From: Ceratothoa steindachneri
Taxonomy: Eukaryota; Arthropoda; Malacostraca; Isopoda; Cymothoidae
Direction: 5' to 3'
Length of the DNA stretch: 64,000 bases
Assembly (NCBI GenBank): GCA_963969495.1
Contig: OZ018322.1
Coordinates: 162,058,048 to 162,122,047, forward strand
Shown here: positions 1 through 64,000 of the stretch, piece by piece
How positions within the stretch are numbered: position 1 is the first letter of the stretch
Layout: each line of letters opens with the position of its first letter
Notes under the pieces: generated by a model
The model's input: only the letters and a program-made list of their open reading frames with translations
Database searches by the model: none
What the model was told of the DNA's origin: nothing
Program-made: the position numbers and the translations under genes

Positions 1-690
1 ATTTCTCGTTTAAACCACTTTGGTGGAACAAAAGACCGACGGGGACATTTCAGAGGGATGAAACGTGATTGAAGACTCATGAATGTGGTTTTGAAACTGT
101 TCCTCGAGTCTTCAACAGCATCGCACACTTCTAGCCTCCCGTCAGTCAGTCGGGCACGAAGACCTGCAAAGTCTGCTCTTCTCAAATCGAGTTTCCTCGA
201 TTTACTAGTTGCAGGCCCTGCCTTCGGGACTTTGACTACAAATGTAATTAGTCGGTGGTCACTGCCCCCGAGCTCTTAGCCAACAGAGAGGTCCTCACCG
301 ATGTCGTCCTCAGAGGTTTAAACGAAGTCGAGAATATTGTCTCCTTTCGTTGGCTTTCATCACTCATTGAATCAGGAACTCGTTGTTCGCGAATTCCAGG
401 AGTAGTGCATCCTCGCCACAGGGTTCTCTAGTTTCCCAGTCAACTTGTGTGTTGAAATCCCCCATGACGATGCACACTCTGTCTTCGACAAGTTCTCCTA
501 GTAGCTGGTACAGATCTCTGTCCTTTTCAACGAGTTGGGCAGGAGATCTATAAAGCACCAGGGTTCTGTATTTTGCAGGACCTATCTCTAGGTCAACACC
601 TAGTAGTTCATGGTTGGATACGATGTTGCAATCCGTCGAGTTGAGAGTATCATTGACATACAACATTACACTGCCACCTACTCTGTCTGG
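1..690 (-). pseudogene. CR1-like LINE fragment: endonuclease and linker, partial
   Basis: The minus strand encodes the second half of an apurinic-type endonuclease (EEP fold), which nicks target DNA for LINE insertion. One open segment (666 to 364) has the motif MGDFNTQVDW. The SDHRLITF motif that closes the endonuclease lies in another frame near 245-266. Between them the frame shifts and is broken by stops, but KGDNILDF and GEDLSVG are still legible. The linker toward the RT continues to the left edge, ending in PPKWFKREI, so the RT would lie outside the window. It resembles the CR1-like unit at 15640-17260, and the two may be one family. It is a dead copy. The LINE call is firm; the clade is less so. 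Confidence 0.82.
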
Positions 691-699
691 TAAAATTTA

Positions 700-3369
700 G
701 GCAATGGCAAAGCTTAAGGTAATTTGAAGAGGCATGTACAAAAAGATAATTTTATCTATATAAAATAAGAGAATAAATATCCAAAATTAAATTGGTAAAT
801 GAAGGGGAAATTGCCGAGTTATGCGTCAGACACTGAAGTTAAAAATTAATGTATTACAGGAGGAGACTATTCAAATGGGGAGGATTAACTCAAATGGGTT
901 GCTGAAGGGGAAGAGGGCTTGGCTTACGGAATATTCCAGATGAGACGTCTGGGTAAGGCTTCGCGGATGTCTTCTGCAGGCAATAAACGTGGGGGCGAGG
1001 GCGCTCGGAGCTTCTGAGTGGGAAGTTAACGTGATGACGGTTCTCCAAAAAGGGGGGGGCGCAGTAACGTCGAGCCTAGGGTAGAGTATTTCGGCCACCC
1101 GAAAACAAGGGGCAAACAAGGAGGGCTTCGACAGGAGTTGATGAGTGGAGTCGGAAAAATCGCTCAGTTGCGAACGTCAAATAGAATTACCTCACTGGCT
1201 GGGGCTAATTCCAACACACCAAAAGTTCATCCGTCACTTTGCTTTGTTGTTAGCACCTGACTTGGAACTAAGGGAATCTTCTTGGTTCCGGGCGAGACTC
1301 CTCAACTCTGTGTCTCCCACATGGAAGAAGATCCCTATATATATCCGAGTCCCCCCCCCTCGGGATTAGGGTAAACAGTGCTACTCTCGAACGGCCTCAA
1401 ATTTGCACACCGAGGTGATTCTAACATGCGTAAAGGTGGTCCGTGGTGGACGCGGTTTGAGGCTACCGCTTGTGGATGGGGGAGGAGAGGCTTACCAATT
1501 TAAACCTAACCAAATTCTAGAATCTTCTATAGCGCATGGACGTTACTTCCGTGCTGGATAAGAAATTCCACGTGTAATTCCCCCACAGTCTCTTTTTCTT
1601 CTTCAGAGCCTGCGGTGTCTTTGCTTTGTGGATGTTCATGCTTTTCTAAGATGTATTGGTGGTTTGCTCCTCAGTAGCAGGCTTATTATAATTTCTTAGG
1701 TCGTAATTCGTCCAGCTTCTCTTTATTTTTTCCCAAGGGCAACTTTGAACGGTATGGAACATTCCGAATCCTATGGTATTTTCAACGTGGGGAGTCCATT
1801 CTCAGTCAAAGGTCCATTTAACAGGTCGCTGTAGCAGCCTGCTTTAACCATGGTGGCTACGTTTATGTGAATGATCAGGGTTATTATCTTGGTATTGATG
1901 CTTTCGTGGTGTTGAGTACAGATACACTCGATAGTTGTCTCTCTTTAGGCCTCTTAGTTCCGATAGCGTACGTAATTATTTTTGACTGGTTTATGTCTTC
2001 CATTTTTTTCTGATAGCCTCTTTCCTTATAGAAAAGTTATTTGCTATTGTACGGTATTCTCCTTTGCAGTTGAAACATCTCTGCATATTTTTTTCAGGGA
2101 AGGAATCGATGCCCTTCTATGCTACACTCGCTTCACATTAGTTTATGCTTATCGGGACAGTTCGTGATAGTGTGGGTTTCGATTTATTAGTTGACGAATG
2201 ATAACTGTGTTATGAAATTTGGATTGTTCGATATTTTTTCCCCGTGGATTCTTATGCCCTCATTGGTTGCATTTCTGTCTATTTCTGCTGTAGTGAAGTT
2301 GAATTTAAAGCAGTATGTAGAGTCTTAAAATTTAATTATTTTCTTATTATGCTGAAGTTTCCTATATTTCTATTTCCGTCTTGACTTGTTCAGGGGGCTG
2401 TCCGCAGACCTAGTTATTCACCTTGCGGCAGATAAGGATGTGATTGGCTGCTACTAAACACAGTTACCTTCAATGTCTCTAAATATGTGCATATCAACCA
2501 ACAGGCTTTATTATGTAGAACGGAGCTTATGCGTGGCAGAGGCTCAACAAAGTCACTAAACAGACCATGGGTGAGAAAGATGGGAGGAATTAAGCTATCA
2601 ACCATGATTTTTTATCCCTTGTCCTCTGGAATGCTGCTTTTAGTAGCGGTTTGGCTCAAGGCTCTTGTTAAACAGATATCTCTTCAAAGAGTAATGGGTG
2701 ATTTCTCTGATATTCTCATCTTAAACAAATAGGCAAGGGTGAAAAAGATTCTTCCGTCAACTAGTTGGGAGATCATGTATAGATATTGGTTGAAGTATGG
2801 AGTAGATAGTAACTATGGGGATGATCATTTTTAGAGCGATTAAATTATTTATGAAATGGGAAGAAAGCATTTGTTTTACATAGGTATGCATAGGCGCCTG
2901 GAAGTAATGTTAATCTCTTGGTGGGAGGCGGGGGGTTCTAGATATAATTTGTTGTGTATGAACATGCGTATTTAGGTATTTACTTGATATATGTGCATTT
3001 ATGCGTTTTATATTTTTTGCTATGCATTGTAATTTTGTTCAGTTATTTTTTTCTTTGTTATGTGCTTGTTCGTGCGTAATATTTATTGTTTAGCATTTGT
3101 GTACTGTCTATTTCAGTAGTTATTTTGGTTCAAACCGCTGTCTTCCAAAGTTATTTTTCCTGTTTCTGTTTAGTTGCTGTGGTGTATCTTGTTCGTTCAC
3201 TAGTAGTATTTTATTCGGTATTTTCATCATATTCGGTAGTTTAGTTTAATTCTGAATTCATGTCCCCTTTTGTAGTGATTCCATTTCGGGTAGTCTTGTT
3301 CTGTTGTGTCTTATATCAGCAGTTGCTTTCTATTTGATGTTATCAGTCATAAAATGATAAAATGGGGTA
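700..3369. other. No recognisable gene
   Basis: Small ORFs occur (871-1119, 1145-1369, 1982-2167, 2487-2732) but none carries a recognisable motif. The part from about 1500 onward is T-rich on the plus strand. A degraded 5' or 3' extension of the minus-strand LINE at 3370-4760 could lie in the right half but cannot be read. Confidence 0.5.
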
Positions 3370-4760
3370 GCTTCGAACATCTCTGTTGTTTTCCATGTTA
3401 TTTCCTATTTCCTCTCCTTCGACGCGAACCATTTTTTCTTTCATTGATATAGCTCTTTATTCGAGAACAATATCAATGCAAGTGATCGAGCTTAATAGTT
3501 CAGATTGACATTTCAGTTCTTCAGGTTTTACTGAAGCTCTATTGCTGATTGTTATAAAGAGAGTTCCTTTCCAAGTTGCTAACCATTTATCTGTTGAGTA
3601 TCTTCTCAAATAGTTTTCCGCCAATTTCGGAAAGAAAAGTGGGTTATGAAAATCATTTCGCCACTATAAAGTCATCGAGAAAATAGCCAGTATTTTAGCT
3701 GGTGCCTTATATTATCCTTGATTCTTCCAGTATTCGGTGCGTAACTTCGTTATAATTTGATTTAGTCGACCCTCTATGTCCCTGTGCTTTCTGGTCAAAG
3801 GAGAGTAGTGCACTAGATATTTCTCCAATTGTTATTTGTACACCATTGCCTTCAAACGTATTATTTTTTGACCACTCTTAGTACGGCTGATGTGTTAATG
3901 GATGATGATATTTTGATTGTCGATAAAAACTTTTCTCTAAATTTGTGGACTATTTTTTTATGTATCCTCATCTTCTGTTTTCAGTTCTCCCTTTTTTGTT
4001 TTGATTTATTTCTTAGGTGGTTATCTTTTGAATCTTCTTAATGTATTCGAGAATTCTTTTGGGTAGGCTTTATGACCTACTTTGTCAACAGCCACCTCCA
4101 ATTTTCGCTACTCTTGTTCAAGAATTGCCTGTCATAGTTATTTTATTACTCTCTCTCTCTTTACCATATGTCTCGAGGGCCATTTTCTGGCTCTTAGATG
4201 GTATAATTTTCTTAATTTACGTGGTAGTTTTATGTATTCTGTCCACTTTTAAGATGAAATCTTTTCGTATGAGTCTTTACTTATCACGTTTGTATCTGTT
4301 TATAGTCTTTTATCACCTTTGTAGCTCTTTCTATTTATCTTCAAGTGAACCATGTTGCAATTTAGGTAGGATGTAGCTATTTACTTCGGTTTTATAGGCT
4401 TCCCTGTTTGCTTTATTGTAAGTTTTTGTTTTTATCCCCATGATTTGGATGATGTTTCTCTTTATTCTAATTAAGATTTCAAAATAATCGCTGCATGGTA
4501 TGGGTTCTGGTTTAAAGTAGTAATTTCCTGGGTGAGGCATTTTTCTCGCCACATAATGGGCTTTGTGACTGAGCGATCCTTGATATGGGACGGGAGCTCG
4601 GCCACACGGTGTTAGACGATGTTCATGTCAAAAGTGATGTTTAGGCCGCGGCCTATCGCATTGGTTGTTCGGTATCCTGATTCTTAACATCTGGCAATAA
4701 TGTCTTGCACGAAGATTCCAGGATCCACTTGCGGAATATGGTTATGAACGTACGTGAATA
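3370..4760 (-). pseudogene. Jockey-like LINE, heavily decayed (endonuclease end, linker, start of RT)
   Basis: Read on the minus strand in shifting frames. Around 4620-4680 is TTNAIGRGLN, the mid-endonuclease signature also seen in the plus-strand element at 32.8-35.3 kb (TNGIGRCLD). An open segment at 4552-4331 holds PIPCSDYFEILIRIKRN, corresponding to the SDH block that ends the endonuclease, then KTYNKANREAYKTE of the linker. Further along are KFREKFLSTIK and, near 3590-3720, GYFLDDF, EIGGKLFEKILNR and SNLERNSLYNNQQ, which match the RT fingers just before the palm. The RT active-site region was not found. No frame is open for more than about 75 codons, so this is an old dead copy. Boundaries are approximate. 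Confidence 0.62.
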
Positions 4761-5686
4761 TAATGAAAATCTCTCGTTTCTGCGGTTGGTTTCGTTAGCT
4801 TTGACTGGTCACTATTATTTAATAATTATAGATATTTATGTCGTTAATCTCCGTTTTTAGGCCATGCTCTGATATAAGAAATATATCCGCTTCTATTTCT
4901 ATGAATGCGTTTCCATATCGTAGCATCATCACAAATTAAGTTTCTACTCTACAAAGCGGTGCCTTCCTGATTTTGACTTTTATTTTTATTTTGTATTTAT
5001 ATTTGCCAAAGATTCGTCTTCATATTCCGTGTGGTTTTCCTCTTCTATGTTAGGTTTGAATGTTTTATCTCTTTTTCCAATGGAGAGTAATTTTGTTCAA
5101 TGCCTCGTTATCTCTCGCTACGGAGATCTTGAAAAATTCCTATGAGTCTGAGATTTAAGGGAATTTTAATGTATGAAAGCAATGTCCTCTTATCCTTATG
5201 AGATGAAAGGAGGGTGCTTCGGGGATGGCTTTTTCGATCGTTAACAACCTAAGACGTGGTGTGAAGGGTTGAAGCGCGCCTAACTGTATCGACGAACAAC
5301 ACTGAGTGATGACTAGCTCTTCCTTGGCTCTTCGACAATCACTCAATTCTTCTCTGGACGAGAATGTAGTCGATTCCATCTCGACCAACAAAGGTATTCT
5401 TGCTGACGTACTGGACGGCGGCTTCAGGCACAATCTGCATGTGAACTTCAAAGTATCGAATATATACCCCAAAATTATCTAGACTGGGAGAGAGATTCAT
5501 CGCCAAAAGACTTTCTTTATTGCTTTGGGTCGCGATAAGGGCCTAGAGCGAGAAGTCGCGATGCCCAATTGATGGTCTTTCCATTGTTCTAATTTTCGCA
5601 GTACATAGGGCAGAAGAATTTAGAGCGGTCAATGGCGAACTGGGGGAGTTAGGGGGATTTCTTCTCTCTCTCCTTACTCTTTCACA

Positions 5687-5699
5687 CTCCTCCCTTTTT
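5687..5699 (-). other. Putative polypurine tract of the 6-kb Gypsy-like element
   Basis: The minus strand reads AAAAGGGAGGAG immediately before TGTGAAAG. This has the position and composition of a plus-strand primer next to a 3' LTR, and matches the layout at 45219-45232. Confidence 0.45.
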
Positions 5700-6038
5700 A
5701 GGGAGACATTTTTTCCCCACAAGTCGGTTGCGATAAAAATGTATCGAACTAATTTTTCTTCAAGGAGGAGATACTATAAAAATTGAATTAGTGCAACGAG
5801 ATTCAAACAAAGTTCTGACATGAACGGGGTTAGCAAATAATAATAATTACTTCAGACTATACGCACAGGTACAATAAAAAAATATAATTAAGCCATACAA
5901 CACATTGAATATCTAAAAAAATAACCATTACTAAAGACACACTACAACAGAGAATAATTATACAACACTTCAAACAATTAACCTATATATAAAACAAATC
6001 AGCAAATATATTTACAAGGAGATACGCTAATGGTATCT

Positions 6039-7222
6039 TTAATTTATGGCAATAGGGTTTTCTAGAGGATTTCTACTTAAACTATTCGCTAAACAATTTT
6101 GAGTACCCTTGGTGTACACAATACGGAATTGATGTTCCATGTGCAACAGACTCCAATGCGTTAGTCGTCCAACTTGACTCTTGAAATTACGAAGGTACGA
6201 CAATGGCTTTTGATCACTCTTAATTACGAATTCGGTTCCTATAAGGTACATTCTAAAATGTCGAATTTTCCATACTATAGCTAACGCCTCAAGTTCAATG
6301 TTGGCGTAAGCCTTCTCGCATACGCAACGGGATATCTACTTCCATCGTTTTCATACTGCATGAGGGCACCACCTATACCATCACGAGAAGCATCAGTACG
6401 GATCCCACACTTTTTGTTCGGATTCGGGAGTCTCAAAATAGGAGCAGAGATCAGTTTCTCCTCCAGCATGTTAAACCAAGACACCGCGGGGTGAGTCTAA
6501 CTGATAGAATCCGGGCCCGTTTTCTTTAACATACCATTAAGGGGTGACGCTATAGTGGCGAAATTGGGAACTAAGCACCTGTAAACTGAAGCAGAAACCA
6601 GAAAATACAGCAGCTGCTTCTTCATCCGGGGAAGCGGCATTTCAGCTATGGCTTTAACTTTGTCGTTTTGGGGGGACAATTTAGTTCTTTCTGATCTTAA
6701 AACCAAGATATTTAATCACACCTTAGGCGAAATCGCACTTCGACGGGCCTATCACGAGTCCGTGTGCGCGCAAACGGATTAACAATGCGCGAAGGAGCTG
6801 TACGTGCTGGCTCCATGTCCGGATGCAACGTACACGTTGTCAAAATAAAAGGTTACACTGAGTAGGCCGTTTACAATTCGACGCATCATTCGATTGTAGT
6901 TTCCACATGCAGCTACAAAACCAAAGGGAAGACGGGTAAATTGAATAAAGCCTTTCTCTGTAGCAAAAGCTGTAAATCGCTTAGAAGATTCGGAGAGCAG
7001 AATCTGATGGTAGGCCTTACAAAGATCAAATTCGGAGATGAATTTTGCATCTTCGAAAAGATGTAGGTTTTGATCGATTAAAGGTATGGGCTCGGTATCA
7101 AACTGGGTGACTGAATTTAATTTGCGAAAATCAATGCACATCCTAAATGAGTGATCGGCCTTTCTGACCATATCCTTATTCTTCCACAGCTTATACTCTG
7201 AATGTGGCCTTTTTGTGAGCAT
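6039..7222 (-). pseudogene. Ty3/Gypsy-like pol pseudogene (RT and RNase H)
   Basis: The first open segment (7222-6779) is RT: FRMCIDFRKLNSVT, then motif A SEFDLCKAYHQI, then RLPFGFVAACGNYNRMM, then the active-site box, which reads YFDN where the family has YxDD. The second catalytic Asp is thus lost. The thumb continues at 6706-6497 in another frame (KAIAEMPLPRMKKQ, VPNFATIASPL). RNase H follows at 6484-6281 (RTDASRDGIGGALMQY, first catalytic Asp present) and 6251-6039 (KSDQKPLSYLRNF, then LANSLSRNP at the end). Frameshifts or stops separate all segments. It is about 35-50 percent alike by eye to the pol part at 45.6-46.4 kb, so it belongs to a related family. It ends after RNase H without integrase. 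Confidence 0.85.
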
Positions 7223-7239
7223 TTATAGGGGAGTCACGT

Positions 7240-7385
7240 GGGTAGTTAATAGGGTTACCAGTTTATGGCGGGTTTTATCCTTGATGCCGGGTTACCGATT
7301 TACAGGGCTGTCTGACGAAGGCTGGTTTTATCCGTGAGACAAGGTTACCAATTTACAAGGGTGGCGGACGAAGGCGTTTGAGGGG
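7240..7385. repeat. Degenerate short tandem repeat, about 60 bp
   Basis: Three imperfect units are built around GGTTACC followed by (A/G)(A/G)TTTA and then a GGTTTTATCC block, with GACGAAGGC in the last two. No coding potential is seen. Confidence 0.45.
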
Positions 7386-7399
7386 TAATCGTTGAGCTT

Positions 7400-10300
7400 A
7401 CTCTGACTCCTGAAGTTCTTACGGGGAATCCGTGTATAGGCTGGGTTCGAAAGGTAACAGGGTTATCACTAGTGTAAAGGAATGCCTTAAAAGGAAAATA
7501 AGTTTCGTAGCCTTTAATCTCGGCTTAGGAATACCTTAATTGGGAGCAAGTGAGATAGTTTAGTCTTACGTGGCTTTATTGTCAGTTTTCCTCTACGTTC
7601 GATTATTGGGGCTAAGAACAAGATATCGGTTCAAGTCCTATCTTGTTCAAGGCATTTGTTTACTTTGCATGAAAGTACATTATAGACTTCCATGTTTTCC
7701 GCACATATTATTTATGACTATGTTTTTCAAGAGTGTGAATTGCAGGTCTCCAAATAGCGTTTCGTATAGCTTTTGCTTTGGTGGAGAGATTGTAGGTTAA
7801 GTACCCTAAAGGGGGACTCTCTTGCTGGTGGGAGCTAACTGCCTATCCTTTATGGAGCAGAGTGAGGTGAAATTATTTCTCCTTTTTTGTCCTGAGACGT
7901 TTTCTTCTTTTAATGAATTTTTGTTTCGTGCATTTCCTGCTGAAAAAAAATACTATTATGTGTAGGTAAATCTTTTCCGTTTAGATAAAAGAGTATATCC
8001 TGCACGCTACGAGCAATGTGCCTACTTCTCTGAAACTTGTTCTGGCCATAATTTCTTTGCTGCTACTCATTTTCATTGTACAGGACTTTTCTTCATACTC
8101 TGAGTTCAAGGCTACTTCAGTCGCTGTGGTGTCTTCTTTTGTTTTGTTTCCCTCTTTTGAGTTATGTGAAGAGGATTCTTCCGTAGCAGGTTTGCATGTG
8201 GCTCATGATTTTATTCCCATTAATGCTTACTAGAAAACGTGGAGCATTCTTAGTTGTCAAGCATCTTAAGAGATGGTAAGCCCTTGTCCTTGAGTAACTC
8301 ATTACGAAAGATATTATAGCAGTCAGACTTGACCGTGTTTGTTACATTTACATGCACGATACACGTGAGTATTCGTGCACTTAAGTCATCTGTTTATTTA
8401 GAGAGCTGCTCTTGTTTGTTGCTACTTCTCGTTCCTTTTACACCGCTTGCGTAGGCACCCGCCTTTCTTTTTCTACTTTGTTGTCCTTTTACCCTTCTTA
8501 GTTTCTTTCTTATATGACAGCTTAATGCCTTCTTCCGATGATCGCCTTTGCAGTTGAAAAGCCTTCTTTCTTTTCGTAATTTTGCCCCATCTGGTATATA
8601 GAGTTTAAAAAACACATCCTTGCTTGGTGAACATACTGCCCGCAGCAGCAGTACAGCTTTATGCACCCGATAATGGCCGCTTAAGGGTGTTCAGCCAATC
8701 ATCCGCAGAGGCGAAGCTATTAGGGCAAACTCTATCTTTCCATTAAATTGCGCTGCAATTGTCAAGACACCTTAAGCCCTGGTCTCTTGTGACATGGAAG
8801 CATGAACGGAAGGTTTTGTTAGAGATACCAAAGCATCTCTTCTGACAAAATTATTAGATTGTAAGGTACTTAAGTTTAGATAAAGGATTAAATCAATGGA
8901 ATACCTCCCCCCCCCCTGCAGTGAGGGAGAGGAGGAGAGTTGGTGCAGGAAGGCAGTGGGTAGATGTTAGCGGAAGGAGAACCTTTGCTGGAACAAGCGG
9001 GGCACTGAATCCCGTCAGCAGTGCGGCCAGGAAAATAAATCGTCATTCCTCTTAAAGGGATATGTTTAATAGCAATTGGAACATCGCAAGGGCTATATAC
9101 AGGAAATTGAGCCATAATTTGCAGTGAGCAGCATCCAATGGAGGAAGCATCATTATCAGCTGAGGTTAGCGAGAATGAGTTGCAGGAAATTTCTAATAGT
9201 GTCAGCAAAGAAGGCTTATGACAAAAAGATAAAAATTTACCTTCCATCAGCATAGAAATAGAATCATAGGCTAATACGATGCAAAAGAACGCAAAAGAAG
9301 ATTGATGAGCGGACCAATAAATTAGTCTAAGACAACACCAAAACGCAACTGAAGCGGCCTACACAGACCACTATAGCCATGTACAAATATCAACTTTTTC
9401 TTATTTTCATAAGCTTCTGTACATTTTCCCATATTTTCTTACCTATTAAGAAGAAAGGCATAAATACTTTAACTAAGGATGTAGAGAAGCATTGCCGCAT
9501 AAAACTTTAAATTGTCTGCGTTGAAGTCGACCAACCACCAGTACTGGCGTTCCTTGATTCATGTTTTGCCCTATAACTTTTGTTACAAAAAAGATACAAA
9601 CAAACAATTAAATATCAAATGAAAGCAGAAAATTATCAAAAAATAATAATAGATCTAATCTTTTAATAAATAATAATTATTATTAAGCAATAGTTACTAA
9701 TAATACTAATAAAAACTCAGAGGAACAATTTCGAAAATAATCTTTGTTGAGTTCGAACTTTCCCATGATTTAGACTAAATTGCTGTACTTATTTCAAAAC
9801 TACAATTAGTTTTCTTTTATCTCGTCAAGTTTTTTATTTGCAACTTACTCTCTGAATAAGCCCAATTATATTGTTTCTCCATAAGTAACAAGACTATTCA
9901 CCCGATTGCTTTTTTTATTTTATTGTCTCTTTATTGCTAATCATAAATATTTAAAGGAATTAAACTAAAATCGCTATTTTGTTATTACTTCTATTAACAT
10001 TTTTACCACGATCCGTAGAAGGCTCTATTACCAGACGGTGACAGCTTGTCGCTTGTTTATTCAGTTACACGTAAGATATTCTAGTAGGAGGTTGTGTTTC
10101 TCTCTATATAGGTGATTACTACCTTATTCTGCATACAATCCATAAACGTATGCATACAAGAGGTTAACACACGTAAGGTTTTTATAAAATCCTTAACTGT
10201 TCAACTTATTTTTAGATCCAAATACTTCGTAATTATCAAACAACCCTGACTCCTTTATCCTTAGACTGGAAATCCTGAAACCCAATCAATCCCATTTCGA

Positions 10301-10549
10301 ATATGTTAAAGAAAATATTAGTTATCAAGACAAGTCTTGTGCCCCTCATAAGGTGTGCACGCCTTGATCCGAGTGTTTTCGGATGTGGATAGATGTTACA
10401 CCTTATAAAGTGGCATTTGGTATATCTATAATTATGCACAGCCCAAAGATCATTGCAGATACTGTTACATATGTTTAGTGAAAATTTCAGAATATTAAAC
10501 AAAAAAAATGTATAATCTCGTAACCGAGTCCACCATCAGCTATTTGTCC
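7400..10549. other. No recognisable gene
   Basis: ORFs at 7570-7800, 8018-8233, 8394-8666 (-) and 8888-9253 (-) are short and carry no motif I recognise. The 8888-9253 frame is the longest (121 codons) and ends in a poly-Gly run from a C homopolymer. The segment from 9560 to 10240 is very AT-rich. Confidence 0.5.
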
Positions 10550-11785
10550 AGTACCTCATTCAGCTCGATTTCCAGTGCCAGTATTCTTTCAACTCCCCTC
10601 ACTTCAAGATCAAGATCATGATGAAGAACTCAGTGAAAGCAATAAGGAGGATTTTGAAAGTGAAGAAAAATTAGCTTCTAAGTGACTAGATCACTATATT
10701 TGAATGATTTGCTGTGACATTAGTGACTGCTTAAAAAGGCTTTAAAACTTTTAGCATCAAGAAGAAATGCGATAAACTTGCTTAAAAAGAGAGCAAATTC
10801 ATCCTACTTTCGACACAGAGAAGGTGAATTTCTGCAGTACTTTCGAAGTGACAGTAGATTTGTTCATTGCCATAACATACAGTTTACTGGGTGAATTGAG
10901 AATTGCGATCGATAACGCAACTGAATGGCGTATATTCAAAGATAGGTTAAAGCAGAGATTAGATTCTGTCCTCCTCCACAATGGCAATTTATATGGTCCA
11001 GTCTCTGTTGGGATTTCTGTTATTCTTCGTGATGAAAATGGAACCATTAAGAAAGTCAATGAGTTGTTACAATATGACAAACACAATTGGATTATCTGTG
11101 TTGACCTTAAATTGGTATGCTTTTTTGCTTATTTCTTGGAAAACAATGCAGGTACGCCATTTTACCTACTTTCTGATCATATTGTACATCAGAGCTTGAG
11201 AGAATCATTGGTGGAGAGGATTTGGATTCCAAGATCTGACATCAAACCTGCTGATCCCAACCTTCCCCTTGAGCCACTTGTTGATACAGAGTAACTTATA
11301 TTTCTTCGTTAGAACATTAAACTCTGTCTTATGAAGTAATTTGTTAAATCATTATTAACTAAATGCGATTGTTTCAACTAACTCATTTTGGCATTGCCTG
11401 GGCTATCAAATGAAAAAAATCAAGGACTGTGTCTTTGATGGTCCACTGATTCGGCAGATCTTCAAAGATAAAAATTTCATCGGTCCGATGTTAGAATAGG
11501 GAAATAATCCTTGTTTATTATCCATAGGCGAGAACCTTCTTGAAAATACATTATTAAAAACTACACCGAAGTTGTTCCCAAACTATTGCAGGACTGCTTG
11601 TTTACAACATGAGTATCAAGTTACATTTTTGGCATAGCCGCTTGATTATTTCCCATAAACCGTTGGTAAAGTCATGATGAGCGAGAGGAAAGACTTGGAT
11701 GTCCTGGATGAAATGTTTCAGTATAGGTGAGATGGAAATAACTTGGCTGACTTTTATTGGAGGATGAATAGAGTTGTATACATAT
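10550..11785 (+). pseudogene. Relic of a multicopy uncharacterised protein family, copy A
   Basis: I recognise a large protein family repeated in many invertebrate genomes, probably transposon-derived, whose function is unknown to me. Seen in order: LLASRRNAINLLKK near 10745; an open segment 10824-11294 with ATEWRIFKDRLKQRLDSVLLHNGNLYG, then YDKHNWIICVDLKLV, and PLVDTE at its end; after that NIKLCLMK, LPGLS and the C-terminal LDYFP and LADFYW blocks (to about 11780), across several stops and frame changes. The family's usual GGYTKYPCFLC segment after the ICVDLK block is missing or unreadable. A second relic is at 55310-56260. (Motifs are read in short pieces from different frames.). Confidence 0.6.
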
Positions 11786-11789
11786 TCAA

Positions 11790-12385
11790 TACTCCAGGAA
11801 AAGCTATCAGCCGAAGATTTTCCTCTACCTACTTGCACACAATTTGAATAACAGTAAAAATACATTAAAAGAATTTTTAATATATACAAACATTACAATC
11901 AAATATGTATGTAAATAGCTAAAATGTTCTACAATATAAGCTCAAATTTGTTTATGCAGTATTTTTGTTTTTTGCTACAAAGCAAGAGTATGTATGTATC
12001 ATGTAACTAAATAATTAATGTGATACAGAAAAACTGGAGTAATTTATAGACTCATTTCTAAAAGTTAGTCAAACACAAGTGTCAGATCTATCTAACCAAA
12101 ATTATGTTCCTGTTTGTAGTAATTATAATAAATTACACTTTATTGTCTAAGATTTTTTAGTTCATATAGAACAAATTTGATAAATTATCCTATTATTTTC
12201 GCTCAATCAGATCAGCTTTACGATTTATCTCACATGATGTTTTTTACGGGGTTTTTATACATATACAGGTAGTTTTATCTCTATGATGCAGTATTCTTTC
12301 TTATTTCTTTAAATAAACCAATTCTAAAGGAATTTACATTCGGCAATTTATGACTAACTGCTATTTTACTTGTGCAGGTGAATGA
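11790..12385. other. No recognisable gene
   Basis: AT-rich spacer between two relics. Nothing is recognised on either strand. Confidence 0.5.
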
Positions 12386-12389
12386 AATG

Positions 12390-12800
12390 GATTTGGCCAG
12401 AAATTAATGCAAAAATAAGCTCAATGTATACTGCTACATATGCAGCGAATAAACTCTTGTTCTTAACGGGAATCCATTCCCAAGTTTCCTAAAGTTTGTT
12501 TACCATGCATATTTTGTCATGAAACTTGGTGATAAAGATACAGCTTGGGTGCCATACATAGTATGCAAGACATGCACCGAGTATTTGCATGCTTAAGCCA
12601 AAGACAAGATGAGTTGTCTGAAATTTGGAATTCTCATGGTTTAGAGGCAGCCGACAAATTATGCAACTAACTTCTAATTCTGCGCTATTGATTTAACTGG
12701 AATCAACAAAAAGAACTCGAGCAGCCTTAAGTATCTAGATCTTAAATCAACAGGCCTTTCCGTATCTCAATGTGATAAAATTGCACAGAAAGAAAGTTAT
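12390..12800 (+). pseudogene. Relic of the N-terminal zinc-binding half of the same family as copy A
   Basis: Frame-hopping plus-strand translation gives a Cys pair block, then VYHAYFVMKLGDKDTAWVP, IVCKTCTEYL, LKFGI, a FCAIDLTGINKKNSSSLKY block and QCDKIAQKE. In intact relatives I recall, these blocks form the N-terminus ahead of the body seen at 10550-11785. Here the N-terminal blocks lie downstream of that body, so this is a separate insertion or a rearranged piece. Stops and shifts are frequent. No function is assigned beyond probable zinc binding by the paired Cys motifs. Confidence 0.5.
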
Positions 12801-12829
12801 TGGGAATGCCTTCCATTGGATAATCTTCT

Positions 12830-13560
12830 GGCCAAGCTCAGTGTAAAGCTTTAATGGATTTACTGGAGACACAAAAACTTAAAAACAATGTTACTGCCCT
12901 TGTTATTGACCCTACATCCAGTGAAAATAGAGTTTACAGTGTAGCTGCATTACTGTAAGACAAAATGATTAACAAATTGATGGCTTAATGGGTCACAACT
13001 AGGAGCAGGTTGAGGGAAGCTTTAGGCAAGGTGTATGTATCAAATAATCCAGGATTAAATCATATGTAGGACGTTTGGACGGACTTGTCGAAGAGAAATC
13101 CAAGGATGCTGGCTATAAACGGCCTATGGTTTAAGTGAAATCAGAACAATGACATAAAATTCTAAGACATTTAACATCAGAATGGCTTCCAAGAACCGAA
13201 TTTGGCGAAATGGTTGAACTGCGTGTCATTTTTATTGGAGAAGGTCTCGTTGAAGTATTCAATGGAGTCAACCAAGCGACATTCATTAAGCTAGATGGAT
13301 GGCCAAAAACCTGTACCCCATTAGTATGCTGATGTTTGCATCTCAAATTGAGTACGAAAATGAAGTGTATCAAGGCTGGAAAGACATCACCTTCTTTATG
13401 TTGTTTTACATTTCTATATGGATGATGTCAATGTCTACTGCACATTCTCACGTAAAAACTTAATGTCTAATCCAGGACATGATGAAGTATGTACAAAAAA
13501 ACTCAGTCAGTAATTCAGTACTTAATAAGATGGAAAACCACAGATGGTATGGGACATAAG
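12830..13560 (+). pseudogene. Relic of a second multicopy uncharacterised family
   Basis: The pieces read NNVTALVIDPTSSENRVYS near 12880-12950, EWLPRTEFGEMVELRVIF near 13180-13240, then in another frame QPSDIH and ARWMAKNLYPISMLMFASQ near 13275-13345. This matches the pattern of a widespread invertebrate family with a late HxARWMAK motif, usually found as many dispersed copies; I do not know its function. It may be joined to the preceding relic as one chimera or may simply be adjacent. There are many stops. Confidence 0.42.
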
Positions 13561-13564
13561 AACT

Positions 13565-15635
13565 TATGTCAATGCCATCTTCAGTAAGAGATTGAGCGAC
13601 ACGTTGAAGCGTATCATCCCTAGACACACTGAACTTGGATGCGACGGCTTCTGAAACATTTCAAGTTTTGGCAAGTGAAAACGGACTATAGAAGAGCTTT
13701 GGATTATTTTAAGTATCTAGAAGCGGCTAATAACATTAATAAACGTGATAACAATATCATCAGCGAGTTCAACAGTCGCTGCTTTGACAACTTTAAGAAA
13801 CAAATTCTCACCAAATAAAAGTGTAAATGTCCCCATGAAATTAATTATCATGTAATGCTTTGTATTCTTGAACTATTAGACATATGACAAAGAGTTAATC
13901 TAAATTTTTATTTATCAAAAAGGGGCCTTGTTTCCATTGGGTGTGAGTAAACGAATTTGGTGATATTTCCGGAAACTTGTATGTACCAATGTGGTATTTT
14001 TTGTTCAAAGACAATCATAATTAGAGAAGTTATAAACAGGATTAAAATCACTCGTTTGGTACGTATTTTCTTGCTCTATATGACTGGTTCATATTTAAAG
14101 TTATTTTGCTAAATAAGATTTGGCAGATTTTAAGAGAGAAAATTTAAAGCTTCTTGCAGCTATGCTTCTCTACACCCTACGAGTAAGTCAAAGTATTTGT
14201 GATTGTCGGCTTAAGAGGTCAAAATCATGGGAAAATTGAGGGAAACATGGGAAATTAAAAAATGGTTAATTGTTTACAATCCTGCTATTCGTTTTAAAGT
14301 GAACAAACTAATTGTAAGATGATAAGTACGATCAGCTAACTCTATGACAGTTCCAGCGACAACAAAAAGTTCAAGAGGATGACAAGAAAGAACAATATGA
14401 TCGTTTGATGCTGATAAACCGAAAGGTAGTACAGTGAAAGTCCAAACAGCATCAGCCGCTCGACAAAAAAGCTCAGTTATATTAAAGAAGGCCGATTGAT
14501 TGTGATGTATGTGTAGGTGTGTGTGAGAGAGAGAACGAGAGATTCGTGAGTGACGCCAGCCGTTCAAGGCGTTTACAAATGAGTAGTTCTTGATAGATTG
14601 GTGGTGAATTACTGTTATTGTTATTCATGTTATTTTTTTTAAGGATTAGGTGAAGAGTAGCGTGTTTGGAATCAGCTGGTAGCGCTTCAGATAAGGAGAA
14701 CATATTAAGAAAACGATGTGATGTTGCAGAAGAATTAGGAGAACTGACGGAAGAGATTGAGTGTAAGAGATTCAATAGAATAGGTCTTTTAGGAAGAGTA
14801 AAGTAGGCAAGTTATTTCTTCGAGAAAAATGGTTGAATGAGAAAGAGAAATGGATCCGCCTTGTGCTTGGATACTATTAGATCTTATGAAGTAAAATTGA
14901 TAATAATGTAAATTCGAAAATTATAATCTAAAACAGTACTTTTATTAACTATTTTTCGGGAGCTAAAGAGTGCGAGCTGAGATATGTGAACTTAAGCCGT
15001 TGACTTTTTCTCCACCTTTTGTTGATCAAAGACAAAATTATAAGATTGTAGCAAAATTGAATGAATATGGCTTAAATATTTCAAAAATAAAAACAAGGAC
15101 GAGAAGCTAGAATAATAGGAGAAATCAAAATGTCTATCTTACGCACATGATTTAAATAATTAATAAACTCAGCTCCATACTTTTACATTTTTTGGTACCA
15201 TATACATTTTAACTAAAGCAGAGCTTCAATATTAATTTTAAAAACCGTCAAGTTTTTCAGCACCACACTTTAGGAAGTCAAACTGATAGATTTTCCCTCC
15301 TATTTCGTGAAAAATATTGTAATTTAACGTGATAAAGAAAACATGCTTAAGCATTGCTCTACCCCCACCCTTTTTGTAGTAAAAGTAAAATATCAGGAAA
15401 GTTTTTTAAAGATTTTTACGGGCTGATGGCGACTTTAGAAGATTAAAATTTAATTTAATGTTCCAACCCTGTGGAATTTCTCAATCAAGAATTTGAGCCA
15501 TTTACGTGGCAGGCAATGCCAGGAGAAAATTATTTCTCCAAATCTTTTCTCGTCTAGATGGTTTATTATCTTTTTTATCATAGCACTCTTCGTTAGAAAC
15601 TATTCACAATAATCAATTATTAAAATTTGAAATAT
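13565..15635. other. No recognisable gene
   Basis: Minus-strand ORFs at 14274-14567 and 14482-14775 overlap in different frames and carry no motif. A (TG/GA)-rich patch lies at 14510-14545. The rest is AT-rich. Confidence 0.5.
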
Positions 15636-15639
15636 TCTT

Positions 15640-17218
15640 TACGGTGGGTTCAAATATTCCTGCGATTACTATCGGAGTTAACAGACGTCTGTTTAACTCC
15701 GACCTAAAAACGAATAAGTCCCCTGGTCCGGACGGGTTTCTCTCGAAATTGTTGAAGAAAGTGCGTGATGAGGTGGCACCACATCTGACCACAATCTTCA
15801 ACGCTTCGAGCTGGACTGGACGCGTTCCTGGAGACTGGCGTGAGGCGAAGGTGACTCCGATCTTCAAGAAAGGAGAGCAAAGCTAGCCGTCCAACTACCG
15901 ACCTATCAGTTTAACCTCGATAGTCGGTAAACTCATGAAAAGTATCATAGTGGACAATAAAACGTCATATTTGGAGTACAATCCGCTATTGAAGAGTTCC
16001 AAGCGCGGCTTTCGAAGGCACCGGTCATGCCTCACGAACCTTTGTGGAATTTTTCAACTTCATTTTCAGTGAGTATGATCGGAATAAAGTGGTGGATGTT
16101 TTCTACCTAGACTTTCAAAAAGCCTCTGACAAGGTACCACAAAGTGCGTGCCCTGGGCATAGACGAAAATGTAGCAAGTTAGATAAAGAACTGGCTAAGA
16201 GGCAGACGGCAACGGGTAGTGTTGAATGGACGAGCTTCTAAGTTGGCACCCGTAACTAGCGTTGTTCCCCAAGGTTCTGTCCTACGACCACTACTGTTCA
16301 TCATCTATGTTAATGATATAGATGGTGACGTAGTTGCGAAGATTTCTAAATTTGCTAACGATACCAAACTTGGTATGAACGTTTCAAAGGAAAGAAATAA
16401 TCCTCGGCTGCAAGGAGGTCTTCGGAAGATTGGGGAATGGTCGGACAGGTGGCAAATGCCTTTTAACGTGAACAAATGCAAAATGATGCATATCGGCCAC
16501 CAAAACCCCCACTCACCGTATATCTTTAAGAGCACTGCTCTTGAAAGCACTGATACCGAGAAAGACTTGGGTGTAACAATCACTAGTGCCCTCAAGTTCT
16601 TTAAACAGTGCATTACGGCGGGGAAAAGAGCCGAAAGGATGCTAGGGCGTATAAAGCAACAGTTTGGATATCGGAACAAGGAAATAGTACTCTGTCTGTA
16701 CAATTCACTTGTCCGACCGCACCTGGAGTATGCCGTACAATTTTGAAGTCCTTCAATTCGAAAGTACATCGTGAGATTGGAACGCGTGCAAGCCAGGGCA
16801 ACCAAACTGATTCCCTCTATCAGACATAAAAGTTATGAAGATAGATTAAGGGAATTAGATCTGTTCTCGCTGGAAACCCATAGACTGCGTATTCAGCTCA
16901 TCGAAGTTTTCAAAATACTTCGAGGGTTCGACAATGTTGATTACAGGGATATTTTCAGCCTTAATGAGAGCAGAACAATTAATCACCGCTTTAAACTTGA
17001 GTGGAAGCGTTACAACCGCGATCTGTGTGGGAAATTTTTCACGTACAGTATCTGCGGTAGCTGTAACGCAGTCTCGGTGGAGGTTATCAACAGACAATTC
17101 TGTTGACCAGTTCAAGTCAAGACTAGACAAAGTCTTGAAGCGACCGTTTCGGGAGGACGTGAGGCAATTGAGTGGGGATGTGCCCACTCGACAGCTAGCC
17201 CAAAAGTACTTTTTTTGA
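15640..17218 (+). pseudogene. CR1-like LINE reverse transcriptase, near-complete RT to C-terminus
   Basis: This is the polymerase that copies LINE RNA at the nicked target. Blocks in order: NKSPGPDGF (RT start, near 15715), GDWREAKVTPIFKKGE, NYRPISLTSIVGKLM, RGFRRHRSCLTN, DVFYLDFQKASDKVP (palm motif A, D present), VVPQGSVLRPLLFIIYVNDI, the active-site box FANDTKLG at about 16351, KCKMMHIGH, EKDLGVTI, LVRPHLEYAVQF, then the C-terminal helical part (RLRELDLFSLETHRLR) ending DQFKSRLDKVLKR at about 17150. The family has FADD, so the second catalytic Asp is changed to Asn. Several frameshifts and stops split it, including after KKGEQS. No endonuclease precedes it, so it is 5'-truncated. Confidence 0.9.
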
Positions 17219-17275
17219 ATGGACCGTAAGGTCTTCTAGGGTACTTATTTTTCTAGTAGCTCCTTGTAGTTCTGC
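17219..17275 (+). other. 3' tail of the CR1-like LINE
   Basis: Non-coding sequence directly follows the last LINE codon, with a short pyrimidine-rich stretch. No poly(A) or clear microsatellite terminus was seen. Confidence 0.35.
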
Positions 17276-20200
17276 ACTCCTGTATCTTTCGAACGGAGGT
17301 GCATTTCATACAAGTTGATTCCATCTTTTGATATGATGCAGGCCCATCGCTTTCCGTTTGGCTTTAGTACTCTCTAAACATAATATTATGTCACGATGCT
17401 GAAAAAAAGGTTTCTAATTTGCTTTCTAAAATCGGTTTCTCGATGAAAATTTCTCAAATTCGCCGGTTAAAATTTACTATTTCATACTCACTATATGATT
17501 TATTAATTCCCATCATTTTAAATTAAATTTTGCCCAATAAAAATAAAGAGAGAAATTAGATCTAGAAGTATTAAGGAAAATTGTTAAATAGTTAAGGAAG
17601 ATATTAAAATTTCAGACTCACAAAGAGCCATTAACCTTTTTCTAAAATAACTTGGTAGTATATTAGTGTGGTAAAATTTATCAACTACAAAACACACGTA
17701 CTAAAGTTTAACATGCCTGAATCTATTACATCTTCCGGCCTTAGTTGATTGTGATATAAACCAACCCATACTTCACCAAATTAACTTAGCACGTAAATTA
17801 ACCAATATATGTATGGTGTAGGGTTAAACTAATGTAGTCTTATTGTATGGTAACATATTGCTCTTAAGTACTCAGAGATGCAGTCACCGATGTAGCATTT
17901 GTACCTTTGATAGTTATTTTTTAAGACTTGTGCGAGTAATATCACGCAACATGATAGATTACCATATTTGGTTCCTCCTTTCTTCCTTTCTTTCTTTTCT
18001 TTAATATGAGGCTACCTGGTGTGGATATGATTAAGAGGTAAATCGAAACACCTAGTTTTAAAGATAAGAACTTTGGCTCAATCGGTTATGCGAGCTACTC
18101 AAGAACTACTTAAATGCAGAGGTCCGTATCCTGAATATGTCCAAACTACGACAGAAATATTATATGCGATTAAATCTGTTATTTATTAGATTTCTCGAGT
18201 TTTAGTCAACTTTGAATTTGGATATGGAAACAAGATGACTAACCTTCTCTAAGAGGGATTTTCGTTAATTTATTTTAAAATAATAGGTATTTTGCTCTAC
18301 CTCTGTAACCATTTTAAAGCTGGTACATGGCTGATATTTAACGAAAATAATTTCAGATGCATTGTGACCCCCATTACACACCGCCAGTTTATTTCAATTT
18401 ACCAATGCAAATGCCTTTTCCCTTTTCTCTTTTTATCACCCTATTTTCAAACTGCAGCTCCCTATCCAATTATAAGGTTGACATTTCTAAGAAAGTAGCT
18501 CTCACTTTGGTGCCAGAGACCTGTGATTACTCTCCCTGACTCTATTTCAACTACTACCTCTTTAAACAGGTATTCATTACTGTATTTTCCGAGAGCTGCA
18601 AGGCGATATGGTGTATTGGTCTAATTGCTGCTATCCATCTGAGCCCTCCACACTATTTCCGATTAACTCTACCGACACCTTTGTATTTGTTCTTGCCAAC
18701 TTGGGTTGAAGCTTTCTCTCGCTTTCTTGTTTAGTTTCCCACCTTCTCGTAACCAATAACAAAGCTTCTTTTACGACAAGATTGAATTCTAAACCAGGCA
18801 AATTCTACATCTTCTTTCTCAACTTAATTTAACCATAGCCACTCTAATCGGCCGCACTATACTCAGTCATATGCATAAATTTTGGTCATATTCTATCTCT
18901 TCCATCTCTCAAATTGCCTCACATCTATATACATCAAAATGTAATTGAATTTGCTGCCTCTTACATCTTAATTTATAGCCTCCCTATAATAAAAGATTCA
19001 GAGGGAATTACTAAACCCTTTCCTTTACAGTTCTTTTTCATCCCTTTTCACCCAACATTTGCTCACCACACGTTAATCCATCTCGTTATCGTTGGCTTTC
19101 CTCAAATAATCATGAATCAATTATCCATGGATCTTGCCTCTCTCTTTCCTACACTTGTCTGTCACACAAAAAAATTGGCAACAATCACTCACTTAACTCA
19201 TTTTACTTGATCTTTCCATCCTTTTTTGATGTTCTCGCGGCTCGTCTTCCACTTTTTCTCTTGTCTGTGGTAATTTCTCAGAAGGCAAAGCCTTTAAGGC
19301 AAGATTGCAAGACTGCAAGAGGCATTAGTGGATTGTGCTTCCGCGTGTTAGTGAGAGAGCCACTGCCGCCCACGCCTACACCATAGACAAACACTACATA
19401 CAACCTTACCCTAAGTAAAATCTCTTAGTGAAGTATACATGTTCTACAGCGTTTTGAATAACAAAACAATCAACACATGCTATTCAAGTTTCTTACTTGT
19501 ATTTCTTTCCCTTTGACGCTTGACTCTCTACCCCATAATATCCCCCAACTTTCCCACGTTCTCCTCCAACAAGATAATTTATAATTCATCTGGTAAACGT
19601 AACTCACCTTCACCTCACAATCTAGAAATTAGCCTAACCCATCCACCTGATTTTCTCTGTTCCGTACTCTTTTAACCTGTGAAACTATTCTCCTACTAAT
19701 GTGTTAAAATGCAGCTGTTCTCATAATAATTCTACCAGGGGCTCTATCGTCAGACTATTCTTTATTATCTCGCCCAACTTATTGGTATCTTGCATTTTTA
19801 TCACATTTCCTTTAAAACCCTGATGACCTCTTTGGGTATGCATTCTAGGTTCGAAACAGACATGACTCAGCTTTCTTAAATGTACCTGCCCTTTTATCGA
19901 TTGGGTGATGCTTGTTAGGTTCTATTTTGATGACTTTGATACCTAGGCAATCTGGAAAACCTGTCGATTATGCTATTCTTCTCTATCGTCTTCCAGAATT
20001 CTTGATGTCTCTAGAACTGTCATTCATTGTTGTGGCGTATAACAATCGAATATCACTCAGCTTGTTCAGATTTACAGTAATATATCTTGGCCGGTGGAGG
20101 TGAGCTTTTGTGTTGCGAAAGCCTGTGTTTTTAGCCTGAACCTATATCGTTTTCTTTTGTCTATCAATCCACATCGTTCACTGGAACTATAACTTATGTT

Positions 20201-20990
20201 ATATCTGCTTAAGAAATCATTACCTCATGGCTCCGGACAAGTTTTGAAATTGAATTATTACAGAATAGATGCTGATAGGTACTCCTTTGTAGTTAGCTTG
20301 CCGCTGTAAAAGATTGTTTCTTATCTTACTTTTAGTAGAACCTCGGTTCCCCTTTTCGACCCTGTCAAAAATCAGGAATTACTAAGATAATTAATGCAGC
20401 TAATATCAGTAAGTATTCCCTTTTTCTTATATGCAATCTTACCGTATCCGATCTCACCTTGACCAAAGTACTTTTGATAACATTGTGCACAGTATATTCC
20501 CTCGAACCTTGACTACTGTATTTCATTGCTTGCTACTGTCCCCTTGTCCCTTGTTCTTAAAGTAAACTTGTCTATGGTCAACTTCGAACGTTCTGACTAT
20601 GACCTTTTATTCAACTCACTTATTCATTTTTGAACATATGTACCGCTTGGTTAATTCATTTGTCAGTCGACAAATGAGGACTAACCTGGTGAGGTTATCT
20701 CTATTATATTTAACAAATTCTAAGCTGTTTATTCCTGTTGAATTCTCTTATTTATTTCCGGTAATAGGTTAACCTTGTTCTCGTTACTAGCACAACTAAG
20801 CCCCCTAGAACTTATTTGTTGCTCTTTAGGTAGAGAAATGTTGATAGCTCAAACATTTTGCATAGTAATTCTTTATTATTTTTAAATTTTGCTTCATCTT
20901 TTTCACACCAATTAAGTTTGAAAATTGTGTAGAACAAATTGGTAACTATAAAATTGATTACAATTATATAACATATATACAGAAAGCGTG
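17276..20990. other. No recognisable gene
   Basis: The right part (18600-19700) is pyrimidine-rich on the plus strand. ORFs at 18292-18539, 18914-19210 and 19912-20103 have no recognisable motif or coding bias. Confidence 0.5.
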
Positions 20991-20998
20991 AAAACACA

Positions 20999-21485
20999 TT
21001 TAGCAGAGACGAGTGAGAGGAACTGAAAGCAGCAAGGCACTTCCCGAGCGAACGGCTCTTTGTTTAGTTCCCACGGTCAGTGTGAAAGAAATGTAAGGGA
21101 GACTTGTGGTGTTGAGAATTTTATATATGAGAAGGAGGACTTTAACAGCAATATGAAAATTAATATGCAGCCAATGTGGTTCGCGGAGCAGGGACGTGAA
21201 ACGAAAGAACCTTCCTCGACAGAGGAACTCAGGCCGCAAAGTTCTGGACAAATGAGAAGTAGTAGAGTAATCATGGCCAGAGCTAACAAAGAGATAGATG
21301 GCTATCTCAAAACTGTTTCGGTCAAAGTCAAACTGAATAGGAGTGAGCTTAAGAAGCAAACAGAGAGATGATTTTCTTATATTATTAACATGCGATTTGA
21401 CTGTCAAAGGAAATACCAAGATTTTGAACGTTATCAGAGAACCCGATTCGAGAGCCAGCAAGATTAGGATAGAGGGCTAAGACTT
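20999..21485 (-). pseudogene. L2/CR1-like LINE C-terminal fragment
   Basis: Minus-strand frames 21461-21000 and 21289-21077 together give the post-RT region of an L2/CR1-type LINE. VQNLGISFDSQI is just upstream, then NSFEIAIYLFVSSGHDYS, a frame change, LLREPHWLHINFHIAVK, LLLIYKILNTTSLPYIS and SGSALLLSVPLTRL. The family pattern is LHWLPV..R..FK.LLL.YK.LN.LAP.YLS followed by LLSVPR. The usual GDRAF...LWN.LP ending is missing. The catalytic RT core is absent and a frameshift splits the piece, so this is a short dead 3' fragment. Confidence 0.72.
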
Positions 21486-21499
21486 TGGCGTTGAGAGAC

Positions 21500-22030
21500 A
21501 TCTACTAAGGTCCCCATCAAAAGAGCCATAGTTATGTCCTGGGTGAGTGTCGTGGAATGGCCAGACTCTATATTTATATATACGTAGGTACTTTAGGGCT
21601 TGGGGCCGAACTTGGTTGAAGACCGTTGGTGAAAAGGGAAATTGTTATGAGTCCAGTGGGGATGGTTTATTATTAACTTTGAGGGGTCCTTTTAAACAAA
21701 TATTTCAAAGTGCAAGTTGGTCAAAAATTAACAGGTAGCTGGTACGCGCTGGAGTTACAAAGGAAAGACAATGACGAAAATATAACTTTATTAATAACAA
21801 AATGATATTTATATTTACATAAAAATTGGATTTAAAGGGAATGCTCAGCCAGACGGAGATAAAGGTCCACACGCGATATAGTTAGGTTAATTAAAAGATT
21901 AAAGAGGTCGGATTCAGTTTGGTGATTTAAATGGGGATTTTAAACCAGGGCGTTCACACAAATAATAGGACAATTGGGTAAGCCAGATTCAAGATCAATC
22001 TACAGGTGGCAAAGGTTACGTTTACCTTAT
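21500..22030 (-). repeat. Possible LTR remnant
   Basis: A TTTATTAATAA block near 21785 gives AATAAA on the minus strand in a setting similar to the polyadenylation region of the LTR at 43930-43945. The following GC-richer stretch is weakly similar in composition. No ends were identified, so this is only a suggestion. Confidence 0.2.
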
Positions 22031-22039
22031 GTACGAGAG

Positions 22040-22116
22040 CTCATGCTAGCCGAGTGGATACGGCGTTGGCCTCCCAACGTCACGGTACGGGGTTCGATTC
22101 CGAATCCCGGCATGAG
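22040..22116 (+). tRNA. tRNA-like sequence or tRNA-derived SINE head
   Basis: The ends form a perfect 7-bp acceptor stem (CTCATGC with GCATGAG). A box-like TAGCCGAGTGGATA and B box GGTTCGATTCC are both present, so a Pol III promoter is plausible. The D arm GCCG/CGGC pairs. The anticodon would be CCC (Gly) in the loop CTCCCAA, but the expected stem does not pair; instead CGTTGG and CCAACG form a tighter hairpin. The T loop is about five bases too long. A working tRNA is unlikely, and a SINE head or tRNA pseudogene is more likely. Confidence 0.5.
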
Positions 22117-22500
22117 AGGACACAAACGTCAGCGCACGTAGAGATCTAGCTATCGATTGGTGGACGCCCTGGGCTCACCCCGTTATTGGGTGAGTAGATC
22201 TTACACCTCTCACCTCACACAAAGCCAATCACAACACTGCTTTCTTTCCCCTCTCACCTTCACAGCATAACACACACACACTTTCTCTGTTTCAAGGAAA
22301 CCTGCCGATGGGTATCTATATTCACGTACCTCTGACGCAGAACAGGTTCCTCTCCCGAGGTGACGAAGGCTTCCACCTGAACGCTGTTTGGTGTCAAAAC
22401 ATAATACTCCCTGGCACCTCTCCCCAAAACAGGACCTTCCCCAGGGACCCTCGGGCCGACCAGCCATTGTCATTCTGACCTTAATAAAAAATTTCATTAT
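22117..22500 (+). repeat. Possible body of the tRNA-headed repeat
   Basis: GC-richer sequence follows the tRNA-like head. It contains a 9-bp-class inverted pair around CTCACCC/GGGTGAG and ends near an AATAAA at about 22483. A second copy was not seen in the window, so SINE status is unproven. Confidence 0.25.
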
Positions 22501-22504
22501 TCGG

Positions 22505-23640
22505 TCGGAGATCCTCCCAGTATCATGAAAGGATTGGTGCTAGCTAATTAACTAAACTTACGTACGCGTTGCCGAAAAGGGGCCAGTTGTGGTACGATGA
22601 ATGCGACAGAATAAGTTGGGTACCTCTTGCTTCAAACGAGGGAGCACTTGTCGCCATCGGAGATGGGAATCATTGTCAGTCCTTTTCGATTAACTATGGC
22701 AGAGGTCACTGATGTCGAAGCTTGCCGATTGACTAAGGCAGAGTTCACGGATCGATTTAGCCTCCAACTTGAATCGAAATTGCCGCTGGGGCGGGGAAGA
22801 GGATAGTGTCCTTCAGCTCGTTCGTCGAAGTAAGTGTAATTCTAACAGTGCCGCTGTCTAAACTTATTTGAAGAGTTAATTTAGGCGCCTGGTGATGTGG
22901 CTCCAGACGCGCTCGCGAATTTGGGGAAAAATCGGCGACTTCTTTGGGGGAATGGGGAATCGTGATGACGTTCGTTGGAATGTCCAACGGATTTCAATCT
23001 TCGAGCGGAAAGCCAGAATGCTAGCGGAGAGGGGAACGTGGTGGACGATGACATCGGTCCCTAGGCAAATGCAGCTGGGGTGTGTGATAACAGCGTCGGC
23101 CGCCTCTTTTTCCAGGTTCAGCCATGCTTTCCCATCTCCATGTGGTGACCTCAGGATCCACGAGGGTAGAGAAGAGCACGTGGCCGCCATTTGATCTTAT
23201 TCTGCTACATTGAGTATGAAAAAGTTATCCGATAGCAATTAGTAATCTTGTGACATGCAGATAAAAGATTAGTGATAGTAAGGGTGAACGAGTTTGGGAA
23301 GGAACAGAGAAATATTTGCATGTTATCAGCATATAAATGGAAGTATAGAGCTAGGCCCGGCAGAATAAGGCTAAAAGGAATGAGCTAGCTACGAAAGAGG
23401 AGTGTGCAAGTAAAGAGCCATAAGGTACATCGTATGACACTGCAGCTGGCCTAAACATCACGCCCTGATGGAACAGAGTGAGTACAACAAGAAGATTGAT
23501 AAGAGCGAAACAATTTTAGACCATAATAAATGATTTAAACATTATTTAGCATGAAACTGAGTGTCCACATAAAATAAATCCTTCTTTTCTCAACTTTGTA
23601 TACAAATTGTATTCGTGTACTCAACATGTACTTTTCGTCC
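22505..23640. other. No recognised gene; overlapping short ORFs at 22757-23194
   Basis: Three frames stay open over the same 300-450 bases: 22757-22987 (-), 22876-23190 (-) and 22892-23194 (+). The two minus frames overlap and could be one frameshifted coding relic (MDIPTNVITIPHSPKE... and MAATCSSLPSW...). No motif is recognisable. GC is higher here than in the flanks, which alone can keep frames open. Confidence 0.3.
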
Positions 23641-23654
23641 TTTTTTGCTTATCT

Positions 23655-23702
23655 CTTTCTCATTCTCCTTCAATATTCCTCTTTGATTGTAATCTTTATG
23701 TC
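23655..23702 (+). repeat. Short dispersed repeat, arm 1 of an inverted pair
   Basis: About 45 bases containing TATTCCTCTTTGATTGTAAT recur in reverse complement at 25108-25155. Confidence 0.6.
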
Positions 23703-23779
23703 GTAGTATAGCTCTATATACCATACCCACATCTATTATAGTTTATTTTAGAGTACACGAGGGTTTACTTTCAATAAAT

Positions 23780-25036
23780 TTGGGTAGGCCGAGGTCCGGT
23801 TACGAGGTCAGATCCTCGTAAGGGAGGGCTAGTCCAATAGAGCTGTTTTAAATCTTTGTATGGCTGAGAGTTCCAAATCTGTCTTGGTTACAGGCTGTTA
23901 CAAAGCTATGATGAGCTCAAGGGTCGGAAAGTAAAGGAGTCAGCAAAAATGGACTTTAATAAATATTAATAATTGAAGTTAAATGGTACAACAATAAACA
24001 GACATATAATAAGAAAAATAGCTATTTAAAATGCAATAAAATTAAGGAGGCTGGACGGAATTAAAATTGAGCTTTACACGGGTACATGGTAAGCACACAA
24101 ATGATAATGGTGGAACGGTAGATGGCAATTATAAATTTGGGGAAGCTAAAATATTCGTTACAATACCTTGTACAAAAATGGAGGGGTTGTGGGAGACGAT
24201 GGTCGTTTCCGGCGAAGTGGTGAGATGATGGCTGGGTCACTTCGACGGGGTCCAAGGTCAACTTGCTTATAGTTGAAGTATTCTTTTGAGATTACGGAGG
24301 GGAAAAAGATCCTTTGAGAATGGAGGCTCGGAATTCTTTCGGTGTAAATTCCTTTGAAGAAAACGCAGGGTGAGTTTCTTCAAGACGTCAAACGGTTTGT
24401 TTGGTTGACTATGCGTAATCAAGGGGGTATGATGCTAAGATTAATCTTCACTGAAGCCTTTTGGTATAAGACTTGGTTCTTGTCTGAAGATGGCATCGTT
24501 GCGCGGAGTCAGATAGGTAATCTTACGGGTAGAAGAGTTCTTAACTAGTTCTAGGGTGGATATTTGTTTTATCCAAGGAGGGATACTCGGTTTTATCCCA
24601 CAACGTTTCCTTGCCTTCGGCGTATGACAACCCGAATCGAGGAGGAGTAAGATCGTCTTCTCTCGTGAGCTTCTCTCGCACAAATCTCTGTCGATTCCTT
24701 CTCACACGGGCATATATGGAGGCTTGCAAGTGAGGGAGCTTACCCGATAGAATGGGGGGCACTATCCCCCATCGTTTGAGTAATGGCAAACGCGGCCGTG
24801 GCTAGCGTTTGTCTCAGCCGCTGCCAGCGTGGCTGGAATGGGGGCGAGAGGACTTCTTGTCTTGTTTAAATACTCGGATTGATAAGAGCTACATTCCATG
24901 AGCTCTTGAGCCCGCTCCTATATTTTCTCGTGCTTTTGAGCTTCGAAAATTGCTTGTAAGCGACAACGAGGCCCATCACGTAGAGGCAATGCTTAAAACT
25001 GACGTTATTTCTCCCATCACCTGCTTGTTCGCTCAC
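23780..25036 (-). repeat. Possible solo LTR
   Basis: Landmarks parallel the LTR at 43762-45219. GAGCTCAAGG is followed by a TTTAATAAATATTAAT block (23915-23970), then GC-rich sequence, then TATTTAA on the minus strand (about 24868-24876), and a right end TCACA at about 25036. Minus-strand ORFs at 24441-24789 lie inside and carry no motif. No second LTR, PBS or PPT is seen. The ends are uncertain and overall similarity to that LTR is weak. Confidence 0.3.
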
Positions 25037-25107
25037 ACTTTCATATTAAAATAAAAGAGTAATTTATGTAGTACGTCATATGACTGAATAGATTACTCCT
25101 TTATTTT

Positions 25108-25155
25108 AATCTAAAAGATTACAATCAAAGAGGAATATTAAAAGAGAATGAAGGA
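25108..25155 (-). repeat. Short dispersed repeat, arm 2 of an inverted pair
   Basis: Reverse complement of 23655-23702. The two arms bracket the possible solo LTR. Confidence 0.6.
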
Positions 25156-25159
25156 GATA

Positions 25160-26575
25160 TATGCAATTCCAATTTTGAGAAAAATAAAGATTATCTTTTC
25201 ATGAATCGAAATAATGGGATCATTAAGGACTTATGCGTCAGAAATTTGGGGAAGGCTTGGAATTTATGCATTAAATAAAAGGAGAATCACCATATCACTT
25301 TGGAGAATTATTCAATACTACGATAGCACAGAATTTCGTCTCTTACATGTGACAATTTACTCTTGCAACTTATTAAATGCACCTAATTAAGTGTTTTTAA
25401 GAATATAAATGATTGATATTAATTCCAATATTACTAGTAAAAAGCAATAGTACGTCTTAGTAATACTCGATTTATTTTCCCTCTTGCTTTCTCCCATTTC
25501 GTTCCCTTTGATATATGCTACGGCTTCCCTTTGCTTATTTGTCCCTTGTAGAAGGGGACTCACGGTCTTTCCTGATCAAGAATTGTGCATAACAAAGAAA
25601 CAACTGGTAATATTGCCCCTCAACAAAGTGCATTTATGCCTAAAAATTGATGGAGAACACTAGCATATATGGGCTGGGGGGGGGGGAGTCCATCAAAGGA
25701 ATTCTTCATAAATTTCACTTTGTTTACAATTGCATTTCTCTTCCTTTAACGAAAGAAGTGAAACTATAGGATCATTTTATGGGCATGTTTTTATTTCGAT
25801 GTAAAAACATCTCTCTTCCACATAAATACATACAGTGGAATATGCAAAATGAAAAGATAGAAAATTAGTGATGAGCTTGAGATAATGTCGAGTCAACTTT
25901 ACGGACGAGACATTATGATCTTGAGACCCTTTGTTCTGATTCTACATATGTTAAAAGAAAGGTTACCACTGAGATTTTTAACCTGTTAGTGTAGATTAGT
26001 GATAAAATCTGTCGCATAATTACAACAATATAATAGGTTTATTCTTCCTAAACAAGCATCAAAGTTATTTTCGAAAGGGTACAAACTGAGTAGAAATATC
26101 GCTTTACAGCATGAGAAAAATCACTTTACTTTGATTATGATTGTTCTCCGGCTGGAAAAGCGATATAGGTTACCTTTGTGGCTGTTGTAGTGTGTTTTCG
26201 GTATCCCATTGTTGGAAACGCAGAGTAAAAAGCTGGGCACTTCGATAACCGTCCGACATTTCTTATTTTTACCAATTTCCCTATTTAAAATCTAGAAACA
26301 TTTTTCAGGTTCTTTGGTCGTTTTTGACGAGGTATTTTATATATAAGCTTTATTTTGAGTCTATCTTTTACCATTTTTTTCTCACTTTCCCTAACCAGAA
26401 TATCTCAATATTATGTTTCAAAGGTCACACGCTGTCAAAGCTTTGGCAGCGATTACCTGATTTAGCTGAAGGATTTCTCTATATCATCATAACGGTCTCG
26501 AATACGTCATTACTGAGTCACTCCTGACGTCAGTCAGAAATAAACTACGACAACTCGCCGGTAAATTAATCAAAT
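25160..26575. other. No recognisable gene
   Basis: AT-rich spacer with a G homopolymer at about 25676-25687. ORF 26324-26527 has no recognisable motif. Confidence 0.5.
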
Positions 26576-26702
26576 GTGAAATACGAACAAAGTGAGAAGA
26601 ATCTACTTTCAAAGGAAGAATATTTCAAGATCATGGAGAAGTTAAGACTGCAAGCAGTCTTACGAACACCAAACAGCGCAAGCAGTATTATCAACTGATC
26701 AA

Positions 26703-26895
26703 GTAAGTTACAAAAGTGTTTATTAAGTTTATTAGCATTTTTAATAGTTTAAAGCATTGACACTTTTATCAAACACACACATTATCTCCCTCCTCTCTCT
26801 CTCTCTCTCTCTCTTTTCATATCGCTCTATTTTTCTCTATACTATTATAAACACAAAAACTTATATAATCTTGTGTACTGTCTTGTCTATTGCAG
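26703..26895 (+). other. Spliceosomal intron in the KRBA2-like gene
   Basis: The donor is AA|GTAAGT and the acceptor is a pyrimidine tract ending TTGCAG|G. Removing these 193 bases joins QYYQLIK to YKVLQCGDVDK in the same frame, matching the uninterrupted family pattern. A (CT)n run lies inside at about 26790-26813. Confidence 0.75.
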
Positions 26896-27699
26896 GTACA
26901 AGGTTCTTCAGTGTGGAGATGTAGACAAGATGATAAAAAGAAGAAGACACATATGACGTCATCAGACGTGCTCATATTTCCACGGGGCATGGAGGAAGAC
27001 ATCGCATGCTTATCGAGCTATTCAAAAAGTCCGCTAACGTAACCACATGGGTTGTGGAGACATACTATTCATTCTGCCTTGAGTTCCAACGGAAGGCCAA
27101 GAAACAAGTTGTAACTATTGTGATTGTGCAACACATTGTTAGCTTTGAGTAAAACTCAAGAAGACAAGTCGACCTCATTAGCATGCAGTCACTGCCCGCC
27201 AAGAATTGCAAGTAAATCATGGTGTAACAGCATCGTCTCACCAAGCTCTGAGTGTTTCGTGCTGTTACATCTAATACAAGCAGCAGAAGTTACTCATCAC
27301 CTGATAGACATATTCTTACTGCTAGGATCACCAGTCATACTTCAGTCTGACAATGGCAATGAGTTAATCACTCACGTCATCACTGAACTGAAAGATTTGT
27401 GGCCATCCCTCAAGAAGTTATATGGAGGGCAGCGCCACTCACAGAGCCAGAGGTCAGTGTAGAGGGCCAACAGTGATATAAAAGACATGCTTACTGCCTG
27501 GCTTGCGGACAACAACACTGGAGACTGGACTGTTGGCATAAGGTTTGTACAATTCCAATAGAAATCGAGTCTATCAACGGCCACCCATACGAAGCCTTAT
27601 TTCGTTGCCCCTCTAAAATTGGCCTCACTTCCTTTCCACTTCCAGATGACATCATTGAAAGAATGAAAACAGATTAGGAGCTACTTAGGCTCGTCAACA

Positions 27700-27935
27700 A
27701 CCCCACCTCGACAAATGACAACAAGCCCACCTCAGCAGATGATGTTAATAACTCCACTTCCACAGCTGACGTCAACAACACCCCCACCGCATATAACATC
27801 AACACTCGCACCTCGGCAAATGATGTCAATAACCCTAAAATGGTAGATAACATAACTAACCCAACTTCGGTAAGTACAGTAACTCAGCAGATGATGTTAA
27901 CTACCCCACCTCTGCAGCTGACGTCAATAACTTAA
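27700..27935 (+). repeat. Degenerate coding tandem repeat in the KRBA2-like gene
   Basis: Units of about 33-39 bases encode variants of NNPTSTADDV (STSTADVNN, RTSANDVNN, PTSADDVNN). They sit between the integrase core and the C-terminal part. Frames remain readable across most units. Confidence 0.65.
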
Positions 27936-28319
27936 GTGTGGCGGATAACCTTAATCAGACAATGAGCAATGTTATACGGCATCGGAATGAGGCCTACCAT
28001 GCTCAGTATAATCAGGCAGATCGGATGATCAGGCGCTGCAAAGTTATATTAAAAAGTGAAATGGAAGGTGACACTGTAGCCTTACAATGCCAACTGGGGA
28101 TAGAGGCGGAGAGATTCCAGGAACATTCTTGGTGTCATTGTTTAATATGATCAAATGAATGACAACTGCAGGATTGTGGTCAAGTCATGTCTCTTGAAAT
28201 TCTTTTATTCTCGCAACGATTTTTAAGTGTGTCATCAGCGTTTATTGCCAATAAGTGACATCAAAACAAACACTGAAGTATCTCTCCGAATTGCTGTTAG
28301 CTCAGAGTCAAATTATGGA

Positions 28320-28430
28320 GATCAAGGTTTCCACAAATGTAACTGTAGCCCTAATCAATGCAAAAACAACAGGTGTAAATGATTCAAAGCAAAACCCAAA
28401 TGCAATAGCAAGTGGCAGGGTAGCCTTCCC
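28320..28430 (+). other. Cys-rich C-terminal motif of the KRBA2-like gene
   Basis: Reads GFHKCNCSPNQCKNNRCK, a stop, then FKAKPKCNSKWQG. It matches the CxCxxxxCxxxRCxCxK...C pattern at the end of invertebrate relatives. One Cys codon is TGA and the last expected Cys is Trp. It is probably a zinc-binding tail. Confidence 0.65.
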
Positions 28431-28454
28431 TGCCTTAATAAGTAATATATATCA

Positions 28455-29575
28455 TATTATACACTTTGATTAAAAATTGCGTTGCAATTGCAAGTGTTGC
28501 AATTATACATACTGTGTTTAGAATATCGCTTTATAAATGAATACATTTTTTGTTGCTCTTTGAATAAAGGCTCGTTAACACCATAGTTATTTTACGAAAT
28601 CTCTAAGCAGATATTTTATTATTTACACGAAATCCCTTAAAATTTTAAAGAGTACATGTGATTACTGATAGTTGCAGTGATTTCATGAACTTCTTGAATT
28701 TTCAGAGATTTCATAAAGTACCTAATTACACACATTCCCTCTAACATAAAAAACTGTGTAAGAACGACTAAGAGAAACAGGCTAGCAATCTCATTGCATT
28801 AGAATTGCCTTATAGTATTCAACATTAAATAAATTATATAGAATTATAAGCGACATTAAATAAAACTTATTTTTATCCATTAAGAAAAAAATGATGTTGT
28901 TTCAATCCTTTACAACGGCCTACTCTATGTAAGCAAAACGGATGAACCAACCTGGCAAAAGATACGATGTTCATAAACAGAATCATATTATCACACATCA
29001 GCCAAAATGATGCCGGAAGAAAAATAAAATAGAGGTAAAAAGAATTAAAAAAATTGCCCAAACTTAAATGGTAGCATCAACCAAAATATTTAACCATGAA
29101 CACATTGACACTATATCGTTCAATAGACGAGATTGGGCAATGGGTAACTCTCAGGAATTAAAGACCATCAACGGACACAGGTTCCATTTTAGTGCGTCGT
29201 CATAAAGTTTTAATCGTCCTCACCAACTAACTGCCCATTGGTTAAAAACACAGATACTAACCCGGTGGGGACAAGTAGTTCCAGAGGCGTCATCATTCAC
29301 ATTAACATTCTCAAAAATGCTGTTACCCTTCTTCTCTCCCAGCACACCATATTCACTCTCTTCTCTATTCCGTAATCCTGCGGAAGGAGTGCTAGGTTTT
29401 GCTATGGGGTTGCTCATATCCCTATATAACTGACGCGGAAACACGAAGGGTATTTGCTTGATCGCTGGTTGGCATCTCATCGAGGACCGACCCTCAAGAC
29501 TTCAGGCTTCTCAGCGTTTGTCATTCTAATATTTATACGCATTTCACTAGCCAGTAGGGGAATCTGATCAGTGAT
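28455..29575. other. No recognisable gene
   Basis: AT-rich. Minus-strand ORFs at 28873-29061 and 29220-29480 have no recognisable motif. Confidence 0.5.
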
Positions 29576-29579
29576 GTGA

Positions 29580-29812
29580 GGGAAGGATGGCGCAACATCT
29601 CTAACTTTACACAGGCCAGATAAAACAATTCCAAACAAGAGCAGATTCTAGGGTATGTATCTCATTCCACGAATGCAGGTCCAATCCAAGACGCAAGGGA
29701 AGGATGGCGCAACTTCTCTGAATTTACACACCATACATAAAACAATCCAAAACAAGAGCAGATTCTAAGGTATGTGACTCATTCGACCAAGGCAGGTCAA
29801 AACCAAGAGCAT
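29580..29812. repeat. Tandem duplication of a 117-bp unit
   Basis: Copy 1 is 29580-29696 and copy 2 is 29697-29812. Both begin GGGAAGGATGGCGCAAC and share AACAAGAGCAGATTCTA. About 85 percent alike by eye. Non-coding. Confidence 0.85.
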
Positions 29813-29814
29813 GC

Positions 29815-32755
29815 ATAGAAACAAACGCCGGTAGGACTGGTTAGATGGGTAACTCTCACGAATCTGCAAATTTCATTACATATAAAGAATACATCGGAAT
29901 ACTCCTTGTCGAAACCGGTTAGGAAGGTTATTTAGAAGCCATCCCACCCAAGAACCACAGCCTCCTTTCCCCCCATCGACCCAAATTAAGGGTTGAAAGC
30001 CTTTGTTTACAAACTTAGAGTGAGTTATTGTATTCAAGGGACGATTTTACCTCTTCTGTATTGAATACAGAATTCGAGAACTACTTAGGCACATTGCTCG
30101 AGATAATATCGCCTCCAACCCCATTACTTGGAGGACCAGAGTCATACTTAATATGAATAAAACGGTGAACGATAAACCTTATTATTTTGGCGAGTTGGAA
30201 AGTAATAGGCGGGTTAAGATGTTGAGGAAGATGTGAAGGAGAGATAAAAATGTTTTGTCGACAGGTTTTTAAAATATATTTGAAAGAATTTGCTTAACAA
30301 TGTGGTGAAGTTAAAAGAGGCGTAGGGGTTTTGTAATTACGTAGCACGAATAAGCAAATATCTAAGTGTAAACCTCATTTTGAAAAAAGTACACCCACAT
30401 TAGCTGTCATTACACGGGGGAAGGAATTCAAAGTAATCTCGTGTTTACATTATGGTGGCTCTCACTCAGAATTACCCTAGAGGGTGCAAATCATTGTTAA
30501 AAAAGATACAAAAAACACATGTTGCGACAAGTGAAACACTTGAAAGGGAACTCAGATTGGAGACTAAAAAACACCCGAAAAGGAAAGAGTGCGAATTTTA
30601 CCCTTGAAAATTTTAACCGAAATTAAGGGAAAGAATTATCTCGAGATCTAGACAAATGGAGCAAAGATTCTTAAGGAACCATCACGGTGGTGCCATTAAA
30701 ATATAATAGTATTATGCTCGTATAATATGTATATATTTATTATCCTCTTTTATAATAATAATAATGATAAAAACCAATGTTAATAAAAAAATAGAAGGAA
30801 TAGGAGCAACCCATTTGGCTCTTTGGAGCAAAACGCTTCACCAGTGTTCTTGAAGAGCCTAGGTATTCGTCGGGCTCAAATAAGAGTTTGCAAGGAGATA
30901 AGGAGACAATATTCCGAATAGTATGCACTGGTACTTGATTAATTACAGCCAACTATTTCGATGAATATCTAGGAATTCTAGTTTCAGGCAGCAATGATTT
31001 AAATATGTTATATATCGCAACTTGACCGCAGGGAATAGTGGAACTATTTCAGATGCAGAAAATTTTCAGCAGCCGTTTTGCCCCTGAAAGTCCAAAAAGA
31101 TATCATTATTGACTTCTATTAGAGCTAATTTCAGAAATAGCAACTTTATATTGTCTATTGACTATCACAGAAATTTTCACGATTGGATCCAAAATAATCG
31201 CTCAACATTTAAGGTATCTTTCGAAAGAATTAGGTTGAGTGTCATTTATTGATGTAATATTTATTTAAGAAGAAAATAGGCGAATAGACACTGCCATAAG
31301 CATACAAAATAAGGGTTCATAATAGCTTACAAAGTTAACTCAAGCCCCCCCCGGAATGATTGGTGTAAGAAAAACAATATTAATGTGCAACACTTCAAAA
31401 TCTCGTTACTTTTTTAAAGCATTTAATCTGCAATAAAACCTGTGTCTGGAGCCGATGAAATAAAACGCAAAATAGATTATAAGAACGATTCTAAGTAGAG
31501 GACGATTATTCAAGTAACTTATTGTTTAGAACGAGGCGCGAAACTGATTAATGACTTTAATTAGATTCACACCAAAGATCGATCTACAGTGACAGTTCTT
31601 CGTCCAATTTGTTCAGAATAAGAGAAAACAGTTTCTTAATGCTTTAAAAAGTATATTTCTTAAAAAAAAAATTTTATTATTAGATTTTGATTTTTATTAA
31701 CTCTTCTTCTGTGTTGCTTATGGAATTTTTTAAGTTATCCTTCGATTAAATAGATGATTTATTCCTTTTTAATTTCCTCATTCTGTAAAGTTTCTTGAAG
31801 GAAAATTAATGGTAAGTGTTTCAGCAAATATTATAAAATTTTAGTAAGATATCTAAGAATATAGCTAAGTTTAGCTCTAACATATTTTCATACATTAAAA
31901 TATATTAAATTAATAAATATTTTAGGTTTCACGAGTGGAACATTATCATGACGTTCCTAAAACTATAAATTGGTGAATAGAGAAATATTTAACAAGGCAA
32001 TTTTTTACGCATATAGTTTCCTTTTATTTCACGGTAATATTTTCGTTTAACTGAAAATATAAGTTTAAAACTAAGATCGAACTTATTCTAAGAAGGACCA
32101 AAATTAAAATGAATTTGATGTTAAAAAGACCTAGTAATTTTAAAGTGAGTTCTAATATTAAAAGAATGTAAATTATGGTTTAAAAGCCTTTGAAGTTACG
32201 TTCATTCAAGGCGCTGGACGTTAATACTCGTAAGTACAGAATAAAGTTGTAATTGGTTTTATATAGGTTAATACGATGGCAGATAAAGGGTGCTAGATAG
32301 TGGCTCTAATTCATTTTTGCCTTTAATTAAGATTTTGCTGAGGTGAGTAGAAAGTTGTGCCCAGTGAAATTGAATATTAATAATGTCCATATTTTCCAAC
32401 TCTACGGGCGTAGACATATTTCTGCGTTCTTTCGATTGATTTCTTCACTTACGAAGTAAAATGGCATTCAAAACTTTTATTCCTAGCCAACTTATATATA
32501 TATATATATGATAATTATTTTTTTAACTTTTCCAAAGACTTTCTTTTCAGAAAGCGAAAGGTGGGCAAAAATGCTGCCAAATGGCATACATATTTTTATT
32601 AGCCGAGACGTGTTTTAATCTTTTCAAATGCCATCTTCTGTGCAAACGGTGAAAAAAATTACAATAATGGGTTTTATATGTGCTTTATTTTCTTAACATA
32701 AGAATATGTTTTAGGACCAATCAGAAGGGATAAAATATATAAAGCTTGAATAATG
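29815..32755. other. No recognisable gene
   Basis: Very AT-rich, with a short TA run at 32490-32508. A 70-codon minus ORF at 30740-30952 contains LSPCKLLF, faintly like integrase C-termini, but it is too short to call. Confidence 0.5.
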
Positions 32756-32759
32756 TTTA

Positions 32760-35310
32760 GATCAAAAAGGAAGAAAAAATTGACTGATGTTAATATAAGA
32801 CCATCAAAATATGGAATTATGAAGACTTAGCTGTAAACCACTCACAAGAACGTTACGAAAAAATAGCAATTGTGGTAAAAAAGGGAATCAAGTAAAAGCA
32901 ACTCAGGAACCTAGAGGAGTCTTACTTCGCAATTGAGGTAGACATGAGCCTCGGGAAAATGGCCATCGCCACGGGATATAAACCACCCAGCCGCGACTAT
33001 TTACCTAACCATACTATCACGAGTACATTCAGGCGAAGGGGTCACACCATTCTAATAGGGTATCTGAATGCACGATTTGCAAGGTATGAGTATACTCGCA
33101 CAAATGGAATAGGTAGATGCTTGGACAGGAAGATCGTCCAGAGACTTGGCCCCATCTTTCCAACTTACATCACGGAAAGATCAGGCACCAAGTCTCTTTT
33201 ATCTGCTTGGCCAATTTCCTCCTCCCCTTCAACTTTCTCCTGACCCCTGAAGTAATTCCTTGTAGCGACCATATAGTGATTAACCTACAAATTAATGTTA
33301 ACGCTATAGCAATTCTAGCCCACCCAAGGAAGGATGACAACAGGGCGAGCTGGGATAATTACGAGCGTTTGTTCAGAAATTACATCCCGGCAAACTTGGA
33401 AAGAGCAACGCTTAAAGAGATTGACGAGGAAATAGAAAGGCTAGAGGACCAATTAATAGAGGCGGACAGACCGTCCGTTCCCAAAACCATGTACCGAATA
33501 AAATCTGCGTAAAAATGGACCGCTCACATGAAAGGTTTACACCATGTACTGAAAGAATCATATCAAAGAAGCATCACCACGGGAACATCACGTGAAATAA
33601 TGTACCGTACAAAAGAAATCAAAGAAAAACCTAAGGTACTGATCTACGAACAACAGGATCAAAGGTGGAACGAAGCTATCGAGGAATTAAATAGCAAGGT
33701 TACTCCAAAGAAAATCTGAACTAAGATAAAAAGGATCAAAGGCATTCCCCAGAAAGAAAAAATGGAGCTTGGAGACGCCAACGGTGAACTAAAAGCGGCA
33801 GAGAACGAAATAGAGGAGATTCTCAGAGAACACTGAGAACAGGTCTTCAAAATCAGTAAAGAAGAAAATGAAAACTTTGACATTGAATTTGAAAATCAAA
33901 TAATAGACGAGCTACATGAGATCATAGATAGGACGGATTAGAACCAGTAGGTAATCAGGGGATAAGAAGATTAAGTGAATAAATTGACGCTAGAAGAACT
34001 AGAAAGCGCACTTTACTCTTTTAAACAAAGAGCACCAGGTCGATTGGGGCTTACGAAGCTCAACTTCGTCAAAGTGCACAGATGCGCCCGGGAAGGAATG
34101 CTAAACATCTTCAATGTCTGCTTAAATGTAGGCTACTTTCCCGACGCTTATAAGACTGCTAAGATGATCTTTATAGACAAATCTGTAAAACTTCCGACGA
34201 GAAAGGAGAGATATCATCCAATATCCCTTCTAGAAATTGGAGGAAAACTCTTCGAGATATCACTAACAGAAGACTCGTCGATCATTTGGAAGAAAACTCG
34301 CTATATATCAACCAGCAGTATGGCTTCAGGAAAAGGAGAAGCACCGAGATGGCAATAAATGTATGTAGAGACGTATCCAAGGAGACATCGTATGTAGAGA
34401 CGTACCCAAGGCATTTAATAAAGTCTGGATAAAGGGTGTGCAGTATAAAATTCTGCAACTGGGTTTAAACCCCAGGCTCGAGAAGATCCTCTGCAACTAC
34501 GTCACGGAGAGATCAGCATATATAAGTATAGGTAACACGAAAGGCGGGTGCCGTTCTCCGACCCTGTACTCGAAATATACAGCCGATAACCCCGACCCCG
34601 TCAACTTCTGGAATCCAAACATTCAATTGGCCGACGATATAAGTCAAATCATCGTTGCCGGATATCGCAATGCACCTATGCAAGTTCGCATGACTGCCAA
34701 AGTAATTAGAGACGTTAATTAATGCGAGAACAGATGGAAGATACGAACCAAGCAGGAAAAGTTCAAGATTGTCCCGTTGGGAAGGAGAACCTTAGCTGAT
34801 GTGAGAGTGGGAGATGCACGTTATCCCTACACCAATGAGTGCAATGTATTCGGAATGAAAATCACTTCGATCTGGTACAGGTAAAACGTCTCAGATATGA
34901 TACTGAAACCGAAGTTGGTAGTCAGAACCCTCTCTACTTTTAGAAACCTAAGCATGAAAAACAAAAGAAAAATATACATGGCACTAGCAAGATCAACTCT
35001 AATATACCCCTCAGCAACTCTTTTCAGTGTCGCAAATACAACACTACAATAGCTAAAAGAATACAGAACAAATGTGTCTATATCATCACAAACGCAATAA
35101 GGAGGGAAATGAAGAGAGCAGAAGACTTATATAGAGCGGTGGAGATCTCTCCGCTCAACTCTCTACTAAAAGCAAGAAATGAAGCCATAAAAGAAAAAAT
35201 AATATCAAATAGCACCGACGAGATCAAAGCACTCTTAGAAGAAAATCAAAGGAATCCATGCCATGCAAGATTTCCAAACAGCGCTAGCAAGCTTGGAAAT
35301 TAAGTTGTCT
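32760..35310 (+). pseudogene. Jockey-like LINE ORF2 (endonuclease and RT), frameshifted
   Basis: Endonuclease pieces: ERYEKIAIVVKKGIK near 32850, GKMAIATGYKPPSRDY, TILIGYLNARFARYEYTR (33045-33095, the GDxNAR motif with Asp changed to Tyr), then PCSDHIVINLQINV near 33263. Linker: RASWDNYERLFRNY and KEIKEKPKVLIYEQQ. RT: EELESALYSFKQRAPG (33988), GYFPDAYKTAKMIFI, a scrambled stretch at 34250-34440, ILCNYVTERSAYISIG, and the active-site box LADD at about 34630 (family FADD, both Asp kept). It ends after KRAEDLYRAVEISPLNSLL. The segments lie in three frames, with a small duplicated stretch at 34359-34405. It is a dead copy, but younger-looking than the one at 3370-4760. Confidence 0.85.
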
Positions 35311-35338
35311 CATTTATGCATAAGAATACGAGACATAT

Positions 35339-35358
35339 CTAACTAACTAACTAACTAA
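35339..35358 (+). repeat. (CTAA)n microsatellite
   Basis: Four to five CTAA units lie about 30 bases past the last LINE codon. They may be the element's 3' terminus. Confidence 0.7.
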
Positions 35359-35359
35359 A

Positions 35360-36507
35360 TTCCGCTAAAAACCTGAAGAAGATAATCTCATCCCAAGAAG
35401 ACTTCAAAAAGAAAGAGGAAGAAGAAGAAAAATAACAAGAAGATAGTACAGAAATACGACGAAAACAACGAACAAACAGAAGAAACAATAACAAACAACC
35501 ACATCAACACAAAGCAGTAAGATCAAAACGAAACTAACGAGCTACTCAAAAACAGAGAAACGTAAGAAAAACACTTTAACGACAATAAACAAACACTTAA
35601 CCAAGAATACTCAATAAACATAAAGTAGAAAACAAATAAACGAATTGAAAAGCTTGAATGCCGAACTTATACTTATATTTGCACGTATATGTGTACATGT
35701 AAATATATAAAATTACATTAAAATAACAAATAAAACAACAATGACAAAACATAGATAAGTCTGATCTCCATGCAACTTTGCAATATTTGTAACTCTTCTA
35801 CTTCCTTACCCTTCACCTCTATCATTCTTATACACAACTATCTCTCACACCAACATTTTTACCACTACCCCAAAATAAAATACAATAAGATCTTAATGGT
35901 TTTAATTGATTAAAATAAATGTGGTTACCGGACAATATTCCATTAGCAGAAGTTTTAATTGTTCAGTACAAACCAGCATTTTCGAAACAAAATTACAACG
36001 GCACCTGAACCAACAAGTTTAAATCAAAACCAATGGTCATACCCAGGCACAAAAGGAAACCCAGAACTCAAGCAAAACACAACCCAAATAACTGATGGAA
36101 ATATGGAAATTGACACTAGCGGGATTGGCACAGAAAAACAAAAAGTCATGTAAACACAGTAGAAGAAAGTGAAGAAATAGATTGTAGGAGAATAGCATAA
36201 TGCAGCCCCGTTTCCCCACCTTCCTTTCGGGCGGGCCAGGTATCAAACCTTCCCCTTATGGCCCGACGTATGGTCCCCCTCCCCCCGGAAGAACCCGCCG
36301 ACGAATATAGCTAACCACCGCGTAAGAATTAGTATTATGTTCTAAGACATGTAAGTTTGCTTTTGTCGGTTATGTTTTATTGTTTGTTTTTTCACTGGAG
36401 TTCCCCAACCCCATTAACCTCTTCAAAGGGAGGAATGTAGGGAAATTGATACCCACCATAATAACAGATGCCTCGTTCGGGTACCACAACGTCCTTAGGC
36501 ATGAAGG
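35360..36507. other. A-rich stretch without a clear gene
   Basis: Strongly A-rich to about 35720. ORF 35959-36153 (TTQITDGNMEIDTSG) has the composition of a LINE ORF1 start but no motif. The last part (36190-36300) is GC-richer. Confidence 0.4.
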
Positions 36508-37930
36508 TGTAACCCGATTACTTACTCCCCCCTCTCTTCCCTTGACTTGTTGGCCCTCAGAACGCCTCCTCCAACCACGAGAAGTATGTATCAACAGATT
36601 TCTGTGCCAGCGAGCATAAAAATACGAAAGGTAGGTGAGAAGGTGCAATAACAATGTTTAAACAGGCACTATTTCTCCTAAGATTTAGGATCTAGTTTCG
36701 GGTAATAGACGAAATTATAGGAGCTGCGACCAGAAGCCAGAATATGCTTTTAGGGCTAGGGGAAAGACGCTCGGAGAAGCGTCGTTAGAAGAGCGAGGCT
36801 TAATTTATAAGCCCTCTTCCCCCGCTTTTCCCTCCTGCCAGTGGGTTGGTGAAGTATATAGGCGGAAAACTGGAGAAGAACAGGGAGATCGGGTCAGACA
36901 TCAAAAGGACAAAGTCCGGCGGCAGGGCTCGGCACCAAGGGAATCGATCAGAACTTAAGATGAAGTTCATCGAGAGTCGGTTCCTTGTAGTCACCACGAA
37001 AAGTAGATAGAATCTTGTATCAAGGAAGATCGCGTTAGAGATCGACACGACGAAGTCCAGCGGCAGTGCCCAGCAATCAAAGGAAGGAACAGAGAAGAAT
37101 TTTATTCTGAGCCAGTTCCTGGTGGTCACACCGAAAAATTAGCCCCTTTTGTATTGAAGATCACTCTCATACTTCTCTTGTTAGAGAAACCTCTATCTCA
37201 CTTTGCAACAAAAACAAGAGATAGTCCTCGCCATTGATGAATACCCATAGTGAACTAAAGGTCGTCAAAGAATTCACTTTTTGCTCATCGCTCGTCAGTG
37301 GGAACCATCTCAAGATTAACCCGAAGATTGGAAAAAGCATCCTTCACGATCACGTTGTCTAAATCATCTGACTAAGACAAAGTGCTTAACGCCATCCGTC
37401 GCCAGTACCGAAATCACCTGTTACTCCAAATCTGCCTCCTCGTCAGAAAAACGGCTTGGCGTCTGCAAACACACCTACACGCCTAAGTGCAAACCATTTT
37501 TATCGTCTACATAAGATCCAAGGTCAAGGTCATTCTTCAGCCGGATTCGCGTGTGGTTTTTTAAAGGTAAAGAAATTCAATTATTTTTGTGTGTCAATTA
37601 GCGGCCAATATTAAAGGAGGCTTGATGGTCAACCATTACTTTATATTCATTTGGTTTAAATTAATAATTCTATTATAGACTCGTTTATTCATAGATGTAT
37701 AGTTTGTTTTGAAGATTTCACTTTTTTATTTTATAATTAAAGATATATTTATGCTTAGAAGTGTTTAACTCAATCTTCGAAACGCTGCGCAGGGCACTAG
37801 AAATACTCAAAGATAAAATAACGTAGAATAATATAGCACTCTTAAAGAAAACGTAATAAAGGAGTTATTGAAGTACGTGACTAACCTACGTGCACTACCA
37901 CTCGGCCCTTTCAATACAACGACACTAGAC
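36508..37930 (+). repeat. LTR-like repeat, copy 1
   Basis: Aligns by eye along its length with 53462-54733. The starts are TGTAACCCGATTAC versus TGTGGTCCGATACC. The middle shares GACCAGAAG, a TATATA core (about 36854) and a GAGAAACC..CTATCTCA block. The right part shares TCGAAACGCTGC and GCACTCTTA..GAAAA. The TG start, TATA core and right-end AAAATAA/AATAAAGCACTCTT signal fit an LTR in plus orientation. No internal region follows: the next bases are LINE coding. Likely a solo LTR inserted in or next to a LINE. The exact right end is uncertain. Confidence 0.6.
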
Positions 37931-38600
37931 AAACCACCAAATCAGCTAGAAAACTTTTGGCCGATAACACTCTTGGAAGTGGTTACCAAGCTATGGGACA
38001 TAGAAGATTAATCCAACACCTGGAAGAAAATGACTTGAGTCCAAAACATCAATATGGATTCAGAAAAGGAAGCGGCACAGAAACTAAACTAGTACTCCTC
38101 GTAGAGACCTTGGCCAAAGCCAAATACGATAATAAATTAACAGATTTGATATTGAAGGACGTCCAGATGGCTATTGACAAAGTGGGGATTATAGACCTGA
38201 AATTCAAAGTAAAAAGATTAGGTCTTCTCTCAATCATAAACAAATTTGAATGTGATTATATCACGGACCGAACTGCATACATATCTTTAGAAGAATACCA
38301 AGGACTAAAGTTTGAATTCAATCAGGGTGTCCTGCAAGGAGAATGCTTAAGTCCAAAACTATACACCATTTATACCAGAGATTACCCAATCCAATTTTCG
38401 ATTCCATAATGTATAAACAATTCACGTATTATATACGAGTAACCATTATAACCCATAGGCCATAGAGAGGAGAACAATAGAAATACCCTTAGGCTATAGA
38501 TAAACAAATAAAGGAAATTTCAGAACTGAAAAACCAATCGAAAGAGAATTAGAACAAATATATAGATCAGGAGAGCGAAAACCCTCGTCCGCAGGTGAAA
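37931..38600 (+). pseudogene. Jockey-like LINE RT fragment
   Basis: Starts DKPPNQLENFWPITLLEV directly after the LTR-like repeat. It then reads LIQHLEENDLSPKHQYGFRK (from 38005), AKAKYDNKLTDLILKDVQMA (motif A region, Asp present), DYITDRTAYISLEE, NQGVLQGECLSPKLYTIYTR (to about 38380). The 150-codon frame at 37957-38409 is open. The active-site FADD box and everything after it are missing or unreadable. It belongs to the same broad family as 32760-35310 but is clearly diverged from it. Confidence 0.8.
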
Positions 38601-38604
38601 TTCC

Positions 38605-39500
38605 AACCCAAATTTCATCGACCCCTGAGTGATATATGTATGCACAAATTTTCAATACTAAAATTTGAATAATACTTGTATGTCCAATGTCCGTGGTGGC
38701 AGTCGATAAAAATGTTGCGTATTATTTTTTTTTTTTGTACATATTAATGCATGAGTATATCACACCATGTAATAAATTTAAATAACATTTACAAAGAGAC
38801 AAGAGTCAAATTTTATTTATCTTCCGCCGACTTCTTTCATTAGAAATTTTCGCCCGTCCCTCAAAATTCCCCACTCCTGTTATAGATAGAGGAAAAATTA
38901 TGTGCAAATGATTAAAAGAAGAAATAAATACTTACATACAACTGCAAAAAAATCGAATAACTAGTAAGAAAAAAAAATAATAGAGCCGAGAGATCATCCA
39001 TCACATAGTAATTAAAGCAAGAGCAAAAACAATGTGAAGGAAAGTATCCAAGAGATGGCTGGACCCCCACGAAATACAAGCAACACTCAACACATTTCCT
39101 TATACCAATTTCCCTATCACATTTTTTCCACTCTACTCTCATTTTTTACATTTTTCTATATTTGTTTTGACCGGAGATCACCGTAATTTCAGAAGAGCAA
39201 CACTACCAGCACTTCCTCTTCCACTAGCCTTCTGATCAGGAGGCAAATAAATCGGTAAGTCCAAAGAAACGCTATTGGCCTACGAAACCGGACGAAGGGC
39301 TGACCACTTTGAGGAGCACTTGGCCCATAAATCCTCCGTTGTTCGACGTCTGACATCACCTGCCCACCTCCCCAAGAGAGTAATTGCTGTATTTGGGAGG
39401 TCAGAAAACATGATGTCCTAAATTCCTCTTCCCCATCTTGCTGTATTCGAAACGCGGATAGGAATCTACACATAACTTTAGTGCAACTATGCCTTTCCTT
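38605..39500. other. No recognisable gene
   Basis: Contains a T run at about 38725-38738. The open minus frame at 39189-39608 is a shadow opposite the LINE ORF1 start. Confidence 0.45.
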
Positions 39501-39513
39501 TAGAAAGATATAA

Positions 39514-40245
39514 TTGCAGGCCTTAGGGAAAGGAGGTTTCGGGCCTAGCCCACTGCTGAACCCGATGTCAAGAGGCATCTTCACCACCATCGGTGGGAAG
39601 ACCACCATAAGCCTACGTCACAAGACACATACAAAACCCATACTAACAAACACGGAACTCTCATGTATACTCGACATACCCTTCACGAACATTATAAACA
39701 TACATAACTGGGCAGATGCTAATTTCCAAGTCCAAGAATGGCGTCCAGACCTTCCATACACGAACGCATGACGTAATCACAGACAAAAATCACATAGGAG
39801 CTACTCACCGCCTTCAAGGAAGAGTACGGTGCGGACATGGTCCAGAACTTATACGACAACAAACAGGTCCTGGGCCTTACTAACACTATAAAATCAGACC
39901 TAAACAAAAAACTGCTTGATTCGGGCATTATGGTCCTTAGTACACATAAACAGAAACACTAGTGAGCTAAAACACAACATACGAGTACCACCACAGCACT
40001 GCCTACGATGCTACAGAACAGACCACCAGACTGGTTCAGGTCAATCCAAGCTTGTCTGCTGAAAGTACGGTGTAAAGGGTCGCTTTTAAACTGCATGCAC
40101 AAACAACATACTACATTGTGTCAAGTGTAATGGTAACCAGTTCGCAGTCATTTTGAGTGGTGCATAGCTCAAAAAGAAGTCCGCCAACGTTATCGCGGAA
40201 TTAAGGAGCCCTGACACGACTTTACTTTAGACACCTTTACCACTT
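39514..40245 (+). pseudogene. LINE ORF1 (gag-like) with zinc knuckles, frameshifted
   Basis: Such proteins coat LINE RNA. An open frame at 39514-39771 is followed in another frame by LLTAFKEEYGADMVQNLYDN, VLGLTNTIKSDLNKKLLDSG and, near 39980-40150, three Cys/His knuckles in series. The first begins CLRCYRTDH and has a disrupted last Cys. The second is around KYGVKGRF..C, with its first Cys and its His lost or out of frame. The third begins CVKCNGNQF. The order, an RRM-like part followed by three CCHC knuckles, fits Jockey/R1-type ORF1. No endonuclease/RT follows within this copy. Confidence 0.65.
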
Positions 40246-40249
40246 CCAG

Positions 40250-41595
40250 CCCCAGTTACATTGCCACACCACCTCTACTTACCTAAAAACATATGCCGCT
40301 GCTGTCAAAACACCCGGGGCCACACGTTCCACAACACCACACGACGCCACCTGCTCAGAAACAAACACAACCCCACACTATATTGACTCGAACATACAAT
40401 TGGTCATCGTGCTTTCCCGTTCTTACCACTCCTTCAGCTTCCACTTTTATTCTCGTTGCCCCTGTCAAACCCCTTCCTTTTCCAGACACTCCTACCCCTT
40501 CACTTTTTGCTCCTGTTCCTTCCCCCCTTGAGCCCCACCCCTCTCACAGCTCCTATTCCTCCTGCCATCCAAACGCCTTCCCCTGTCCATTCTCCCCTGG
40601 ATCCTAATCCTCCTGGTCGCTGTCATTCCTTCTACGGTTACTCCAGTCTCATGCTCAAGCGATCACGTCTATTCTATCATCGTTTGTGTCTCTTTTCCCA
40701 TCAATCCTGTCTCTACTCCCATCAATCCCTTCTTTTCTCCCATCGAATCTGTCTCTAGAGCTTTCGATACTGCCTCTTCTCCCATTGAACATGTCTCCTC
40801 GCGCCTCGACTCCGTTGCTTCTCCTATTGTACCTATCTCTTTACTAATCGATCTTAACACTCCTTCTGTCACTGCAACTTCTCATTCTATCGACTGTAGA
40901 TCCCACCCTTCTTCCTGATCCTACTGCTCTCATAGGACCTCCCCCTCCCCAACAAACCCTAGCTCAGCTATCTCCGACTCCTCCTACCGCAGTTTCTATT
41001 CGGCCTTATGCTTATCCCACCCATACTTATGCTTACATTCTACCATCTACCACCCCATCCCTACCTTCAGACACCATCTTCGCTACACCCTACACAGCCT
41101 AATATCCACAATCCACACTAGCATTTGTTTCAGACACCATTTCCACCAATCCCTACACAGCCTCCTCTATACAATCCACACAGCTGCAGACTTCTTGGTG
41201 GAGGCTAGATATTTGTCGGTAGATGACCACCGACAATACGTACATATACTCAACCAGCGTCTCACCGGCGCACGGTATGAAGCAAATAATTTTGAGTGAG
41301 AGACTACTTGCCCTAATTGATGACCATGAAACTGAACGTCAGCCGCAACACCCAACACCCAACACATGCACATATACAAACCACCCACAACCTCCTCCCC
41401 TCCACCACCTCTTCTGTCATTCACACCACCCATTCCCAACGCCCTTTCCCCTCCCGTGACCTCAACACTCCAAAAACAGGATACAACACCATCCACATTA
41501 AACCAAGTCGAGACAGTTACACTACAAAAACTCCCAACACTTGCACAAGCGATGGAAGAAGCCTCACAGCCTGAACGCAGCGTTACGCTTTAACT
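40250..41595 (+). pseudogene. Proline-rich C-terminal part of LINE ORF1
   Basis: C-rich plus-strand sequence keeps several frames open (40293-40607, 40456-40758, 41223-41459, 41317-41574, 41366-41593) and encodes Pro/Thr/Ser-rich, low-complexity peptide, common after the zinc knuckles in this ORF1 class. An internal imperfect repeat around TCTCCCATC(A/G)A lies at 40690-40800. Which frame was real cannot be decided. Confidence 0.4.
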
Positions 41596-41599
41596 TTAA

Positions 41600-42695
41600 A
41601 ATGCGGCGGTCAACCACATAATATAATTTACCAATACGTACACAAGACCTCTCCGTTCAAACAATATCCGAGGATAAACAGATACGCTAACAAATACCCA
41701 AAACCTATCACAGCAACACGAAGCAGCGTCCCCAGATACGTGCACCTTCCCTCTTCGCCTTGTCTTCTATAGCTCCAGTCGAACCCATACCCATAACACG
41801 CGCCTCGCATCGGTGTATAGCCATGGGCCTATTTAGTTCTCCTATCCCCTCTTAAGTTTTTCAAAACCGCTCCAATCTGAATAAATAATCTTAGGTGCTC
41901 CCAAAGTGATCCCTTTCTTTCACTTTCTGTACACCCTTGAATTAACCAATCAAATTTGAGAAATTTTATATAGATTAAACAATGTTTAGATCAGCGAAGT
42001 AAAAGCGAATATATAAATTAAATGATCAGCAAAGGAGACAAGGTAAACGGAAGCCCGGCTATGATGTAATGCGCCAGGAGTAAGAAATCTCTTGGTGGGT
42101 AAACTGGTTTCTGGCTGGAGCTGGATGTTGATTTCTGGTTTTCTCTTCCATATTGTGACGGCTTCAGCCATGCGCATTGCAGTGGTCGTTAATTAATCTC
42201 CCGGAGAAAGATGGTTGCATTTCTATTAAACATATCTCGGGTGAATGCCGTCCGATGCTTTGCAGTGTGGCATTTGATTTTTCGGTCTTGGAGATCAGGT
42301 GTTAGTTTCCGTGACAGGGTTGTAGAAGTCAACTAATGTACGAGAAAGTGGGATGCTTACAGTCACAAACGTGTCATTTATATTCGTACAAGAGATTAGA
42401 CTCCTGCAAATGGCCCGTCACAGAAAAGCAGCTATTCTTTAGGATGAGATTTCTATGGTCTCTAATAAATTACTAATTTAATTTGTCTTATTTGATTAGT
42501 AGGGAATGTATGATAGCTTTAGGATGTGTAGTGGCTTTGCAGGACTCTTTTGTCCTCCTTATTTATTTTGTTCATGAATGCATGCTTGGTAATCAAGGTC
42601 TATTCTACTTGCTTGTTTTTTTCATTTTTTGCCCCTTGGGTGGTGGTATGAGTCCATCTTCTAATTTATAACATTATTAATTGACGATTTGTGGA
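41600..42695. other. No recognisable gene
   Basis: ORFs at 41628-41810 (-), 41986-42177 (-) and 42483-42671 (+) have no motif. Confidence 0.5.
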
Positions 42696-42697
42696 TA

Positions 42698-42708
42698 TAT
42701 ATAGATAT

Positions 42709-42739
<31 letters not shown>
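42698..42739. repeat. (TA)n microsatellite
   Basis: TA repeat abutting the 3' side of the minus-oriented tRNA-headed repeat. Confidence 0.95.
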
Positions 42740-42741
<2 letters not shown>

Positions 42742-42910
42742 CTTTACTGAGAAGACACGAGATAACGCCAGGAGAAAAAAAATTGAAATTCCTGGGCGGG
42801 ACTCGAACGCGGACCTGCTGATTGCCGGTCAGATGCTCTACCACTGAGCTACCAGGCACAGTGACTCTACCTCACCCAAAGCATTACCCCATCAAACCCA
42901 GTATTTCTCT
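42740..42910 (-). repeat. tRNA-headed segment S, minus orientation
   Basis: About 170 bases that recur in plus orientation at 43272-43420. Minus-strand order: leader with ATACTGGGTTTGATGGGGTA, tRNA-like head, then a tail with GGCGTTATCTCGTGTCTTCT ending at the TA run. Looks like a tRNA-derived SINE. Confidence 0.8.
42790..42857 (-). tRNA. tRNA-like head, possibly Ala (GGC)
   Basis: The A box TAGCTCAGTGG and B box GTTCGAGTCC are clear. The D arm GCTC/GAGC pairs, and the acceptor pairs five of seven. The anticodon loop CCGGCAA gives GGC but lacks U33. The T stem is one base short. More likely a SINE head than a working tRNA. Confidence 0.5.
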
Positions 42911-43187
42911 AAAGGATTGACTTCATTGTGCTGCCCTCTGCTCTCTTTGATTCTACCATCTTCTAATGTCCCTTTCTCTTACCTCTAAAAAACTCCTGTT
43001 TATTGTCTCGTTGCTCATTCACGTCCAATTTCTCTTTCTTGTACTATATTGTAATATAGTCTGCAAGGCAAGGGTTCTGCACCTTTATTTCTGTCTTCAA
43101 AATTGTTTTGAAAGGCAGAAAATAAATATGGCGAAAGCCCTGTGGTGGTTGTTATCACCCGCAGAACTTGCATTTGCTCCTTCTTCT
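42911..43187 (+). repeat. Segment U, copy 1
   Basis: About 277 bases repeated directly at 43422-43699 with about 95 percent identity by eye. Begins AAAGGATTG and ends TCCTTCTTCT. Contains AAAATAAATATGGCGAAAGC near its right end. Confidence 0.9.
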
Positions 43188-43271
43188 TTGTATGTGATAT
43201 GGGGGATGAGCCTTTAAATTGTGAGCGGCTAAGAAGATATGGTATAAAAATTCCTTGGAGGTTCCTAGCTT

Positions 43272-43420
43272 AGAGAGATACTGGGTTTGATGGGGTAACG
43301 CTTTGGGCTGAGTAGAGTCACTGTGCCTGGTAGCTCAGCGGTAGAGCATCTGACCGGCAATCGAGTCCCGGCAAGGAATTTCAAACTTTTTTCCCCTGGC
43401 GTTATCTCGTGTCTTCTCGG
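43272..43420 (+). repeat. tRNA-headed segment S, plus orientation
   Basis: Inverted copy of 42740-42910. The tRNA-like head (43325-43378) has lost about 17 bases spanning the anticodon 3' side and the start of the T arm, so the B box is broken. Confidence 0.8.
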
Positions 43421-43421
43421 T

Positions 43422-43695
43422 AAAGGATTGCCTTCATTGTGCCGCCCTCTGCTCTCTTTGATTCTAGTCTTCTTCTAATGTCCCTTTCTCTTACCTCTAA
43501 AAAACTCCTGTTTCTTGTCTCGTTGCTCATTCGCGTTCAATTTTTCTTTCTTATACTATATTGTAATATAGTCTGCAAGGCAAGGGTTCTGCACCTTTAT
43601 TTCTGTCTTCAAAATTGTTTTGAAAGGCAGAAAATAAATATGGCGAAAGCCCTGTAGTGGTTGTTATCACCCGCAGAACTTGCAGTTGCTCCTTC

Positions 43696-43699
<4 letters not shown>
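43422..43699 (+). repeat. Segment U, copy 2
   Basis: Direct repeat of 42911-43187. Here it is followed immediately by a (TA)n run. Confidence 0.9.

Positions 43700-43761
<62 letters not shown>
43698..43761. repeat. (TA)n microsatellite at the left edge of the LTR element
   Basis: TA repeat with one AAA interruption. It is both the end of the U repeat and the apparent insertion site of the LTR element. Confidence 0.95.
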
Positions 43762-43937
43762 TGTCGTAGAATGACTCCCGACGATACTATATATAACACT
43801 ATTCGTTGAGGGAACTTCCTTAATTATCTTTAGAGTGCGTTTTACTGTCTGGCGGCCGATATTATGTATCTTCAAAATGCTTAAGAAGTGGAACTGAGCT
43901 CAAGGATAATAATATTGCTATCATTAATAAAATAGAG

Positions 43938-43943
43938 TTTTAT
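43938..43943 (-). promoter_or_regulatory. Candidate polyadenylation signal in the LTR
   Basis: AATAAA on the minus strand, about 980 bases downstream of the TATA-like block. The same bases occur in the other LTR. Confidence 0.35.
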
Positions 43944-44297
43944 TAATAATAACTATAAACAAAACACAAAAACGGAAAATATTGACAAACAGAATGGAAA
44001 GGGTCGTGTAGACTCGGGCTAATCCAAGGATTTAAGGGATCAAAAAAAGGTAAAACAAATATGGAGTTAAAGAGATGGGATGGTTCGATAAACCATTTAA
44101 AGCACAGGATAGAATTGACAAATAAGGGATCAATACTCAAAAGGTGACGCTTGGCTTACGTAACTTCATTAGGGTGCAGTGGAAGGTACTTGAAGGAATA
44201 TTCGGTCCGCTGGCGAGTTCCAGCCGAAGGGGGGGGATAAAAGGATCCTGACGAGGCGTCTTGGAAAGGAGAACCGTTACTCGACGAACGGCTCGAC

Positions 44298-44735
44298 GAA
44301 CAATGGCTGTTCTACTTTGTTCTCTTCTGAACAAAGGGGGGATGAGAACCGTCTCTTGTCTACGGGCTCAAGAACAATGGCTGTTCTAATGTTGTTCTCC
44401 CTTTGAACAACAGGGGGGGTGAGAACCGTTTCTTGGCGAAGGGCTCAAAACGAACAATGGCTGTTCTAATGTTGTTCTCCTTGAACAACAGGGGGGGATG
44501 AGAACCGTTTCTTGGCGAAGGGCTCAAAACGAACAATGGCTGTTCTAGGTTGTCCTCTTCTGAACAAAGGGGGGGGGGGATGAGAACCGTCTCTTGTCTA
44601 CGGGCTCAAGAACAATGGCTGTTCTAATGTTGTTCTCCTTGAACAACAGGGGGGGTGAGAACCGTTTTTGGCAAAGGGCTCAAAACGAACAATGGCTGTT
44701 CTAATGTTGTTCTCCTTGAACAACAGGGGGGGATG
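44298..44735. repeat. LTR minisatellite, six units of 74-80 bp
   Basis: Units start GAACAATGGCTGTTCTA at 44298, 44372, 44452, 44531, 44610 and 44688. Each holds the palindromes GAACA-TGTTC and (in most) GTTGTTC-GAACAAC, a run of 6-11 G, and GAGAACCGT..CTTG. G-run length varies among units and between LTRs. Confidence 0.92.
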
Positions 44736-44920
44736 CCTTGGGGACTTGGCGTCACTAAAGGCTCGAACCTTTGGCACTCAAGGAATATTGTCCTCCTTCT
44801 GGACAAGTGATGGTGAATCTCGAGGTCGAGGTCCCTTGGCGCACAAAGGGAGAGAGGGTCGTGGTGATGTTTCGCGACGAAAATCTGGATCTCCAATCTG
44901 ATCTTAGTGGTAAAGTTTCC

Positions 44921-44930
44921 ATATAAATAG
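44921..44930 (-). promoter_or_regulatory. TATA-like block in the LTR
   Basis: ATATAAATAG on the plus strand, CTATTTATAT on the minus. The better TATA consensus is on the plus strand, antisense to the element, so the direction of any promoter is unclear. Confidence 0.25.
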
Positions 44931-45219
44931 CCAGGACATCTCCTTGGCGTGGGGGAGAATGGGGTGGAAGCTTCGAGGGAAAGCACAGCTGGGCCGGAGA
45001 AAAATGCCTTATCTGCCCATAAGCCTAACTCGATCTGGCGAGGTCGGCGTATGGGGGCGAACGGGGGGGGACGATAACCTCCTTGTTTAAACATTGGCGT
45101 CCGGTAGCTGTTGATAAGACTCCAAGCCTCGAATCGAAGATGCACGTGGGCCTCCTCGAGGTTTTAACTAATATGGGATAGGAGTTGAATTTAACACAGA
45201 TTCAACTCGTTCTATCACA

Positions 45220-45232
45220 CCCCTCCATTCCA
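45220..45232 (-). other. Polypurine tract
   Basis: The minus strand reads GGAATGGAGGGG directly before the 3' LTR start TGTGATAG. Position and composition are as expected for plus-strand priming. Confidence 0.7.
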
Positions 45233-45624
45233 GGGAAAGTTGTCACTTCGAAAAAAAAAGAGAGAAGGGACAACGATAGAGCTCCGTTGTAGGGAACTCG
45301 TTTTCTTGTACCAACCGTATCTTCCTGCACCTAACTATTATTACCTCAATACATGATTATTTTGATCCTTAGATTACAGGGGAAAATAACCTTTAATACA
45401 TCTTAATAAAAAAAAAGGCATGGAACAATGAAATGATATAAACTTAGTACATACGGGACAAAATAATTTATACGTAAATTAATAAGAACAAATATATATA
45501 CATCAAAAAAAAATTAGACATTGAGCGTTACAAAATTCAGCCATATACATTAATTAACTATATTACAAAAGAATCTTAAATTAAGTCGTACAAGACGGTA
45601 TATACCTACATGGAGATACTAATC
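45233..45624 (-). other. 3' non-coding region of the LTR element
   Basis: T-rich on the sense strand, with no ORF. An integrase would be expected here but only 390 bases separate the stop codon from the PPT. Confidence 0.75.
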
Positions 45625-47775
45625 CTATGAATACAATTGTTCTACGCTATTCCGTAACGCATTCCTACTGAGTGCGTCAGCGACCTGGTTATCGGAACCT
45701 TTGATATAATTTATTTTAAATTGATACTCTTGCAAGAGTAAACTCCAGCGCATGATGCGGCCGTTTGAGTGTCTCAAATTCCTAATATAGGCTAACGGAC
45801 GGTGGTCGGTTCCTATTTGAAAATATTTACATGTCAAGTACAGCTTGAATTTGTCTATGACCCAGATAATTGATAGAGCTATCTTTTCTCTAGTGGCATA
45901 TCTCTTTCCGCGTGGTAATAATTGACGACTAGCATATGCAACTGGATGACTCGTTCTGTCATCCACGTATTGAAGGAGTACACCTCCAATGCCCTCGTTG
46001 ATCACGTCGGTCTTAACCCAAAAGGATTTTTCCGGGTTGGGCAACTTAAAAATGGGGGCAGAAATGAACTTACTTTTGATCTGATTAAAACGGGAAACAG
46101 CGACATCATTCGAACGTAAACGATCGGGGAAATTCTTTTCCTGAAGGGGGCATAGAGGGGCCAAAATTGCAGCGAAATTCGGAACAAATCGCTGATAGGG
46201 AGAAGCTGATCCTAGGAACGATCTTAATGGCTTCTTTGTAATCGGGAGGGGCAAGTGGGCGATTGCCTTAATCTTGTTCTCGTGGGGACCTAACTTGCTT
46301 TGTCCTATTTTGAAACCCAAATATTTGATGGTTTCCTGGGCAAACTGGCATTTGCTGGGGCCAATGGTGAGGCCATTTTCACGCAGTTGCTCGAAAAGAG
46401 CTAATAGGGCGGGTAAATGGTGATTCCATTTAATTAGTTCTTGGAGCTGACTCTTCTGGCGTGGTGTCAGCTGCGCGTCACTATCCAGGTCAGAGGGTTC
46501 CAAAGACTCGCCTGGTAGGGAAGGAGGAGGGTAATCGGCATCAGGTTGGATGCACACTGTCTGGATTACCTTAAGGGACTCCGCGGGGCAATCCTCTTCA
46601 AGCGCCGATGCTTCGTCCAGTTCTACGAAGGTATCTCCATGGGTGCGTTGGGGTTTCTTTTTTTCTTGGGGTCCAGGGACAGTCTCCGTGTCCTTGTCTG
46701 GGGCCTTATCACCTAAGGGTTTTAGTGAATCACATTCCTCTTTTTCCGTCCTAAAGTCCTGGTTAGGGGTCTCCGAGAAATCGGACGGTATCGGGGTTCT
46801 GATGGGGACGGGCTCCTGGGCTTCTTTCTTATCTCGGCCTTGAGGAAGGGCGGCCTGAAACACAGGGTCGAAACTTACTTGGGGGCTCTTTCCTATAAGT
46901 ACGGAACAGAATTTTATTGGTGCTACAATGACTTCAGCCCAGCCATTATAATATTGACACTGCAGGTAACATCTAGCGACGGGGAATCTGTTCGCCCACC
47001 CAAGGTAGTCACGTACCACCGCAAATTTTTCGTGGTTAGAGGCCACTGGGAGGAGTTCGTCGGACACGATGAAGCATGTACATCCTGTGTCCCTGACGAG
47101 AGTCGATACTCGACAGCTGTCCACGCTGCCCTCCTCATATTTTAAAGTTCCCGCTGAACTTTTATCAAAAAAAAAATTTACCTGGTGGCCTGACGGATGG
47201 GGAGAAGTTTCTGCTTGGGTCTGCACCACCGGGGGAGCCGGGGTTGCATTAATCTGGTGAACTTGGTGGGCTGGTCCGCTTTTAAGCCTAGAATTTTGGG
47301 GGCAATTCCAGCTCATGTGGTTTTCTACACCACAGGTGAAGCATATGGTTGGTCGCTTCGGGAAGAGAGATGGAGGAGAGGTCTTAACGGGAGGTTTGGA
47401 GTCCCGTTGTTGGTATTGGGGAAAGAAGTTTTTGGGTTTTACGGGGCTCGGAAACTTTGTCAGCTTCCCTGGGAAGGAGCGCGAGTCCGTCCTTCTTTCT
47501 TCTCGTTGGATTACTCTTTCCCGTTCCTCTCTTTCTCTTTCTTTTTCTACCTTTTTTCTTTGAACTTCTGCTTTAATCCTAGCTAATTCAATCTGAAGCT
47601 CAGCTTGTCTTATCCGTTCCTCTCTTTCTCTTTCTTCTCGTTGTATTTCTTTTTCTCTTCTTTGCTCCTCTTGAATGTACTCAATTAGTTCTTTTCCGGA
47701 AAGTCCACAGGACTCTCCTTGCGCTTTAAAGATTTCGAACGGAGTCATCTTTGCACTTGGGGGCGCACTAGTCAA
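45625..47775 (-). CDS. Fused gag-pol remnant of the LTR element: coiled coil, zinc knuckle, protease, RT thumb, RNase H
   Basis: Uninterrupted 716 codons. Residues 30-95 are a charged Glu/Arg coiled coil. Residues 145-158 are a CCHC knuckle (CFTCGVENHMSWNC). Residues 229-231 are DTG, the retropepsin active site. Residues 320-440 are an acidic, Pro-rich linker. At 449 the sequence jumps from LTPRQKSQLQELIK to WNHHLPALLALFEQL, the segment that normally follows the RT YxDD box. The RT fingers and palm, about 190 residues, are therefore absent. The thumb follows (IGPSKCQF, YLGFKIG, VPNFAAILAPL), then RNase H with its acidic residues at D590, E630, D657 and D700. Capsid, expected between about residues 95 and 115, is also absent. 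The protein ends ADALSRN plus 11 residues, without integrase. The Met at 47775 is the first in frame; Met10 is an alternative. Confidence 0.88.
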   Translation of the reverse strand: MTSAPPSAKMTPFEIFKAQGESCGLSGKELIEYIQEEQRREKEIQREEREREERIRQAELQIELARIKAEVQRKKVEKEREREERERVIQREERRTDSRSFPGKLTKFPSPVKPKNFFPQYQQRDSKPPVKTSPPSLFPKRPTICFTCGVENHMSWNCPQNSRLKSGPAHQVHQINATPAPPVVQTQAETSPHPSGHQVNFFFDKSSAGTLKYEEGSVDSCRVSTLVRDTGCTCFIVSDELLPVASNHEKFAVVRDYLGWANRFPVARCYLQCQYYNGWAEVIVAPIKFCSVLIGKSPQVSFDPVFQAALPQGRDKKEAQEPVPIRTPIPSDFSETPNQDFRTEKEECDSLKPLGDKAPDKDTETVPGPQEKKKPQRTHGDTFVELDEASALEEDCPAESLKVIQTVCIQPDADYPPPSLPGESLEPSDLDSDAQLTPRQKSQLQELIKWNHHLPALLALFEQLRENGLTIGPSKCQFAQETIKYLGFKIGQSKLGPHENKIKAIAHLPLPITKKPLRSFLGSASPYQRFVPNFAAILAPLCPLQEKNFPDRLRSNDVAVSRFNQIKSKFISAPIFKLPNPEKSFWVKTDVINEGIGGVLLQYVDDRTSHPVAYASRQLLPRGKRYATREKIALSIIWVIDKFKLYLTCKYFQIGTDHRPLAYIRNLRHSNGRIMRWSLLLQEYQFKINYIKGSDNQVADALSRNALRNSVEQLYS

Positions 47776-48083
47776 CCAACTAAAATTCCTCGCAACAAGA
47801 ATTATGCCTCTATAGAATTAGCCTACCTAAATATGGGCACTGACCTATTCGTACTTGGTTTCTCAATCTAAATAACCACTGACTAAAATCACAAAAAAAA
47901 AAAAACAAATTATTATAACCGTTCCTTGAGCTACTCCAGCTTCTTAAGTTTAAAAAAAAAAGGGGATAGCAATCGTTAAAACGAAAGGGAACTACTATAT
48001 TCTATTATTATAACGAATAACACTATGCTTTACTCGACTGAGACCAGTGTTTGCAAAGATATAGCGTTAAACCTTACACACCT

Positions 48084-48093
48084 GATACCAAAT
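48084..48093 (-). other. Candidate primer-binding site
   Basis: The minus strand reads TGGTATCAGG about 20 bases inside the 5' LTR edge, after a TA-rich stretch. The TGG start and resemblance to initiator-Met-type sites are suggestive, but the offset is larger than usual. Confidence 0.3.
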
Positions 48094-48112
48094 TAAATAG
48101 TATATATATATA

Positions 48113-49569
48113 TGTCGTAGAATGACTCCCGACGATACTATATATAACACTATTCGTTGAGGGAACTTCCTTAATTATCTTTAGAGTGCGTTTTACTGTC
48201 TGGCGGCCGATATTATGTATCTTCAAAATGCTTAAGAAGTGGAACTGAGCTCAAGGATAATAATATTGCTATCATTAATAAAATAGAGTTTTATTAATAA
48301 TAACTATAAACAAAACACAAAAACGGAAAATATTGACAAACAGAATGGAAAGGGTCGTGTAGACTCGGGCTAATCCAAGGATTTAAGGGATCAAAAAAAG
48401 GTAAAACAAATATGGAGTTAAAGAGATGGGATGGTTCGATAAACCATTTAAAGCACAGGATAGAATTGACAAATAAGGGATCAATACTCAAAAGGTGACG
48501 CTTGGCTTACGTAACTTCATTAGGGTGCAGTGGAAGGTACTTGAAGGAATATTCGGTCCGCTGGCGAGTTCCAGCCGAAGGGGGGGGATAAAAGGATCCT
48601 GACGAGGCGTCTTGGAAAGGAGAACCGTTACTCGACGAACGGCTCGACGAACAATGGCTGTTCTACTTTGTTCTCTTCTGAACAAAGGGGGGATGAGAAC
48701 CGTCTCTTGTCTACGGGCTCAAGAACAATGGCTGTTCTAATGTTGTTCTCCCTTTGAACAACAGGGGGGGGTGAGAACCGTTTCTTGGCGAAGGGCTCAA
48801 AACGAACAATGGCTGTTCTAATGTTGTTCTCCTTGAACAACAGGGGGGGATGAGAACCGTTTCTTGGCGAAGGGCTCAAAACGAACAATGGCTGTTCTAG
48901 GTTGTCCTCTTCTGAACAAAGGGGGGTGATGAGAACCGTCTCTTGTCTACGGGCTCAAGAACAATGGCTGTTCTAATGTTGTTCTCCTTGAACACCGGGG
49001 GGGGTGAGAACCGTTTCTTGGCGAAGGGCTCAAAACGAACAATGGCTGTTCTAATGTTGTTCTCCTTGAACAACAGGGGGGGGATGCCTTGGGGACTTGG
49101 CGTCACTAAAGGCTCGAACCTTTGGCACTCAAGGAATATTGTCCTCCTTCTGGACAAGTGATGGTGAATCTCGAGGTCGAGGTCTCTTGGCGCACAAAGG
49201 GAGAGAGGGTCGTGGTGATGTTTCGCGACGAAAATCTGGATCTCCAATCTGATCTTAGTGGTAAAGTTTCCATATAAATAGCCAGGACATCTCCTTGGTG
49301 TGGGGGAGAATGGGGTGGAAGCTTCGAGGGAACGCACAGCTGGGCCGGAGAAAAATGCCTTATCTGTCCATAAGCCTAACTCGATCTGGCGAGGTCGGCG
49401 TATGGGGGCGAACGGGGGGGACGATAACCTCCTTGCTTAAACATTGGCGTCCGGTAGCTGTTGATAAGACTCCAAGCCTCGAATCGAAGATGCACGTGGG
49501 CCTCCTCGAGGTTTTAACTAATATGGGATAGGAGTTGAATTTAACACAGATTCAACTCGTTCTATCACA
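48113..49569 (-). repeat. 5' LTR
   Basis: 1457 bp, same structure as the 3' LTR. The minisatellite is at 48649-49085. Differences from the 3' LTR include C/T at about 49184, T/C in the CTCCTTGG(T/C)GTG block, and G-run lengths. Confidence 0.92.
48649..49085. repeat. LTR minisatellite, second copy
   Basis: Same six-unit array as 44298-44735. Unit 4 has GGGGGGTGATGAG where the other LTR has an 11-G run, and unit 5 has CACCGGGG where the other has CAACAGG. Confidence 0.92.
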
Positions 49570-49571
49570 TA

Positions 49572-49651
<80 letters not shown>
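49570..49651. repeat. (TA)n microsatellite at the right edge of the LTR element
   Basis: Nearly pure TA repeat, about 80 bases, beginning TATATTTATATAT directly after the LTR end. Confidence 0.95.
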
Positions 49652-49657
<6 letters not shown>

Positions 49658-49777
49658 GATTGCTTCTAGAGAGCCTAAATTTAATGTTTAACAGAAATCC
49701 CAAGGCGAGGAAAATAGCTGGTATCATCCTTTTTATTTACCGGCGACGTTTCGACCCCAATACGGTCATCTTTTCAG

Positions 49778-50427
49778 GCCTAAAATACAAATAAACGAAA
49801 CAAAATATTTTGCACTGTTATGAAAGCACACTGCTAAATGTACATCTAGAACTTTACTAGCTAGTATTAGCTTTGAATTGTAAATTTAGGTTAGAGGGAA
49901 TATTTCGAAATGGGGCTCAAATTTACAATAAAGAGACGAGGGGAGGATTTTAAATATTTAAATTAGTTAGCGAGTGTATAAATGCTTAAATCTATTAAGG
50001 TAGGGAAGATTTGATTTATGAATCTAATGATTATATAAAACTCTTTTAAAATAAATTTTAAACGAATAATTGAAGGCAAAATTGGCAAAACCTAATATAC
50101 AAGATCACAAACCTTGCCAATGAGCGTGTTACGTGTTGCGGCCGACCCAAAAGCACCAAAACCGTCCTATATAATCATTAGATTCATAAATCAAATCTTC
50201 CCTCCCTTAATAGATTTTAGCAATTATACACTCGCTAACTTATTTAAATATTTAAAATCCTTCCCTCGTCTCTCTATTGTAAATTTGAGCCCCATTTCGA
50301 AATATTCCCTTTAACCTAATTTTGCAATTCAAAGCTAATACTAGCTAGTAAAGTTCTAGATGTACATTTAGCAGTGTGCTTTCATAACAGTGCAAAATAT
50401 TTTGTTTCGTTTATTTGTATTTTAGGC
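49778..50427. repeat. Foldback element with 260-bp inverted arms
   Basis: The left arm 49778-50037 and right arm 50168-50427 are reverse complements with about ten mismatches in 260 bases. The arms start GCCTAAAATACAAATAAACG and end in its complement. The 130-bp loop holds a perfect nested 8-bp stem, ATTGGCAA and TTGCCAAT. No ORF longer than 66 codons (50114-50314, in the right arm). A transcript would form a long hairpin. No target duplication is visible. Could be a MITE/foldback transposon or an inverted duplication. Confidence 0.92.
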
Positions 50428-50573
50428 TGCCTGGTTCGAATCGCTTCCCTTCGCGGATTTTTCGAAAAAAGGTAATAAAAATATTACTGTAAGGAAAAAT
50501 TATTCCGTTTTCTCTTTCAATGTGGTTTAATGGATTCATTTTCATCATTCTCTCGTGCTACTTTGAGAGAAAT

Positions 50574-50579
<6 letters not shown>

Positions 50580-50642
<63 letters not shown>
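50580..50642. repeat. (TA)n microsatellite
   Basis: Nearly pure TA repeat, about 63 bases. Confidence 0.95.
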
Positions 50643-50646
<4 letters not shown>

Positions 50647-51069
50647 AACAAGCAAATCGAATTTACACTGATGTAACAACGACCGCCGGGCCTTCCCCAT
50701 ATTTAATATAATTTCTGCCTTTCAAAAACCCTTTTTGGAGACAGGAAGAAAGAAGCATAGACCTTATATTCCAAGCTATATAACCATATTGTACAAAAGA
50801 GAGAAAAATTGGAAGTGAATAAGCATATGAGGCAAGAAATAAGAATATTTCATAAGCTTGAGACAGGGACATTGGAATACAAGTATCAAGGAGAGAAAAA
50901 GACAGCACAATCAATGTGATGTGGTAATTCTTCGCTTCTTACTAATCGCCGTCTACTCATCTGTTGATTTTGAAATAACCGGAATAACTACAAACGTAAA
51001 ATGTCGCGCCGATGTATCAAATGACCGATCAGGTTCAGTTTAAATTATATTTCAACGCACGCATCTCAA

Positions 51070-52035
51070 GCTGCAAAAATATCAGCTCAAAATAATTCAT
51101 CTATTCATCCAACGAATCATAACGAGTTAGTATTACCACATGAAGTTTCAAAATATGCGCCTCATATTAGCGTCGAAGAATACCTCTTACTCGCCGATAG
51201 TGGTCCTGGATCAGATTGAATTTTAATTTGGAGGAGATAGCTCCAAATTTATATTCAAAAATGGATATTATGATGTAAAAAATCTATGATCGAGTGTATC
51301 GATTTTTTATACTTTTTTGCCTAACAAAAAGAGAGTCATTTATATGCAAATGTTCGAACTTGTAAAGGAAATTGAACCATATCAGAAACCAAAATCATTT
51401 TTGGGAATGAATATGCAGCATTTAATGCCATGAATCAATATTTCCCAGACGTGGGTATTAAAAGGGTTTCTTCAATTTAGCCTAAAATATGCAAAATCAT
51501 TTAGCTGCAGTTTTAGCTTCTCATTTATATAATAGTGATGCAACATTTCTATTTAGGGCAAAAATAGCTTTGTGCCAATATCTCACATTAAGCAATATGT
51601 CACCTCTTGAGAAACTAACATTATCTTGTAATTAGAATTGGAACAAATACTCAAACGGTTTGAATTTCATTACATAAGTCACTCAAATCGACGAAGAAAT
51701 GTGAAACATTCTCCCGAAATGTGGAACTTCTATTTGGGCAATTTAGATGTGAGGTCCAGACTAACAATTACATACGCAGAAGGCGCCACCGACGACTCTA
51801 AAGAGAACTTGAAATGGATCATCCTGGTAATAGGAAATTTATATATGGATAAGAAATATTCAAAAGGGGCAAGATCTTTATTATGGACAACTTGTAGAAG
51901 GACAAGCGCCCCTCTCCCAATTCTTTTTAAGAACGTATCGAGAAGCTGATAACCGCATTTTTAATATTGTTTTAGATTTTGAAGACAGATCACTATTCGA
52001 ATATTTACGTGACATAGCAGGTAATTTGAAAAAAT
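51070..52035 (+). pseudogene. MULE-type transposase relic
   Basis: Frame-hopping plus-strand blocks match MULE transposases found with FLYWH-type zinc fingers in invertebrates. They are FLPNKKRVIYMQMFELVKEIE (near 51310-51375), NEYAAFNAMNQYFPDVGIK (51405-51465, the conserved E/D-rich core), LAAVLASHLYNSDATF, RRNVKHSPEMWNFY (51675-51735), then in another frame RTNNYIRRRRHRRLQRELEM and, near the end, DFEDRSLFEYLRDIAGNL. MULEs move DNA by cut and paste. The N-terminal zinc finger was not found, and stops or shifts occur every 30-100 codons. No flanking terminal inverted repeats were recognised. Confidence 0.65.
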
Positions 52036-52039
52036 AAAT

Positions 52040-52870
52040 TAATTTGATATCAGCTTTTAATTATATTGTTTTTTTCAATTCAATTTTTTCAAAATGATCC
52101 TTGATAAAAATCTAGAACACTTTTGAATACCTTCTACTTATTCATTCTTATTTTTTTCTACTGAGAGTGCATTATTATACTCCTAATATTCTCAAAGTTT
52201 CAATAGTCTAATATTTCAAGCTATTTTTAGTAAGGTAGAATCATGTGGTAACTGGTGCAACACAATATTTTTTATCTTGATGGAAATTTTATATTTAAAT
52301 TTTTATATGTCTACGAAATTTATAATGTTTAAATTTAGTTGGTTGTCTTTAAAACGAATATCTTTTGCTAGTTTTTCGTCTTCCTCAATGTTGGTTGGTA
52401 AATCATTTTAAGGTTTTCTAATGTCTTTTATTTTTGTTCGTCCCTAGAAATTTTGTTTTTAAGTATTCACTAATTTTGCTGGGTTTGAAGCGGACTTGTT
52501 CTGCTATGGTTGTCAGGTGATAGTGGTATATATTTAAATGACAATCATGTGGTATTAAAGTTCAACTGCCCTGCAACTTTATTTAATCTTCCATATATAA
52601 AGTATACTTTACTCCTTTTGATTGTTTAAACTTTAGGCACCCTTTACATAATATAAAAATAACTCTGACAATGAGTTAACTGGCGATAAGTTAGCTGGCG
52701 GTATTGAATCCTATCTATCCATCCAAAATGAAGGCAATGTATAGTAAGGAGAAAAATAATTCCATGGAAAAATTTGAATTATCATTGCCGGAAATGGAGC
52801 CCATGTCTCCTGTTTACCCTGTCTCCTCCTAGTCCCTATATAATCTCGTGTTTCTCCCATTTGCACATGC
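52040..52870. other. No recognisable gene
   Basis: AT-rich spacer with nothing recognised. Confidence 0.55.
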
Positions 52871-52871
52871 A

Positions 52872-52872
<1 letters not shown>

Positions 52873-52905
<33 letters not shown>

Positions 52906-52912
52906 TGGGGGA
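52873..52912. repeat. (TA)n microsatellite at the Tc1 insertion point
   Basis: The TA repeat ends directly at CAGTGGGGG, the Tc1-like terminus. Tc1 elements insert at TA. Confidence 0.9.
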
Positions 52913-53277
52913 AATAATTATTCGTACACCTTCAACATTCAATTTGAATAGACTTCCAATTTATCAAACTTCATGAAATTTAGACAATAGATTAATATTA
53001 AGGTAAAGTTTAAAGTTATGTGCACAAAAATGCATTAAAAAGAATTGATATTCAGTAAAATTGAAATTAATAAAAACAGAGGGGGGAAAAAGTATTCGTA
53101 AAGAAAAATAAATCTAACGAAATTCATTTTGAAATTACAAGAGAGAAAGACTATTAGCTGTGACGGTGCAAAGAAGCTTCTAGAAGGTTTCAATAATATG
53201 TACAGCAGTCAGAAATACCTCAGGAAAGATTAAAATGCCATTCACCAGTCGATGTTCCCGCAGTGAAGACGTTATCA

Positions 53278-53435
53278 TGAGGAAGAATTTAGAACTCTCT
53301 AATGACCAGAAAAAGGCGATTCTGAAGCACAAATATTGATGGGTTGAGCTATGGGAAGATATCCGAGCAGTTGAAAATAACTTTAGACACTGTGGTGAAA
53401 TCAAAATCGCGAGGACAAACAGACGCTAGTTTAGT
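53278..53435 (+). pseudogene. Tc1 transposase, N-terminal helix-turn-helix part
   Basis: LSNDQKKAILKHK, then after a stop and frameshift GLSYGKISEQLKITLDTVV. This is the first DNA-binding helix-turn-helix of Tc1 transposases, which recognises the inverted repeats. It is cut off by the LTR-like insertion. Confidence 0.75.
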
Positions 53436-53461
53436 TACACAGCGTCAACTATTACGTTCCA

Positions 53462-54733
53462 TGTGGTCCGATACCTGAACCCCCGTCCCTTTTCCCCGCT
53501 GTCCCAAAAATCCTTGAGATCGCTCGCAAAGAAGGAGTACCCTCAGCAGATTTCGTAGTTAATTAAAATAAACAAAGAATAGGGGATAGCCTTTAGAATA
53601 AAAATCTAGGAAAAGGCTCAATGTTCCCTCTTATTTTTATGTCGATTTTCGCCAAATAGACGAAATTTCACTTTCTCCAGAGGAGACCAGAAGGGCGAAT
53701 GGCCACAACGTTGAAAAGTGATGCCCTAGGAGGGAGGCTTAAAGGTGGGCCCTCATCTCCCTTCCCCTACCACAGGGAATAATCGACGTATATATAGCTT
53801 GATCTGGAGAAATGAAAAAGAAAAATCGAGGTAGCAATCAGGAGCAGAAGACGAGTGCCGGAGGCAAACCGGGAATCAAGAAAAAGTGCAACCGAGCGGG
53901 ATTTTTCTTCCCGAGGCCTTTCTTGTGGTCACATCGAAGAGCAGACCAGCAGTAACGAGGATCATTATCATACTAATCTCATTCAGAGAAACCACCTATC
54001 TCAGTTTTTCAAATAGAAACAGAGATATCCCTCACCATTGAGGAATACCAATGTGAAGTTCCCCTCGAGAAAAGATTCCCCTCTTTTGTCAAGTCTCAAC
54101 ATCTAGAAGCCCGCAAGTATAAACCAGAAATTAGAATAATCGTAGATCCACAATCCCCTAGCTTATATCTTCAAGTTAAGAAGCATCGCCACACGCTCCC
54201 AACTTACCTTGGGATCAGCTGTTATTTTCACATAGCCTCAACCAGCGTATCCTTCGCTCATAGAGACGGCCAGCTGTGTTTCCGAGTCAGCCTCACGTCT
54301 CGAATCATCGTATCAACGAGGTTCTCGTTGAAGATCATCCAACGCAAGACTCCCTCTTAGTTAAAGTTAAAAGGAATCCAACTTATGTATGTCCGTTAGT
54401 TACCATTCCGTACTAAAGTGACTTTTTGCGTCAACCATCGCGTAGTACTCATTGGTAGTATTAACTTTTATTCAGAACCTCTTATTATAGCCTTAGTATA
54501 TTTAATGTTTAATATTTCATTTTTTTTAATGTAATTAAAGTATATTTTTTCCCTAGTTGTTTAATTAAGTCCTCGAAACGCTGCATATGCCAATAGATAT
54601 ATAATATTACTAATTCTCTCTGGTTAAAGAATTAAAAGTAAAAATAAAGCACTCTTAGAGAAAAGTGGATCGGAGTTATTCATGTACGGAACAAACGTAC
54701 ATACACTCTGGGCCGTATATTACGACTAGTACC
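53462..54733 (+). repeat. LTR-like repeat, copy 2, inserted in the Tc1 transposase
   Basis: Homologous along its length to 36508-37930. Begins TGTGGTCCGATACC, has TATATATAG at about 53790, a GAGAAACCACCTATCTCAG block at 53988, TCGAAACGCTGC at 54574, and AATAAAGCACTCTTAGAG at 54643. No paired LTR or internal region nearby, so a solo LTR is likely. The right end is uncertain by about 15 bases and no target duplication was found. Confidence 0.65.
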
Positions 54734-54744
54734 ATTGGCTCTGT

Positions 54745-55175
54745 CATTCTGAATTGAAAAAAGGTGGGAACCATCGAAAACCTTCAATGTTCAGGTGCTC
54801 CTCGGAAGAATGTCCCCCAAACTTCTTGTGTAATAATAATACGTATTTATATTACTTATGTCGACCCATAATGAAATTTAAGATGACCTATTGGCGGCAG
54901 GAACGTCGGCCACAGAGCGAACCATCAGTAATGAACTGAACCCGCAGGATTTTAAGTTTTGCAGGCCAAGGAAGATACCTCTGATAATGAAGAGATACAG
55001 AGCTGAAAGGTTGAAGTTCGTACGTGAGGATTTGGAGAAACCTGTTGAGTTCTGGGATTAATGTGCTGCGGTCAGACAAGAGAAAAATTGAGTTGTTGGC
55101 TTCAAGGATGGCCGTTTTGTCTTGAGGAAATACAAGACGGCCATCGTCTTGTTTTGATGAAAGTTCATAAAATAT
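54745..55175 (+). pseudogene. Tc1 transposase, central part
   Basis: Picks up where the N-terminal piece stopped: GTIENLQCSGAPRKM is the GRPR-type linker, the next block is the second helix-turn-helix, and EFWD / NVLRSDKRKIEL is the start of the catalytic domain with the first Asp (family WSDES, here RSDKR). It ends in frame-shifted ASRMAVLS / GFKDGRFV. Several frame changes. Confidence 0.75.
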
Positions 55176-55309
55176 TAGCTCAAATGGATAAAAGGAGGGA
55201 AAGAAATTATCAGTATAACACATTATTGGTGATAAAGACAAGTCCTAGGACCCTAAATCGGAGTACAAGCAGTTGTTTGACGAAAGTTTACCTATGTGGA
55301 TGAACGGAG

Positions 55310-56260
55310 CACTAGAAGTTTGCATTAGGCATACTTATGAATTGGCAGAGCTAAAGGATCATTGTAGAGACTTTAACTGTATCATGATGAAGAACTCAGT
55401 AACAGCAATGACCTGGCACGAGAATGAAGACTATCGAAAAAGGCCTTAGAAATCCTAGCATCAAGAATGAATGAGAAACGCTTAAAAACAGAGAGAAGGT
55501 ATCCTACTTTCATTCATGAACAAATGCATTTATAAGTACTTTAAAAGTGACAGTAGCTATCAACTATTGGATAATCGATGTATGTTGAGCTCAAAATGGT
55601 ATGCTTGTCTCTAGGTTAGCAGCGCAAGTATAAGAGGTGTTCCTGTTTTCTGTACATGTGGGAGAAAGAGCTCGAGATAAGTATTGGATGTAGAGTAATT
55701 GATTTTCAAGTTCTGAACTCAAACCTGCTGATCCCACACTCTACATTAGTCACTATGTCGCAGAAAGAAAATTACATTTCCACCTCTGCGCATCAGACTA
55801 AATCTCAGAAAGCAATTCGTTAAAACAATGGCAAATTAAGGCGGCTGTTTAAAATAACTCCTTTTGGGACTATCTGTCCTATCAATTGAAAAAAAGATCC
55901 AGGAAGTTGTGTTTGATGTTTTCACATATTTGATAGCTCATCAAAGATGAGCATTTTATCGGGACAGATTCAGAACTAGAAAAGAAAGTTTGGTTATCAT
56001 TAATATATCTTGTTCAAAACTTTCTTAGGAATACACGCGCAAAGAAATATACCGGAATTGTCCCAAAACTAATTGAGAGCTAAAAAATGGTCAGTTGCAA
56101 CATTAGAATCAAGTTGCCTTTTCTGCATAGCCATCTTGATTACTTCCCGAAAAACTTTAGTGAAGTCAGCAAGGAGCAAGGTAAAGAAAAGGATTGAAAG
56201 GCATGGAGAAGCGATCCGAGAAGATGGGATGTAAATATCAGTGGCGTGCAGCCAGTGAAA
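55310..56260 (+). pseudogene. Relic of the multicopy uncharacterised family, copy B
   Basis: Shares nucleotide stretches with copy A at 10550-11785, for example CATGATGAAGAACTCAGT (10617 and 55383) and TCCTACTTTC followed by a matching block. Protein pieces: LEILASRMNEKRLK near 55445, then SHLDYFPKNFSEVSKEQG near 56140-56195 and RRWDVNISG at about 56230. These are the family's C-terminal SHLDYFPEN..SEEQGERFHQD..RYQGRWD blocks. Decayed more than copy A. Function unknown; probably transposon-derived. Confidence 0.58.
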
Positions 56261-56264
56261 TCAA

Positions 56265-59200
56265 GAGAAGCAATGCTTCCCCATTTAAGAAGAAAAGAAA
56301 AAGAAATTACACCCAACAATTAATATGATAGTAGAATCAATCTTATTCTCACATTTATTCTTGCCTATACTTTTATACGCCATACGGTACCGTTCACTTT
56401 CAATCGAATTGGCGTTAGACCCTGATGAGCCCGACTGCAATTGAAGAAATGCATCATTTTGCTTCGAGATTTTGACTCTTTTTTTTTATCTCGTAATTTC
56501 AATAATAGTTCTGCTTTTTGGTGCTTTGGAATGAATAGTTTAAAAGATGATTTGCTTTTCTTAGTAATAATATACAGTCATTATAGTTTTATTATTTGTA
56601 TCTAAATATTTCAATGCCATGTTAGAATTAAGAAAAAATAACCTATTTGTAGAAGGAGAAGGAAGCAAATTTAGCTTTCCAGTATTCTGCTTGCATCTGG
56701 TAACCTGCCGATTTGCCAGAATCTAGGAAAAAGCAATAAAAGGTCTAAGACGCAATGACGTAACTATTATTATGCTCTGAAGCTTAAACAATTCTTAAGT
56801 TATATTTAAATATGGGTGGTGAGAATGAAAGCAGCTATATAGCTTAAACTCTGTATGGTTACGCTCTTGTATCTTACGCCTTTTTGTTTATATTCCCTGG
56901 GTTCTAGCAGCCTTACCGGATTCACCCCTGGTACCTTTGAGATAAGTTAGTAGCAGCGACTAAATGCTTATATAAGTGTGGCCTATTATTTATTCACTTT
57001 TTTAAGTGATATTCCCCTTTTAAGCAAAATGGATGCAAATAAAGTTGTGAGAAAATGGGATTGCATTATTGAAAAATTAGTAAAAAGGAAGTTAAGTACG
57101 ATGACTTATAATGAAAAAGAAACTATTATTAAAACAGGTAGGCCGGCCTACGCCAAAACGAGATGTTATCCCAAACTGTTCCACTCGCAAATACAATGTC
57201 GGCCAATATGATAGAACATCTTGGCTTGTGGTTTTGCATAGGGTAAATATGTAGATTGTCGGCTCTAACGATGGGACGTAAACTATTTCGTCTGTGTTCC
57301 AATATGTTTCACGTTTTGGAGTAAATTTAAGGGGACAGCTCGTGTAAGGGTAAACACAATGAGTGGACCACCCTACGATGATCCTGAGTTTCAATTAATT
57401 GGGGGTGTCCAGTATAGCGTTTTTCGTTTGGTTAGTTTCAGGAATTTTTCTAAAAAAAATGGCGCTGGGTATATTTCAAATAGGACTCGAGGGCACATGA
57501 ATATTCAGACAGGGGTGAACGAAATATAAACAAACAAAAACCCACTTTTTTGGCCGAGCCGCCAATCTACATATTTACCGTGCATAGTACTTACAGAAAC
57601 TATTTTAACATTTAAATAATGTTTTAAAAGAATAACATTCAAAAGAATTATCATTTAAATAAAGTGAGTAGTTTACAATTCAATAGTTGTTTTTAATTAA
57701 CAATAGATTTACTTTAATTAACACATTTATATTTATTTTTGTAAAACTTGAATTGCTTCCTCATTTTCAAGTCACCAGACGCCACTGGTAAATATGTTAG
57801 CTGAATACAGTTGAATAAAACCTGCGTGCTATCTCGCCGCAACTTTCCCTTTGCACCTAACCCCCAATCCCGTGCCGGCTTCAGTTTCACTTCTGTTCCC
57901 TTCGAATTGGTCACACTCGAGATACAAACCGTCCTTTGATGGAGCACCCCCCTCCCCTCGTTATTGCGAAAGGCGTATCTGTCTCGGTAGGGAGACGAGT
58001 GTTGTATCCGTACCGAGAGACCAATTATACTAGACTTGTGGACTATTTGACTTCTTGGAGCAGGATAGCATCCTCCATTTAATTTTATTCTCTTCGGTGT
58101 TATTCGTATGATTTCGCACCGGAGGAAGGCGGGCCCTCCCCCTCACGCTGGATGTGCTTCCTTCTAATTGCTTTTTGTATTGTATTTTTTTCTTTTGCAT
58201 TTGTTTTTTTAGTTGTGTTTTTGTTGATTTTGGTTTTAATCTAGCCTAGCATTAGGCTAGTATATCTTATGCCCTTGTATGCAGTCGTCAGAGTGTTATA
58301 TCTAAATAAATATATCATAAAATGAAACTGTTCGCATATTAATCCCTCAATAAATGTTGTAATCCTAAATTTTGGCTTTAAATATTTGCACACAATTTGA
58401 CTTACAGTAGCAATATCATTTGTAGGAACAAAATAAATTTGTACAAACATTACAGTCAAGCAATATTTTATTATTTTCCATTTTATTTAAGTTGTCAGAA
58501 CAATCTTTAAAATGCCGACAAATTTGTTAGGGGTGGGTTTTTTATATGTTTTGTTACAAAGTGGTGGAGTTTCTTCCGACGTCCGTCCGTTGGGTCCACA
58601 GATTTTCGATGGGACAGGGAAATAATTAGAGGGCTTATATTGGACTCATAGTTGAGTGGGATGTGGAGCATAGTGGAATCCTACAAACTTTCAACGAAAG
58701 GGAAGCATATAAAATAGAGAAATAATTTTTTTATTATCCTCTAGCTCAAAAAGTTGAAGCGATACAGAAAAACTGTATTGCTGTATTCAGAAGCCAAAAT
58801 TTAAACAAGAACAAGTGTCATATGTAAATCAACGAAAACTTTGTTCTTTCGTGAAATCTAAGTGTAAAAAGTCCATATATGCGTAGCTTTAAATAAATCA
58901 ACCAAATTTCCGTTGCAACAATTACAAGCATATTTGCATCTACTCTCGGGACAAAACTTCGTTTACAATCCTTTATATCGAGCTTCCTCAAGAGGCTGTA
59001 CACACACATTGTACTGCGGGAGCAAAAGTAAAGGCTAACAAATTATTGTGGCCATTTTATATTTCCGGGATGTCCATCGTGACCCAAGAACTGCCCAGAA
59101 TTATGAAAGTGTTGTGTTTTGAAACATAGACGCAAAAAAATAAACGATTAAATAATGGTTACTTATTCATTTACTTCTTAATCAACCGCAATTATTTGAA

Positions 59201-59670
59201 AGGGCTTTCCAAGCAAAATAATTTAGCAGGACTACGTATAAAGGGATACTGTATAATTAAGTACGTATCGACTATCAATTTCCCTTTCTTGTCTCGACTT
59301 TCATGTTCAAACTACTTCATACAACAGGTAAATTTGTTACGGCATTCTGAGTATCTCTTAATGTAGCAGAATTTATTGGGAGTATAGTGAAACTCCACAG
59401 TGTGGCAATGAAACAATGCACCCGGCCCGTTGTTATTATGCGTCAAAGACAAACTAGGGGAGGCAAATGTCCCGTTTAAACTCAATTAAACTTTGAATCA
59501 CTTGATTCCGAGACAAAGTGGGATCACAAATGGTAAGCCAATATCAAAGGCTCTCTAGTTACGATTAAGGAATTTCTTCCATGAGTAAGATTCTAGGAAC
59601 AAATATCAGGACACCCATTCATAAACAAGGTCTCTTGACCAAAAAAACGCTTACCCTCACTTTATAGAAT
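56265..59670. other. No firm gene; one weak hint at 57030-57150
   Basis: AT-rich. The ORF 56978-57211 includes MTYNEKETIIKTGRP, which recalls the region before TTF-type zinc fingers in hAT-related proteins (pattern ...TGRPTP). It is too short to name. ORFs 57714-57947 (-), 58241-58459 (-) and 58818-59009 (-) have no recognisable motif. The stretch at 57840-58130 is GC-richer but without a motif. Confidence 0.4.
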
Positions 59671-59674
59671 ATTA

Positions 59675-60895
59675 TCGCATATCATAGTATAGCATAGCAC
59701 AGCATAGTATAACATAGTATTTATATAGCATAGTATAGCATAGCATAGCACACAATAGTTTTGCTTAGTGTAGCCTTAACCTAAAAAAAAGATAGTATAG
59801 CCAAATACTTTAGCATAGCATAGCCTAGTCTAGCATAGCGTAGTATTGTCTAACATAGCATATCCTAGTATAACTTAGCCTAAACTTGCCTAGTATAGCG
59901 TAGCATATCATAGCCAAGCATAGCATAGTAAAACCTACCCTGTTTTAGCCTAGTATAGCCAAGCCCAGCTAAACATAGGATAGCCTAGCCTAAAATAGAA
60001 TTGCCTAGCTGTCCTGGGCCTAACCTAGCCTAGTAAACCTAGCATAGAATAGCCTACTTTATCTTACTTTAACTTAGTTAGCCTAGCCTTTCGTATCCTA
60101 GAATACCTAGCTCGCTTAGTAGACCCTAGTCTAACCTAACATATTATAGTATAGTCTAGCCTATTATAGCCATGCCTAACGTAGCATTGTCTAGTGTAGC
60201 CTAGCTTACTTTAGCCTCGCCTAACCAGATCTGGCTTAGTATTGCATGTCAGAGCCTAGACTAGCGTCGCCTAGAGTAGCCTAGCCTAGTATAGCCAAGA
60301 TAGAATAGGCTAATATACCATAGCTACTAAATCCTTGCATACGATAGCATAGCCTAGCATGCTTGGTATAGTCTATCCTAGCGTAACCACACCTAACATA
60401 ATATAGCTAGGTATAACATATTATAGCCTAACTTAGTATATCCTAGACTAGTAGAGCATACCATACCCGAGAGTAGAATAACCTTGCATCGCTTATTATA
60501 GCCTCGTTTAGCTAGCGTATTGTAGCCTAACATAATATTAATTAGCATAGCCATCCCTAGGTTATTATACTTTACCCTACCTTATTATAGCAGAATATAG
60601 CACCGTCTAGCCTAGTATAGATTAACATAGCTTATCTTAGCCTAGCCTAGCATTAACTTTCCTAGACAAGTATAGCCTATACTACCTTATTATACCCTAG
60701 TTAAGCATAGCTTAGTATTATCTAGCCCAACATACTATATGCTATCCTAGCATAGCATTTTATAGCATAAATTAGTATAGTATATCTTAGCCTTGTGCAT
60801 TATATCTTAGCATAGTTTAGCATAGTAGAGCCTAGTCTATAATAGCCTATCATAGTATATCATATTATAGTCTAGTCTAGTCTAGCATAGTATCG
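59675..60895. repeat. Degenerate pentanucleotide array, TAGCC/TAGCA/TAGTA
   Basis: About 1.22 kb of imperfect 5-base units, mostly TAGCA or TAGCC with TAGTA and TAACC variants, over roughly 240 positions. The left end is rich in ATAGCATAGTATAGC; the middle drifts to CTAGCCTAG; the right end returns to TAGTCTAGTCTAGC. No higher-order unit is evident. No ORF. Not telomeric. Confidence 0.95.
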
Positions 60896-61206
60896 GCAGA
60901 ATAGTTATTGACAAAACAACATAATTTCCGGACTAACTTTAGGAGGACTTTGACAATTATATCTTTCAAAAGGGTTTCAAATTTCGCTAGGATCGGCCGA
61001 ATAATTACAATATTATTAAAAAACCAAAACAAAAGCAAAACGGGGACCCACAGACATATGAAATATAGAGTCACTAACTTAAGTTATAATTTGGAAGTGC
61101 TTGATTCTATCATTATAAGCTACATTACTTTTTTCAGCTGTACGTGAATCTGAAGTGATGGCTCAGGGAATAAAATTTTAATTCAGGCAGTGGCATAAAT
61201 ATCTTC

Positions 61207-64000
61207 ATGGACAATAGGCCTGAAGGCTGTAGGGGTCTAATAGTGCTTTTCATGCTGTGTGGTGACACAGAAGCTTTGGTCAACCCCGGTCCGCGTGCCC
61301 CCCAAGTATCCGTGCCGGCTCTGCAAGAGTGCGGTCAGGTGGGGGCAGCGGGCCATACAGTGCGACCGCTGCTGTCAGGTTCCATACACGATAGCTGGTA
61401 TCATGTCAACTGTGTTGGGAGGTTCACAGCGGCGTACGACAGATTAGTTGACCGTAGCCTCTCATAGATCTGCTACGATTGTGGAACGCTCAACTATAGC
61501 TCCTCCATTCTTCATTTCCGCATTCATAATTACAATAGATTCAGTATCCTTGATCTTGACCTATCCACCCTACCACTACAACCCCTCAATCTAACCTCAC
61601 CATTATTAGATAGAAGGACATCTAGGCAAGACATTTCAGACAATTCCTCCCCTAACAATAATAGACAAGTAGATTGGACAGCCTTAGAGCGTTTGAAAGC
61701 TCCCACCCAAATACCTAACCTATTCCACACCCAATTATGCTTATAATAATGCATTACAGTCATTATAAATATCCCCATTCACAAAATCAGATCATACATC
61801 ATCTACCACCCATCCCAACAGCACCCATAATGACTCTCTTACCATAAAAGAGTCATCCAACTTCCGCCTAATTACCATCAACTTCCGTAGCATTACTAAC
61901 AAAAGAGCCTCATTTCATTATACCCTTGAGACATATGACACGGACATTGTTAAGAAGCAGAGACTTGGCTCACGCCAGATATTCAGGACTTTGAAGTTTT
62001 CTCAACAGACAGCACCTATAACATGACATTATCCATGAAAGACCGACAAGAACGATAACCACGGCGGAGTCCTAATAGCAACGCAGCCGGGACTAGTTGC
62101 GACCCCAGCCAACGTAAATTCAAAATTTGTTTGGATAAAAATACAGATGCAGGGCTGCAGTTTTCTTTTGGGTGGTGCTTTTTATCGTCCCCCTCCAGAT
62201 CCATTATATAATACCTGCAGACCCTAGACGAATCTCTTTCCAAAATTGACCCCTCCAAAAATATACGGTTGGCTGGTGACTTCAACCTCCCAGACATCAA
62301 CTGGAAGGCGCAAGCCATATTGGACAACATTACATGAAATCTTTATTAAAATAAAAAACACACATACTTACTCAAACAGTACTCGAACCAACACGCACAC
62401 AAGTTAGTGTTAAGAGAAACAACCGAAACTTTAGACATAGTGTCACATCCAACATACTAGACCTTTTCGTCACAAACATCATTTCATTAATTACTCAAAC
62501 ACGTGTACTACCTGGTCTCAATGACCAGGAGATTGTACTCATTGACGTGAACATTAAGCCACAGATACAGAAACAAATACCCAGGAAAATATATTTGTAC
62601 AACAGAGCTGACATGAAAGCTATTACCCGTTATTTAGCTGAGCGTAAGTAACTTTCTTTGAAAATGACCTTATGGCCAATTCCGTGGAAGCGAATTGGAC
62701 CAGGCGACGAGACTTCTTACATGGCACAATGGACAAGCACATACCCAAGAAAACTCTCACACTGAACCCGTCACAACCATGGTTCAATAGACAATTAAAG
62801 AAACTACACAGAAACAAGGTAAAAACATACAAGAGGGCAAAAGAGTACAACGATACACAACATTGGGAACAAGGCAGAAACATACAGAAAATTTCCGAAA
62901 AGAAATAAAGCTAACAGAAACTAAATACACAGCCAGCTTCCTCACAGAGTACAAGCTTCTTCAAAGCACAAAACAAGACTCTACAGGTATAACAACATTA
63001 CTACATAACAATTTGCTGGTCACATGACCACAAGACAAAGCTACTGCACTCAACACACAATTCCAAACCGTATTTACCAATGAACAAGGAGACTTATTGG
63101 ACATGCCACAATCACTATACACAGCCACACCTCATTTTTTATACGCACGCAATGAATTGAGAAACTATTATCTGAGGTAGACATCAACAAAGTGACTGGA
63201 CCTGACAATTTACCCTGCAGGATACTTAAGGCTGGTGCTAGCGTACTGGCCTCTGTCCTGCTGGCTATATCTTCACATACACTACTAACCGGAGAATTTG
63301 CCCATGACTGACCTTTGGCTAACATGAGTCATATTTTTATGTCCGGCGCCAGAACCCTCTCCGTAAATTATAGACCGGTTTCGCTTACCTCAATCCACTG
63401 CAAAATTCTTGAGCATAAAATTCCCAGGCATATCAGGACTATTGTGCCAGACTCAACTACTGGAGATGACTCATAGCATTTCTCAATCCTTAAACGACCT
63501 TAAAATTAGACAAATGGACGCTGTAGTTTTAGACTTTGCCAAAGCCTTCGACAAAGTCCCGTACTAACGACTAGTAGAAAAATTAGATTTTTATGGCATA
63601 CGAGGAGCAATCTTTCACTGTATTAAGACGTTTTTGACTACTAGAAGGCAACGTGTTGTGATCGATGGTAGTCAATCTTTTTCTGTTTCTGTGACTTCTG
63701 GGATAGCTCAAGGTACCGTCCTGGTGCCCTTACTATTCCTTTTTTACATTAATGACTTTCCACTATCGCTCACTTCTACCACTCGATTATTTGCAGACGA
63801 TAGTTTAGTTTATAGAACAATTGTAGATAGGAATGGACCACCTCTTGGGAAGCCAAGTGGCAGATAACTTTTATACCAGAAAAATGTCAGCACATCCTTT
63901 TCACCCGTACTAACAAACCCATTCTATTTAATTACAAACTTCATAACACCACCTTAGAAATCGTATCATCACACAAATATTTGGGCGTCCACCTCTCAGT
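61207..64000 (+). pseudogene. CR1/L2-like LINE: 2A-like start, PHD-like finger, endonuclease, RT; continues past the window
   Basis: From an ATG at 61207: a short hydrophobic leader, then GDTEALVNPGP (61261-61293), a 2A-like motif. After a frame slip at a C run come YPCRLCKS...IQCDRCCQ, WYHVNCVG and WICYDCGTLNY (to 61500), a PHD-like Cys/His finger. Endonuclease: RLAGDFNLPDINWKAQA at about 62265, then SNILDLFVTN and PGLNDQEIVL, corresponding to the SDH region. Linker: PWFNRQLKKLHRNKVK (62776). RT: NKVTGPDNLPCRILK (63186), NYRPVSLTSIHCKILE, VLDFAKAFDKVPY (motif A), VVIDGSQSFSVSVTSGIAQG, LFYINDF, and the active site LFADDSLVYR with both Asp kept (about 63790). HKYLGVHLS ends at 64000. Frameshifts and stops are common, so the copy is inactive. 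Confidence 0.88.
61261..61293 (+). other. 2A-like motif at the LINE N-terminus
   Basis: Reads GDTE-ALV-NPGP; the consensus is D-x-E-x-NPGP. It follows a hydrophobic leader as in 2A-bearing LINE ORFs known from marine invertebrates. Two extra residues between E and N probably abolish ribosome skipping in this copy. Confidence 0.55.

What the first reader, a model, noticed from the sequence alone, without database searches (positions are those of the whole stretch)
45220..48112. Young LTR retrotransposon whose ORF stays open despite clean loss of capsid, RT palm and integrase
Seen: LTRs nearly identical, and one 716-codon frame with coiled coil, CCHC knuckle, DTG protease, RT thumb and complete RNase H acidic residues. 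The RT jumps in frame from the pre-finger segment (QELI) straight to the post-YxDD segment (WNHHLPAL). Known: full Gypsy elements carry about 190 residues there, plus capsid and integrase. Inference: this is not random decay, because decay would break the frame. Either the in-frame deletions arose in one recent template switch, or a non-autonomous lineage amplifies while keeping a protein with protease, nucleic-acid binding and RNase H. Such a product could compete with or parasitise a full-length partner.
Basis: partly seen in the sequence, partly recalled or inferred. Interest (0 to 1): 0.78.

Follow-up and report, generated by a model that had tools for sequence, protein, structure and literature searches.

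The report
Amplified non-autonomous Gmr1-like Gypsy retrotransposon family
This is one copy of a large, recently active family of internally deleted jumping genes that carry a shortened protein frame but lack key replication enzymes, so they probably spread with enzymes made by full-length relatives in the same genome.

Summary
In detail: near-identical LTRs (9 substitutions in 1,454 compared bases) flank one open frame with coiled coil, zinc knuckle, protease and RNase H, but no capsid, RT palm or integrase. Corrections: the element is 43762-49569, and integrase is missing from BETWEEN protease and RT, as the nearest full polyproteins have Gmr1-like order (Gag-PR-IN-RT-RH).

It is an amplified family: all 40 scored hits to the RT junction (window included; 988 candidates) match at 99-100%. 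The 39 further copies fetched share the internal structure; 27 of 37 measured elements have exact 5-bp target duplications (3 of these in uninformative TA repeats).

The frame is not clearly selected: pN/pS 0.91 (0.69-1.17), stops are shared between copies, and about four fifths of the divergence predates insertion. Gag-PR (0.68, 0.44-1.10) may be weakly constrained.

RT cores related to the best full-length relative lie in frames of 1,300 aa or more at 15 of 150 scored places (domain order unread). One locus, known by coordinates only, joins a 99%-identical protease at the same 418-nt spacing to an RT core, so palm loss looks separable from integrase loss. Closest analogue: mouse IAP 1-delta-1. 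The partner was not proven.

The parts
48113..49569 (-). 5' LTR (element reads on the minus strand), TGTG...GACA; contains a ~78-bp tandem array
43762..45219 (-). 3' LTR, 9 substitutions from the 5' LTR
43757..43761 (.). possible 5-bp target duplication ATATA, mate at 49570-49574; uninformative here because both flanks are (TA)n
48077..48090 (-). primer binding site candidate TGGTATCAGGTGTG, 22 nt inside the 5' LTR; exact in 37 of 40 copies, one base off in L009 and L033, not reached in L017 (tRNA-Leu-like: recalled)
45220..45231 (-). polypurine tract GGAATGGAGGGG directly before the 3' LTR
45625..47748 (-). fused Gag-Pol frame from ATG, 707 codons
47482..47694 (-). coiled coil of Gag, repeat-rich, length varies between copies, nearly always in steps of three bases
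47480..47500 (-). approximate scar of the capsid (SCAN-type) deletion, about 180 aa missing (estimate)
47302..47343 (-). CCHC zinc knuckle
46894..47184 (-). aspartic protease domain, RDTGC
46465..46869 (-). disordered linker holding the integrase-deletion scar (about 410 aa missing, estimate)
46428..46434 (-). RT junction: fingers/palm incl. catalytic motif missing (about 190 aa, estimate)
46024..46430 (-). RT thumb/connection remnant
45661..46023 (-). RNase H domain with its four acidic residues

Best explanation
A non-autonomous family of a Gmr1-like Ty3/Gypsy element. Shown: compared with full-length relatives, capsid, integrase and RT palm are gone in frame, and the shortened 5.8-kb element multiplied to many dispersed copies, recently. 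Inferred: its RNA keeps LTR promoter, primer site, polypurine tract and packaging signals, enters particles made by full-length Gmr1-like elements of the same genome, and is reverse transcribed and integrated by their enzymes. Shown: the remaining frame drifts at close to the neutral rate; it is mainly inherited baggage, although a weak role of the Gag-protease half in cis is not excluded.
For: Junction in 40 of 40 scored places (window included) at 99-100%. A linker query matched all 40 scored places full length. 39 fetched copies share the internal structure, mean pairwise identity 96.7%. LTR divergence median 0.6% and 5-bp duplications in 27 of 37 show separate recent insertions. None of the 148 scored RNase H copies has a frame over 801 aa. 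15 of 150 scored RT-core hits to P0008 lie in frames of 1,300 aa or more. Four gametes in 4492 of 7626 site pairs, as recombination between co-packaged RNAs would give; gene conversion or recurrent change would too. pN/pS 0.91; N:S of single variants 244:90, of shared ones 112:46, p 0.67.
Against: Three in-frame deletions are a roughly 1 in 27 coincidence if frame never mattered. Gag-PR pN/pS is 0.68 (0.44-1.10), and length changes in the coil keep frame with one exception.
Confidence: 0.82

Rival explanations
1. The fused protein is a working cis factor, as reported for mouse IAP 1-delta-1: coiled coil, zinc knuckle and protease help the element's own RNA into the partner's particles, so the N-terminal half is kept while RNase H drifts.
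For: Gag-PR pN/pS 0.68 against 1.05 for thumb+RH; coil length changes nearly always in threes; the IAP precedent.
Against: Interval of Gag-PR includes 1 (0.44-1.10) and singleton versus shared N:S does not differ there (p 0.16). Frameshifts at nt 575-763 (protease) in 12 of 39 copies, several in an A-run where assembly error is possible. Coil DNA is made of 6- and 15-base repeats, so in-frame slippage needs no selection.
Confidence: 0.2
2. The protein acts in trans as an inhibitor or parasite of the full-length partner.
For: Domains that could interact are retained; long-frame relatives coexist.
Against: No capsid to co-assemble; no sign of constraint on RNase H (pN/pS 1.16, 0.71-2.02); a trans benefit shared with broken copies is hard to select for (reasoning).
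Confidence: 0.05
3. One event (a single template switch or multiply spliced genomic RNA copied back) removed all three segments at once.
For: All 39 fetched copies share all three losses.
Against: Locus C14:45.71 Mb has 99% identical protease, the same 418-nt spacing to RT (so no integrase) and an RT core in one 899-aa frame. It was not read and may be a recombinant, so this is not final.
Confidence: 0.12
4. Assembly collapse or artefact.
For: None beyond the repetitive nature.
Against: Different chromosomes, different target duplications, different LTR pairs.
Confidence: 0.01

Closest known systems
Gmr1-like Ty3/Gypsy elements (decapod examples GyRex4, Gychoro2, GyMaja1, GyLiva4; PMC3587641, passages seen)
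   Same: Most of the nearest full-length proteins have integrase upstream of RT and end after RNase H
   Different: This family has lost integrase, capsid and RT palm
Mouse IAP 1-delta-1 (PMC7411935, PMC6466679, passages seen)
   Same: Internal deletion makes one in-frame Gag-Pol fusion; amplified; needs full-length elements in trans (here inferred)
   Different: Unrelated retroelement; there one 1.9-kb deletion, here capsid, integrase and RT palm; cis function reported there, not shown here
TR-GAG elements of plants (PMC8704663, passages seen)
   Same: Non-autonomous LTR element with one frame, moving in the absence of most element proteins
   Different: TR-GAG keeps a Gag frame only; here capsid is gone and protease and RNase H remain
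BARE-2, LARD, TRIM (recalled; BARE1/BARE2 named in a passage of PMC8704663)
   Same: Non-autonomous LTR elements thought to be mobilised in trans
   Different: Gag-start defect or non-coding interior; here a long fused frame

Membership tests
LTR retrotransposon | Paired LTRs TG..CA, PPT, PBS candidate, target duplication | tested here: met
Gmr1-like Ty3/Gypsy | Integrase upstream of RT | tested here: inconclusive
   Integrase absent in this family. Of 13 relatives scanned by motif 9 have integrase before RT or RNase H (P0008, P0012, P0014-P0017, P0020, P0022, P0024), 2 the conventional order (P0021, P0023), 2 no integrase motif hit (P0009, P0018; P0018 aligns as integrase-first)
Gmr1-like Ty3/Gypsy | RT-RNase H places in the Gmr1 clade | tested here: inconclusive
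   Best hit P0008; no tree with named Gmr1 elements was built
Gmr1-like Ty3/Gypsy | Frame ends directly after RNase H | tested here: met
Non-autonomous LTR retrotransposon | Lacks enzymes for its own replication yet has amplified | tested here: met
Non-autonomous LTR retrotransposon | Identified autonomous partner with shared cis signals | tested here: inconclusive
IAP 1-delta-1-like fusion | In-frame Gag-Pol fusion by internal deletion | tested here: met
IAP 1-delta-1-like fusion | Fusion protein helps in cis | not testable with these tools
   Only indirect: pN/pS
TR-GAG | Single frame encoding Gag only | tested here: not met
   capsid absent, protease and RNase H present
LARD | Non-coding interior (definition recalled) | tested here: not met
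   707-codon frame

The most novel reading that the evidence does not exclude
A palm-less, capsid-less Gag-protease-RNase H fusion serves its own RNA in cis (coiled coil and zinc knuckle bind it into a partner's particle, protease separates them), making this an independent Gypsy counterpart of IAP 1-delta-1, reached stepwise through an RT-bearing intermediate still present in the genome.
Probability: 0.18. Interest if true: 0.6.

Novelty: new variant of a known kind. Interest (0 to 1): 0.42.

Why it matters
It is a clear case of a deleted Gypsy element with a fused coding frame that became numerous in what is probably an animal genome. In the listings of nine searches of the open library (titles, abstract starts and some passages seen, not whole papers) I saw no non-autonomous Gmr1-like family. 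With many young copies it allows a direct test of whether such fusions help themselves in cis, and one palm-bearing locus may show the order of the losses. It also warns that an open frame in a young copy is not evidence of selection.

Tried and rejected
Splicing as origin of the deletions: not testable without the parent sequence; the RT scar (..AAGAACTAATT|AAATGG) is not a typical exon junction (by eye). Viral contigs: 6 pattern matches, none a relative. First protein search was length-limited, hence the padded query. The second Gmr1-like fragment in the window (6051-7171) is 47-61% identical in protein to this frame, so not the parent. Trees of copies carry conflicting signal, so frequency classes were used instead of branches. 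Rows dropped before counts: L019, L048, L035 (near-identical mates of L018, L047, L036), codons 26-80 (repeat-rich coil) and, codons from 704 on; one search kept codon 704. L022 was a partial duplicate of L048's locus and unused.

Full report
What is there. The minus strand of 43762-49569 is a complete LTR retrotransposon: LTRs of 1,457 and 1,458 bases ending TG..CA, polypurine tract at 45220-45231, a primer-site candidate at 48077-48090 (exact in 37 of 40 copies), and one frame with ATG at 47748 and stop at 45625. The LTRs differ by 9 substitutions and 7 gap columns. Pfam sees RNase H; the end of RT and the zinc knuckle score below their cut-offs.

What is missing, and from where. The protein search with length limit 394-1253 aa gave 6 hits. 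Among them P0002 and P0003 are SCAN-type Gag with protease followed directly by integrase; P0004, from the mantis shrimp Oratosquilla oratoria, is SCAN Gag plus protease. The padded search gave 145 hits, 120 listed; the best, P0008 (1,414 aa), has protease at 344, integrase motif at 624, RT motif at 1116, RNase H at 1299 and ends right after it. Of 13 relatives scanned by motif, 9 have integrase before RT or RNase H, 2 (P0021, P0023) the conventional order, 2 no integrase motif hit. Integrase-first is the pol order of Gmr1-like elements, described in decapods (PMC3587641, passages). Thus integrase was lost between protease and RT and nothing is missing downstream of RNase H. Aligned to P0008, about 180 aa (capsid), 410 aa (integrase) and 190 aa (RT fingers and palm) are gone, each in frame (estimates by eye from the alignment). 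The four RNase H acidic residues remain. The AF2 model has mean pLDDT 61 and pTM 0.30; coil, protease and RNase H are its better parts. Foldseek returns RT and RNase H structures, no separate protease among the 50 rows shown.

Copies. The genome holding the window is 3.93 Gb. A 171-base query over the RT scar matched all 40 scored places, window included, at 99-100% over 169-171 bases (988 candidates). A 241-base query in the linker matched all 40 scored places full length, window included (1,195 candidates); 5 of the 39 others were fetched. The 39 non-window places were fetched in 40 stretches (L022 a partial duplicate, unused); all share the internal organisation, and the 40 copies are 92.8-100% identical, mean 96.7%. 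Both LTRs could be measured in 37 of 40 elements, window included: divergence median 0.62%, range 0.07-2.1%; 27 of 37 have exact 5-bp duplications. Of these 27, three (window, L031, L045) lie in TA repeats and two (L018, L019) are one duplicated insertion; the 10 without include tandem mates (L034, L047, L048) and imprecise or mutated ends.

Is the frame kept? Stop-to-stop frames of 700 aa or more: 10 of 40 copies, one of which (L028) stops early at codon 688, 3 of 5 further ones, and 40 of 148 in the RNase H search without a stop inside the hit. Outside the coil 25 of 27 indels shift the frame, most private to a copy or in base runs. Inside the coil changes are multiples of three except a 1-base loss in L035 (in L017 only as a net change); the coil DNA consists of 6- and 15-base repeats. 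Copy-to-copy divergence (3.3%) is about five times the LTR divergence (0.6%), so roughly four fifths of it arose before the present insertions, while the family was replicating (own estimate). Even so pN/pS is 0.91 (0.69-1.17); Gag-PR 0.68 (0.44-1.10), linker 1.28 (0.68-2.94), thumb+RH 1.05 (0.75-1.55), RNase H 1.16 (0.71-2.02) (42 copies). N:S is 244:90 for single and 112:46 for shared variants (p 0.67). An earlier count on 37 copies gave 237:77 and 98:44, p 0.17. The 155 bases after the stop differ by 2.0%, less than the non-synonymous sites of the frame (2.7%). Stops shared between copies: codon 704 in 13 of 40 (harmless, at the end), 681 in 4, and 303, 593 and 688 in 2 each; codon 165 only in a tandem pair. 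In the RNase H search 44 of 148 hits contain a TAG, 7 a TGA, 1 a TAA, so one TAG is probably common (inference). Most simply, truncated copies have been reverse transcribed and integrated too; recurrent mutation or gene conversion is not excluded. The frame is mostly inherited and drifting; a weak constraint on the N-terminal half is neither shown nor excluded.

Partner. With the RT core of P0008, 150 of 38,939 candidates were scored, 49-54% identical; of the 136 without a stop inside the hit 15 have frames of 1,300 aa or more. By similarity and length I take these for complete Gmr1-like polyproteins; their domain order was not read. The 148 scored RNase H copies (93-100%; 64,580 candidates) include none over 801 aa, so a full-length sister with the same RNase H is absent from that capped list, which is no proof of absence. 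Among 150 scored protease hits (97-100%; 35,560 candidates) all but one lie in frames of 799 aa or less. The exception, C14:45711444-45711710, has 99% identical protease in an 899-aa frame and is also an RT-core hit (C14:45710427-45711026), with the bit score 226.8 that hits in frames of 1,386, 1,391 and 1,460 aa also have. Its protease-to-RT distance, 418 nt, equals that in the window if query residue 7 is matched to S442 by eye, so it lacks integrase with the same linker length; by frame length it lacks capsid too (inference). It is an intermediate, or a recombinant between the deleted family and a full-length one; its RNase H is not among the 148 scored. Either way palm loss looks separable from integrase loss.

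Mechanism. Shown: amplification as LTR element with target duplications; missing capsid, polymerase and integrase; coexistence with long-frame relatives; four gametes in 4492 of 7626 site pairs. Inferred: packaging into particles of a full-length Gmr1-like element and mobilisation in trans. What it works like: mouse IAP 1-delta-1, a deleted element with an in-frame Gag-Pol fusion that needs full-length copies and whose fusion protein is reported to help in cis (PMC7411935 and PMC6466679, passages). It is not a member of that family. TR-GAG elements (PMC8704663, passages) are the plant parallel; amplification of defective elements with help from others is also noted for plant Retand (PMC11963269, passages).

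Limits. 45 copies were read, window included, chosen as best matches to the window, which biases towards close relatives. The host species was not identified; a crustacean is a guess from the nearest named hit and the literature.

Noticed in passing
window 6051-7171 (-): A second, frame-broken Gmr1-like RT/RNase H fragment that keeps the RT palm, 47-61% identical in protein to this frame.
   Followed up: partly
window 44269-44735 and 48620-49086: Both LTRs contain a tandem array of ~75-80-bp units; LTR length differs between copies (about 1,220-1,780 bases).
   Followed up: partly
G000:C9:170005799-170014344; C6:42718029-42741420; L035/L036; L047/L048: Neighbouring copies spaced about 4.1-4.4 kb, as if LTR-internal units were repeated in tandem, likely by LTR recombination.
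   Followed up: no
L018 and L019 (C17, 5 Mb apart): Two nearly identical copies with the same flanks and target duplication: a duplicated chromosome segment or an assembly duplicate.
   Followed up: no
window 49778-50047 and 50158-50427: 270-base inverted repeat, 95% complementary, 110 bases apart, just outside the element.
   Followed up: no
window 42905-43200 and 43414-43711: About 300-base direct duplication, 94% identical, next to the element.
   Followed up: no
window 16183-16746 and 37885-38409: Open stretches that look by eye like non-LTR reverse transcriptase fragments.
   Followed up: no
window 27274-27555: Weak integrase-like match to P0022.
   Followed up: no
element leader 48091-48112: A (TA)n run of varying length lies between LTR end and primer site in the copies; an unusual distance for a primer site.
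   Followed up: partly
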